Assembly (NCBI GenBank): GCA_007132495.1
Contig: SLOL01000110.1
Coordinates: 1-38,660 of the forward strand
Origin: Balneolales bacterium
GTDB lineage: Bacteria > Bacteroidota > Rhodothermia > Balneolales > Natronogracilivirgulaceae
Reading direction: 5' to 3'
DNA: 38,660 bases
In this document: one piece after another, positions 1 to 38,660 of the stretch
How positions within the stretch are numbered: position 1 is the stretch's first letter
Layout of the letters: each line of letters starts with the position of its first letter
The notes under the pieces: model-generated
Told to the model about the DNA's origin: nothing
Seen by the model: the letters and a program-made list of their open reading frames with translations, nothing else
Database searches by the model: none
Program-made: the position numbers and the translations under genes

Positions 1-66
1 ATCATAAATCCGGAAGGAAATGTAAAACTGCGAGATGAGCCGGGATTGGGGCTGGTATCAAATTGA
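1..66 (+). CDS. 3' end of a probable enolase-superfamily enzyme (partial)
   Basis: The first 21 codons of the window are open in frame 1 and end at TGA 64-66. The peptide ends with a glycine/proline-rich stretch (NPEGNVKLRDEPGLGLVSN) that resembles the C-terminus of mandelate racemase/muconate-lactonizing and dipeptide-epimerase members of the enolase superfamily, where a 'PGLG' turn closes the protein. The rest of the gene lies left of the window, so neither substrate nor active site can be judged. A run of twelve T follows the stop directly, without a convincing hairpin in front of it. The assignment rests on a short motif and is moderate at best. Confidence 0.5.
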   Translation: MINPEGNVKLRDEPGLGLVSN

Positions 67-154
67 TTTTTTTTTTTTGTAACAATCGGCCATCAGCTTA
101 CTCCTTACTATAAAGAACACAGGTCTTATAGTTAATAACAAGGAGTAATAACAC

Positions 155-766
155 ATGGACACTTTCGCACCTATCACAACTACGACACGGGTCGATTATT
201 TCCCCAGAAAGATTTCAGGCAGGGGAGGTAACGGGATGGGCAGAATGCACCATCTTTTCAATAGTTCAGCTCTAATATCAAGTGCCGTAAAATCCCATAT
301 GAACGGGACAGGTTTGTCACTTATCTGCGGTGGGGAACATGATGTTATGAAAAATCCGGAAGAACAAAAGAAGGTGAGTCAGTCAGATAAGAAATACAGG
401 GCCTTGCATATTGAAGATGATGAAGAAATACGTTTTCTTGTAAAAGCATTTCTGAAAGAATTCGTAGAAGTGGATCCTGCAGCTGACGGGTATGAAGCAC
501 TTAATTATACATCGGAGCACAAGTATGATTTAATCATCACCGATATCAATCTCGGCGCAGGAATAGACGGTATAGAAGCATCCCGGGAAATACGGAATAT
601 GAATTACTATCAGGACGTTCCGATCATTGCAGCAACGGCAAATGGGACATCCGAGATCCGTAATCAATGTATAAAAGTGGGGATGGATGCTTTTTTACTG
701 AAACCGTTTATGAAGAATGACTTGATCAATACAATTGAACAGGTCATGGAAGACAGGTTACAATAA
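155..766 (+). CDS. Single-domain response regulator with N-terminal extension
   Basis: This is a 203-residue protein whose C-terminal ~125 residues form a CheY-like receiver: an acidic cluster E87-D88-D89, phosphoacceptor D130 in IITDINL, T161 and K183 in LLKPF. No output domain follows, so it probably acts by protein-protein contact after phosphorylation by a histidine kinase not present in this window. ATG 155 has a good Shine-Dalgarno (AGGAG 141-145, 9 nt spacing). However, the first 64 residues resemble nothing I recognise, and an in-frame ATG at 347 behind GGGGA would give a clean 139-residue receiver protein. The next gene starts 26 bp downstream with its own GGAG, so the two are likely co-transcribed. 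Confidence 0.85.
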   Translation: MDTFAPITTTTRVDYFPRKISGRGGNGMGRMHHLFNSSALISSAVKSHMNGTGLSLICGGEHDVMKNPEEQKKVSQSDKKYRALHIEDDEEIRFLVKAFLKEFVEVDPAADGYEALNYTSEHKYDLIITDINLGAGIDGIEASREIRNMNYYQDVPIIAATANGTSEIRNQCIKVGMDAFLLKPFMKNDLINTIEQVMEDRLQ

Positions 767-792
767 GAGCTATATTTAATGGAGCTGATAAG

Positions 793-1542
793 GTGAAAAA
801 ATCCGAGATACATAAAATACAAGAGCAGATTGATGCTTACAGACGAGGAGTGTTGACCCAGGATGAGATCGATGCTCTCTGGGTGAAGCTGGTCGAATAT
901 CCCGAACAGATGGAATATTTGATAAATACGGTTAACCTTGAAGCGGTGGCGGCAAAACGAGCTAAAGATTCTGAATGGGATGCCACAGAAAAGAGAACAC
1001 CGGTTATTCAAACCTTTTTGAGAAATTGGAGTCGCGTTGCAGCGGTATTTCTTGTGGTTGCCGGTACGGTCTCTGCCATTTACCTCTTTGGTTCAGAATA
1101 TGTAACCGAGCCCAGGCCGATAGCCGAGATTGAAATGGATAACTTCCGTACATCAATGATCCCTACGGTCGTTTTTGATTATGAAATTCAGAGGGCTATC
1201 AACCTGGCATCCATGGAAGAGTTCGAACAGGCGCTCGATAAACTTGAAGAGATCGACAGAGAGCATCTGACGGAGGAACAGCAGGTTAAGCTCCAGATTA
1301 ACAAAGGATCCATCTATTTTAATCGGGGTGATTATGATTCAGCAATAGAAGTATTCAACGGCATTCTGGCAAATCACGACCAATTGCATGTTCTGACCGA
1401 AGAGCAGGTACATTGGTTCTTGGGGAATGCCTACCTGCAACTTGATGAGGAAGAGCTGGCGCAGAAACATATTCATGAAACATACGATCTGAATGGCGCC
1501 TACCGAAGACTCGCTGAACGATACCTGGATCAACTCCAGTAA
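793..1542 (+). CDS. Membrane TPR protein with anti-sigma-like N-terminus
   Basis: This is a 249-residue protein starting at GTG 793, with GGAG at 781-784 (8 nt spacing). Residues 1-60 form a helical, charged cytoplasmic segment with a 'YRRGVLTQDEIDALWVKL' pattern, reminiscent of the N-terminal sigma-binding part of Bacteroidota anti-sigma factors. One membrane span lies at about 82-100, followed by a predicted periplasmic region with tetratricopeptide-like helix pairs (about 130-245). The family reading is by layout, not by a diagnostic motif. It is in an apparent operon with the receiver protein. Its TAA (1540-1542) abuts the TAA of the convergent CHAT gene (1543-1545), leaving no spacer. 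I infer a transmembrane regulator of the CHAT/sigma cluster; a plain TPR scaffold is the alternative. Confidence 0.75.
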   Translation: MKKSEIHKIQEQIDAYRRGVLTQDEIDALWVKLVEYPEQMEYLINTVNLEAVAAKRAKDSEWDATEKRTPVIQTFLRNWSRVAAVFLVVAGTVSAIYLFGSEYVTEPRPIAEIEMDNFRTSMIPTVVFDYEIQRAINLASMEEFEQALDKLEEIDREHLTEEQQVKLQINKGSIYFNRGDYDSAIEVFNGILANHDQLHVLTEEQVHWFLGNAYLQLDEEELAQKHIHETYDLNGAYRRLAERYLDQLQ

Positions 1543-4500
1543 TTATGATCCCCGCATAAAGGAAAATCCGTAATATCTATACCATCCGGCAATCAGCGAG
1601 AAGATGCCGAGCAGGAATAAAAGGACACCTGCCAGAATGGTGTTCAGCGGTCGGACAACAGGATCGGTATTCCCATAAACGACAAATGAACCCCAGTAAG
1701 AGGGATTGCTGTTGCGGGTGTTGATATAATCGATTTTTGACTGACGCATGGCTTCGCTTTTGCTCATGCCTTCATTCAAGTATGAGTAAAACGAAACCGA
1801 CAATTCGTAGGCCGACCGGTCTCTTATGGTCCACAGGTTAAGTACCAGACTTTGGACACCGGCATAGTTAAATGCACGACTGAACCCGACAATACCGCTT
1901 CCCTGAATATAATTGCCGGAACCGGATTCACAGGAGTTCAGCATTACCATTTCGTTGGAGAGATCCATTTCAAACAGCTCATAAGCATAGATCAAGCCGT
2001 CGCTTTCCTGCATTTCCGGCGATTGGGATTCAACCGGGTTGAGGTGGAGAATGGAATAAAGCGGGTCGCTGTCAAACACTTCACTGTGGGAGGCAAAGTG
2101 TAGAATCCTGCTGCTGCCGGCACTTCTGTGAAATTCACGGTCTGTTCCTGTCGAAGACAGGAATGAAGACCGGTTGGGTAGTTTATCAAGATTGGAGACA
2201 ATGGTGGTTACTTCTTCCTCAGCCAGCGGAAGTGGAGGCAGAGATTGTCCCGGCAGCAGCTGACTTTCGGAATTGCCGAAGTGAGAGATTCCAAATCCGA
2301 GAAAGTCCAGTTCATACGACTTACTGTTATTGTGATCAAAGCTCCTTTCCAGATCTTTCAGAGAGTTAACATAGGATACAGAAGCATGCTCAATCAGGTA
2401 GGATGCCTCTCCATAGCTGTAGTCGCCGGAGACCTCACCGGTCGGCAATATTTCAAAGGGAATATGATAGAGAAACCCGTCCGGGATAATGTAGTAATTG
2501 GTTAAATGATCGCTTAGATTCATTTGATCAAGGACCTTTTCCCTGACCCATTGAAGCTCGGTAAGCCGGATGCGGTCGGATGACAGGTTTTCCACAATCT
2601 CATCGAAACGTTCGCGCTCCTGCCTGGAAAAAGCGATTTTCCGGATGTCATAAGATCCGGAAGTGATGGTAGCCGCAAACAGGTCATTTTCAAATACACT
2701 GAAATAGAGAATGGCATCCGATCTTTTTAGCTGTTTACGGAGGCTTCCGAGATCAGCCGGCTGAAAGTCGATATTGCGGAGTACCTTGCGCTGCAGTACG
2801 TTGAGTTCGGATATGGATTCCAGCAGCTGGTTGTTAAGCTGAGTGCGCCGCTGATCTTCCGCAGTTCGGATCTCTCTGCGAAGTCTTTCAATGCGGTTTC
2901 GCAGCGCAAAATCCATGATCAGTTCACTTTCCGAAAGAATGGAAGATTTGAGTGCCGGGTTTTGGTAGAAAGATGAAGCACTCAGATTTTTGATTTCATC
3001 CATCCAGTAGAAGGCCTCTTCGATTTGGTTTTGTTCAATCAGCAGGTCTACCAGAAGTTTGAATAATAAGAGATATTCTCGTTCTAAAAATAGATGACCG
3101 GCCTGAAGATCGGCACTGTTGTGCATTCTGGAAAGTATTTCATTGGCATATTCACGTAACAGTGGCATTTTTTCCTCTGTTCTGTTGTGATACCTTGAAT
3201 TTTCAGTGAGTACAGTTACACGGTCTACCTCTATTTGAAAACGAGGAGGAATTTTATCCATAGAAGAAATTTTCTCAATATAAGGCTCCGCTTTCTCAGG
3301 AAGGTCAGACAGAAAGTACTGCCTGGCTATTTGGATATAACCGATTAATTCATAAAGTGAATTGTTTCGTTCACGGGCCAATTCTACTCGCTTATATTCG
3401 AATTCACGTGCTTTATCGTATTGTTCCATCAGTTCATAGGTTCTGGTAAATTCACCTATACTAATGTTCAATAATGAGAATTCATTCAACTCTTTACGTA
3501 TCTCATAGGCTTTTTGGAGGTGTTCAAGGGCTCGGTCATAGTCATTCTTAAAATCTCTGTAATACAATCCAAAGTTTAATTCTACTCTTGCAATATTCTC
3601 TTTATCATTTTGCGATTCAGATATTTCTCTGATTTCTTCAAGATAATGATTTGAAGTAGACCAATTTTGTATTCTTCTATGGTATGTGTACAAATTAAGC
3701 AAGAAATGAACTTGATCTTGGAGAAGATTATTATTTTCCGCAAAATTCAGGGCTTCGATCTGAAGCTGTATATATTTGTCAAACATTCCGGTTTGTAGAT
3801 ATACAATCCCCAAATTGTTTAGAAGAGCAGACTGGTATCTCAGGTCTGAAAATTCTGTGATATTATCATAAACATATTGCAGAGTATTCAACGAAGCCTG
3901 GGTACTTCCAAGCGAATATAGACTGACTCCATAGTCCAAATGTGCCTGCATTTGGGTTTCATGCGAGAAGTATTCGGCAAGCGGCAGAACGATACTCCGG
4001 TGCATTTCAATGTCATGCTGGTAGTAGCCGCTGAGATATGAGGAGTAGGAGAGATAGTTGAAAATCCTCATTGTCAGTTCACTGATCGGCAAATCGTGAT
4101 AGTCATTGATAAGTTGAGAGAGGTTGTGGATGAGTAATTCGCTTTCCCGGTTTCTGTAGAGTGCGTTGATGGTCACCAGATAATCACTGACGAAAGAAGT
4201 GCTACCGGTATCCCGCCGGGTTCTTAGACTGTCGGCCCAGTTCTCTGTAATGGCTTTGGTGTGGTCGCTGATGGAGTCGATTTCCACAATATTGAAATAG
4301 TAGAAATCCAGGATATCGATCTGATCAGCAACCAGGGTATTTTCATAGTTGTTAAAGCCGTTGCCCCTTTCAAATAAATAGTCCAGGTGAAGAGTATGTT
4401 TCTCATCCAATAATGATTCATCAAGGATTTCGGTAAAGCGTGATACAAATTGGTTCTCATCCCATTCCCCGTTATCCTTCAGTTCATGAAGATGTGAAAT

Positions 4501-4839
4501 CGTCAGGTTCGGATCACCGGCACAAAGAACGAAGTGATCCAGGTAATTGCGTTCCGGATTATCCGCATTTTCATCGATGCAGGAAGTAATTTCGGCGTAA
4601 GCAGTGAATTCGCTCCTGTTCTGTTCCACGACCCGGTTGAGGACATGATATCTTTCGGCAGAGAAGGCAATAACGTGATAGATGAGCCAGAGGGATTGGC
4701 TGGAGCGACTGTTCTCATACTCATGCATATAGGAGTACAACTGCTCTTCCAGCACCTCCGAAGAATTTTGACGGCTATCTTCCCGGGGCTCCGAAGGATC
4801 AAACGCAAAAACCAGAAATAAAAGAAGAATGTAGCTCAA
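1543..4839 (-). CDS. Exported TPR-CHAT domain protein (caspase-like peptidase candidate)
   Basis: This is a 1098-residue protein. The TTG start at 4839 is the only plausible one, as an in-frame TGA lies just upstream and the next ATG is residue 38; it gives a hydrophobic N-terminus (YILLLFLVFAF) that looks like a weak signal sequence. Tetratricopeptide-like helices fill roughly residues 230-600, followed by a linker with coiled-coil character. The C-terminal CHAT domain (about 780-1055) shows the dyad His918 in HFASH and Cys970 in LNSCESG, plus the SLVLNLWTIRD segment typical of the family. A membrane span follows at about 1066-1086 with a short basic tail, which places the CHAT domain on the periplasmic side. 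CHAT proteins belong to the caspase/separase clan, and some are proven proteases; the substrate here is unknown. The TPR core is markedly AT-rich compared with both ends. Two small lipoprotein genes lie directly upstream. Confidence 0.9.
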   Translation of the reverse strand: MSYILLLFLVFAFDPSEPREDSRQNSSEVLEEQLYSYMHEYENSRSSQSLWLIYHVIAFSAERYHVLNRVVEQNRSEFTAYAEITSCIDENADNPERNYLDHFVLCAGDPNLTISHLHELKDNGEWDENQFVSRFTEILDESLLDEKHTLHLDYLFERGNGFNNYENTLVADQIDILDFYYFNIVEIDSISDHTKAITENWADSLRTRRDTGSTSFVSDYLVTINALYRNRESELLIHNLSQLINDYHDLPISELTMRIFNYLSYSSYLSGYYQHDIEMHRSIVLPLAEYFSHETQMQAHLDYGVSLYSLGSTQASLNTLQYVYDNITEFSDLRYQSALLNNLGIVYLQTGMFDKYIQLQIEALNFAENNNLLQDQVHFLLNLYTYHRRIQNWSTSNHYLEEIREISESQNDKENIARVELNFGLYYRDFKNDYDRALEHLQKAYEIRKELNEFSLLNISIGEFTRTYELMEQYDKAREFEYKRVELARERNNSLYELIGYIQIARQYFLSDLPEKAEPYIEKISSMDKIPPRFQIEVDRVTVLTENSRYHNRTEEKMPLLREYANEILSRMHNSADLQAGHLFLEREYLLLFKLLVDLLIEQNQIEEAFYWMDEIKNLSASSFYQNPALKSSILSESELIMDFALRNRIERLRREIRTAEDQRRTQLNNQLLESISELNVLQRKVLRNIDFQPADLGSLRKQLKRSDAILYFSVFENDLFAATITSGSYDIRKIAFSRQERERFDEIVENLSSDRIRLTELQWVREKVLDQMNLSDHLTNYYIIPDGFLYHIPFEILPTGEVSGDYSYGEASYLIEHASVSYVNSLKDLERSFDHNNSKSYELDFLGFGISHFGNSESQLLPGQSLPPLPLAEEEVTTIVSNLDKLPNRSSFLSSTGTDREFHRSAGSSRILHFASHSEVFDSDPLYSILHLNPVESQSPEMQESDGLIYAYELFEMDLSNEMVMLNSCESGSGNYIQGSGIVGFSRAFNYAGVQSLVLNLWTIRDRSAYELSVSFYSYLNEGMSKSEAMRQSKIDYINTRNSNPSYWGSFVVYGNTDPVVRPLNTILAGVLLFLLGIFSLIAGWYRYYGFSFMRGS

Positions 4840-4904
4840 TATATTACATATTCAATAGAGTGTTTACTACAAATCAATATGGAATATATTAATTATAAAC
4901 AATA

Positions 4905-5134
4905 ATTCAATCGGGTTGGACGCGGATCATGGTGGGTTCATCATCTTTGCTTTCAATGATGTCGGACTGATCCTGCATGTCGCGGGCCTCGATGTTCAGC
5001 GGCTGGTCCGGTTCCCCGGCCAGGTTGGCGTCGGTGATGCCGGCGCAGGAGGAGAACAGAAAAGCGAGGGTGAGCGTGGCGATAAGGGAGAGATTCTTGA
5101 AATGTTTCATGGGTCTGTTGGGCTTGGGTTAATG
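4905..5134. repeat. Direct tandem repeat, left unit (230 bp)
   Basis: Positions 4905-5134 repeat almost perfectly at 5171-5400 (offset 266 bp, 36-bp spacer 5135-5170). Each unit carries one complete lipoprotein gene plus about 24 bp of its upstream leader. I count five mismatches by eye, all inside the coding region, and the shared leader is identical. This looks like a recent gene duplication rather than a mobile element; I see no terminal inverted repeats. Confidence 0.93.
4907..5110 (-). CDS. Small lipoprotein, tandem copy 1
   Basis: This is a 67-residue protein with a basic N-terminus, a hydrophobic h-region and Cys22 in the lipobox-like FSSC, so it is probably a lipoprotein after signal-peptidase II cleavage. 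The mature part is about 46 residues, acidic and without a recognisable fold, ending in IRVQPD. It differs from its neighbour (5173-5376) at only four residues: A16 versus T, F19 versus I, L30 versus M and D57 versus E. It lies 67 bp upstream of the TPR-CHAT gene on the same strand, so co-transcription is likely. No Shine-Dalgarno is visible; the same 24-nt leader precedes the ATG in both copies. Its function is unknown, perhaps as a partner or substrate of the CHAT protein (inference). Confidence 0.75.
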   Translation of the reverse strand: MKHFKNLSLIATLTLAFLFSSCAGITDANLAGEPDQPLNIEARDMQDQSDIIESKDDEPTMIRVQPD

Positions 5135-5170
5135 ATGTTTAATTATGTGATGATAATTGGAGCGAACCGG

Positions 5171-5400
5171 ATTCAATCGGGTTGGACGCGGATCATGGTG
5201 GGTTCTTCATCTTTGCTTTCAATGATATCGGACTGATCCTGCATGTCGCGGGCCTCGATGTTCAGCGGCTGGTCCGGTTCCCCGGCCATGTTGGCGTCGG
5301 TGATGCCGGCGCAGGAGGAGATCAGAAAAGTGAGGGTGAGCGTGGCGATAAGGGAGAGATTCTTGAAATGTTTCATGGGTCTGTTGGGCTTGGGTTAATG
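5171..5400. repeat. Direct tandem repeat, right unit (230 bp)
   Basis: This is the second copy of the 230-bp unit described at 4905-5134. It carries lipoprotein copy 2 and the same upstream leader. The similarity ends abruptly at 5400, where the AT-rich intergenic region begins. Confidence 0.93.
5173..5376 (-). CDS. Small lipoprotein, tandem copy 2
   Basis: This is a 67-residue paralogue of the adjacent gene, with the same layout: KHFKNLSLIATLTL signal core, lipobox ISSC with Cys22, and an acidic mature peptide ending in IRVQPD. Ile19 at the -3 lipobox position fits the consensus better than Phe19 in the other copy. It is the first gene of the inferred leftward unit lipoprotein 2 - lipoprotein 1 - TPR-CHAT. 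The surrounding intergenic DNA is very AT-rich while the gene itself is GC-rich by comparison. I do not recognise the family. The conserved reading frame with mostly conservative replacements argues for a real, expressed protein. Confidence 0.75.
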   Translation of the reverse strand: MKHFKNLSLIATLTLTFLISSCAGITDANMAGEPDQPLNIEARDMQDQSDIIESKDEEPTMIRVQPD

Positions 5401-5748
5401 GTTATTATGATTCAATAAAAAAATTATGCTCAACTTATTCTCAATGTAATGTGCATACCCTATTACCTGGAGGAGTAACAAACATGTTAATTGTTACAAA
5501 AAAAATGTACGAAATGATAGTTTATTCGATATGTTACTTAATTTTTTATTGGATATGACGATAATATAACGGTATGCCAGAATGTTTCACTTTTTTTTAT
5601 AAATATTAGGGTATCATAATACTTGGTCGGCTTATCAGGAATCGCCTTTTTTTGAATTACCTCCGACCTTCGCATAAAATTATGGATTATGTGGAAATCA
5701 GGTTTGCAAATTTTATTATACTCAATAGCTTTGGTTTGATCCGCTAAA
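5401..5748. other. AT-rich divergent intergenic region
   Basis: This 348-bp region lies between the leftward lipoprotein/CHAT unit and the rightward sigma gene and should hold the promoters of both. Apart from the short ORF at 5484-5558 I see no gene, RNA or clear inverted repeat. A TATACT hexamer at 5717-5722 lies 26 nt before the sigma start but has no good -35 partner. No convincing leftward promoter could be chosen. Confidence 0.6.
5484..5558 (+). CDS. Possible 24-residue hydrophobic small protein
   Basis: A 24-codon ORF starts at ATG 5484 behind a near-perfect Shine-Dalgarno, GGAGGAG (5469-5475), with 8 nt spacing, in a stretch that is otherwise very poor in G and C. The peptide begins MLIVTKKMYEM and ends YLIFYWI; it is hydrophobic with two lysines near the start, as expected of a one-span small membrane protein. 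It points towards the ECF-type sigma gene 190 bp further on. It could equally be a leader peptide or a chance ORF; no homologue is known to me. Confidence 0.35.
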   Translation: MLIVTKKMYEMIVYSICYLIFYWI

Positions 5749-6339
5749 TTGTATATACCACTGAAGAGTTCAACTGTCTTGATCCATTCAACCTCAGATT
5801 ATTCCGAGCTTATTGACGCCATACTTCGTGATGACAGAGTGGTTGCCAATCGGTTGGCTTCGAGTCTGTTGGAGCGGGTGGTTCTTTATCTCAAAGTCAG
5901 AATGGGTGCGCCGCAATCTGTGGCGGAGGAATGTGCTTATCAGGCTTTTTCCGATGTGTTTGAGATGATCAGGAGAGATAAAATATTGGACAGGAAATCG
6001 ATCCTGAAATATTTCATTACGGCGGCACGCAATGAATATCTCAGGCTTATGAGCAAAGAGCAAAAATATGAACCGGATTTGGATGAAGATGATTTCTTCC
6101 TCCCGGAACCGGCGGATCAACTGGATAATCTGATAGATGAAGAAAGGCAGAATCAGTTAAATAAATGCCTTAACCGCCTTACAGAAAAACATCAGCAATT
6201 TATTCTTGCCATTTTTTCGGGTAAATCAGTCCATTTAACGGATATAGCACAAAGATTCGGTTTTTCTTACGCAAAAACCCGCACCCTGAAAACCAGAATC
6301 ATTCAAAATCTGCAGGATTGCGTTAAAAAAAACCGGTAG
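5749..6339 (+). CDS. ECF-type sigma-70 family RNA polymerase sigma factor
   Basis: This is a 196-residue protein with the two-domain layout of extracytoplasmic-function sigma factors. A region 2-like helical block (about 35-105) contains ECAYQAFSDVFEMI and a KYFITAARNEYLRLM recognition-helix-like segment. An acidic linker follows, then a region 4 helix-turn-helix (about 137-190, LTEKHQQFILAIFSG...AQRFGFSYAKTRTLKTRI). It would direct RNA polymerase to a specific promoter set. The start is uncertain: the TTG at 5749 lacks a Shine-Dalgarno, and an in-frame TTG at 5779 follows GAAGAG. No classical anti-sigma gene is adjacent; the membrane TPR protein at 793-1542 is a candidate regulator by position only. 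The gene is divergent from the lipoprotein/CHAT unit. Confidence 0.82.
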   Translation: MYIPLKSSTVLIHSTSDYSELIDAILRDDRVVANRLASSLLERVVLYLKVRMGAPQSVAEECAYQAFSDVFEMIRRDKILDRKSILKYFITAARNEYLRLMSKEQKYEPDLDEDDFFLPEPADQLDNLIDEERQNQLNKCLNRLTEKHQQFILAIFSGKSVHLTDIAQRFGFSYAKTRTLKTRIIQNLQDCVKKNR

Positions 6340-6361
6340 TTTACACGTTTTTTCAATTTGA

Positions 6362-6390
6362 TTGCGAATCTTTCCAGAAAAAGTTATAAT
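6362..6390 (+). promoter_or_regulatory. Predicted cspA promoter (TTGCGA-N17-TATAAT)
   Basis: TTGCGA (6362-6367) and a perfect TATAAT (6385-6390) are 17 nt apart. Transcription would start near 6397, giving a 5' leader of about 100 nt before the cold-shock gene, a length typical of temperature-responsive csp leaders. It was found by eye, with no experimental support. Confidence 0.55.
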
Positions 6391-6495
6391 CGTTAAGGTG
6401 GAGTGATTGCACGTGACCGGCTTCAGAATTCCAGGTTGCTGTTTATCAATACACCTGTGGAAACAATTTACAATTTTTAATGAGTCTTTGAACAT

Positions 6496-6708
6496 ATGTC
6501 AGAAGAACGAGAATCCGGTGTCGTCAAGTGGTTTAACGGTGCCAAAGGCTATGGTTTTATAAGCCGCGAAAGCGGTGAGGATCTTTTTGTTCACTTCAGT
6601 GAAATACAGTCGGAAGGTTACCGGGTATTGAATGAAGGGGAGAAAGTTGAATTTACGGTTGCAGAAAGCGAAAAAGGTCTGCAAGCGAAAGAAGTTGTAA
6701 AACTTTGA
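6496..6708 (+). CDS. cspA: Cold-shock domain protein
   Basis: This 70-residue protein is a single cold-shock (OB-fold) domain. RNP1 reads KGYGFI and RNP2 DLFVHF, and the N-terminal VVKWFNGAKG is diagnostic. These proteins bind single-stranded RNA/DNA and melt RNA structure. The length matches the family. The gene is monocistronic, with its own promoter (6362-6390), a long leader and a terminator (6716-6749). The exact csp paralogue cannot be assigned, so the symbol is generic. No Shine-Dalgarno is evident before ATG 6496. Confidence 0.95.
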   Translation: MSEERESGVVKWFNGAKGYGFISRESGEDLFVHFSEIQSEGYRVLNEGEKVEFTVAESEKGLQAKEVVKL

Positions 6709-6715
6709 TCACCAC

Positions 6716-6749
6716 GCAGGGCGGTTTCAGGCCGCCTTGCATTTTGTTT
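6716..6749 (+). terminator. Intrinsic terminator after the cold-shock gene
   Basis: A stem of GCAGGGCGG (6716-6724) with CCGCCTTGC (6732-6740), one G-T pair, is followed by the T-rich ATTTTGTTT. It lies 8 bp after the csp stop codon. Confidence 0.75.
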
Positions 6750-6781
6750 GGGGAGCTGTTAAACGGCAGATGTTTGGCCGG

Positions 6782-6817
6782 GTACCGTACTGTCTCAGTA
6801 TATGACGGTACGTTTTT
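6782..6817 (+). terminator. Second hairpin with T tract (possible terminator or small-RNA end)
   Basis: GTACCGT (6782-6788) pairs with ACGGTAC (6805-6811). An inner ACTG-TCT-CAGT hairpin (6789-6799) lies inside it, and GTTTTT follows. It lies about 40 nt after the first terminator, so it is either a back-up terminator or the end of a short transcript. Confidence 0.45.
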
Positions 6818-6819
6818 AC

Positions 6820-6846
6820 ACTTCTGAATGTCTTATATACAGAAGT
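6820..6846. repeat. Inverted repeat ACTTCTG-N13-CAGAAGT
   Basis: This perfect 7-bp inverted repeat lies just downstream of the 6782-6817 hairpin and upstream of the M20 peptidase gene. No T tract follows, so it could be an operator or mRNA structure rather than a terminator. Confidence 0.4.
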
Positions 6847-6912
6847 ATAGCAGGAGAGTTGTGCGGAAAATCATGCAATACCATGGGGGCTGTTTTTACT
6901 GGTTAAGGAGCG

Positions 6913-6999
6913 TTATTTTACGGTCTTGCGAAGATGTTTCTGTTTCAGGTTTAGCTTGCCAAAATTATTGCCGCAAACAGAACACCCTTTTTTATTCAT
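6913..6999 (-). CDS. Possible 28-residue CxxC small protein
   Basis: This short ORF from ATG 6999 starts MNKKGCSVCGNNFGK and ends in a lysine/histidine-rich tail (KQKHLRKTVK). The CSVC pair, Phe and His spacing recall half of a zinc-finger, but the second zinc-binding pair is incomplete. An upstream in-frame ATG at 7014 overlaps the M20 start on the other strand. There is no Shine-Dalgarno. It may be chance. Confidence 0.25.
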   Translation of the reverse strand: MNKKGCSVCGNNFGKLNLKQKHLRKTVK

Positions 7000-7007
7000 A
7001 ACTACGT

Positions 7008-8489
7008 ATGACATTAATAACTTTTGGTATTGCTCTGATTCTGCTCTGTGCTGTATTGGTAATAAGGACCTTACGGTATACCCGGCATCATGGAAAAAGA
7101 AACCGCACACTTCCCGCCGATGTTAACATTGATGAAGCGGCAAACCGCTTGAGCGAAGCTATTCGTTTTGAAACCATATCCACCCAGTCTCCTGAGGATT
7201 TTAATGAAAGCGAGTTTCTTAAAATGCACCGCTTTCTGGAGAAGGCCTTTCCCCGTATTCATGAATACCTGGATAAAGAGGTAATCAACAATTACAGCCT
7301 GCTGTATACCTGGAAGGGCTCCGATCCGGATCTGAAACCGGTCATGTTAACCTGCCATATCGATGTGGTTCCGGTAGAACCGGGGACAGAAGGGGAGTGG
7401 GAACACCCGCCTTTTCAGGGGGCTATTTCGGACGGATATATCTGGGGCAGAGGGACTATGGATGTCCAGGGCGGTGTGCTTGCCATTATGGAGGCCGTAG
7501 AAAACCTCATTGAATCGGGATATTCACCGGAAAGAACGATACTTCTCGGATTCGGACATGATGAGGAGATTGACGGGGACAAAGGCGCTTTTACAATTGC
7601 CAAAGTGCTCAATGAACGGGGGATTTTTCTGGAGTATCTGCTGGATGAAGGTACACCGATAGTGCACAATGTGCTGCCGGAGCTGCCCAATCCGGTGGCC
7701 CTTGTGGCCGTCGCAGAGAAGGGCTATTTAAGCCTTGAACTGTCGGTTAGTGCCGAAGGCGGACATTCATCGGTGCCCCAGGGCCTGACATCCATTGCCA
7801 TTCTCAGTGAAGCTATTCATAAACTGGAGAACAACCCTGTTCCGGGAAGGATTAATGGAATCGTAAAAAAGACCATGGAAGCCATTGGTCCGCAGATGCC
7901 TTTCCTGTACCGGATTGTCATGGCCAACCTCTGGCTTTTCCGGAAACTGGTTAAAAGAGAGTTGGCGCAGATGCCGGCTACTAAAGCTGCCATGAGCACC
8001 ACGATAGCCACCACCATTTTTGAATCGGGCATCAAGGAAAATGTTCTGCCTACTCAGGCGCGGGCTATTGTGAATTTTCGCATTCATCCGAATGACTCGA
8101 TTGAGAGTATCAAGGAGCATGTGGAGCAGACCATGGATGACCCCAGAATAAACATTCGTGAAATGCGTGGCTCTATTGAACCGTCACACGTTTCGGATGT
8201 CGGTGATTCCTCCTATCATACTTTACGAAATACCATCCAGGAGGTATTCCCCGAAGTGGTTGTTGCACCAACCCTTATGGTGGGTGCCACCGATGCCCGC
8301 CATTATGCCGGTTTGACAGACAATATTTATCGTTTTATTCCACTCAGAGCCCGGGAAAGTGACCTGGAAAGGGTGCATGGCACAAATGAACGCCTCTCCA
8401 AGAAAAACTATCTTGAAATGATTTTCTTCTATAAACGGTTAATACTTAACTCAACAACCGGATTTCTTAATGGCAACCATTCGGAATAA
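7008..8489 (+). CDS. M20-family metallopeptidase, PM20D1-like, membrane-anchored
   Basis: This is a 493-residue dinuclear zinc peptidase of the M20 family. Visible metal and catalytic residues are H117 and D119 (TCHIDV), D152 (GRGTMDVQGG), E186-E187 (GHDEEIDG), D213 and H457 (VHGTNERL). The long form, with an N-terminal hydrophobic span (3-20) and about 490 residues, resembles the PM20D1 group, which condenses or hydrolyses N-fatty-acyl amino acids, more than the shorter dipeptidases. The substrate is therefore an amide such as an N-acyl amino acid or a peptide; the choice is inference. The PIG-L gene starts 3 bp after its stop, so the two are co-transcribed. The span would anchor the enzyme in the inner membrane. 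Confidence 0.9.
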   Translation: MTLITFGIALILLCAVLVIRTLRYTRHHGKRNRTLPADVNIDEAANRLSEAIRFETISTQSPEDFNESEFLKMHRFLEKAFPRIHEYLDKEVINNYSLLYTWKGSDPDLKPVMLTCHIDVVPVEPGTEGEWEHPPFQGAISDGYIWGRGTMDVQGGVLAIMEAVENLIESGYSPERTILLGFGHDEEIDGDKGAFTIAKVLNERGIFLEYLLDEGTPIVHNVLPELPNPVALVAVAEKGYLSLELSVSAEGGHSSVPQGLTSIAILSEAIHKLENNPVPGRINGIVKKTMEAIGPQMPFLYRIVMANLWLFRKLVKRELAQMPATKAAMSTTIATTIFESGIKENVLPTQARAIVNFRIHPNDSIESIKEHVEQTMDDPRINIREMRGSIEPSHVSDVGDSSYHTLRNTIQEVFPEVVVAPTLMVGATDARHYAGLTDNIYRFIPLRARESDLERVHGTNERLSKKNYLEMIFFYKRLILNSTTGFLNGNHSE

Positions 8490-8492
8490 AGC

Positions 8493-9245
8493 ATGCGCGC
8501 TCTCTATATTTTCCCTCATCCTGATGACGAATCATTTGGACCGGCACCCGCTATCGCTTCTCAGCTGAGGGCCGGCCATGAGGTGCATCTGTTAACCTAT
8601 ACCCGGGGTGGCGCAACCAAAGTCAGGCATAAATACGGGTATTCCGTTGAAGAAATGGGAAAGGTCCGATATCACGAGATGCAGAACGTTTCCAGAACAC
8701 TTGGTCTGTCAAGTCTGGAAGTGCTCGATCTGCCGGATAGCGGTTTGAAACATATGGATCCGATTGACCTTGAGCAAGTCACGGAAAATCATATCCGGAA
8801 AATTCGTCCGGATGTTATCGTTACTTATGCTGTTCACGGAATAAGCGGTTTTCATGACCATCTGGTGTCACACGCTGTCGTGAAACGTGTTTTTTGCAAA
8901 CTTAGAAATGAAGAGCGCTCCGGATCACCCCGTCGCCTTGCATTTTTTACACTGGCACATTCTGAAGTAGATGACGGGAAGTTTCGGCTGCAAGTTTCCA
9001 CGGAAGAGGAGATCGACTGCGCCACCCGTGTGGATGATGAAGATATCCAAAAAGGACGTATAGCGCTGGACTGCTACAAAACCTATCAGGATGTCATAAA
9101 AGCGGCCAACGTATTGGAACGGACCGGAAGGACTGTTTACTTCGAGTTTTTTCAGGAAAACTATAACCCTCACGCCTTGTCCCTGTTTCAGGATATCTCC
9201 CCAAACCGGGGTGCGCCTGCTGATCACGGAACAACACAAGAGTAA
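8493..9245 (+). CDS. PIG-L/LmbE family zinc-dependent deacetylase
   Basis: This is a 250-residue protein with the family signature at the N-terminus: PHPDDE (residues 8-13), giving His9, Asp11 and Asp12 as zinc and catalytic ligands. The second signature, HDH (121-123), completes the site. The family removes acetyl groups from N-acetylglucosamine-type or bacillithiol/mycothiol precursors; the substrate here is not readable. It has no signal peptide, so it is cytoplasmic. It begins 3 bp after the M20 peptidase stop. Its 3' end overlaps the longest reading frame of the next gene, but that gene probably starts at 9253. The pairing suggests two successive amide hydrolases in one pathway (inference). 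Confidence 0.92.
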   Translation: MRALYIFPHPDDESFGPAPAIASQLRAGHEVHLLTYTRGGATKVRHKYGYSVEEMGKVRYHEMQNVSRTLGLSSLEVLDLPDSGLKHMDPIDLEQVTENHIRKIRPDVIVTYAVHGISGFHDHLVSHAVVKRVFCKLRNEERSGSPRRLAFFTLAHSEVDDGKFRLQVSTEEEIDCATRVDDEDIQKGRIALDCYKTYQDVIKAANVLERTGRTVYFEFFQENYNPHALSLFQDISPNRGAPADHGTTQE

Positions 9246-9252
9246 CCTGCCG

Positions 9253-10035
9253 ATGCTGTTTTTCAACGCCTCAAAATCCTCAATACCGGCCATTTTGGTG
9301 CTTCTGTTAGGTTCAATTCCGTACGCTTCAGCACAGGTCGTCAATGTGGAACGTCACAGAGTGGAAGTTGACACCGTGAATGTCTGGACCGGTGGACTCG
9401 GGTTCGGACTGAATGTATCTCAAAACAAAACAAAAGTTACACGGTTCAACACCACGGCTGACCTGACATATGTTGCCAGAAAACATGATTTTCTTCTGAT
9501 CGGTCGGAACAATTTCCTCAGAGTGGAGGGGGATAATGTCCTGAATGATGGCCATGTTCATTTCAGAAGCGTTCTTTTTCGTGACAATACCTATGCCCCC
9601 GAGCTGTTTTTACAAGGGCAGTACAATCTGGACTGGGGTCTGCAGCGCAGAGCTTTGATCGGGGCAAACATCCGAGTCCGGCTGCATCAGTCCGAGCATT
9701 TTTCTGCATTTGTGAGTACCGGACTGATGTATGAAAACGAAATCTGGGAAGATGAAGAGCTGGAAGAGGTTTTCAGCCATATCAAATCGACGACCAGCAT
9801 GAATGTACGGGGGCGTATTACCGAGGGGGTGGATGTTGCCGCCATAAGCTACTATCAGGCCCGGCCAGATCGTTTTTTTCAACCCCGGTTCACCTCCGAT
9901 TGGCAGATTCGGTTTCGACTATCCCATAATCTGCGGTTTAATCTGCAGTTTGTGAGTACCTATGATGCCGATCCCCCGTTAAATTCCAATCAGTTTATCT
10001 ACAGTATTAACAATTTACTGGAAATCCGGTTTTGA
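9253..10035 (+). CDS. DUF481-like outer-membrane beta-barrel protein
   Basis: This is a 260-residue protein from ATG 9253, chosen because it gives a signal peptide (h-region IPAILVLLLGSI, cleavage after YASA). An earlier ATG at 9211 would overlap the PIG-L gene. The mature protein alternates polar and hydrophobic residues in short strands and ends in phenylalanine (EIRF), as outer-membrane barrels do. The overall pattern, with repeated 'VSTG/VSTY' strands, fits the DUF481/YdiY group, whose function is unknown. It lies 7 bp after PIG-L and is likely the last gene of that operon. Confidence 0.75.
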   Translation: MLFFNASKSSIPAILVLLLGSIPYASAQVVNVERHRVEVDTVNVWTGGLGFGLNVSQNKTKVTRFNTTADLTYVARKHDFLLIGRNNFLRVEGDNVLNDGHVHFRSVLFRDNTYAPELFLQGQYNLDWGLQRRALIGANIRVRLHQSEHFSAFVSTGLMYENEIWEDEELEEVFSHIKSTTSMNVRGRITEGVDVAAISYYQARPDRFFQPRFTSDWQIRFRLSHNLRFNLQFVSTYDADPPLNSNQFIYSINNLLEIRF

Positions 10036-10100
10036 CGATTTTTAAAACCTTGCAGAAGCACAATCATTTTCAGGACCAAACGTTTACCCGCAAGAATTTG

Positions 10101-10130
10101 TTTACACACTAAAATGCATATCTATATATT
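10101..10130 (+). promoter_or_regulatory. Possible promoter (TTTACA-N18-TATATT)
   Basis: TTTACA (10101-10106) and TATATT (10125-10130) lie in an AT-rich stretch just upstream of the thioredoxin lipoprotein gene. The start point would be about 10 nt before ATG 10147, so the leader would be very short. Tentative. Confidence 0.35.
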
Positions 10131-10146
10131 TATATCATAGCTTGAA

Positions 10147-10677
10147 ATGAAAACACCGATTCTTTTAACTTTACTCCTGACCGTTCTGCTTGTTTCATGT
10201 GATTCGCAAGGTGATGCCGCCCCAAATCAAAGCGATAGTGCAAATCAAGTCAGTGGTGTGGATTATGACTTTTGGGTTTCTATTGAGGATGCTCAGGAAA
10301 TGGCGTATGATGAGGGGAAACACATCGTGCTGGATATTTATGCCGAGTGGTGCGGCTTCTGTCGCCGGATGAATGAGGAGACGTATGGCGATGAACGTGT
10401 CCAGGAGGCGTTGAACAGCTACTATTATCCGGTGCGCATTGACGCAGAGTCCAACAGTGAAATCACTTTTCTCGGGGAGACCTATACGAAGAGCGAACTT
10501 GCGATGCAGTTTGGTGTCGGTTCTTACCCTACTACGGTCTTTCTCTCGCCAACAGGTGAACCCATTGCCGTCCAACCCGGATTTATTGATCCCCGGGAAT
10601 TTCATCGCATGCTTACCTATGTAGGAACCGAAAGGTACGAGACCGAAAGTTATCAGGAATTTTCAGCAGCCAACTAA
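10147..10677 (+). CDS. Thioredoxin-fold lipoprotein
   Basis: This is a 176-residue protein with a lipoprotein signal (LLVSC, Cys18), a Ser/Asn-rich linker, and a thioredoxin domain from about residue 40. The redox motif is WCGFC (Cys69, Cys72) and the cis-proline is Pro128 in SYPTT. The EEGK/DEGKHIVLDIYAEW pattern matches periplasmic thioredoxins of the DUF255/SoxW-like type, which reduce or receive electrons for disulfides in the envelope. It is immediately followed (28 bp) by a DsbD-type gene, its probable electron donor. The pair forms a likely operon for cytochrome-c maturation or disulfide repair; the precise substrate is not shown. Confidence 0.9.
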   Translation: MKTPILLTLLLTVLLVSCDSQGDAAPNQSDSANQVSGVDYDFWVSIEDAQEMAYDEGKHIVLDIYAEWCGFCRRMNEETYGDERVQEALNSYYYPVRIDAESNSEITFLGETYTKSELAMQFGVGSYPTTVFLSPTGEPIAVQPGFIDPREFHRMLTYVGTERYETESYQEFSAAN

Positions 10678-10705
10678 AACCGTTATTCCGTCCATTCATA
10701 CTGCC

Positions 10706-12520
10706 ATGCACTACAAACATCGTGTATTTCTGTTTCCTGTTGTCCTGTTATTCGCATACGGGCTTTTTGCTCCGGAGACCACTGCACAGCTTCGCGGAAG
10801 TTCGGAACAGGTGGATGTAGAAACCTATCTTTCGGTTGACCAGGTTCAGGCCGGCGAGTCGTTTAAAGCCGCAGTTATTCTGGATATTGCCGATAACTGG
10901 CATGTAAACGCTCACAGACCCACGCTCGAATACCTGATCGGGACCGAAGTCAATATGGAATCCAAAGACGGATTTATTATTGCAGATATCCGTTATCCCG
11001 AGCCTGACTCTTATGAATTCGCATTTGCAGGGGGAGAGGATCTGCTGGTCTACAGCGGGCGTGCTCCGGTATATCTTGAATATCGCGCTTCTTCTAATCT
11101 CAGTCCCGGTATTTATGAATTGTCCGGTACGGCGCGGGTACAGGCTTGTGATGATCAAAACTGTCTGGCACCGTCCAACCTTCCGGTCCGTTTGGAAGTT
11201 GAAGTGGCCGAAGAGGGTGCAGAGATCCGGTCCATTAATGAAGACATTTTTGAAGATTATGATACCGCTGTTACCGCTTCCGATATTCCCGTGCAGCCGA
11301 CATCGATCAATGAAGTGGAAGCGATGTTTCAGGAGAGAGGACTGGTATTGGCATTTCTTGCACTTTTTCTGATCGGTCTGGCGCTCAATTTAACACCGTG
11401 CGTCTATCCCATGATGTCGGTAACAGTTTCGATTTTCGGTGCCCAAAATGATCCCAATATCTTCAGGGTGTTTTCCAAAGCCCTGGTTTATGTGCTCGGT
11501 ATTGCCACGATGTACAGTGTTTTGGGCGTTCTGGCTTCGTTCAGTGGCGAGCTGTTCGGTTCCTGGTTGCAGCACCCGTGGGTTCTTGGAGCGATCGGCC
11601 TGCTTCTTTTCGGTTTGGCTCTCAGTATGTTCGGATTGTATGAAATCCAGGTGCCCTACTGGCTGGCATCACGGATAGGAACCAGCCAATCAACCGGATT
11701 TGCCGGCACCTACCTGTCCGGCCTTGTCGTCGGGGTTTTTGCAGCCCCCTGCATCGGACCGCCCATCATTGCTTTGTTGGCCTTTATCGGAGCTCAGGGA
11801 GATCCGGTTTTCGGCTTCTGGTCATTTTTCGTCTTATCCATGGGACTCGGACTGCCATACCTTATTCTGGGAACCTTTTCGGGGCTGCTTCCCAAAATGC
11901 CCAAATCGGGAATGTGGATGGTCTGGGTGAAAAAGGTATTTGGCGTCGTGCTCATTGCCCTTGCCCTCTTTTACCTGGCTATACCCTTTGTTTCAGTGAG
12001 TGACGCCTACTGGGTGATTCCATTGAGTCTGATTATTGGCGGCGTTTATCTCGGTTTTCTGGAATCATCCGGCCGGGGTACCCCGGTGTTTTCGAAAATC
12101 AAGATGGCTTTTGGAGTTATTGCCATTGTGGCAGGTATCTTTTTTGTAATGAATCTGCAGAAAGAGGGGATGCAGTGGGAGGAGTACAGTGAAGCCCGCC
12201 TGACGGATGCGCAGGCCAATGAACAGCCTGTTGTCCTTGATTTTTATGCCGATTGGTGTATTCCCTGTCTGGAGCTTGAGCGTATTACATTTACCGATTC
12301 CCGGGTAATTACCGCTACCGACAACATGATGCGGCTTAAGGTTGACCTTACCCAGTTTGACTCACCCGAATCCGAAGAGCTCCGGCGTGAGTATAATGTT
12401 GCCGGTGTGCCAACCATTGTTTTTCTGGATGAGAACGGCAATGAAGTTAGTGATGCGCGCGTCGTTGGGTTCGTAGGTCCCGACGAATTCATGAGCCGCA
12501 TCGACAAGGTGAATAATTGA
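10706..12520 (+). CDS. dsbD: Thiol:disulfide interchange protein DsbD
   Basis: This is a 604-residue protein with all three DsbD parts. A signal peptide is followed by an immunoglobulin-like alpha domain with Cys148 and Cys153 (VQACDDQNC). A polytopic membrane domain (about 213-480) has the paired cysteines Cys232 (LTPCVYP) and Cys349 (AAPCIGPP). A C-terminal periplasmic thioredoxin domain carries WCIPC (Cys518, Cys521). It moves electrons from cytoplasmic thioredoxin across the inner membrane to periplasmic partners. The upstream thioredoxin lipoprotein is a natural acceptor. The length is near the usual 560-600. Confidence 0.95.
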   Translation: MHYKHRVFLFPVVLLFAYGLFAPETTAQLRGSSEQVDVETYLSVDQVQAGESFKAAVILDIADNWHVNAHRPTLEYLIGTEVNMESKDGFIIADIRYPEPDSYEFAFAGGEDLLVYSGRAPVYLEYRASSNLSPGIYELSGTARVQACDDQNCLAPSNLPVRLEVEVAEEGAEIRSINEDIFEDYDTAVTASDIPVQPTSINEVEAMFQERGLVLAFLALFLIGLALNLTPCVYPMMSVTVSIFGAQNDPNIFRVFSKALVYVLGIATMYSVLGVLASFSGELFGSWLQHPWVLGAIGLLLFGLALSMFGLYEIQVPYWLASRIGTSQSTGFAGTYLSGLVVGVFAAPCIGPPIIALLAFIGAQGDPVFGFWSFFVLSMGLGLPYLILGTFSGLLPKMPKSGMWMVWVKKVFGVVLIALALFYLAIPFVSVSDAYWVIPLSLIIGGVYLGFLESSGRGTPVFSKIKMAFGVIAIVAGIFFVMNLQKEGMQWEEYSEARLTDAQANEQPVVLDFYADWCIPCLELERITFTDSRVITATDNMMRLKVDLTQFDSPESEELRREYNVAGVPTIVFLDENGNEVSDARVVGFVGPDEFMSRIDKVNN

Positions 12521-12559
12521 GTGGCTTATTCAAACCGTTGAAACGACAGAACCGGTGGT

Positions 12560-13312
12560 TTAATCCCGGGAAAAGAGGCGCCATGGTTTCTTGTCGGGCA
12601 AATCCAGATTAAAGTGCATGGGCTCACTGCGCGTGGGATGCTGAAACCCGAGCTCCTGGCAAATTAATGCGATACCGTCATCTGCTTCCGTGCGTGCACC
12701 ATACTTTCGGTCCCCGGCAATGGGTGCTCCCGATGCGGCCAGCTGTGCTCTTATTTGGTGAAACCGCCCGGTTAGCAACGTAATTGCAACTAATGAAAGG
12801 TTGTTTCGACTTTGAAGATGAGCTGTTTCAAGTACAGCTTTCCGGCTGTCCGGATGTTCTTGATCGGAAACCAAAGCGACTTTTCGTTTTTCGTCTTTAC
12901 GAAGATAGTGAATGAGTTTGCCGGTGGTTACGGTTGGGGATTCCACAACAGCCAGATATCTCTTATGAATATGCCGACCCCGAATCTGTTCCGACAGACG
13001 CGACGCAGCCTTGGATGTTCTGGCCAGGACCATGAGTCCGCCAACGGGCCGGTCCAGACGATGCACCAGAGCAAGAAAAACATTTCCCGGTTTTTGATAT
13101 TTTTCTTTCAGATACGTTTTTAATATCGATTGGAGATCCGCATGCCCGGACTGATCGCCCTGGGAAAGCATGCCGGCCGGTTTATTCACAACCAGCAGAT
13201 GGTTGTCTTCATAAATAATTTCGATATTGTGATAACGGGTTAAAATAAGGGTTCTCCGAAAGTTTACGGGTCGATATATTTCAAAATCGCAGTCAAGATA
13301 AACCAAATTCAC
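12560..13312 (-). CDS. RluA-family RNA pseudouridine synthase
   Basis: This is about 250 residues from GTG 13312; TTG 13306 is possible and no in-frame ATG exists before the conserved core. The frame is open far upstream to 13900, but that part runs antisense to uvrC and reads as low-complexity nonsense, so it is not coding. The catalytic motif is HRLDRPVGG with Asp87. GRFHQIRAQLA and GDRKYGA are further family signatures. There is no S4 RNA-binding domain in front, as in the shorter RluC/TruC-like branch. It isomerises uridine in rRNA or tRNA; the target site cannot be told. It is divergent from uvrC, with about 36 bp between starts. Confidence 0.88.
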   Translation of the reverse strand: MNLVYLDCDFEIYRPVNFRRTLILTRYHNIEIIYEDNHLLVVNKPAGMLSQGDQSGHADLQSILKTYLKEKYQKPGNVFLALVHRLDRPVGGLMVLARTSKAASRLSEQIRGRHIHKRYLAVVESPTVTTGKLIHYLRKDEKRKVALVSDQEHPDSRKAVLETAHLQSRNNLSLVAITLLTGRFHQIRAQLAASGAPIAGDRKYGARTEADDGIALICQELGFQHPTRSEPMHFNLDLPDKKPWRLFSRD

Positions 13313-13348
13313 CCGGGATCGAACACCATCGTGAAAATCCCAATAGTT

Positions 13349-15187
13349 ATGACAGACAGCATTAAACAAAAGCTGGCAAGCCTGACATCCCATCCCGGTG
13401 TCTATCTCTTTAAGGATACAAAAAATGAAGTGATCTATGTCGGGAAAGCGAAACGCCTGAATCAGCGTGTTCGGTCCTATTTTCAGACCAGTGCCGATCA
13501 TACAGGGAAAGTCAGGGCCCTGGTTCGGAAAATTTCTGATCTGGAGGTGGTCATCACAGACTCCGAAGCCGAAGCACTTATCCTGGAAAACAATTTCATC
13601 AAGAAGTATCAGCCCCGATACAATATATTGTACCGGGACGACAAGAGCTATCCCTACATATGTGTTACCAACGAGGAGCGGCCCCGTGTTTTTCCAACCC
13701 GAACGATCATCCGCAACGGCAGCCGCTATTTTGGTCCGTATGACCATGTCGGCAAAATGAAGCAGATGCTGGAGACCATACGAAAAGCTTTCGGATTTTG
13801 TACCTGTGCCTGCTCCTCGCGGTCCATTGACCAGAGCAGAGGTCTGCCCAAATGGGGAAAATGTTTTGAAGATTATTTTGAAAAGTGTTCTGTCGATCAA
13901 CCGCCGGAGGAGTACCGGAACAAGATGGAACAGGTTGTGCGCCTGCTTAACGGCAAAACACAGGGACTGATCCGTGAGCTCAGAAAGGAGATGGAGGCGT
14001 ATTCAGAGGTGATGGAATTCGAAAAAGCCGCGGTGGTCCGGGACGGCATCCTGGCGCTGGAGAAATACAGTGAAAAGATGAAAATGGTATCCGGTGACGC
14101 CCGGGACCGTGATGTATTTGCATTGGAGGCGGACTATGATGAAAATGTTGCGTGCGGTGTACTCTTTCAGGTACGGGAAGGCAAACTGGTGGGCAAATAC
14201 CACCGCTATCTCAGGAATATCGATGGACGCGACCCGGAGCTGTTGATGCAGTCATTCATGGAGGATTACTATACGAGTAATCTTTCCACGGAACTGCCCG
14301 ATGAGATATGCTGCAGTAGTGCATTGGCCGACGATGAACCGTTGTTTGAGTATATATGGGGAGAAAAGGGTAAAAAAGTCTCCATTATTGTACCCCAAAA
14401 AGGAGAAAAGGTGCAGTTGGTCAATATGGCGGCATCCAACGCACGCCTTTTGCTGAAGGAGTGGATTCTTGAAAAGGTGAAGGCGGATCAGGGGAGAATT
14501 CCCCATTCGGTACAGGCGCTGGAGAAAGATTTGCTGCTTGCCAGGACCCCAAGAAGGATCGAATGTTTCGATATCTCGAATTTTCAGGGAGCCCATACCG
14601 TGGCCTCCATGGTCTGTTTTGTAGATGGACAGCCGAGGAAAAGCGAATTCAAACGATACCACATTAAGTCGGTCAGCGGTCCGGATGACTTCGCCTCCAT
14701 GCGTGAAGTGATTCAAAGAAGATATCAGCGACTCCGGAAAGATGGAGGTCAGCTTCCGGATCTGATTGTGGTTGACGGAGGAAAGGGACAGCTTTCCAGC
14801 GCGGTTGCAACCCTGGAGAAGCTGGGCATGCTTGATGATGTCCGGTTGATCGGACTGGCAAAACGGCTGGAAGAGGTATTTATGCCCGGATCGCCTGATC
14901 CTGTCATGATACCGAAGTCATCATCGAGCCTGAAGCTTCTGCAGAGGGTTCGCGATGAGGCACACCGTTTTGCCATCACGTTCCACAGGGATGTTCGCAG
15001 TAAAAAAACATTTCGCTCCGAGCTCCTTGAAATTCCCGGTATTGGTGTGAAAACCGCCGAAAAATTGATACGTCATTATGGATCGGTGCAGGAGATTGTC
15101 TCCCGGGATAAAGTGAGTCTGGGTAAAATCACGGGCCACAAGGTAGCGGAGGCCATTCATACCTATTTTCACGGAATACCTGAATGA
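13349..15187 (+). CDS. uvrC: Excinuclease ABC subunit C
   Basis: This is a 612-residue protein from ATG 13349 (a GTG at 13331 would add six residues). The order is: GIY-YIG nuclease (HPGVYLFKD...VIYVGKA...VRSYF, about 10-90), UVR motif binding UvrB (about 207-238), RNase H-like endonuclease with Asp408 (ECFDISNFQG) and Asp476 (VVDGGKGQL), and C-terminal helix-hairpin-helix (EIPGIGVKTAEKLI). It makes both incisions in nucleotide-excision repair with UvrA/UvrB. The cysteine cluster after the GIY-YIG domain is unusual: Cys151, 153, 155, 172 and 180 are present, but the last cysteine of the common CxxxC end is absent (CSVD). Confidence 0.97.
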   Translation: MTDSIKQKLASLTSHPGVYLFKDTKNEVIYVGKAKRLNQRVRSYFQTSADHTGKVRALVRKISDLEVVITDSEAEALILENNFIKKYQPRYNILYRDDKSYPYICVTNEERPRVFPTRTIIRNGSRYFGPYDHVGKMKQMLETIRKAFGFCTCACSSRSIDQSRGLPKWGKCFEDYFEKCSVDQPPEEYRNKMEQVVRLLNGKTQGLIRELRKEMEAYSEVMEFEKAAVVRDGILALEKYSEKMKMVSGDARDRDVFALEADYDENVACGVLFQVREGKLVGKYHRYLRNIDGRDPELLMQSFMEDYYTSNLSTELPDEICCSSALADDEPLFEYIWGEKGKKVSIIVPQKGEKVQLVNMAASNARLLLKEWILEKVKADQGRIPHSVQALEKDLLLARTPRRIECFDISNFQGAHTVASMVCFVDGQPRKSEFKRYHIKSVSGPDDFASMREVIQRRYQRLRKDGGQLPDLIVVDGGKGQLSSAVATLEKLGMLDDVRLIGLAKRLEEVFMPGSPDPVMIPKSSSSLKLLQRVRDEAHRFAITFHRDVRSKKTFRSELLEIPGIGVKTAEKLIRHYGSVQEIVSRDKVSLGKITGHKVAEAIHTYFHGIPE

Positions 15188-15319
15188 CCGTCTGACAAGA
15201 TTAAAATTAATCGGTCGTGTTAATAGGTATCATACGCCACTCATTTGTAACAGCCATAACGGTGTAGCAGATATCGAAAACATCTGTTGCGAAATGATTT
15301 ATTTAGCTTTATTGTTCAT

Positions 15320-15325
15320 TATAAT
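15320..15325 (+). promoter_or_regulatory. Perfect TATAAT (-10-like) upstream of the leader/sigma unit
   Basis: A TATAAT hexamer at 15320-15325 lies about 80 nt before the leader ORF. I see no good -35 hexamer at 16-18 nt, so it may be a weak, extended or activator-dependent promoter, or chance in an AT-rich stretch. Confidence 0.3.
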
Positions 15326-15381
15326 ACATGCGACAACCATTACAAATCAAATAATACGGCTTATAGATCATTGTTACCGAA

Positions 15382-15395
15382 CTCCCGCAAGGGAG
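15382..15395 (+). promoter_or_regulatory. GCAA-tetraloop hairpin sequestering a Shine-Dalgarno
   Basis: CTCCC (15382-15386), loop GCAA, GGGAG (15391-15395) form a perfect five-pair stem closed by a GNRA tetraloop. The 3' arm is itself the Shine-Dalgarno (AAGGGAG) for the leader ORF at 15404, 8 nt away. Folding would hide that ribosome-binding site. Confidence 0.6.
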
Positions 15396-15403
15396 ATATT
15401 ACC

Positions 15404-15451
15404 ATGACAAACAATATCACACAAATACTCAGCGTTAAAAGGCCTATATGA
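15404..15451 (+). CDS. 15-codon leader ORF coupled to the ECF sigma gene
   Basis: ATG 15404 follows AAGGGAG (15389-15395) with 8 nt spacing. The peptide reads MTNNITQILSVKRPI and ends at TGA 15449-15451, which overlaps the sigma start codon as ATGA (15448-15451). No separate Shine-Dalgarno exists for the sigma gene, so ribosomes finishing the leader probably re-initiate on it. The peptide has no amino-acid run suggesting attenuation. This arrangement is direct from the sequence; the coupling is inference. Confidence 0.55.
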   Translation: MTNNITQILSVKRPI

Positions 15452-16077
15452 TGTCGCAAAAATCACATAAAACCTTGCAACAGATTGATGACCATGAATT
15501 GGTGCAGCGTTACCGCAAGCACAATGACCAGGAAGCATTCAAGCAGCTTCTGGATCGTCATCAGTCAAAAATATACTCCTACATCTACAGTATGGTTGGC
15601 AATGCTGAAATTGCCAATGACATATTTCAGGAGACGTTTACCAAGGTCATCACCAAGATGGATGAGACCTATAACGAGCAAGGTAAATGGATCGCCTGGG
15701 TCATGCGCATTGCTCACAATGCGACTATTGACTACTTGCGGAAAAAAAAGCGTTTCGTGGATGTAAACGCACAGGACGATCCCGACTATGATTTTTACGA
15801 TCGACTGACCGATGAAACCCTGGATGATGCCCAGGAAGTTATCGAAAAAGGGGAAGCAAAAAACAGCTTGATGAAGCATATCTCAAAGCTTCCCAAAGAG
15901 CAGCGGGAAGTCGTTATGCTTCGCCATTACTATGAAATGTCTTTCAAAGAGATAGCCGAGCTGACCAACGTATCCATTAATACAGCACTTGGCCGAATGA
16001 GATACGCTCTTATTAACCTGAGAAAAATGTTTGACAAGGAACATGGAAAAGAAGTCAAATATGCCGAACGTCGATGA
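15448..16077 (+). CDS. ECF RNA polymerase sigma factor
   Basis: This is a 209-residue protein with a clear sigma-70 region 2 (about 25-100: FKQLLDRHQSKIYSYIYSMVG, DIFQETFTKV, AWVMRIAHNATIDYLRKKKR) and region 4 (about 140-195: LPKEQREVVMLRHYYEMSFKEIAELTNVSINTALGRMRYAL). It belongs to the SigW/RpoE-like group of extracytoplasmic-function factors. Two ATGs occur in tandem (15448, 15451); the first is preferred because it overlaps the leader stop. The anti-sigma gene overlaps its 3' end by 35 bp, so the pair is translationally linked. Confidence 0.95.
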   Translation: MMSQKSHKTLQQIDDHELVQRYRKHNDQEAFKQLLDRHQSKIYSYIYSMVGNAEIANDIFQETFTKVITKMDETYNEQGKWIAWVMRIAHNATIDYLRKKKRFVDVNAQDDPDYDFYDRLTDETLDDAQEVIEKGEAKNSLMKHISKLPKEQREVVMLRHYYEMSFKEIAELTNVSINTALGRMRYALINLRKMFDKEHGKEVKYAERR

Positions 16078-16654
16078 GCTATGTGTGAAATATGTTTTCG
16101 ATGAGTTGGATCCTTCTGAGATAACGCTCGTCGAGCAGGCAATGATTGAGGATCAAAATTTGCTGATAGAGGTGGAAAGCCTCAGAAGCACGTGGAAGAA
16201 GCTGAAAAAAATGCCGGAAATGGATCCGCCGGCCAATATATCCCGGGCCATAATTGATCAGGCTATTGAGCATTCCAGCCAGCAGCAATTATTTGGAAAC
16301 CGTTGGAATAATCCCGGGCTTCTGGCCACGGCTGCCGTGGTGCTGTTCAGTCTTCTGATCTCCACTGCTTACCTGCTTCCGGGTGATGAAGAGACCATCT
16401 CCGCAAACACAGATGCAAACATAGCCGGTACAGCAACCACCACGACAACCATGACATTCGATGTCCAGGATGCAGAAAATCCGTTCGGTCAGTGGTTCAA
16501 TCGTGAAAATATCCTTACGATTTCCGTTCCGGAACGACAAGAGCATAATTTAACGCCGGATTCCATTAATAAGAATGAGATGCGGCCGGCAGAGCAGCCC
16601 ATATTTATATCACCCACCTTCCGTGATATTCAGTTTACGGGAACAGAATTCTGA
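16043..16654 (+). CDS. Anti-sigma factor, single-pass membrane protein
   Basis: This is a 203-residue protein from ATG 16043; a TTG at 16031 and an ATG at 16061 are alternatives. The N-terminal half is a cytoplasmic helical domain (DELCVKYVFDELDPSEITLVEQAM, the usual anti-sigma pattern, without zinc-binding His/Cys). One membrane span follows (LLATAAVVLFSLLISTAYLL, about 93-112), then a Thr-rich, poorly structured periplasmic tail. It overlaps the sigma gene by 35 bp, which together with the layout strongly suggests that it holds this sigma factor inactive until an envelope signal arrives. A site-2 protease that could act on it is encoded at 34632-35756, though this link is inference. Confidence 0.82.
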   Translation: MEKKSNMPNVDELCVKYVFDELDPSEITLVEQAMIEDQNLLIEVESLRSTWKKLKKMPEMDPPANISRAIIDQAIEHSSQQQLFGNRWNNPGLLATAAVVLFSLLISTAYLLPGDEETISANTDANIAGTATTTTTMTFDVQDAENPFGQWFNRENILTISVPERQEHNLTPDSINKNEMRPAEQPIFISPTFRDIQFTGTEF

Positions 16655-16726
16655 TATCGCCTATAGAACTGTTCAGCTACGATTTTTTTGAGCATACATT
16701 TCCCGGAATTTTTGTGAATCCACAGT

Positions 16727-16754
16727 TTGGGACTGCTGCCTTTCTGTTTATATT
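16727..16754 (+). promoter_or_regulatory. Possible parA promoter (TTGGGA-N16-TATATT)
   Basis: TTGGGA (16727-16732) and TATATT (16749-16754) stand 16 nt apart, about 80 bp before the parA start. A 7-bp inverted repeat, TGAGGAA (16770-16776) / TTCCTCA (16809-16815), lies between them and the gene and could be an operator or leader structure. Tentative. Confidence 0.35.
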
Positions 16755-16833
16755 CTTACCTTAAGAGGTTGAGGAAACAGTAAACAACACAAAGCGTCAT
16801 TAATAGCCTTCCTCAGCATTAATCAATAACTTT

Positions 16834-17652
16834 ATGGGAAAAGTAATATCCGTAGCAAACCAGAAAGGTGGTGTTGGCAAAACAACGACAGCCATAAATC
16901 TTGCAGCAAGTCTGGCAGCCATTGAGCATACTACGCTGCTAATTGACATCGATCCTCAGAGCAATTCAACGAGCGGCACCGGCTTTGAATACAAAGCCAT
17001 TGACCACTCCATATACCAGGTTATGGTGGAAGGTTATAATGCCAAAGATGCTGTCAAAAAAACCGAAATGCCGTTTCTGGATGTCGTACCTTCCCATATC
17101 AATCTTGTAGGTGCTGAAATTGAGATGGTGGACCGTCCGCACCGGGAAAAGATTCTGCGATCCGCTATCAGCAACATGAGGGACGATTACGATTTCATTA
17201 TTATTGATTGTCCGCCGTCACTCGGTTTGTTAACCATCAATGCACTGACCGCTTCCGACTCGGTTCTTATCCCCGTCCAGTGTGAGTATTTTGCATTGGA
17301 GGGTCTGGGGCAGCTTTTGAATACGATAAAAATTGTACGACAACATCTGAACACCAATCTGGATATTGAAGGGGTGGTGCTTACCATGTACGATAGCAGA
17401 ACAAGACTTTCCAATCAGGTTGCTGATGAAGTAAAACGGTATTTTGACAACAGAGTTTTTGAAACGGTAATATCCAGAAATATCCGCCTTGCCGAAGCCC
17501 CCAGTTTCGGGAAACCGGTTTTGCTGTATGATTCTGTTTCGATCGGTTCCAAAAATTACCTTGCACTGGCGCGTGAAATTGTAACACGTAACAAAAAACT
17601 TTTCAAGAACAGCTCCGTTTTTACGGAAAAGGCGAAACAGGCTACAGATTAA
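16834..17652 (+). CDS. parA: Chromosome-partitioning ATPase ParA (Soj)
   Basis: This is a 272-residue ParA/MinD-type ATPase. The deviant Walker [10 protein letters not shown] is at residues 11-19, followed by LIDIDPQSN (Walker A') and IIDCPPSLG (Walker B). It lacks the N-terminal DNA-binding domain of plasmid ParA proteins, so it is the chromosomal Soj type. It forms a nucleoid-bound gradient that moves ParB-parS complexes. ParB follows after 18 bp. No parS-like TGTTTCACGTGAAACA sequence was noticed in the window. Confidence 0.97.
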
Positions 17653-17670
17653 ACGGTAATCACTCATATC

Positions 17671-18591
17671 ATGGCTAAGAAAGTATTAGGCAGGGGATTA
17701 GGAGCTTTTTTTCCGGAACACGAGTTGTCCGGTGGTGGCGATAATTCGGAAGCAACTGATTCCAACCGGGAGGAAAAAGCGCTCCACCGGGTAAATGTAA
17801 CCATGAGCATTCCTGTTACCGACATCCGGCCCAACCCTCATCAACCCAGAGAGGATTTTGATGAGATGAAACTTCAGGAACTGTCGGATTCCATCAAGAT
17901 GCATGGGCTCATTCAACCGGTTACGGTTCGATCCATCGGAAATGACAAATATGAGCTTATCAGTGGTGAGCGCAGATTGCGGGCCACAAAAATGGCCGGT
18001 CAGCCCACGATTCCGGCTTATATCCGCGAGGTTGATGATGATGACATTGTTGCGTTCGCCCTGATTGAAAATGTACAGCGTGAGCAATTGAACCCCATTG
18101 AAGTGGCTCTCGGCTACAAGCGCCTGCTTGAAGAGTGCAACTATACACAGGATCAGGTGGCGAAGAAACTGGGAAAGAACCGGACGACAATCACCAATAT
18201 GCTGCGCTTGCTTAATCTGAGACCAACCATACAGTCCGCGCTGAAGGCTAATACCATTACCACCGGTCATGCCCGAACACTTATCGCTGTGGAGGATCCC
18301 AAAGTACAGGACAAACTCCTTGAAAAAACGGTTGAAGAGGATTGGTCTGTACGCCAGATTGAAGAAGCCGTTCGCAAACTGGATCAAAAACGGAAGCCCC
18401 GCAACAAGCTGCTTAATGAGAAGGATCAGAAGGATGTTCATCTGATGGAGATATCCAATCGATTGCGAAACAAGTACAGCACACGTGTTCAGATTAAAAA
18501 GAAAAATAAAGGCGGGGAGATCCGGTTTGAGTACTATTCAGATGACGATCTTGAACGGATCATTTCCATGCTTGAGTCGGTTGACGGGTAA
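17671..18591 (+). CDS. parB: Chromosome-partitioning protein ParB (Spo0J)
   Basis: This is a 306-residue protein. The N-terminal KVLGRGLGAFF is the ParA-contacting segment. The CTP-binding/ParB domain (about 43-140) contains GERRLRATKMAG (99-110). The helix-turn-helix (YTQDQVAKKLGKNRTTITNMLRLL, about 157-180) binds parS. The C-terminal dimerisation part is rich in lysine. It is in an operon with parA; its stop lies inside the start region of the DUF5683 gene. Confidence 0.97.
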   Translation: MAKKVLGRGLGAFFPEHELSGGGDNSEATDSNREEKALHRVNVTMSIPVTDIRPNPHQPREDFDEMKLQELSDSIKMHGLIQPVTVRSIGNDKYELISGERRLRATKMAGQPTIPAYIREVDDDDIVAFALIENVQREQLNPIEVALGYKRLLEECNYTQDQVAKKLGKNRTTITNMLRLLNLRPTIQSALKANTITTGHARTLIAVEDPKVQDKLLEKTVEEDWSVRQIEEAVRKLDQKRKPRNKLLNEKDQKDVHLMEISNRLRNKYSTRVQIKKKNKGGEIRFEYYSDDDLERIISMLESVDG

Positions 18592-19366
18592 CTTCCGATC
18601 GCTGCGGTATTCACTGATGCTTCTGTTGACGGGTGGATGTTTCATCCCCTTGATTTTGTCCTCTTCAGCATCAGCTCTTGACCGGGATTATGAAGTGCTG
18701 TTTTCTGAATACCGGCCGAATCCGTTTTCAACCCGTACATTTACCCGGCCGGATCTCTACACGACCCGGGCATTTTCCACTCCGGATTCCGGTCGAATGC
18801 TGCGTGAACCTTTACCCGAAAACATCGACAATAATGAAGTATCCCGGGATACGGTCCCCGAACCCACCCATGTCATGAGGAGATCCATGATCGTACCGGG
18901 GTGGGGGCAGGTAGTCAACCGCCAGGTATGGAAAGTGCCAATCATTTACGGAATGCTGGCCGGCCTTGCCTATTACAGTATTCTGATGGATCAGAACTAC
19001 CGCGATTACAGGGCAGCCTATTTTAATGTGGCAAATCCCGGTGAGGTACCGAAGTTCGGCCCCACACCGGGTCATATCGATCCCAATCTCAACCCGGAAT
19101 CGTTGCGCTATAACAGGAACTTCTACCGGAATCGCCGGGATATGACGTTCATCGGAATCGTACTGGCATATGGTCTGAATATTGTGGACGCTTATGTATT
19201 TGCCCATATGCGTGATTTCGACGTCAGTGATGACCTGAGTGCATCCATGCATGTCGGCTCGAGCCGTGGTGTCATGGCTGTCGGTGATTTTTCAGGTGAC
19301 TTGCACAGTTATCACGATTCGACTCCAGTTAATATGACCTTCACATTGCGGTTGAACTTCCCATAA
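18581..19366 (+). CDS. DUF5683 family envelope protein
   Basis: This is about 261 residues with the TTG 18581 start, which gives basic residues before the hydrophobic signal (LMLLLTGGCFIPLILSSSASA). ATG 18542 and ATG 18617 are alternatives, so the start is uncertain. The DUF5683 core is recognised by SMIVPGWGQVVNRQVWKVPIIYG, a short hydrophobic helix (MLAGLAYYSIL), a NYRDYRAAY segment and a second hydrophobic helix ending in VDAYVFAHM. DUF5683 genes commonly sit next to parB in Bacteroidota, and here the gene overlaps the parB stop. The function is unknown; it may link segregation to the envelope. Confidence 0.8.
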   Translation: MTGNFRSLRYSLMLLLTGGCFIPLILSSSASALDRDYEVLFSEYRPNPFSTRTFTRPDLYTTRAFSTPDSGRMLREPLPENIDNNEVSRDTVPEPTHVMRRSMIVPGWGQVVNRQVWKVPIIYGMLAGLAYYSILMDQNYRDYRAAYFNVANPGEVPKFGPTPGHIDPNLNPESLRYNRNFYRNRRDMTFIGIVLAYGLNIVDAYVFAHMRDFDVSDDLSASMHVGSSRGVMAVGDFSGDLHSYHDSTPVNMTFTLRLNFP

Positions 19367-19380
19367 TCCAACTACATATC

Positions 19381-20073
19381 ATGGAAAAAAAACGCAAACA
19401 GATCCAAAACCGATACGACGCCCGCTTTGAAAAAGATGTCTGGAGCGTATTTAAAGTAATGGGGGAGTTCGTCGATGGATATGAACGAATGTCGCATATA
19501 GGTCCATCGGTCTCTTTCTTCGGTTCCGCCAGGATAAAGGAAGGAACTCCCTATTATCAGCTGGCTGTGGATACGGCAAGAAAGCTGTCGGAACATGGAT
19601 TCGGTATTATCACCGGTGGCGGACCCGGGATCATGGAAGCAGGTAACCGTGGTGCAAGAATGTCCGGGGGTACTTCGGTCGGTTTATGTATTTCCCTGCC
19701 GCATGAGGATGATAGCAATGATTATATAGAAAAAGAGTATCGTATTGACTTCAATTACTTCTTTGCGCGGAAAGTGATGTTTGTTAAATATGCCCAGGGA
19801 TTTGTTGTATTGCCGGGGGGGTTGGGAACGCTGGACGAATTTTTTGAAGCGATGACCTTGATTCAAACCAGAAAAATTCAGCAGTTTCCGATTGTCATGA
19901 TGGGAACGGAGTATTGGAGTGGACTGATCGACTGGATCAAAAACACCATGATAGCGGAAAAAACGATTGATGCAAAAGATCTGGATCTGTTTCATGTAAC
20001 CGATGATTCGGAAGAGGCGGCCTCCATAATACACGAATTCTACCAGAACAAAGAGCTGAGACCCAATTTTTAA
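19381..20073 (+). CDS. LOG-family nucleotide 5'-monophosphate phosphoribohydrolase
   Basis: This is a 230-residue Rossmann-fold protein with both LOG signatures: GGGPGIMEA (79-87) and PGGLGTLDE (145-153), the latter carrying the catalytic Glu. Members cut the base from nucleoside monophosphates or cytokinin ribotides; many bacterial ones are better seen as general nucleotide hydrolases (often misnamed lysine decarboxylase). It starts 14 bp after DUF5683 and is probably the last gene of the par operon. Confidence 0.93.
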   Translation: MEKKRKQIQNRYDARFEKDVWSVFKVMGEFVDGYERMSHIGPSVSFFGSARIKEGTPYYQLAVDTARKLSEHGFGIITGGGPGIMEAGNRGARMSGGTSVGLCISLPHEDDSNDYIEKEYRIDFNYFFARKVMFVKYAQGFVVLPGGLGTLDEFFEAMTLIQTRKIQQFPIVMMGTEYWSGLIDWIKNTMIAEKTIDAKDLDLFHVTDDSEEAASIIHEFYQNKELRPNF

Positions 20074-20160
20074 GCTTTCGGACCGGCTATATGATTGTTT
20101 TTTTATTTTTTTATTGTATAAAAATCTTAAAATGTTAAATTGTCCAACTTGTAAGTACGA

Positions 20161-20175
20161 ACAAGGTATCCTTGT
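20161..20175. promoter_or_regulatory. Palindrome ACAAGG-TAT-CCTTGT upstream of the TPR gene
   Basis: This perfect 6-bp inverted repeat with a 3-nt spacer lies 45 bp before ATG 20221. A further CTTGT at 20148-20152 could pair alternatively with its left arm. It may be an operator or a leader hairpin; no regulator can be named. Confidence 0.35.
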
Positions 20176-20220
20176 GCGTTATTTAGAGATATATCAATAA
20201 CTAATGAAATCCAACTGATT

Positions 20221-21204
20221 ATGAAAGCTGTCACAAGCTCATTGGCCGTATTAATGGTTTTGGCTATCACTTTCTCACTTTTTGATGTTTCTGAAGCTCA
20301 AACGAGAGAAGATGCCATCACCACCTTTAATGAAGGTTTTTCCTTGTTTAACGAGGAAGGCGACAACCTGGGTGCAATTGAGAAATTCAAAGAGACTGTT
20401 GAAATTGCTGATCAGGTCGGCCCGGAAGCGAATGATATCCGGGAGCGGGCGGTCGGACAAATTCCCAGGCTTGCTTTCATGCATGCCGCCCAATTTGTAA
20501 GGGAACGTCAACTCGAAGATGCCATAGACGCTTTTGAATATACCATAGAATTGGCCGAAGAGTACGGGGATGAACAGATTCTCAGCCGATCCAGGGGGAA
20601 CCTGCCGCCGCTCTATCTGAATCTGGGTAATCAGTACTATCGCAATGAACAGAACGAGCAAGCCCTTGAGATGTATCAGGAAGCGCTGGAACTGAATCCT
20701 TCCTATGTCACTGCCTACTACCAGATGGGTCTCGTACATCGCAGATTCGGCGAAATGGATCAGGCTCTGGAGTATTTTGATACATCCATTGAACTTGCCC
20801 GGGAAGCCGGGGAAGGGGACCACGTGGAACGCTCACAGAGAGCGGCCAGAGACTATCTGGTCTATCGGGCCTCGGAGCAGATTGAAGAGGAAAACTACAA
20901 CAGAGCCCTGGATCTGTTGAACAGGGCCGCCGGTTACGGTGAAAGTGGAAGCATGCACTACCGTTTTGCAGAAACTTATAACTTCCTCGAACGTCACGAA
21001 GATGCCCTGGCAAGTGCGCAGCAAGCTATTGAACTCGAAGACGGAGGGGCTTCCGACATGGCACGCATTTACTTTGAACTTGGTATTGCTCATAAGGGCC
21101 TTGGTAACACGACCGATGCATGCAGCGCCTTTGAAAACGCACTGCATGGTGATTTCAGATCACCGGCGGAACACGAAATCGAGCACGAACTCAACTGCAA
21201 TTGA
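20221..21204 (+). CDS. Exported tetratricopeptide-repeat protein
   Basis: This is a 327-residue protein with a signal peptide (LAVLMVLAITFSLFDVSEA, cleavage before QTRED). At least five TPR-like units follow between residues 30 and 315; the clearest are LYLNLGNQYYRNEQNEQAL and AYYQMGLVHRRFGEMDQAL. No catalytic motif is present. It probably scaffolds a periplasmic complex. It is monocistronic, with a strong terminator 40 bp downstream. The precise role is not recognisable. Confidence 0.88.
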   Translation: MKAVTSSLAVLMVLAITFSLFDVSEAQTREDAITTFNEGFSLFNEEGDNLGAIEKFKETVEIADQVGPEANDIRERAVGQIPRLAFMHAAQFVRERQLEDAIDAFEYTIELAEEYGDEQILSRSRGNLPPLYLNLGNQYYRNEQNEQALEMYQEALELNPSYVTAYYQMGLVHRRFGEMDQALEYFDTSIELAREAGEGDHVERSQRAARDYLVYRASEQIEEENYNRALDLLNRAAGYGESGSMHYRFAETYNFLERHEDALASAQQAIELEDGGASDMARIYFELGIAHKGLGNTTDACSAFENALHGDFRSPAEHEIEHELNCN

Positions 21205-21239
21205 GTGTAACAGGATAAGCTCTGTAAATTGATTGTTTA

Positions 21240-21276
21240 AAAAAACTCCGGCAGTAACTGCCGGAGTTTTTTTTTT
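21240..21276 (+). terminator. Strong intrinsic terminator
   Basis: ACTCCGGCAG (21245-21254), loop TAA, CTGCCGGAGT (21258-21267) is a perfect 10-bp stem followed by a run of T to 21276. A tracts precede it, so it could also work in the other direction. It ends the TPR gene and isolates tkt. Confidence 0.95.
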
Positions 21277-21287
21277 GCCAAATCGCT

Positions 21288-21316
21288 TTGCCTTATTTCA
21301 AATATCATTGTATCCT
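21288..21316 (+). promoter_or_regulatory. Predicted tkt promoter (TTGCCT-N17-TATCCT)
   Basis: TTGCCT (21288-21293) and TATCCT (21311-21316) are 17 nt apart, right after the terminator. Transcription would begin near 21323, only about 5 nt before ATG 21328, which favours ATG 21364 as the true tkt start. Confidence 0.45.
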
Positions 21317-21363
21317 GATAATTCGACATGCAACAAAGATATCATGGAGACAGTGACGGGGCT

Positions 21364-23391
21364 ATGAGTCATCGGATTTCGGTTGAATTTGAACAAAAAT
21401 GCATTAATACCATCAGGGGACTTACCATCGATGCTGTACAAAAGGCGAATTCCGGACATCCCGGAATGCCGATGGGAATGGCTGATGTTGCCTTTGTTCT
21501 ATGGACGGAATATCTGAGGTATAATCCCTCCAATCCGTCCTGGTTTGATCGGGACCGTTTTATCCTGTCGGCAGGACACGGCTCCATGTTATTGTACAGC
21601 CTGTTGCATTTGACGGGGTATGATCTGTCGCTTGATCAATTAAAAGCTTTCCGCCAATGGAACAGCAAGACTCCGGGTCATCCGGAATACGGCCTTACCG
21701 AAGGGGTGGAGACGACAACCGGTCCACTCGGCCAGGGTTTTGCCAATGGTGTGGGTTTTGCCATTGCGGAATCACATCTGGCAGGCCGGGTTAATACACG
21801 GGATATCGCCGTAGTTGATCATCATACCTATGCCATCGTCAGTGACGGGGATCTGATGGAAGGCGTCAGTCATGAATCCGCTTCATTGGCCGGACATCTT
21901 AAACTGGGGAAACTGATCTGTTTCTACGACGACAATGGTATCAGTATCGATGGATCAACCGATCTCGCCTTTTCAGAAAATGTCAAAGAGCGATTTGAAG
22001 CTTATGGATGGCAGTGCTCTACTGTAGATGGTCATGATCGCCCGGCCATCAGAAAGGCAATTACGGATGCGCGTCAAGAGACGGAAAAACCTTCACTGAT
22101 TATATGCAAAACGAAAATCGGGTTTGGAAGTCCGAATAAAGAGGGGACCGCAGATACCCATGGAGCCCCGCTGGGAGAGGATGAGATCAGCATAACCAAA
22201 AAACGGCTTGGTCTGGATCCCGAGGTTTCATTTCAGGTGGATGACGATGTACGGAGTCATTACAGGCAAGCGGTAAGCAGAGGGAAGCAGCTGGAACGTG
22301 CATGGCACCGGAAACTCGACAAGCTGAGTGCCCGTTATCCGAAAAAATCCGAACTGTTTCATCGTCACAATCAGAAGGTGCAAAACGGTATTGATGATAT
22401 CCTTCCCGAGTTTAAGGCCGACCGGCAAGGGATGGCCACCCGGAAAGCTTCGGGAAAAGTAATTGACGCCTGCATGCAGGCTATACCCAACATGATTGGC
22501 GGATCGGCCGATTTGACTCCGAGTAACAATACAAAATCGGGTGTGGCGGAGGTATATTCCGATGCCAACAGATGCGGACGATATATCCATTTCGGAGTGC
22601 GAGAGCATGCCATGTGGGGGGCCATGAATGGTATGGCCTTGCACGGTGGCGTGAGGCCTTTTGGAGGTACTTTCCTGATATTTTCGGATTATTGCAGACC
22701 GGCAATACGCCTTGCGGCCTTCTCCAATATCCCCACGATCGGAGTATTTACCCATGACAGCGTCGGGCTGGGAGAGGATGGACCAACTCATCAACCCGTG
22801 GAACATCTGGCTTCCTTGCGAGCCATCCCCAATGTGGTGCTCATCCGTCCCTGTGATGCCAACGAAACCGCCTACGCATGGAAAGTTGCCCTGGAGCGCT
22901 CGGACGGCCCCACACTGATCGCTCTGACCCGGCAGGCGGTACCCACACTGGATCGAACAGAGTATGCAAAAGCCTGCATGCTTGAAAAAGGGGCATACAT
23001 ATTGGCTGATGCCGAGGAAGGTGAACCGGCACTGATATTGATAGCGAGCGGTTCGGAAGTGCAACATGCGGTTGAAGCACGGAAAAAACTATCGGAGAAA
23101 GGGATAGCCGTTCGTGTGGTCTCCATGCCCAGTTGGGAGCTGTTCCGAAGCCAGCCCCACTATTATCGCCAGAAAGTACTCTTGTCCGATGACATCCCGA
23201 AGATATCTATAGAAGCGGGATCATCTGTTGGATGGTCCGAATGGACCGGGGATGACGGAGTGACGATCAGCCTGAATCAATTCGGGGTCTCCGCACCCTG
23301 TAAAACGATTTTTGAAAAACTTGGCTTTACAGCGGACGATCTGGTGGAAGAGGCCACAGGCCTTCTGGACGGTATGAGCGCATCCGGTTGA
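21364..23391 (+). CDS. tkt: Transketolase
   Basis: This is 675 residues from ATG 21364; an in-frame ATG at 21328 would add 12 residues but lies almost at the predicted transcription start. The thiamine-diphosphate enzyme's landmarks are all present: [11 protein letters not shown], the cofactor motif [12 protein letters not shown]...DDNGISIDG, the catalytic Glu in [14 protein letters not shown], and [18 protein letters not shown]. It exchanges two-carbon units in the pentose phosphate pathway. The length is normal. It converges on the SpoIIE phosphatase gene with a gap of 6 bp. Confidence 0.97.
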
Positions 23392-23397
23392 ATTTGG

Positions 23398-24549
23398 TTA
23401 CGATTTGCCCAGCAGCCGGCTTTTTTGAGCGTCCTGATGCATGTGTATACAAGTAAAGGTGATGTCATCAGCCAGTTTTTCATCTTCGATAAACTCTTCT
23501 ACGGCTATTTGGATCTTATGACGGATGGTTGACGCATTGAGAGATCCATATAATTCAAACAGCTGAAGCAGGCGATACTCATCATATTGTTCTTTGTGGG
23601 GGTTGCGTGCTTCGGTAAGGCCATCAGTATAAAACAGCAAATTATCGCCCGGTTTCATGGAAAAGGTGATCTGTTTAAGATGGCGTTTGAAAATCGCTGC
23701 GTTGGCCATGCCCAAAGCCAGACCCGGCGACCTGAGTTCACTCACGGTATCCCGGGTAGTGTGATAGAGAAGCGGGGGGTTATGGCCGGCCCGGCACATG
23801 GTTGCCGGAGACCCGTCAGAAGGAAAAAATGCCGCACAAGCCGTAACAAATGTTTTGTCTTTCCTGCCGGACTTGATATAGTCATTCAGATGGATGAAAA
23901 GCTCTTTGGGATCCGGGTCCAGTTTTTCGATAATAAGATGTACAAGTGCTTGAATCCGAACCATATATAGTGCCGCAGACAGTCCTTTTCCAGACACATC
24001 GGCGATTACATAATAGGTTCCACGGTCTGTGGGGATGACATCGACATAATCACCTCCCACTTCGCTCGCCGTACTTGCAAAAGAAGCAAACTCCACCCGG
24101 CCATTTCGAATGTTGGAGCTTGGCAGCAGACTGACCTGAATATCCCTGGCCAGGTCAATTTCCTTTTTTACATCCGATTTTTCCAGCAGCTCCAGTAATA
24201 GCAACAGTATCATGGTAATGAAGGAGAGAGGAAGCATCAGGGCGGCTATGGGGCCGGTTGCTACAAAGTAAATGACAAGTCCGATGATGGATAGTCCGAA
24301 AGCAAGCCTCCTGGCAGGGGTGAGCCGTGACAGCAATGACGACAGCAGACGGAATACCTGAACCGGCGATTTTTCACGGGATTGATCGCTTTTTTTTATC
24401 CCTGCAGCATCGTAATAGAGTTCCATCAGGCGTCTGGAGTCATCATGAAACTCTTTTCCGATCCGTTCAGGCGTCATCCCCTGCGTATATTGACGGTAAA
24501 AACTTCTGGTTTTGTGAAATGCCTGGCGTGTTTCGTTATCCAATGTCAT
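23398..24549 (-). CDS. Membrane-anchored SpoIIE/PP2C-type serine phosphatase (RsbU-like)
   Basis: This is 383 residues from ATG 24549; a TTG at 24582 would add 11. A charged N-terminal region of about 85 residues is followed by two hydrophobic spans (LAFGLSIIGLVIYFVATGPIAALMLPLSFITMILLL as one block). The phosphatase domain then shows ARDIQVSLLPS, GGDYVDVI, the metal motif DVSGKGLSAALYM, AGHNPPLLY, FYTDGLTEARN and a final DDITF. Such enzymes remove phosphate from anti-sigma antagonists (STAS proteins) in partner-switching pathways. No STAS protein or HPK-like kinase gene is adjacent, so its target lies elsewhere. It is divergent from polA. Confidence 0.92.
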   Translation of the reverse strand: MTLDNETRQAFHKTRSFYRQYTQGMTPERIGKEFHDDSRRLMELYYDAAGIKKSDQSREKSPVQVFRLLSSLLSRLTPARRLAFGLSIIGLVIYFVATGPIAALMLPLSFITMILLLLLELLEKSDVKKEIDLARDIQVSLLPSSNIRNGRVEFASFASTASEVGGDYVDVIPTDRGTYYVIADVSGKGLSAALYMVRIQALVHLIIEKLDPDPKELFIHLNDYIKSGRKDKTFVTACAAFFPSDGSPATMCRAGHNPPLLYHTTRDTVSELRSPGLALGMANAAIFKRHLKQITFSMKPGDNLLFYTDGLTEARNPHKEQYDEYRLLQLFELYGSLNASTIRHKIQIAVEEFIEDEKLADDITFTCIHMHQDAQKSRLLGKS

Positions 24550-24717
24550 ACAAAAGTTGTTCGTACCGGATGAGTGACTCAACCGGAGGTGGACTAAAAA
24601 AATAACATACTTACATATTTTGCTTTCTGTTATTCGAATGTTAATAATAAAAGTTGTGTCAAAATTCGTTTATTTTGACTGATTCAAACAGCCGCCGAAT
24701 ACCACCGGGAGCTGATA

Positions 24718-27537
24718 ATGTTAACGCTTCATACCGATTACCATCCTGATATTATGCCTGAAAAGCTTTTTCTCATTGACGGTACAGCATTGGCTTATCG
24801 ATCATATTTTGCCATGATCAACAGTAATTTACGAAATGCGGAGGGAATTCCTACCGGTGCCATTTACGGTTTTGCCAATGCTCTGGTTAATTTACTGGAG
24901 AAGGAACAACCTGCTTTCCTCGCCGTAGCCTGGGATACGCATGCTCCAACATTCCGGCACGAAATGGATGTCAATTACAAGGCCAACCGGCCTCCGCAGC
25001 CGGAGGATTTGCAGATTGCCATACCGATCATCAAGGAGATGGTCTCTCTTTTCGGGTTCGAAAATGTTGAAAAGGATGGATATGAGGCGGATGACCTGAT
25101 CGGCACCCTGGCTGTCCAGGCAAAAAAGGAGCATGTTACAGTCTATATGGTAACCCCGGACAAGGATTTTATGCAACTGGTGGGAGATAATATTTATATG
25201 TACAAACCATTGAACAGGGGTGAAGGGTTTGAGCTGATCGACAACGAAGGGGTCCGGAACTACTTTGGTGTCGGCCCGGAGTCGGTTATTGATGTATTGG
25301 CGCTTATCGGGGATACCTCGGACAATATACCCGGTGTGCCGGGCATAGGGAAAAAGGGGGCAGCTACCATTATCAGTCAGTTTGGAAGCCTGGAAAAAGC
25401 CATAGAGGCGGCCCCATCCATGAAAAACAAGCGGGCCAGAGAAGGTCTGACAGAGAATCGGGAGCAGGCGCTGAAATCCCGGGACATGATTGTAATCAAT
25501 ACCCGTGTGCCGGAAACCATTCCCTGGAAAAAGCTGCGATGGCATGGGGTGGATAGCGAGAACCTTGTTGTCTTTTTCAAGCGAATGCAATTCCGGTCGC
25601 TTGCGCGGAAAATCGCAACAGCGGAAGACGGGATGCTGGGTAAAATCAAAAAGATCCTGGATGAATCGGGACAAACTTCCCTGTTTACCGCAGACCATAC
25701 GGGTGAGAAAGAGACCCCATTGGAATCGTCTTATGATTCACTGAATACCGGCAAGGTGAACTACCGGACCTGCACCGATTCCGATCAGTTGGAAGAAGTT
25801 GTAAGTCGGCTTTCTGATGCGGAATCCTGGAGTTTTGATACCGAAACTACATCCACCGACGCTGAAACCGCTGAACTACTGGGCATCGCGTTCTCGATCG
25901 GAAAAGGAGAAGCCTGGTATGTGGCAGTAACGGAATATGATAAGGAGAGCCTGGTATCCCGTCTTAATCCTCTGTTTCAGAGCCGTGACGGGCTTAAAGT
26001 GGCACATCACTACAAATACGACTATCGCATCCTGAAAAATTACGGTATCCAGGTGAAAGGACCTTTCTTCGACACCATGCTGGCGGCATATCTGGTGGAT
26101 GCGGGTCAGAAAATGGATATGGACTCCCTGGCAAGAGGGTATCTGAATTATGATCCGGTCTCCATTGAAGCGTTGATCGGCGAAAAAGGAAAAAAACAGA
26201 AGTCCATGAAGGATCTGCCGGTGGAGGAGGTTGCAACCTATGCGTGTGAGGACGCCGATATTACCTACCGGCTTTACCAGGTACTGGAACAGAAAGTTCG
26301 GGAGATCGGACTGCTCTCGCTGGCCGAAGATATCGAGTTTCCGGTTGCCAGAATTCTCGCTGACATGGAATCGGTCGGTGTTCGAATAGATCTTGATCTG
26401 CTTGCGTCCTTCTCCAAAGAGTTGGACAAGGATATCTATGAGTTGCGGGACAATATTTATCAACTGGCGGGAGAGGAATTTAATATCAATTCGACACAAC
26501 AGCTTGGCCGTGTTTTGTTCGAAAAAATGGAACTTCCTTCCCGTAAAAAGACCGCAACCGGAAAATATGCCACATCGGAGCAGGTTCTATCCACATTGGC
26601 CGGTGAATATGAAATTGCAGCAAGGATACTGGAATACCGTGGCCTGACCAAGTTGAAATCCACCTATGTGGATGCGTTGCCGAAGTTGGTTGATGAACGG
26701 ACCGGGCGCATCCATTCTACATTTAACCAACATGTGACGGCAACCGGCAGGTTATCTTCCACAAATCCCAATCTGCAAAATATCCCGGTGCGAACGGAAC
26801 GTGGTCGAGGCATTCGCAAGGCCTTTGTTGCAGAGAGCGGGTACCAATTGCTTGCTGTAGATTACTCACAGGTGGAGTTGCGCATTATTGCATCTATCTC
26901 CGGAGATGAGGCGATGATCAGGGCTTTTAATGAGGATGAAGATATCCATGCCCGGACGGCTGCTGAAATATTCGATCTGAATTCCATTGACCAGGTGACG
27001 CGTGACCATCGCAGGAAAGCCAAGGAAGTCAACTTTGGAATTCCGTACGGGGTAAGTGCATTCGGACTGGCTCAGCGGTTAGGTATCACCAATAAGGAGG
27101 GGAAGTCGATCATCGACGCCTATTTTGAGCGATTTCCGGGTATCAAACAATTCATCCGGACAACAGTGGAGTTCGCCGGAAACCATGGGTATGTTGAGAC
27201 GCTTACCGGAAGGCGCCGGTATATACCTGATATTCATTCCCGTAACCGGAATATCAGAAGTTTTGCCGAGCGCACCGCCGTAAACATGCCCATTCAGGGG
27301 ACGGCTGCCGATCTAATCAAGATCGCAATGATCAATATTGACCGTGAATTGGAAAAACGTGATTCCGGAGCGCGATTATTGCTTCAGGTGCATGATGAAC
27401 TGGTGTATGAAGTACCGAAAGAGGAGATCGAAAGCATATCCGAACTGGTACAGACGGTAATGGAGAATGCCATGGAGTTGAAGGTTCCGCTTAAAGCGGA
27501 GGCGGGAGTATCCGACAACTGGCTGGATGCACACTGA
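24718..27537 (+). CDS. polA: DNA polymerase I
   Basis: This is 939 residues from ATG 24718, supported by GGGAG (24707-24711). The three domains are intact. The 5' nuclease (about 13-320) has LIDGTALAYRS, DGYEADDLIGT and the helix-3-turn NIPGVPGIGKKGA. The 3'-5' proofreading domain (about 350-530) has its acidic residues present (FDTETTSTD, YKYDYRIL, YACEDADIT), so proofreading is likely active. The polymerase domain (about 580-939) has motif A VDYSQVELRI, motif B RRKAKEVNFGIPYG (with Phe at the nucleotide-selecting position) and motif C VHDEL. It has roles in Okazaki fragment processing and repair. Confidence 0.98.
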   Translation: MLTLHTDYHPDIMPEKLFLIDGTALAYRSYFAMINSNLRNAEGIPTGAIYGFANALVNLLEKEQPAFLAVAWDTHAPTFRHEMDVNYKANRPPQPEDLQIAIPIIKEMVSLFGFENVEKDGYEADDLIGTLAVQAKKEHVTVYMVTPDKDFMQLVGDNIYMYKPLNRGEGFELIDNEGVRNYFGVGPESVIDVLALIGDTSDNIPGVPGIGKKGAATIISQFGSLEKAIEAAPSMKNKRAREGLTENREQALKSRDMIVINTRVPETIPWKKLRWHGVDSENLVVFFKRMQFRSLARKIATAEDGMLGKIKKILDESGQTSLFTADHTGEKETPLESSYDSLNTGKVNYRTCTDSDQLEEVVSRLSDAESWSFDTETTSTDAETAELLGIAFSIGKGEAWYVAVTEYDKESLVSRLNPLFQSRDGLKVAHHYKYDYRILKNYGIQVKGPFFDTMLAAYLVDAGQKMDMDSLARGYLNYDPVSIEALIGEKGKKQKSMKDLPVEEVATYACEDADITYRLYQVLEQKVREIGLLSLAEDIEFPVARILADMESVGVRIDLDLLASFSKELDKDIYELRDNIYQLAGEEFNINSTQQLGRVLFEKMELPSRKKTATGKYATSEQVLSTLAGEYEIAARILEYRGLTKLKSTYVDALPKLVDERTGRIHSTFNQHVTATGRLSSTNPNLQNIPVRTERGRGIRKAFVAESGYQLLAVDYSQVELRIIASISGDEAMIRAFNEDEDIHARTAAEIFDLNSIDQVTRDHRRKAKEVNFGIPYGVSAFGLAQRLGITNKEGKSIIDAYFERFPGIKQFIRTTVEFAGNHGYVETLTGRRRYIPDIHSRNRNIRSFAERTAVNMPIQGTAADLIKIAMINIDRELEKRDSGARLLLQVHDELVYEVPKEEIESISELVQTVMENAMELKVPLKAEAGVSDNWLDAH

Positions 27538-27596
27538 GCCGGACAAAGCGGGGGTTCGGCAATTCCGGTGAATACGATTACCCCGTTTGTGTCATC

Positions 27597-27634
27597 CATA
27601 AAAGAAAAGCCCGCCGGATTGATCCGACGGGCTT
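27597..27634 (-). terminator. Intrinsic terminator of the DUF6588 gene
   Basis: Read on the minus strand, AAGCCCG-T-CGGAT pairs with ATCCG-G-CGGGCTT (27607-27634) and is followed by TTTTCTTTTAT. It lies 25 bp after the stop at 27660. On the plus strand no T tract follows, so it does not clearly terminate polA. Confidence 0.85.
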
Positions 27635-27659
27635 AACACCTATGCGCTTGTAGTATCTG

Positions 27660-28769
27660 CTACCGGAAGCTGATACCGAATCCGGCGGTAACCATGGAGT
27701 AATCGGCCAGGGTATAATCCACATTGAAGGTGATCAGCGGAAGACTGATTCGCAGTCCGGCAAGGGCCCGCATGGTATTCGATCCGTCAAAAGAGATGTC
27801 TATGGGATCGGTAAGGGTATTCAGCTCTCGCGTCCTTTGTCCGGCTTCCACCGTGGGGGTATAATATGGGTAATTGCCATCAACTTTGACGGCCGTTGTA
27901 GAGGTTTCGAATCCCAATCCGCCGTAAACCGATATGACCGGCAGTGATTTTCCGACAAGTACGTTCATGGTGAAAGCGTTGGTCGTCAGATTCACTTCCT
28001 GGTCTTGCCAGGTCGCCGATCCCGGTCCGCCATAACCATCTGGATCCGTATAATTGCCGGAGGGTTCGGCCTCAAGACCGGCTGAGGATCCAAATGTCGT
28101 GAATCCCCCCATGACAGAGACTGTTACCGGCCATAATCCGCCTCCCGGCAGCCATTGATTAATTTCATGCTTCAGACCGACTCCATAGAGATAGACCTCA
28201 CCATAATCCTCATAACTGATTCGCGGAACCAGGCGTAACATGATGTCGGTGTTCCTGGGAAGTCCCACTCCGGCCTGCACCATGGGTGTGGGTACAAAAT
28301 TGAGTCCGACGCCTTCGGGCATTTGAAAACCGGCTATTCGTACCGTTTCGCCGTTGACGGTCTCTTCAATGCCCAGTGTGGGGCCCGGATTCGAACTGCC
28401 ACTGAATGTTGGTGTGACGGGATCTCCTTCAAGCAGTTGGAGTGACTGCAAACCGATTTCATTGACATTGAAATCCCGGTCGGCTGAAGGAACAAAGGCC
28501 ACGGTGGCGTTCAGTTTGAGGTGAAAACCAAGTACGCCGTGCGTGTTGGCACGGTCGACCCATCCGGAATTGATGCCGGCACCAAAGCCGCTTCCAAAAG
28601 GTTTCAAATATTCCTGAAACAGTATCTGTGCATCTTCCTGTCCGCCTTCCAGCAATTCACCAAGATCCCCCAACTGTCCGTGTGCATTTTTGGCCGGCAT
28701 TATGAACAGTAAAAGCAGAAAGGCTGTGGTGGCGAATGTGTAACTCATATTCCTGACGTTTTTCATCAT
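27660..28769 (-). CDS. DUF6588-type outer-membrane protein
   Basis: This is about 369 residues from ATG 28769, chosen because a signal peptide (MSYTFATTAFLLLLFIMPAKNAHG) and GAGGT 7 nt upstream follow from it. The frame is open further to 28910, but that extension overlaps rsgA. The mature protein begins with DLGELLEGGQEDAQILFQEYLKPFGSGFGAGINSGW and continues as Gly-rich amphipathic strands, ending in GFGISFR. This matches the DUF6588 layout as I know it: a beta-barrel-like envelope protein of unknown function. It has its own promoter and terminator. Confidence 0.78.
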   Translation of the reverse strand: MMKNVRNMSYTFATTAFLLLLFIMPAKNAHGQLGDLGELLEGGQEDAQILFQEYLKPFGSGFGAGINSGWVDRANTHGVLGFHLKLNATVAFVPSADRDFNVNEIGLQSLQLLEGDPVTPTFSGSSNPGPTLGIEETVNGETVRIAGFQMPEGVGLNFVPTPMVQAGVGLPRNTDIMLRLVPRISYEDYGEVYLYGVGLKHEINQWLPGGGLWPVTVSVMGGFTTFGSSAGLEAEPSGNYTDPDGYGGPGSATWQDQEVNLTTNAFTMNVLVGKSLPVISVYGGLGFETSTTAVKVDGNYPYYTPTVEAGQRTRELNTLTDPIDISFDGSNTMRALAGLRISLPLITFNVDYTLADYSMVTAGFGISFR

Positions 28770-28815
28770 TTCCTTCACCTCGTTCAGATATTTTGGGTTA
28801 TTTGCATAAATGACT

Positions 28816-28843
28816 GTTATATCATCATATCCTGACAGGTAAA
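28816..28843 (-). promoter_or_regulatory. Possible promoter (TTTACC-N16-TATAAC, minus strand)
   Basis: On the minus strand TTTACC (28843-28838) and TATAAC (28821-28816) are 16 nt apart, about 45 nt before ATG 28769. It would let the DUF6588 gene be transcribed separately from lon-rsgA. Confidence 0.4.
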
Positions 28844-28872
28844 AGTACCTTTTTTTTTTCAAAATGTAATCA

Positions 28873-29796
28873 TTAAAAATCCTGCTTGATACTTTGGAGG
28901 ATATTAACATAACTGCGGTATCTGGATTCGGCTATTTGACCGTTTTCGACCGCTTTCTTGATGGCACAGGAAGGCTCATGATGATGCGTGCAATTGTAAA
29001 ACCGGCAATATTCACGATGTGAGCGCATTTCGGGAAAAAAGAGGGAAAGTTCGTAGGGTTGAATTTCTACCAGACCGAATTCCCGGATTCCCGGTGTGTC
29101 TATCAGGTAGGTATCCTCCGGCAGAGTCATGACCTGTGCAAATGTGGTGGTGTGTTTTCCTTTTCCGGAAAAGCGGCTTATGTCTCCGGTCTTTAGTTTC
29201 TGCCCGGGAATCAGCTTGTTCAGAAGGCTTGTTTTTCCGGTTCCGGACGGCCCGGTGAGCACCGACATCTTTCCTTTGATGATATCCCCTAATTTTTCTA
29301 CCGAGGCGTGGTCATAGATGCTGGATTGCAGAAACATATAACCAAGTTTTGAGTAGAGCCGCTCGGTTTCATCAAGAGATTCAGAATCTTTCTTACTCTC
29401 CACCAGGTCGGTTTTGTTCATAACCACTACGGCAGGGATTTCATGGGCTTCACAACTAACAAGCAGCCGGTCAATGAATCCGGTTTTGAATACGGGTTGT
29501 TTCAGTGACTGGATGATCAGCACCTGATCCACATTGGAAGCTATAATCTGAGTGCCCCGGCGACCGTGTGTGGCTTTTCGAATCAGATAGTTCCTGCGAT
29601 CCCTGATATCGTCTATTGTCGCCGTATTATCAGATTGCATCGTCAATGAAACCCGGTCACCAACAGCTATCGGATTGGTCGTCTCCTCCTCATCCAACCG
29701 GAATTTTCCGGGGAGTCTGCAATCTATAAACTCGCCGTTGTCCAATCGGACATGGTACCAGCTTCCGGTAGCCTTGACGATCCGTCCTTCCATCAT
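28873..29796 (-). CDS. rsgA: Small-ribosomal-subunit biogenesis GTPase RsgA
   Basis: This is 307 residues from the ATG pair at 29796/29793; a GTG at 29811 is possible. An N-terminal OB-fold (GRIVKATGSWYHVRL) is followed by a circularly permuted GTPase with motif order G4 (NKTD), G1 (GPSGTGKTS), G3 (DTPG), then a zinc-binding Cys-rich end (CRFYNCTHHHEPSCAI). This permuted order is diagnostic. It helps mature the 30S subunit. The gene lies about 50 bp downstream of lon on the same strand. Confidence 0.97.
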   Translation of the reverse strand: MMEGRIVKATGSWYHVRLDNGEFIDCRLPGKFRLDEEETTNPIAVGDRVSLTMQSDNTATIDDIRDRRNYLIRKATHGRRGTQIIASNVDQVLIIQSLKQPVFKTGFIDRLLVSCEAHEIPAVVVMNKTDLVESKKDSESLDETERLYSKLGYMFLQSSIYDHASVEKLGDIIKGKMSVLTGPSGTGKTSLLNKLIPGQKLKTGDISRFSGKGKHTTTFAQVMTLPEDTYLIDTPGIREFGLVEIQPYELSLFFPEMRSHREYCRFYNCTHHHEPSCAIKKAVENGQIAESRYRSYVNILQSIKQDF

Positions 29797-29847
29797 TGCA
29801 GTGAAATACACTCAGATTGCTGGAGGAAAGGTATCATGTGCCTGAAC

Positions 29848-32376
29848 TCAATTTGTCGAAGCATATTCTGTCTGGCTTTCGGAGGCTCTATCTTTCTCAC
29901 TGCCGCTTTTTTTGGTACGGGCGAATTTCGTTTTCGGGTCGGATACCGGAGTTTCTTCCAGCACCAGGTCAAGCAACGGTTCCATACGATCAAGATAACG
30001 GAACTCAAGACCTTCTATAACATCAGACTCTATCTCTTCAACATCCTTCTTATTGCGCTTGGGTAAAATGACCGTGTCAATACCGGCCCGCCGGGAGGCC
30101 AGTGTCTTTTCCTTGATGCCTCCGACCGGTAATACGGATCCTCTGAGCGTAATCTCGCCGGTCATCGCAACCGTATTTTTGACTTTTCGCTGTGTGAAGA
30201 TAGAGGCGACGGCAGCAAGCAGGGAAAGTCCTGCCGATGGGCCATCTTTGGGAACCGATCCGGCAGGGACATGAATGTGCAGGTCCCACTCTTCGAATGC
30301 GGATAACGGAACATCGAGTTCCGGAGCCCTGGACTTCAGGTAGCTTAGTGCGAGGACGGCCGATTCTTTCATCACATCTCCCAGTTGTCCTGTTATGTTC
30401 AGTTTGCCTGATCCCCGGAAGACATTGGCCTCGATAAAGAGGATATCTCCACCATAGGGGGTCCAGGCCAGACCCGTTGAGACGCCGGGAACGGTTGTGC
30501 GTTCGGCGACATCAGAGAAGAATTTACGCTTTCCGAGATACGCTTCTATGTCATTTACACCGATAGATGCTTTGGTTATATCTTCTGAGGCAATCCGGCT
30601 GGCAACGCCACGGGCAACAGAGCCGATTTCACGCTCCAGATTTCGTACCCCCGATTCACGGGTATAGCCGTCGATCAGCTTTTCCAGTGCCTTGTCGGAT
30701 ATGCGGAACTGAGATTTATGAAGACCGTTCTCTTCGATCTGCTTGGGGACAAGGTATTTTTTGGCGATCTGAAGTTTCTCTTCAAGCGTGTAGCCACTCA
30801 GGTATATCATTTCCATCCGGTCCCGGAGTGCGGGAGGGATGGTGTCCAGATTGTTGGCGGTGGCGATAAACAGTACCTTGGAGAGATCATATTCGACTTC
30901 CAGGTAGTTGTCGTAAAAAGTGTGATTTTGTTCGGGATCAAGCACTTCCAGGAGCGCCGATGTGGGGTCGCCCCGGAAATTCATCCCCACCTTGTCAATT
31001 TCATCCAGCATCATAAGCGGATTGCTGGTGCCCGCTTTTTTGATGCTCTGAATGATCCTTCCAGGCAGAGCACCTATATAGGTGCGTCTGTGACCGCGAA
31101 TTTCCGCCTCGTCCTGGAGACCGCCAATGCTGAAACGCTGAAATTCACGGTTCATGGCACGGGCAATAGATTTTCCCAGCGAGGTCTTGCCTACACCCGG
31201 TGGACCGTGAAAGCACAATATGGGTGCTTTCATATCCTTTTTCAGTTTCAGAACAGACAGAAACTCAACAATCCGTTTTTTAACCTTTTCGAGGCCATAG
31301 TGATCCTCATCCAGGATTTTCCGCGCCCGTTTGAGGTCAAGCTTGTCTTTGGAGTAGTGATTCCAGGGAAGTTCTACCAGCCATTCAACGTAATTGTAGA
31401 TCACTCCGTGGTTGGGTGCGTTTGTCGGAGTCCGTTCCAGTCGATCAAGTTCCTTCTCCAGCACTTTTTCTACATGTTCGGGAAAGCTCTTCTCTTTGGC
31501 TTTGGATCTCAGTTTCTGAACATCCTCCTGTTCACTGTCCTCTCCCAGCTCCTCCTGAATGGCTTTCAGTTGCTGTCTCAGGTAGAAGTCTTTTTGCTGT
31601 TTGTCGATATCGGTTTTAACCTTGGACCGGATCTCCTCACTCAGGTTGAGTACCTGCATCTCTTTTTTTAGGTAGTTCATTACCTTCTCCATCTTTTCAG
31701 AGAAGGTTTTTATCTCCAGCAGAGCCTGTTTTTCATCCAGGGAGATGTTGAGGTTGGAGCTGATGAAGTTGAGCAGAAAGGACGGGCTGTTGATATTGTT
31801 AATGGCAATCGCCGCCTCTGACGGAATATTCGGCGAAAGATTTACAATCTGTGTAGCGGTTTCCTTGACCGATCGCAGGGCTGCATCGAGTTCAACCCCG
31901 GAGACATCCTGGTTGTACTCAAACGGCTTGACTTTGGCGATATAGTAGGGGTCATGCTGTATGAAATCCTCTATCTCAAAGACACTTTTGCCCTGGATGA
32001 CAATACTTTTACTTCCGTCGGGCATTTTGATCAACTTGAGAATCTGGGCTATGGTTCCCACATGGTGCAACTCATCAGGAGTGGGGTCTTCCTGATCCTT
32101 GTTCTTCTGGGTAACGATGCCGACGGTCTTATCTGTTTCATAGACTTTTTTGACCAGCTCCAGCGATCGGTCACGCCCAACGGTGATAGGTATCACGACT
32201 CCCGGATAGAGAACCGTATTTTTCAATGGCAGAATGGGCAGCTGATCGGGAATGTCCGATTCCGTTATTCGCTTTTCTTCTTCTTCGGACAGAAGAGGAA
32301 TAGCTTGTTCGAAATCTTCAAACTCATCTTCGGACAAGTAGTTCTTTAAAATTTTTAAACCGTCAAAATTTTGCAT
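29848..32376 (-). CDS. lon: ATP-dependent protease Lon
   Basis: This is 842 residues with an N-terminal substrate-binding LAN domain (LPILPLKNTVLYPGVVIPI), a coiled-coil middle, an AAA+ module with Walker A GPPGVGKTS and Walker B MMLDEIDKV, and a C-terminal protease with the Ser714/Lys757 dyad (PKDGPSAG and GGIKEKTLASRRAG). It degrades misfolded and regulatory proteins in the cytoplasm. An acidic tail of about 35 residues follows the protease domain. It is probably co-transcribed with rsgA. No heat-shock (CIRCE) element was seen upstream. Confidence 0.98.
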   Translation of the reverse strand: MQNFDGLKILKNYLSEDEFEDFEQAIPLLSEEEEKRITESDIPDQLPILPLKNTVLYPGVVIPITVGRDRSLELVKKVYETDKTVGIVTQKNKDQEDPTPDELHHVGTIAQILKLIKMPDGSKSIVIQGKSVFEIEDFIQHDPYYIAKVKPFEYNQDVSGVELDAALRSVKETATQIVNLSPNIPSEAAIAINNINSPSFLLNFISSNLNISLDEKQALLEIKTFSEKMEKVMNYLKKEMQVLNLSEEIRSKVKTDIDKQQKDFYLRQQLKAIQEELGEDSEQEDVQKLRSKAKEKSFPEHVEKVLEKELDRLERTPTNAPNHGVIYNYVEWLVELPWNHYSKDKLDLKRARKILDEDHYGLEKVKKRIVEFLSVLKLKKDMKAPILCFHGPPGVGKTSLGKSIARAMNREFQRFSIGGLQDEAEIRGHRRTYIGALPGRIIQSIKKAGTSNPLMMLDEIDKVGMNFRGDPTSALLEVLDPEQNHTFYDNYLEVEYDLSKVLFIATANNLDTIPPALRDRMEMIYLSGYTLEEKLQIAKKYLVPKQIEENGLHKSQFRISDKALEKLIDGYTRESGVRNLEREIGSVARGVASRIASEDITKASIGVNDIEAYLGKRKFFSDVAERTTVPGVSTGLAWTPYGGDILFIEANVFRGSGKLNITGQLGDVMKESAVLALSYLKSRAPELDVPLSAFEEWDLHIHVPAGSVPKDGPSAGLSLLAAVASIFTQRKVKNTVAMTGEITLRGSVLPVGGIKEKTLASRRAGIDTVILPKRNKKDVEEIESDVIEGLEFRYLDRMEPLLDLVLEETPVSDPKTKFARTKKSGSEKDRASESQTEYASTN

Positions 32377-32792
32377 GTAAATTAAAACTGTTATGTAGGT
32401 GAATACTCGTTGCGATCACGCTTTCTGTGTTTATAATGTTAAATAGAAAGTGCAATTAATGAACCAATATTTAAAAGTCTATCATATCGACATGATTTCG
32501 GACAAATGAACAGATTATCCCATGAGAATCCGGAAATCAGCTGCTTATCGATGATATGAAGCAATTTGCTCATTTAAACAAAAAAACAATAAGATACGTT
32601 TGGTCAGGTTGATTTAAAAAAACAGAACATAAAGGATTCTGTACTTATAATATAAGTGAAAAGTTAACAGCGTGTTGTTTTTCTGGTTTGTCTTGTCGGT
32701 CAATATGGCAGGCATGCTGTCTCCATGTCATAATTACTGTGTTATAACCGGATGCATATCCCCGACGGTATTCACACAAATTGATCGTTGAG
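32377..32792. other. 416-bp intergenic region
   Basis: This region lies between the lon start and the end of the DUF5723 gene. It is AT-rich and contains no ORF with a believable ribosome-binding site. The only structure I note is a short inverted repeat, ACTTAT-AAT-ATAAGT, at 32643-32657. The lon promoter should lie in its left part, near TTGCAC on the minus strand (32455-32450), but the only -10-like hexamer is just 14 nt away. Confidence 0.5.
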
Positions 32793-34304
32793 TCAGAAGC
32801 GAACTTGCAGACCCAGCAATGATACCGTATCTGTATACATATCAGAGAGATCATTATTGATACCCGTTAAGCGAATGGCCCCTGTTACCTGCAGCAAACC
32901 GAGGTCGAGGCCGGCTCCCATACCCAGAGTCTGTTTGTTACCCGGTTTTAATTGGATGCTTCCCATAAGCGGTAAGAAACTCAGTATTCGCAGTTCCGTT
33001 CCGGCCGATATTCGCCATCCTGATGGTTGGAAATCTGCAGGGTGAAACCGGTAGTTCAGATCCAGTGTTGATGTAATCCGGTTATACTGAAAAGCCGCAC
33101 CCATGTGCAGTTCCGTGGGCAGCTGTACCGTGAAAGATTGTTTCTGACGTTGTACAAGGTTGTTGAGTATGATGGCTTCAGAACTGTCCGATGAAAGATA
33201 GTGGAAAAACTCCCCGGGTTTACCGGAGTAACCGGTGTTCGTGACAGGTAAATCATCATGAAACTCCTCAAAATTCGAAGACCGCCACTCCTGTGCTTCG
33301 TTGTAATACCGGATCACGCCAAAATCGGTTAAAGACAAGCTGAATCGAAGGGATTTGCGAAGTGGTTCGTCGATGTGCGGTGAAAGACTGATATCATTAC
33401 CCAATGGAATGATATAGGTAAGGCCGGCATCCAACCCGACACCGAGACCGTTAATCCGGAAATTGGAGCGGGGATCGATGTGGTTGGAGAATGCTGTTTG
33501 AGCGAGACCGGTGGCCCTTACCTCCCGGGAGTAGCCGGCCATATCTCCTGCCAGCCGGGCATCCATGGATTTTACGTTTTGCCAGGTGTCGTTTACAGGG
33601 TGGTAATCGGATTGGAATTGTGTTTCAGCATACATTCCGCCGGCTATGACTTTTGGTGAAAAACCGAGGAGCAGTGTGTTCAGACCCGCCTGCCAGCGGT
33701 TGAACATGGTTGCCTCACGGGCAATACCAAAAGAAATTTCATGGTATACCTGGTATTTTTCATTGAGAAACCGTGTTACGGTTTCATCTTCTTCGGTCTC
33801 ATCCGTCTGCAAGGCGAACCAATCCCGGCTCATTTCAAAAGAGGAGATACCCCTTGAACGGAATGCCAAAGAGCGTACATGTGAGCTGCCTCGCCAACTA
33901 ATCCCGGCAGGAATTATATCATATTGTTGTACTTCGTAGTAGCGATTTCCGTCCTCGAACAGGTTTATCAGCTCGGAATCCGACAATAACCTGCTGTCCG
34001 CCAGGTCCACGGACAGAAAATGGGATCCTGCCACCTGATCGGGCATTTTGTGAAAATCAGCTACAGGGATGCTTTTGCTGGAATACAAACCACCCATCCC
34101 CATTGTGATCTGGGTGGGTCGCCGGTTTGAACGGATCATCAGATTGGCGGGGTTGTAAAAATGTGCGGCAGAACCGGTCACATATGTTACGGCCCCGCCA
34201 AGTGCCACCTGCTCCGGTGAGGTGACCGGCTGCCCGTGCAGAATATTTGTGCCCGTACCGGTTACAAAAAAAATAATTATAATGTTTAGTAGAATTCCAC
34301 GCAT
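32793..34304 (-). CDS. DUF5723-type outer-membrane protein
   Basis: This is 503 residues with an N-terminal signal (GILLNIIIIFFVTGTGTNILHG), then NPANLMI near the N-terminus ('AxxxYNPAxL' pattern shared with OMP transport-like porins), long amphipathic strands and a C-terminal phenylalanine (LLGLQVRF). This is the usual form of DUF5723 or FadL-like barrels in Bacteroidota; the function is unknown. It has no close neighbour on the same strand. I see no terminator directly after it. Confidence 0.78.
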   Translation of the reverse strand: MRGILLNIIIIFFVTGTGTNILHGQPVTSPEQVALGGAVTYVTGSAAHFYNPANLMIRSNRRPTQITMGMGGLYSSKSIPVADFHKMPDQVAGSHFLSVDLADSRLLSDSELINLFEDGNRYYEVQQYDIIPAGISWRGSSHVRSLAFRSRGISSFEMSRDWFALQTDETEEDETVTRFLNEKYQVYHEISFGIAREATMFNRWQAGLNTLLLGFSPKVIAGGMYAETQFQSDYHPVNDTWQNVKSMDARLAGDMAGYSREVRATGLAQTAFSNHIDPRSNFRINGLGVGLDAGLTYIIPLGNDISLSPHIDEPLRKSLRFSLSLTDFGVIRYYNEAQEWRSSNFEEFHDDLPVTNTGYSGKPGEFFHYLSSDSSEAIILNNLVQRQKQSFTVQLPTELHMGAAFQYNRITSTLDLNYRFHPADFQPSGWRISAGTELRILSFLPLMGSIQLKPGNKQTLGMGAGLDLGLLQVTGAIRLTGINNDLSDMYTDTVSLLGLQVRF

Positions 34305-34631
34305 CTGATATCAAGACAAACAGGAAATGTGACCACAATGTGCTCGGGTATTTAGAGACAAGGGAAGGTAGAAATGAAAACGGCAAGTGACACAGACCCG
34401 GAGTCACATTAGTTCATTGCATCCACAAGTTATAATACTATTATAAATCCCTTAAAGGTACGATTAAATAGCTGTTTAACCAATTTTGTCTGAAAAAATT
34501 GTACTTTGGAATATGCAATAAATGCTGCTTTCACTGAATACACGTTACGCATATAAACGCAGACAACATCCGGTATGGTGTCCCGGGAAACAGTTCATTA
34601 TACATACCATAAGATTTTTTAAAGAGATAAC
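34305..34631. other. 327-bp divergent intergenic region
   Basis: It separates the leftward DUF5723 gene from the rightward M50 protease gene. A TATAAT at 34431-34436 has no good -35 partner; a TTAGTT lies 16 nt upstream. A 12-codon ORF at 34374-34412 follows GGGAAGG but is too short to call. The M50 start at 34632 has AAAGAG before it. Nothing else is evident. Confidence 0.5.
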
Positions 34632-35756
34632 ATGTCGAGACAGGGAATCAATCTTGGATATTATAAAGGGATCAGAATTGGCCTGGACTACAGCTGGTTT
34701 ATCATTTTTATTCTGGTAGTGTTCATGCTGGCCACTTACTACTTTCCTGAAAACTATGAGAATATCACCACCGTATCGGCGTGGTTACTCAGCATTTTTG
34801 CCGCACTGCTCTTTTTTCTTTCCATTCTGCTGCATGAATTTGCCCATGCCGTCACTGCTCAGAAAAGAGAAGTGGAAATCACTGAAATTGTACTTTTTAT
34901 TTTCGGCGGACTTGCAAGAATGAAGCGAGAGCCGGACCGGGCCAGGGATGAATTTTTCATAGCCGGTGCCGGGCCCATGTGCAGTATTTTGATCGGTATT
35001 CTGTTTCTCGGGCTTGCGTATGTCGCTGAACCTGCGATTACCGAGGGACTGTACGGTGTATTCTGGTATATCGGATATATCAATATTGTTCTTGCGGCTT
35101 TCAACCTGCTGCCAGGTTTTCCGCTGGACGGAGGGCGTATGATGCGTGCGGCAATATGGCACTATTCCGGAAATTTGCGTAAGTCTACAAAAATAGTCAG
35201 CAACATGGGGCAGTTCTTTGCCTTTTTTCTGATTTTTGTCGGGGCTGTCGTGATTTTTGGTGGCGCTATCATTGCCGGCATATTCTGGATCTTCATCGGT
35301 ATGTTTCTGCTGCAGTCGGCAAAAAGCGGATACTATATGGTCGCTATGCGCGAAGGACTGTCCGGGATACCGGTCAGAAACGTAATGACTGTGGATCCGG
35401 CTACGGTTCATCCCGATGTCAGTCTCAGAAATCTTGTGGATGAGTATTTCTTCAAAAACCGATTCTCCTGCTTTCCGGTAGTTAAGAGGGATGAGGTACT
35501 GGGTCTTATTGAGATCAATCAGGTAAAGTCGGTTGACCGTGCAAATTGGGAAAGCACAAAGGTTTCGGATATCATGACCCCCGTGGAAAAAACCGGGACT
35601 GTTTCACCTGAAACGGATGCCTATGACGTATTAATGCATCTGATTGATTCGGCAAACGGCCGTATGATTGTGCTTGAGGATGGGAAGCTGGTCGGTGTGG
35701 TCTCCCGCAAAGATATCATGAAGTTTGTTGAACTACAGGAGACCCTGCGATCCTGA
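34632..35756 (+). CDS. Site-2 protease (M50) with CBS-domain pair
   Basis: This is a 374-residue intramembrane metalloprotease. The zinc motif HEFAH has His68, Glu69 and His72; the third ligand Asp166 lies in LLPGFPLDGGRM. About six membrane spans fill residues 20-235. Two CBS motifs follow (about 245-300, VRNVMTVDPATVHP..., and about 308-368, VSDIMTPVEKTGTV...), which usually sense adenine nucleotides. Such proteases cut membrane-bound anti-sigma or transcription factors within the lipid bilayer. The membrane anti-sigma proteins encoded at 16043 and 793 are possible substrates in this genome, without direct evidence. It has no adjacent partner gene. Confidence 0.94.
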   Translation: MSRQGINLGYYKGIRIGLDYSWFIIFILVVFMLATYYFPENYENITTVSAWLLSIFAALLFFLSILLHEFAHAVTAQKREVEITEIVLFIFGGLARMKREPDRARDEFFIAGAGPMCSILIGILFLGLAYVAEPAITEGLYGVFWYIGYINIVLAAFNLLPGFPLDGGRMMRAAIWHYSGNLRKSTKIVSNMGQFFAFFLIFVGAVVIFGGAIIAGIFWIFIGMFLLQSAKSGYYMVAMREGLSGIPVRNVMTVDPATVHPDVSLRNLVDEYFFKNRFSCFPVVKRDEVLGLIEINQVKSVDRANWESTKVSDIMTPVEKTGTVSPETDAYDVLMHLIDSANGRMIVLEDGKLVGVVSRKDIMKFVELQETLRS

Positions 35757-35868
35757 TGGAACCTTTGAAAAGACACAACGGTCGTGAACCGTCGTAATTC
35801 CTGGTGCATCGCCTTGTTACAGCCGGGGCAAAGGACTTCGTCGAGGGTCGAATCGGCCGGTTTGGAAG

Positions 35869-38163
35869 CTATCCGTCGATCAGGCTCAGTTTGGCGTATT
35901 TGATCATCAGCTTTTTCCGGCCTGCTTGTTTAAAGAAGACGGTGAGTTTGGCCTGGTCGCCGCTTCCTTCACACTGCAGGATTTGTCCGGGACCGAATTT
36001 CGGATGCACAACCTTCATGCCCGGGCGCCATATTCCGTCATCCGGCACCTGGTCATACTCTATGGTGGTTTCGGGCGGGGATGGTTGCTTACGATCTGTA
36101 GCGGGAGCAGGGCGGGATTGCTTTTGCTCATAGGAGATATATGTAGCGCGATTGTGGCGGGAGGTGGATCCGGTTTGACGAATTGTCGCACCGGTTTCCG
36201 TACGCACTACCGACGGATCCACTTCATCCAGAAACCGTGAGCAACGCATCTCGATCTGTTCGCCAAACCGGAAACGGTTTTTGGCATAACTGAAATAGAG
36301 ATGTTTTTCCGCCCGGGTAATGGCAACATAAAACAAACGGCGCTCTTCTTCGATATCGACCTCTTCACCGACCCGTCCGCCGATAGGGAAAAGGTCCTCT
36401 TCCAGTCCTGCAATGTACACAATGGGAAATTCCAGTCCTTTGGATCCGTGGACGGTCATCAGAGTTACCGACGGCTCATTGGAGTCATGGGCATCGAGAT
36501 CGGTAACCAGGCTGATTTCCTGCAGAAAAGCACTCAGGGAGGGAGTATTGCTACTTTTTTCAAAGTATGATATCGCGTTAAGCAACTCCATCACATTCTG
36601 GCGGCGCATAAGCGAGTCATGGGAATGCTCTTCAACAAACTGACGTACATAACCGGTCTCTTCCAGCAGGAAACGAACGGTATCGGTCAAATCCAATTCA
36701 TTCAGCTTTTCTGTTGTGCGGTGTATGATATCGACAAATTCCCGGATACGGGTAATCGCCGGTTTATAGATACCTGTGGATTCGACATCCTGCAGGATAC
36801 TCCAGATGGAATATTCCTGATTTCGTGCCAGAGAAGAAAGTTGACTGATCGTCTTTTCACCCACACCACGTGCCGGTTCATTGATAATCCGGAGCAGGGA
36901 TTCATCGTCATTGGGATTGACCAGCAATCGTAAATAAGCTATTACATCCTTGATCTCTTTTCGCTGATAAAAAGATATGCCGCCCACCAGTTGATAGGAG
37001 ATTCCCCTTCGCCGGAACGCATCTTCAAGAACACGACTCTGGTAGTTGGTACGATAAAGCACAGCAAAGTCATTCAGGCTCAGATTGTTGCGCATTTTCA
37101 ACTCTTCAACGGATCGGGCAATGCGATTGGCTTCATCCCGTTCGTCGTAATTTTCAAGTACCGTTATCACTTCGCCCTGGTCGTTCTTTGTCCAGAGTGT
37201 TTTCTCCAGCCGGTTCTTGTTGTTCTTGATGACCGAGTCAGCGCATTGCAGTATTGCTTTGGTTGACCGGTAATTCTGTTCGAGCGGAATTTTGACGGCT
37301 TCCGGGTAGTCCTCTCTGAAATTGAGGATATTGGAGATATCGGCTCCACGGAATGAATAAATGCTCTGGGCATCGTCACCGACAACGCAAATGTTTTCAT
37401 GGGCAGAAGCCAGCAGCCTGGTAGCCCGGTACTGTGCGTGATTGGTATCCTGGTACTCATCTATCAGAATGTAGCGGAAATGATCCTGGTATTTCTGCAG
37501 GATGTCTGGATGCTGTTCAAACAGAGCAATCGGCTTTATCAGCAGGTCATCGAAATCCATGGCATTGTTTTTCTTGCAGCGCTCGACATAGCGATGGTAC
37601 ACCTGTGCTGCGATGTCATCCAGCGAGCTTTGGACGAACTTGTCACCAAACAGGTCTGGTGAGATCAACTGGTTTTTTGCTCCACTTATGACGAAGCGTA
37701 CCGATTGCGGTTTCACCTCCCGGGTGTTGATCCCGAGCTCCTGGAGAATGGATTTGATGACACGATCGCTGTCCACACTGTCATAGATGCTGAAGTCGCG
37801 GGTGTATCCCATATGCTCTGCTTCCATACGCAGGATCCGCGAGAATATGGAGTGGAAGGTTCCCATCCACAACCGGTTGGCCTGTTCACCGATAAGATCG
37901 ACAATACGGTCCTTCATCTCACGGGCCGCTTTATTGGTGAAGGTGAGTGCCAGAATCTGGTTGGGCCATGCTTTTTTCTGGTACAACAGGTTGGCAATGC
38001 GGTAGGTAAGTACCCGGGTTTTTCCGCTCCCGGCACCGGCAATAATCAGGAGCGGACCGTCGGTATGCAGAACCGCCTCTTTCTGGCGGTCATTGACATC
38101 TTTTATAAAAGGCGGATGGGACGGTTGTTCATCCTGATCATTTTTCAATACAAAAGTCGGCAT
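35869..38163 (-). CDS. ATP-dependent DNA helicase, PcrA/UvrD family
   Basis: This is a 764-residue superfamily-1A helicase. Motif Q/I reads NDRQKEAVLHTDGPLLIIAGAGSGKTR (Walker A 43-49), motif II IDEYQDTN, motif III VVGDDAQSIYSFRGAD, motif IV EQNYRSTKAIL, motif V VHGSKGLEFPIVYIAG and motif VI VAITRAEKHLY. The C-terminal Tudor-like end (GMKVVHPKFGPGQILQCEG) is typical of PcrA and contacts RNA polymerase or UvrB. It acts in nucleotide-excision and mismatch repair. It is a single gene, with valS further upstream on the same strand (92 bp gap). Confidence 0.96.
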   Translation of the reverse strand: MPTFVLKNDQDEQPSHPPFIKDVNDRQKEAVLHTDGPLLIIAGAGSGKTRVLTYRIANLLYQKKAWPNQILALTFTNKAAREMKDRIVDLIGEQANRLWMGTFHSIFSRILRMEAEHMGYTRDFSIYDSVDSDRVIKSILQELGINTREVKPQSVRFVISGAKNQLISPDLFGDKFVQSSLDDIAAQVYHRYVERCKKNNAMDFDDLLIKPIALFEQHPDILQKYQDHFRYILIDEYQDTNHAQYRATRLLASAHENICVVGDDAQSIYSFRGADISNILNFREDYPEAVKIPLEQNYRSTKAILQCADSVIKNNKNRLEKTLWTKNDQGEVITVLENYDERDEANRIARSVEELKMRNNLSLNDFAVLYRTNYQSRVLEDAFRRRGISYQLVGGISFYQRKEIKDVIAYLRLLVNPNDDESLLRIINEPARGVGEKTISQLSSLARNQEYSIWSILQDVESTGIYKPAITRIREFVDIIHRTTEKLNELDLTDTVRFLLEETGYVRQFVEEHSHDSLMRRQNVMELLNAISYFEKSSNTPSLSAFLQEISLVTDLDAHDSNEPSVTLMTVHGSKGLEFPIVYIAGLEEDLFPIGGRVGEEVDIEEERRLFYVAITRAEKHLYFSYAKNRFRFGEQIEMRCSRFLDEVDPSVVRTETGATIRQTGSTSRHNRATYISYEQKQSRPAPATDRKQPSPPETTIEYDQVPDDGIWRPGMKVVHPKFGPGQILQCEGSGDQAKLTVFFKQAGRKKLMIKYAKLSLIDG

Positions 38164-38255
38164 AAATCACGATATAATGCAAAAATTTTCGGCCAGGGGA
38201 GCATCAGGCGCCAATAGCAAAACTGCTTATTACAGTTGGATGTTATCAGGGACGG

Positions 38256-38660
38256 TTATTCCAGATCACCAAGAATAGTCTGCATCTTTTCCAGGTTAAT
38301 CCGTGCATCGTTTTGCTTTTTGCGCTCATTCCGAACAACCTCTTCGGGAGCATTATTTACAAATTTGTCGTTGGAAAGTTTTTTCTCCACCGAAGATAAA
38401 AAATTCGTAAGCCGGTCTATCTCCTTGTGCAAGCGTTCCCGTTCCTTTTCAAAGTCGATTAAACCGGACAGCGGCACGAAAAGCTGGTGTCCGGCCACCA
38501 CATCAGAAGCACTGGCTTTGGGTCTTTCGGCATCCTTGTCAGCCGAAAAATCTCCCAACCGCAGCAATTTATCAAATACCGGGCGGTGGCGGATGAGCTG
38601 ATCCTGCATGACCTTATCGGCCGGTTTCAGGATCACATTCACATCCAGGTTGTCGGGTAC
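38256..38660 (-). CDS. valS: Valyl-tRNA synthetase, C-terminal part (partial)
   Basis: This is the last 134 codons of a gene running in from the right edge. The frame is open to the window end. It contains the hinge LFVPLSGLIDFEKERERL and the C-terminal coiled-coil (about the last 70 residues, KEIDRLTNFLSSVEKKLSNDKFVNNAPEEVV), which is diagnostic of ValRS and helps hold tRNA. The catalytic core is outside the window. Confidence 0.92.
   Translation of the reverse strand, partial: VPDNLDVNVILKPADKVMQDQLIRHRPVFDKLLRLGDFSADKDAERPKASASDVVAGHQLFVPLSGLIDFEKERERLHKEIDRLTNFLSSVEKKLSNDKFVNNAPEEVVRNERKKQNDARINLEKMQTILGDLE

Follow-up and report, generated by a model that had tools for sequence, protein, structure and literature searches.

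The cluster that opens the 38,660-nucleotide window (the whole stretch of Balneolales DNA analyzed here) joins genes for an ECF sigma factor, a membrane TPR protein, a TPR-CHAT protein, and tandem small lipoproteins, which almost certainly form a real, co-regulated module centered on that sigma factor. We favor, at a probability of roughly 55%, the overall explanation that the cluster is an envelope-sensing sigma/anti-sigma circuit in which the CHAT protein would be the activating protease.

Layout and synteny of the cluster across Balneolales

An ORF check of the window recovered every gene listed by a first-pass annotation of the same DNA, each where that annotation had placed it. It had treated the genes between 155 and 6339 as one packed set; the genes are real, and instead of one operon they make up two units that are divergently promoted: receiver-TPR on the + strand (155-1542) and lipoprotein-lipoprotein-CHAT on the - strand (5376-1543). 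The units come together tail to tail, and the sigma gene (5749-6339, +) follows them. The two key promoters had been missed, the first of which lies outside the interval then reported. The features of the locus are as follows.

78-105, + strand: ECF-type promoter of the receiver-TPR unit, TGTAACA-N15-ACTCCT (exact pattern; 0 expected in shuffles)
155-766, + strand: single-domain response-regulator receiver with a variable N-terminal extension, an optional member (Pfam Response_reg, 9e-25)
793-1542, + strand: putative membrane anti-sigma factor with cytoplasmic three-helix domain, membrane helix, and periplasmic TPR domain (AF2 model; SIG2-TPR2 pair; 40 of 41 loci)
1147-1149, + strand: codon of the invariant Arg119, candidate cleavage site in a poorly ordered juxtamembrane linker (R in 55 of 55)
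1543-4839, - strand: predicted exported TPR-CHAT protease with C-terminal membrane anchor and TTG start (CHAT PF12770, 8.5e-51; fold match)
1930-1932, - strand: codon of Cys970, predicted catalytic residue (invariant in 40 of 40)
2086-2088, - strand: codon of His918, predicted catalytic residue (invariant in 40 of 40)
4907-5110, - strand: small lipoprotein, copy 1, 67 aa, with lipobox, acidic linker, and conserved C-terminal tail
5173-5376, - strand: small lipoprotein, copy 2, 94% identical to copy 1
5471-5498, - strand: ECF-type promoter of the lipoprotein-CHAT unit (exact pattern; 0 expected in shuffles)
5749-6339, + strand: ECF sigma factor with TTG start, probably at 5779 (TIGR02937; ECF structures; divergent to CHAT, conserved)

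Directly 3' of the sigma gene lies a cold-shock protein gene (6496-6708, +), which occupies the same place in family f1 and in one related MAG (L033, L035, L039).

We compared this locus across 98 genomes of the order Balneolales, 78 of them of good quality, with relatives that include Fodinibius, Aliifodinibius, and Balneolaceae MAGs. A CHAT relative is present in 87 of the 98 genomes and in 76 of the 78 good ones, counts of which a second CHAT family makes up a part. The gene order [RR-]TPR>, <CHAT<LP(s), SIG> is conserved across the order: TPR and CHAT are convergent in 40 of the 41 loci examined, the sole exception being a contig end, and the sigma gene lies upstream of the lipoproteins in divergent orientation at every locus whose contig extends that far, with one true exception (L070, in genome G084). 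The apparent absence of the sigma gene at L038 and L064 proved to be an artefact of ORF picking. The outer flanking genes vary from family to family, which indicates that the unit travels as a block. Failure of the genes to co-occur in relatives had been named beforehand as grounds for abandoning the idea of a module; instead, the synteny runs through the order, and together with the common promoters described below it rules out chance neighbors. Genomes without CHAT1, among them G005, G020, G022, G028, G074, and G081, likewise have no TPR1 and no SIG1, and strict co-occurrence is broken by two fragmented genomes (G034 and G097). The receiver, by contrast with its earlier placement in the core of the system, adjoins the TPR gene in families f1, f4, and f5 and in part of f3 only, being missing from that position in most of f3; it is an optional add-on. 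The literature that we searched, most subscription journals and preprints lying outside it, holds no description of this gene set.

A shared promoter type, its regulon, and a candidate small RNA

A site of the TGTAACA-N15-ACTC type stands before the receiver or TPR gene in 34 of 39 loci and before the lipoprotein-CHAT unit in 31 of 34, with 2 control hits in approximately 99 kb. Its -10 part differs by family (ACTCCT, ACTCTTG, CATCAT), yet agrees within any one genome. Two genomes, G083 (L284) and G084 (L285), have lost the window-type sigma factor and both promoters at the locus, and retain CHAT, TPR, and lipoproteins. Because the sites are absent where the sigma factor is absent, the motif is tied to the window sigma factor; the survival of the other genes may mean that CHAT, TPR, and lipoproteins have another partner or job.

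Beyond the locus itself, the form TGTAACAA-N13-TACTCTTG matches at over 80 sites, spread over 31 of the 98 genomes, compared with 0 for a reversed-pattern control. Genes 3' of the sites in family f3 encode an HPt protein, receivers, a ParA-like operon, an RND pump, an HU-like protein, TspO, and lipoproteins, and regulon members in Fodinibius-like genomes (L220, L223-L225, L229, L233, L240, L254, L259) also include a pilin-like protein and a nucleotide cyclase. In the window genome an exact site lies just upstream of a gene for an N-acetylmuramoyl-L-alanine amidase, which fits an envelope role. The regulon list for this genome is short and uncertain: two more promoter-like sites (on contigs C52 and C83) have no clear gene downstream, and one-mismatch sites, at 3 compared with 4 in the control, were set aside.

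A conserved non-coding RNA in family f3, approximately 115 nt long (loci L226, L227, L231, L237, L238, L244, L246, L251-L253, L255, L264-L283), is driven from several of the sites there. It carries a CACTCCTTA stretch (anti-Shine-Dalgarno-like) and a terminator hairpin, and it matches no Rfam family at gathering level. An RNA model built without the promoter finds this RNA in 39 of the 98 genomes, and 18 of 20 fetched copies have the promoter directly upstream, making it a candidate sigma-dependent small RNA. A search of the window's own family did not find it.

The sigma factor and its probable anti-sigma factor

The sigma factor matches TIGR02937 over residues 35-191 (4e-10, 39.5 bits, just below the cut-off of 42.9), and its family profile aligns over residues 4-174, near full length, with the ECF factor RpoE (2q1z, E 1e-6). 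With only sigma2 and sigma4 in approximately 190 aa, and with an AAC-containing -35 element at its target sites that is gone along with the sigma factor in two genomes, it has the marks of an ECF factor. TTG appears to be the start in most relatives, and homologues point to the TTG at 5779 in the window, a start that could keep translation of the sigma factor low.

In the AF2 model of the TPR protein (pLDDT 84), a three-helix N-terminal domain is followed by a membrane helix (residues 74-102) and a poorly ordered linker, beyond which lies a domain of three TPR units. Among solved structures, those closest in fold to this domain include peptide-binding TPRs, HOP TPR2A and NprR among them. Alignment and model together thus describe the layout of a membrane anti-sigma factor: a cytoplasmic helical domain, a single membrane helix, and a periplasmic part. 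Compared with Pfam, the N-terminal domain falls in no clear family, and the TPR repeats are the sole clear match in the protein.

A second, paralogous module (module II) in the order bears on this assignment. Adjacent, co-directional genes are the classic layout of a sigma factor and its anti-sigma factor, and in module II SIG2 and TPR2 lie in just this arrangement (at L167-L169, L171-L177, and L179-L181, near ftsY and scpA), often with a CHAT gene or two from a different subfamily close by; in module I the lipoprotein-CHAT unit stands between the two. The module II genes group as a single clade in the sigma tree (support 0.42) and likewise in the TPR tree (support 1.00); the pattern used above finds no such promoter in this module. 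Because these paralogues form an adjacent pair, the TPR protein is very probably an anti-sigma factor, and from the sequence comparisons we would put it, with considerable confidence, as that of the window sigma factor. Outside the order, an ECF factor lies near CHAT in 6 of 35 distant loci (Bacteroidota, Planctomycetota, Acidobacteriota), several with a protein whose N-terminus is anti-sigma-like. The anti-sigma reading put forward in the first-pass annotation therefore gains from the SIG2-TPR2 pair, from other phyla, and from the sigma-type promoter ahead of the TPR unit. In the window genome the SIG2-TPR2 pair (contig C140, 10834-12178; G000:C140:10834-12178) comes with no second CHAT, so at least some anti-sigma factors of this type can do without CHAT.

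A predicted exported CHAT protease and a candidate cleavage site

His918 and Cys970 of the CHAT protein, picked out from the sequence at the outset and correctly placed, are invariant in all 40 long relatives and make up the His-Cys dyad of CHAT domains; on this basis the protein is predicted to be a protease of clan CD. By inspection, the CHAT relatives are hydrophobic at the N-terminus and carry membrane segments at the C-terminus; the window protein itself has a short signal peptide that lacks a basic start. A structural model (pLDDT 81, with a low-confidence loop after Cys970) matches Csx29 first (7Y9X, E 7e-13), followed by separase and the transmembrane anti-sigma factor DdvA (E approximately 2e-11). 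The likeness to Csx29 is by fold only, as a search with the single CHAT domain sequence of the window gave no match to it; DdvA is found weakly by a CHAT-domain profile (E 0.0016) and has both the His and the Cys motifs. Fold and co-regulation thus agree with the original suggestion of an exported, catalytically intact CHAT protein, as predicted, that is tied to sigma control.

The linker between the membrane helix and the TPR domain is variable and poorly ordered except at one position, Arg119, which is arginine in 40 of 40 TPR1 and 15 of 15 TPR2 proteins (55 of 55 in all). Separase prefers ExxR, and an acidic residue (D or E) stands three residues before this arginine ([DE]xxR) in 26 of 40 TPR1 and 13 of 15 TPR2 proteins. 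We infer that Arg119 is a candidate cleavage site at which cutting by CHAT is plausible, and this is the sharpest prediction of the mechanism proposed below; the residue could instead be structural, and TPR2, which the window genome keeps in the absence of a second CHAT, bears the same arginine. M50 proteases, available for a second cut, occur in the window genome and in almost every other. A gene in the window itself (34632-35756, +) encodes an M50 metalloprotease that carries two CBS domains and may be a site-2 protease.

Of 34 usable loci, 31 have small lipoproteins alongside CHAT; copy number runs from 1 to 6, and the copies are frequently near-identical and in tandem, with arrays of six and four near-identical copies at L053 and L054, respectively. 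They share a lipobox, an acidic linker, and a conserved tail (e.g., IRIRPD, IIIIRPD, or PIVDKPE). A search of the window genome gave no clear further copies elsewhere. That the tail is a separase-like pseudosubstrate was considered and set aside, the K/R-P resemblance being the one point in its favor.

Proposed mechanism and alternatives

In the mechanism that we propose, the cytoplasmic N-terminal domain of the TPR protein would tether the ECF sigma factor to the inner membrane until a periplasmic signal switches on the exported, membrane-anchored TPR-CHAT protease. CHAT would then cut the anti-sigma factor in its juxtamembrane linker, most likely after Arg119, and a general intramembrane protease would make the last cut, leaving the sigma factor free to activate its regulon via TTTTTGTAACAA-N14-ACTC promoters. 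As that regulon would take in both the anti-sigma gene, together with any adjoining receiver, and the lipoprotein-CHAT unit, positive and negative feedback would be combined. The small lipoproteins may gate CHAT as sensor, competitor, or pseudosubstrate, a role that we assign tentatively and that is speculation as far as sensing is concerned. For the central step, activation of the system by CHAT cutting the anti-sigma factor, we would put the chances at about even; the main doubts come from the SIG2-TPR2 pair without CHAT2 and from the two genomes in which CHAT, lipoproteins, and TPR survive without the sigma factor.

These same two observations, along with the regulon promoter of the lipoprotein-CHAT unit, are what one would expect if the sigma factor and TPR protein made up an ordinary anti-sigma circuit and CHAT were just one of the regulon's products, working in the periplasm as a protease on envelope proteins or the lipoproteins and not as the activator. 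We consider this unlikely, though worth keeping in view: TPR and CHAT remain neighbors in 40 of 41 loci even as the outer flanks change, the remaining regulon targets are scattered, and known CHAT links (PMC10028731; DdvA) indicate anti-sigma control. Less probable by far is a non-proteolytic receptor, a split DdvA in which TPR-CHAT would bind a ligand such as the lipoprotein tail and act on the periplasmic TPR domain of the anti-sigma factor. DdvA is both an anti-sigma factor and a CHAT protein, the TPR domain resembles the peptide-binding TPRs HOP TPR2A and NprR, and the lipoproteins have a C-terminal tail in common; the full dyad, invariant in 40 of 40 relatives, would nonetheless be needless for pure binding. 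That CHAT kills the cell as part of a defence or cell-death module, in the manner of the TPR-CHAT immune systems where such proteases are found (PMC10028731), is very improbable, given a near-universal and syntenic distribution in the order that is unlike mobile defence islands, the lack of a defence-family match of note or PADLOC support for the proteins of the module, and a regulon with amidase, RND pump, TspO, HPt, and receivers.

Relation to known systems and implications

The circuit with CHAT as activating protease has two precedents for its mode of action, Csx29 and DdvA, which are not proof of membership. In Myxococcus xanthus DdvS-DdvA (PDB 8ROT, 8RW5), the sigma factor DdvS turns active once the transmembrane anti-sigma factor DdvA is inactivated (PMC4374960); the deposited DdvA chain is named a CHAT domain-containing protein, and its fold is like that of the window CHAT. 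DdvA holds anti-sigma and CHAT parts in one 991-residue chain, whereas the Balneolales loci examined encode them as two separate genes, with lipoproteins and a common promoter type in addition. Csx29, the TPR-CHAT protease that works with Csx30 and CASP-sigma in type III-E CRISPR (Craspase), acts by cleaving a protein that inhibits an ECF sigma factor (PMC10028731). It is cytoplasmic, RNA-activated, and tied to Cas7-11, in contrast to the window CHAT, which is predicted from the hydrophobic N-termini and C-terminal membrane segments of its relatives to be exported and is tied to a membrane anti-sigma factor.

Other comparisons are partial. The DegS-RseP-RseA pathway of sigma-E likewise has a membrane anti-sigma factor with a cytoplasmic sigma-binding end and a periplasmic end, and a sigma-dependent small RNA, for which there is a candidate here in part of Balneolales; its first-cut enzyme is a PDZ serine protease, and the candidate here is a CHAT cysteine protease. 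CHAT also occurs in the neighborhood of ECF54 factors, which are described as regulated without an anti-sigma factor (PMC8999054), unlike the Balneolales module with its putative one. Separase with securin offers a caspase-clan fold preceded by helical repeats, and a separase-like [DE]xxR context is found at the candidate site; that system is eukaryotic, and its likeness to the window CHAT is by fold. The initial impression that the set matches no described system is thus tempered by DdvA, by Csx29 (PMC10028731), and by CHAT near ECF54 (PMC8999054), while the split set itself is a new version of that theme: what DdvA and Craspase do with CHAT and anti-sigma control is divided here between a predicted exported protease and a probable membrane anti-sigma factor, with tandem lipoproteins, a promoter of its own, and, in one family, a candidate small RNA.

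A bolder version, about which we are ourselves somewhat doubtful, is that a CHAT protease of the separase/caspase clan replaces the DegS-type serine protease as first-cut enzyme in an envelope stress response, cutting the membrane anti-sigma factor after the invariant arginine (often [DE]xxR) and held in check by tandem lipoproteins with K/R-P tails, that the freed sigma factor drives the small RNA, and that the trio of ECF factor, anti-sigma factor, and CHAT seen in several phyla could be a cellular relative of Craspase. Handles for testing such ideas are Arg119 as the candidate cut site, His918/Cys970 as the dyad, the promoter as a reporter of activity, and Fodinibius as a cultured relative. 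If the proposed circuit is correct, CHAT proteases, whose known settings are mainly CRISPR and cell death, would gain a housekeeping role in envelope signaling, and the circuit would hint at a possible origin of the CRISPR protease/anti-sigma arrangement. For the salt-loving host, and for nearly the whole of its order, the cluster is probably an undescribed way of sensing envelope trouble.
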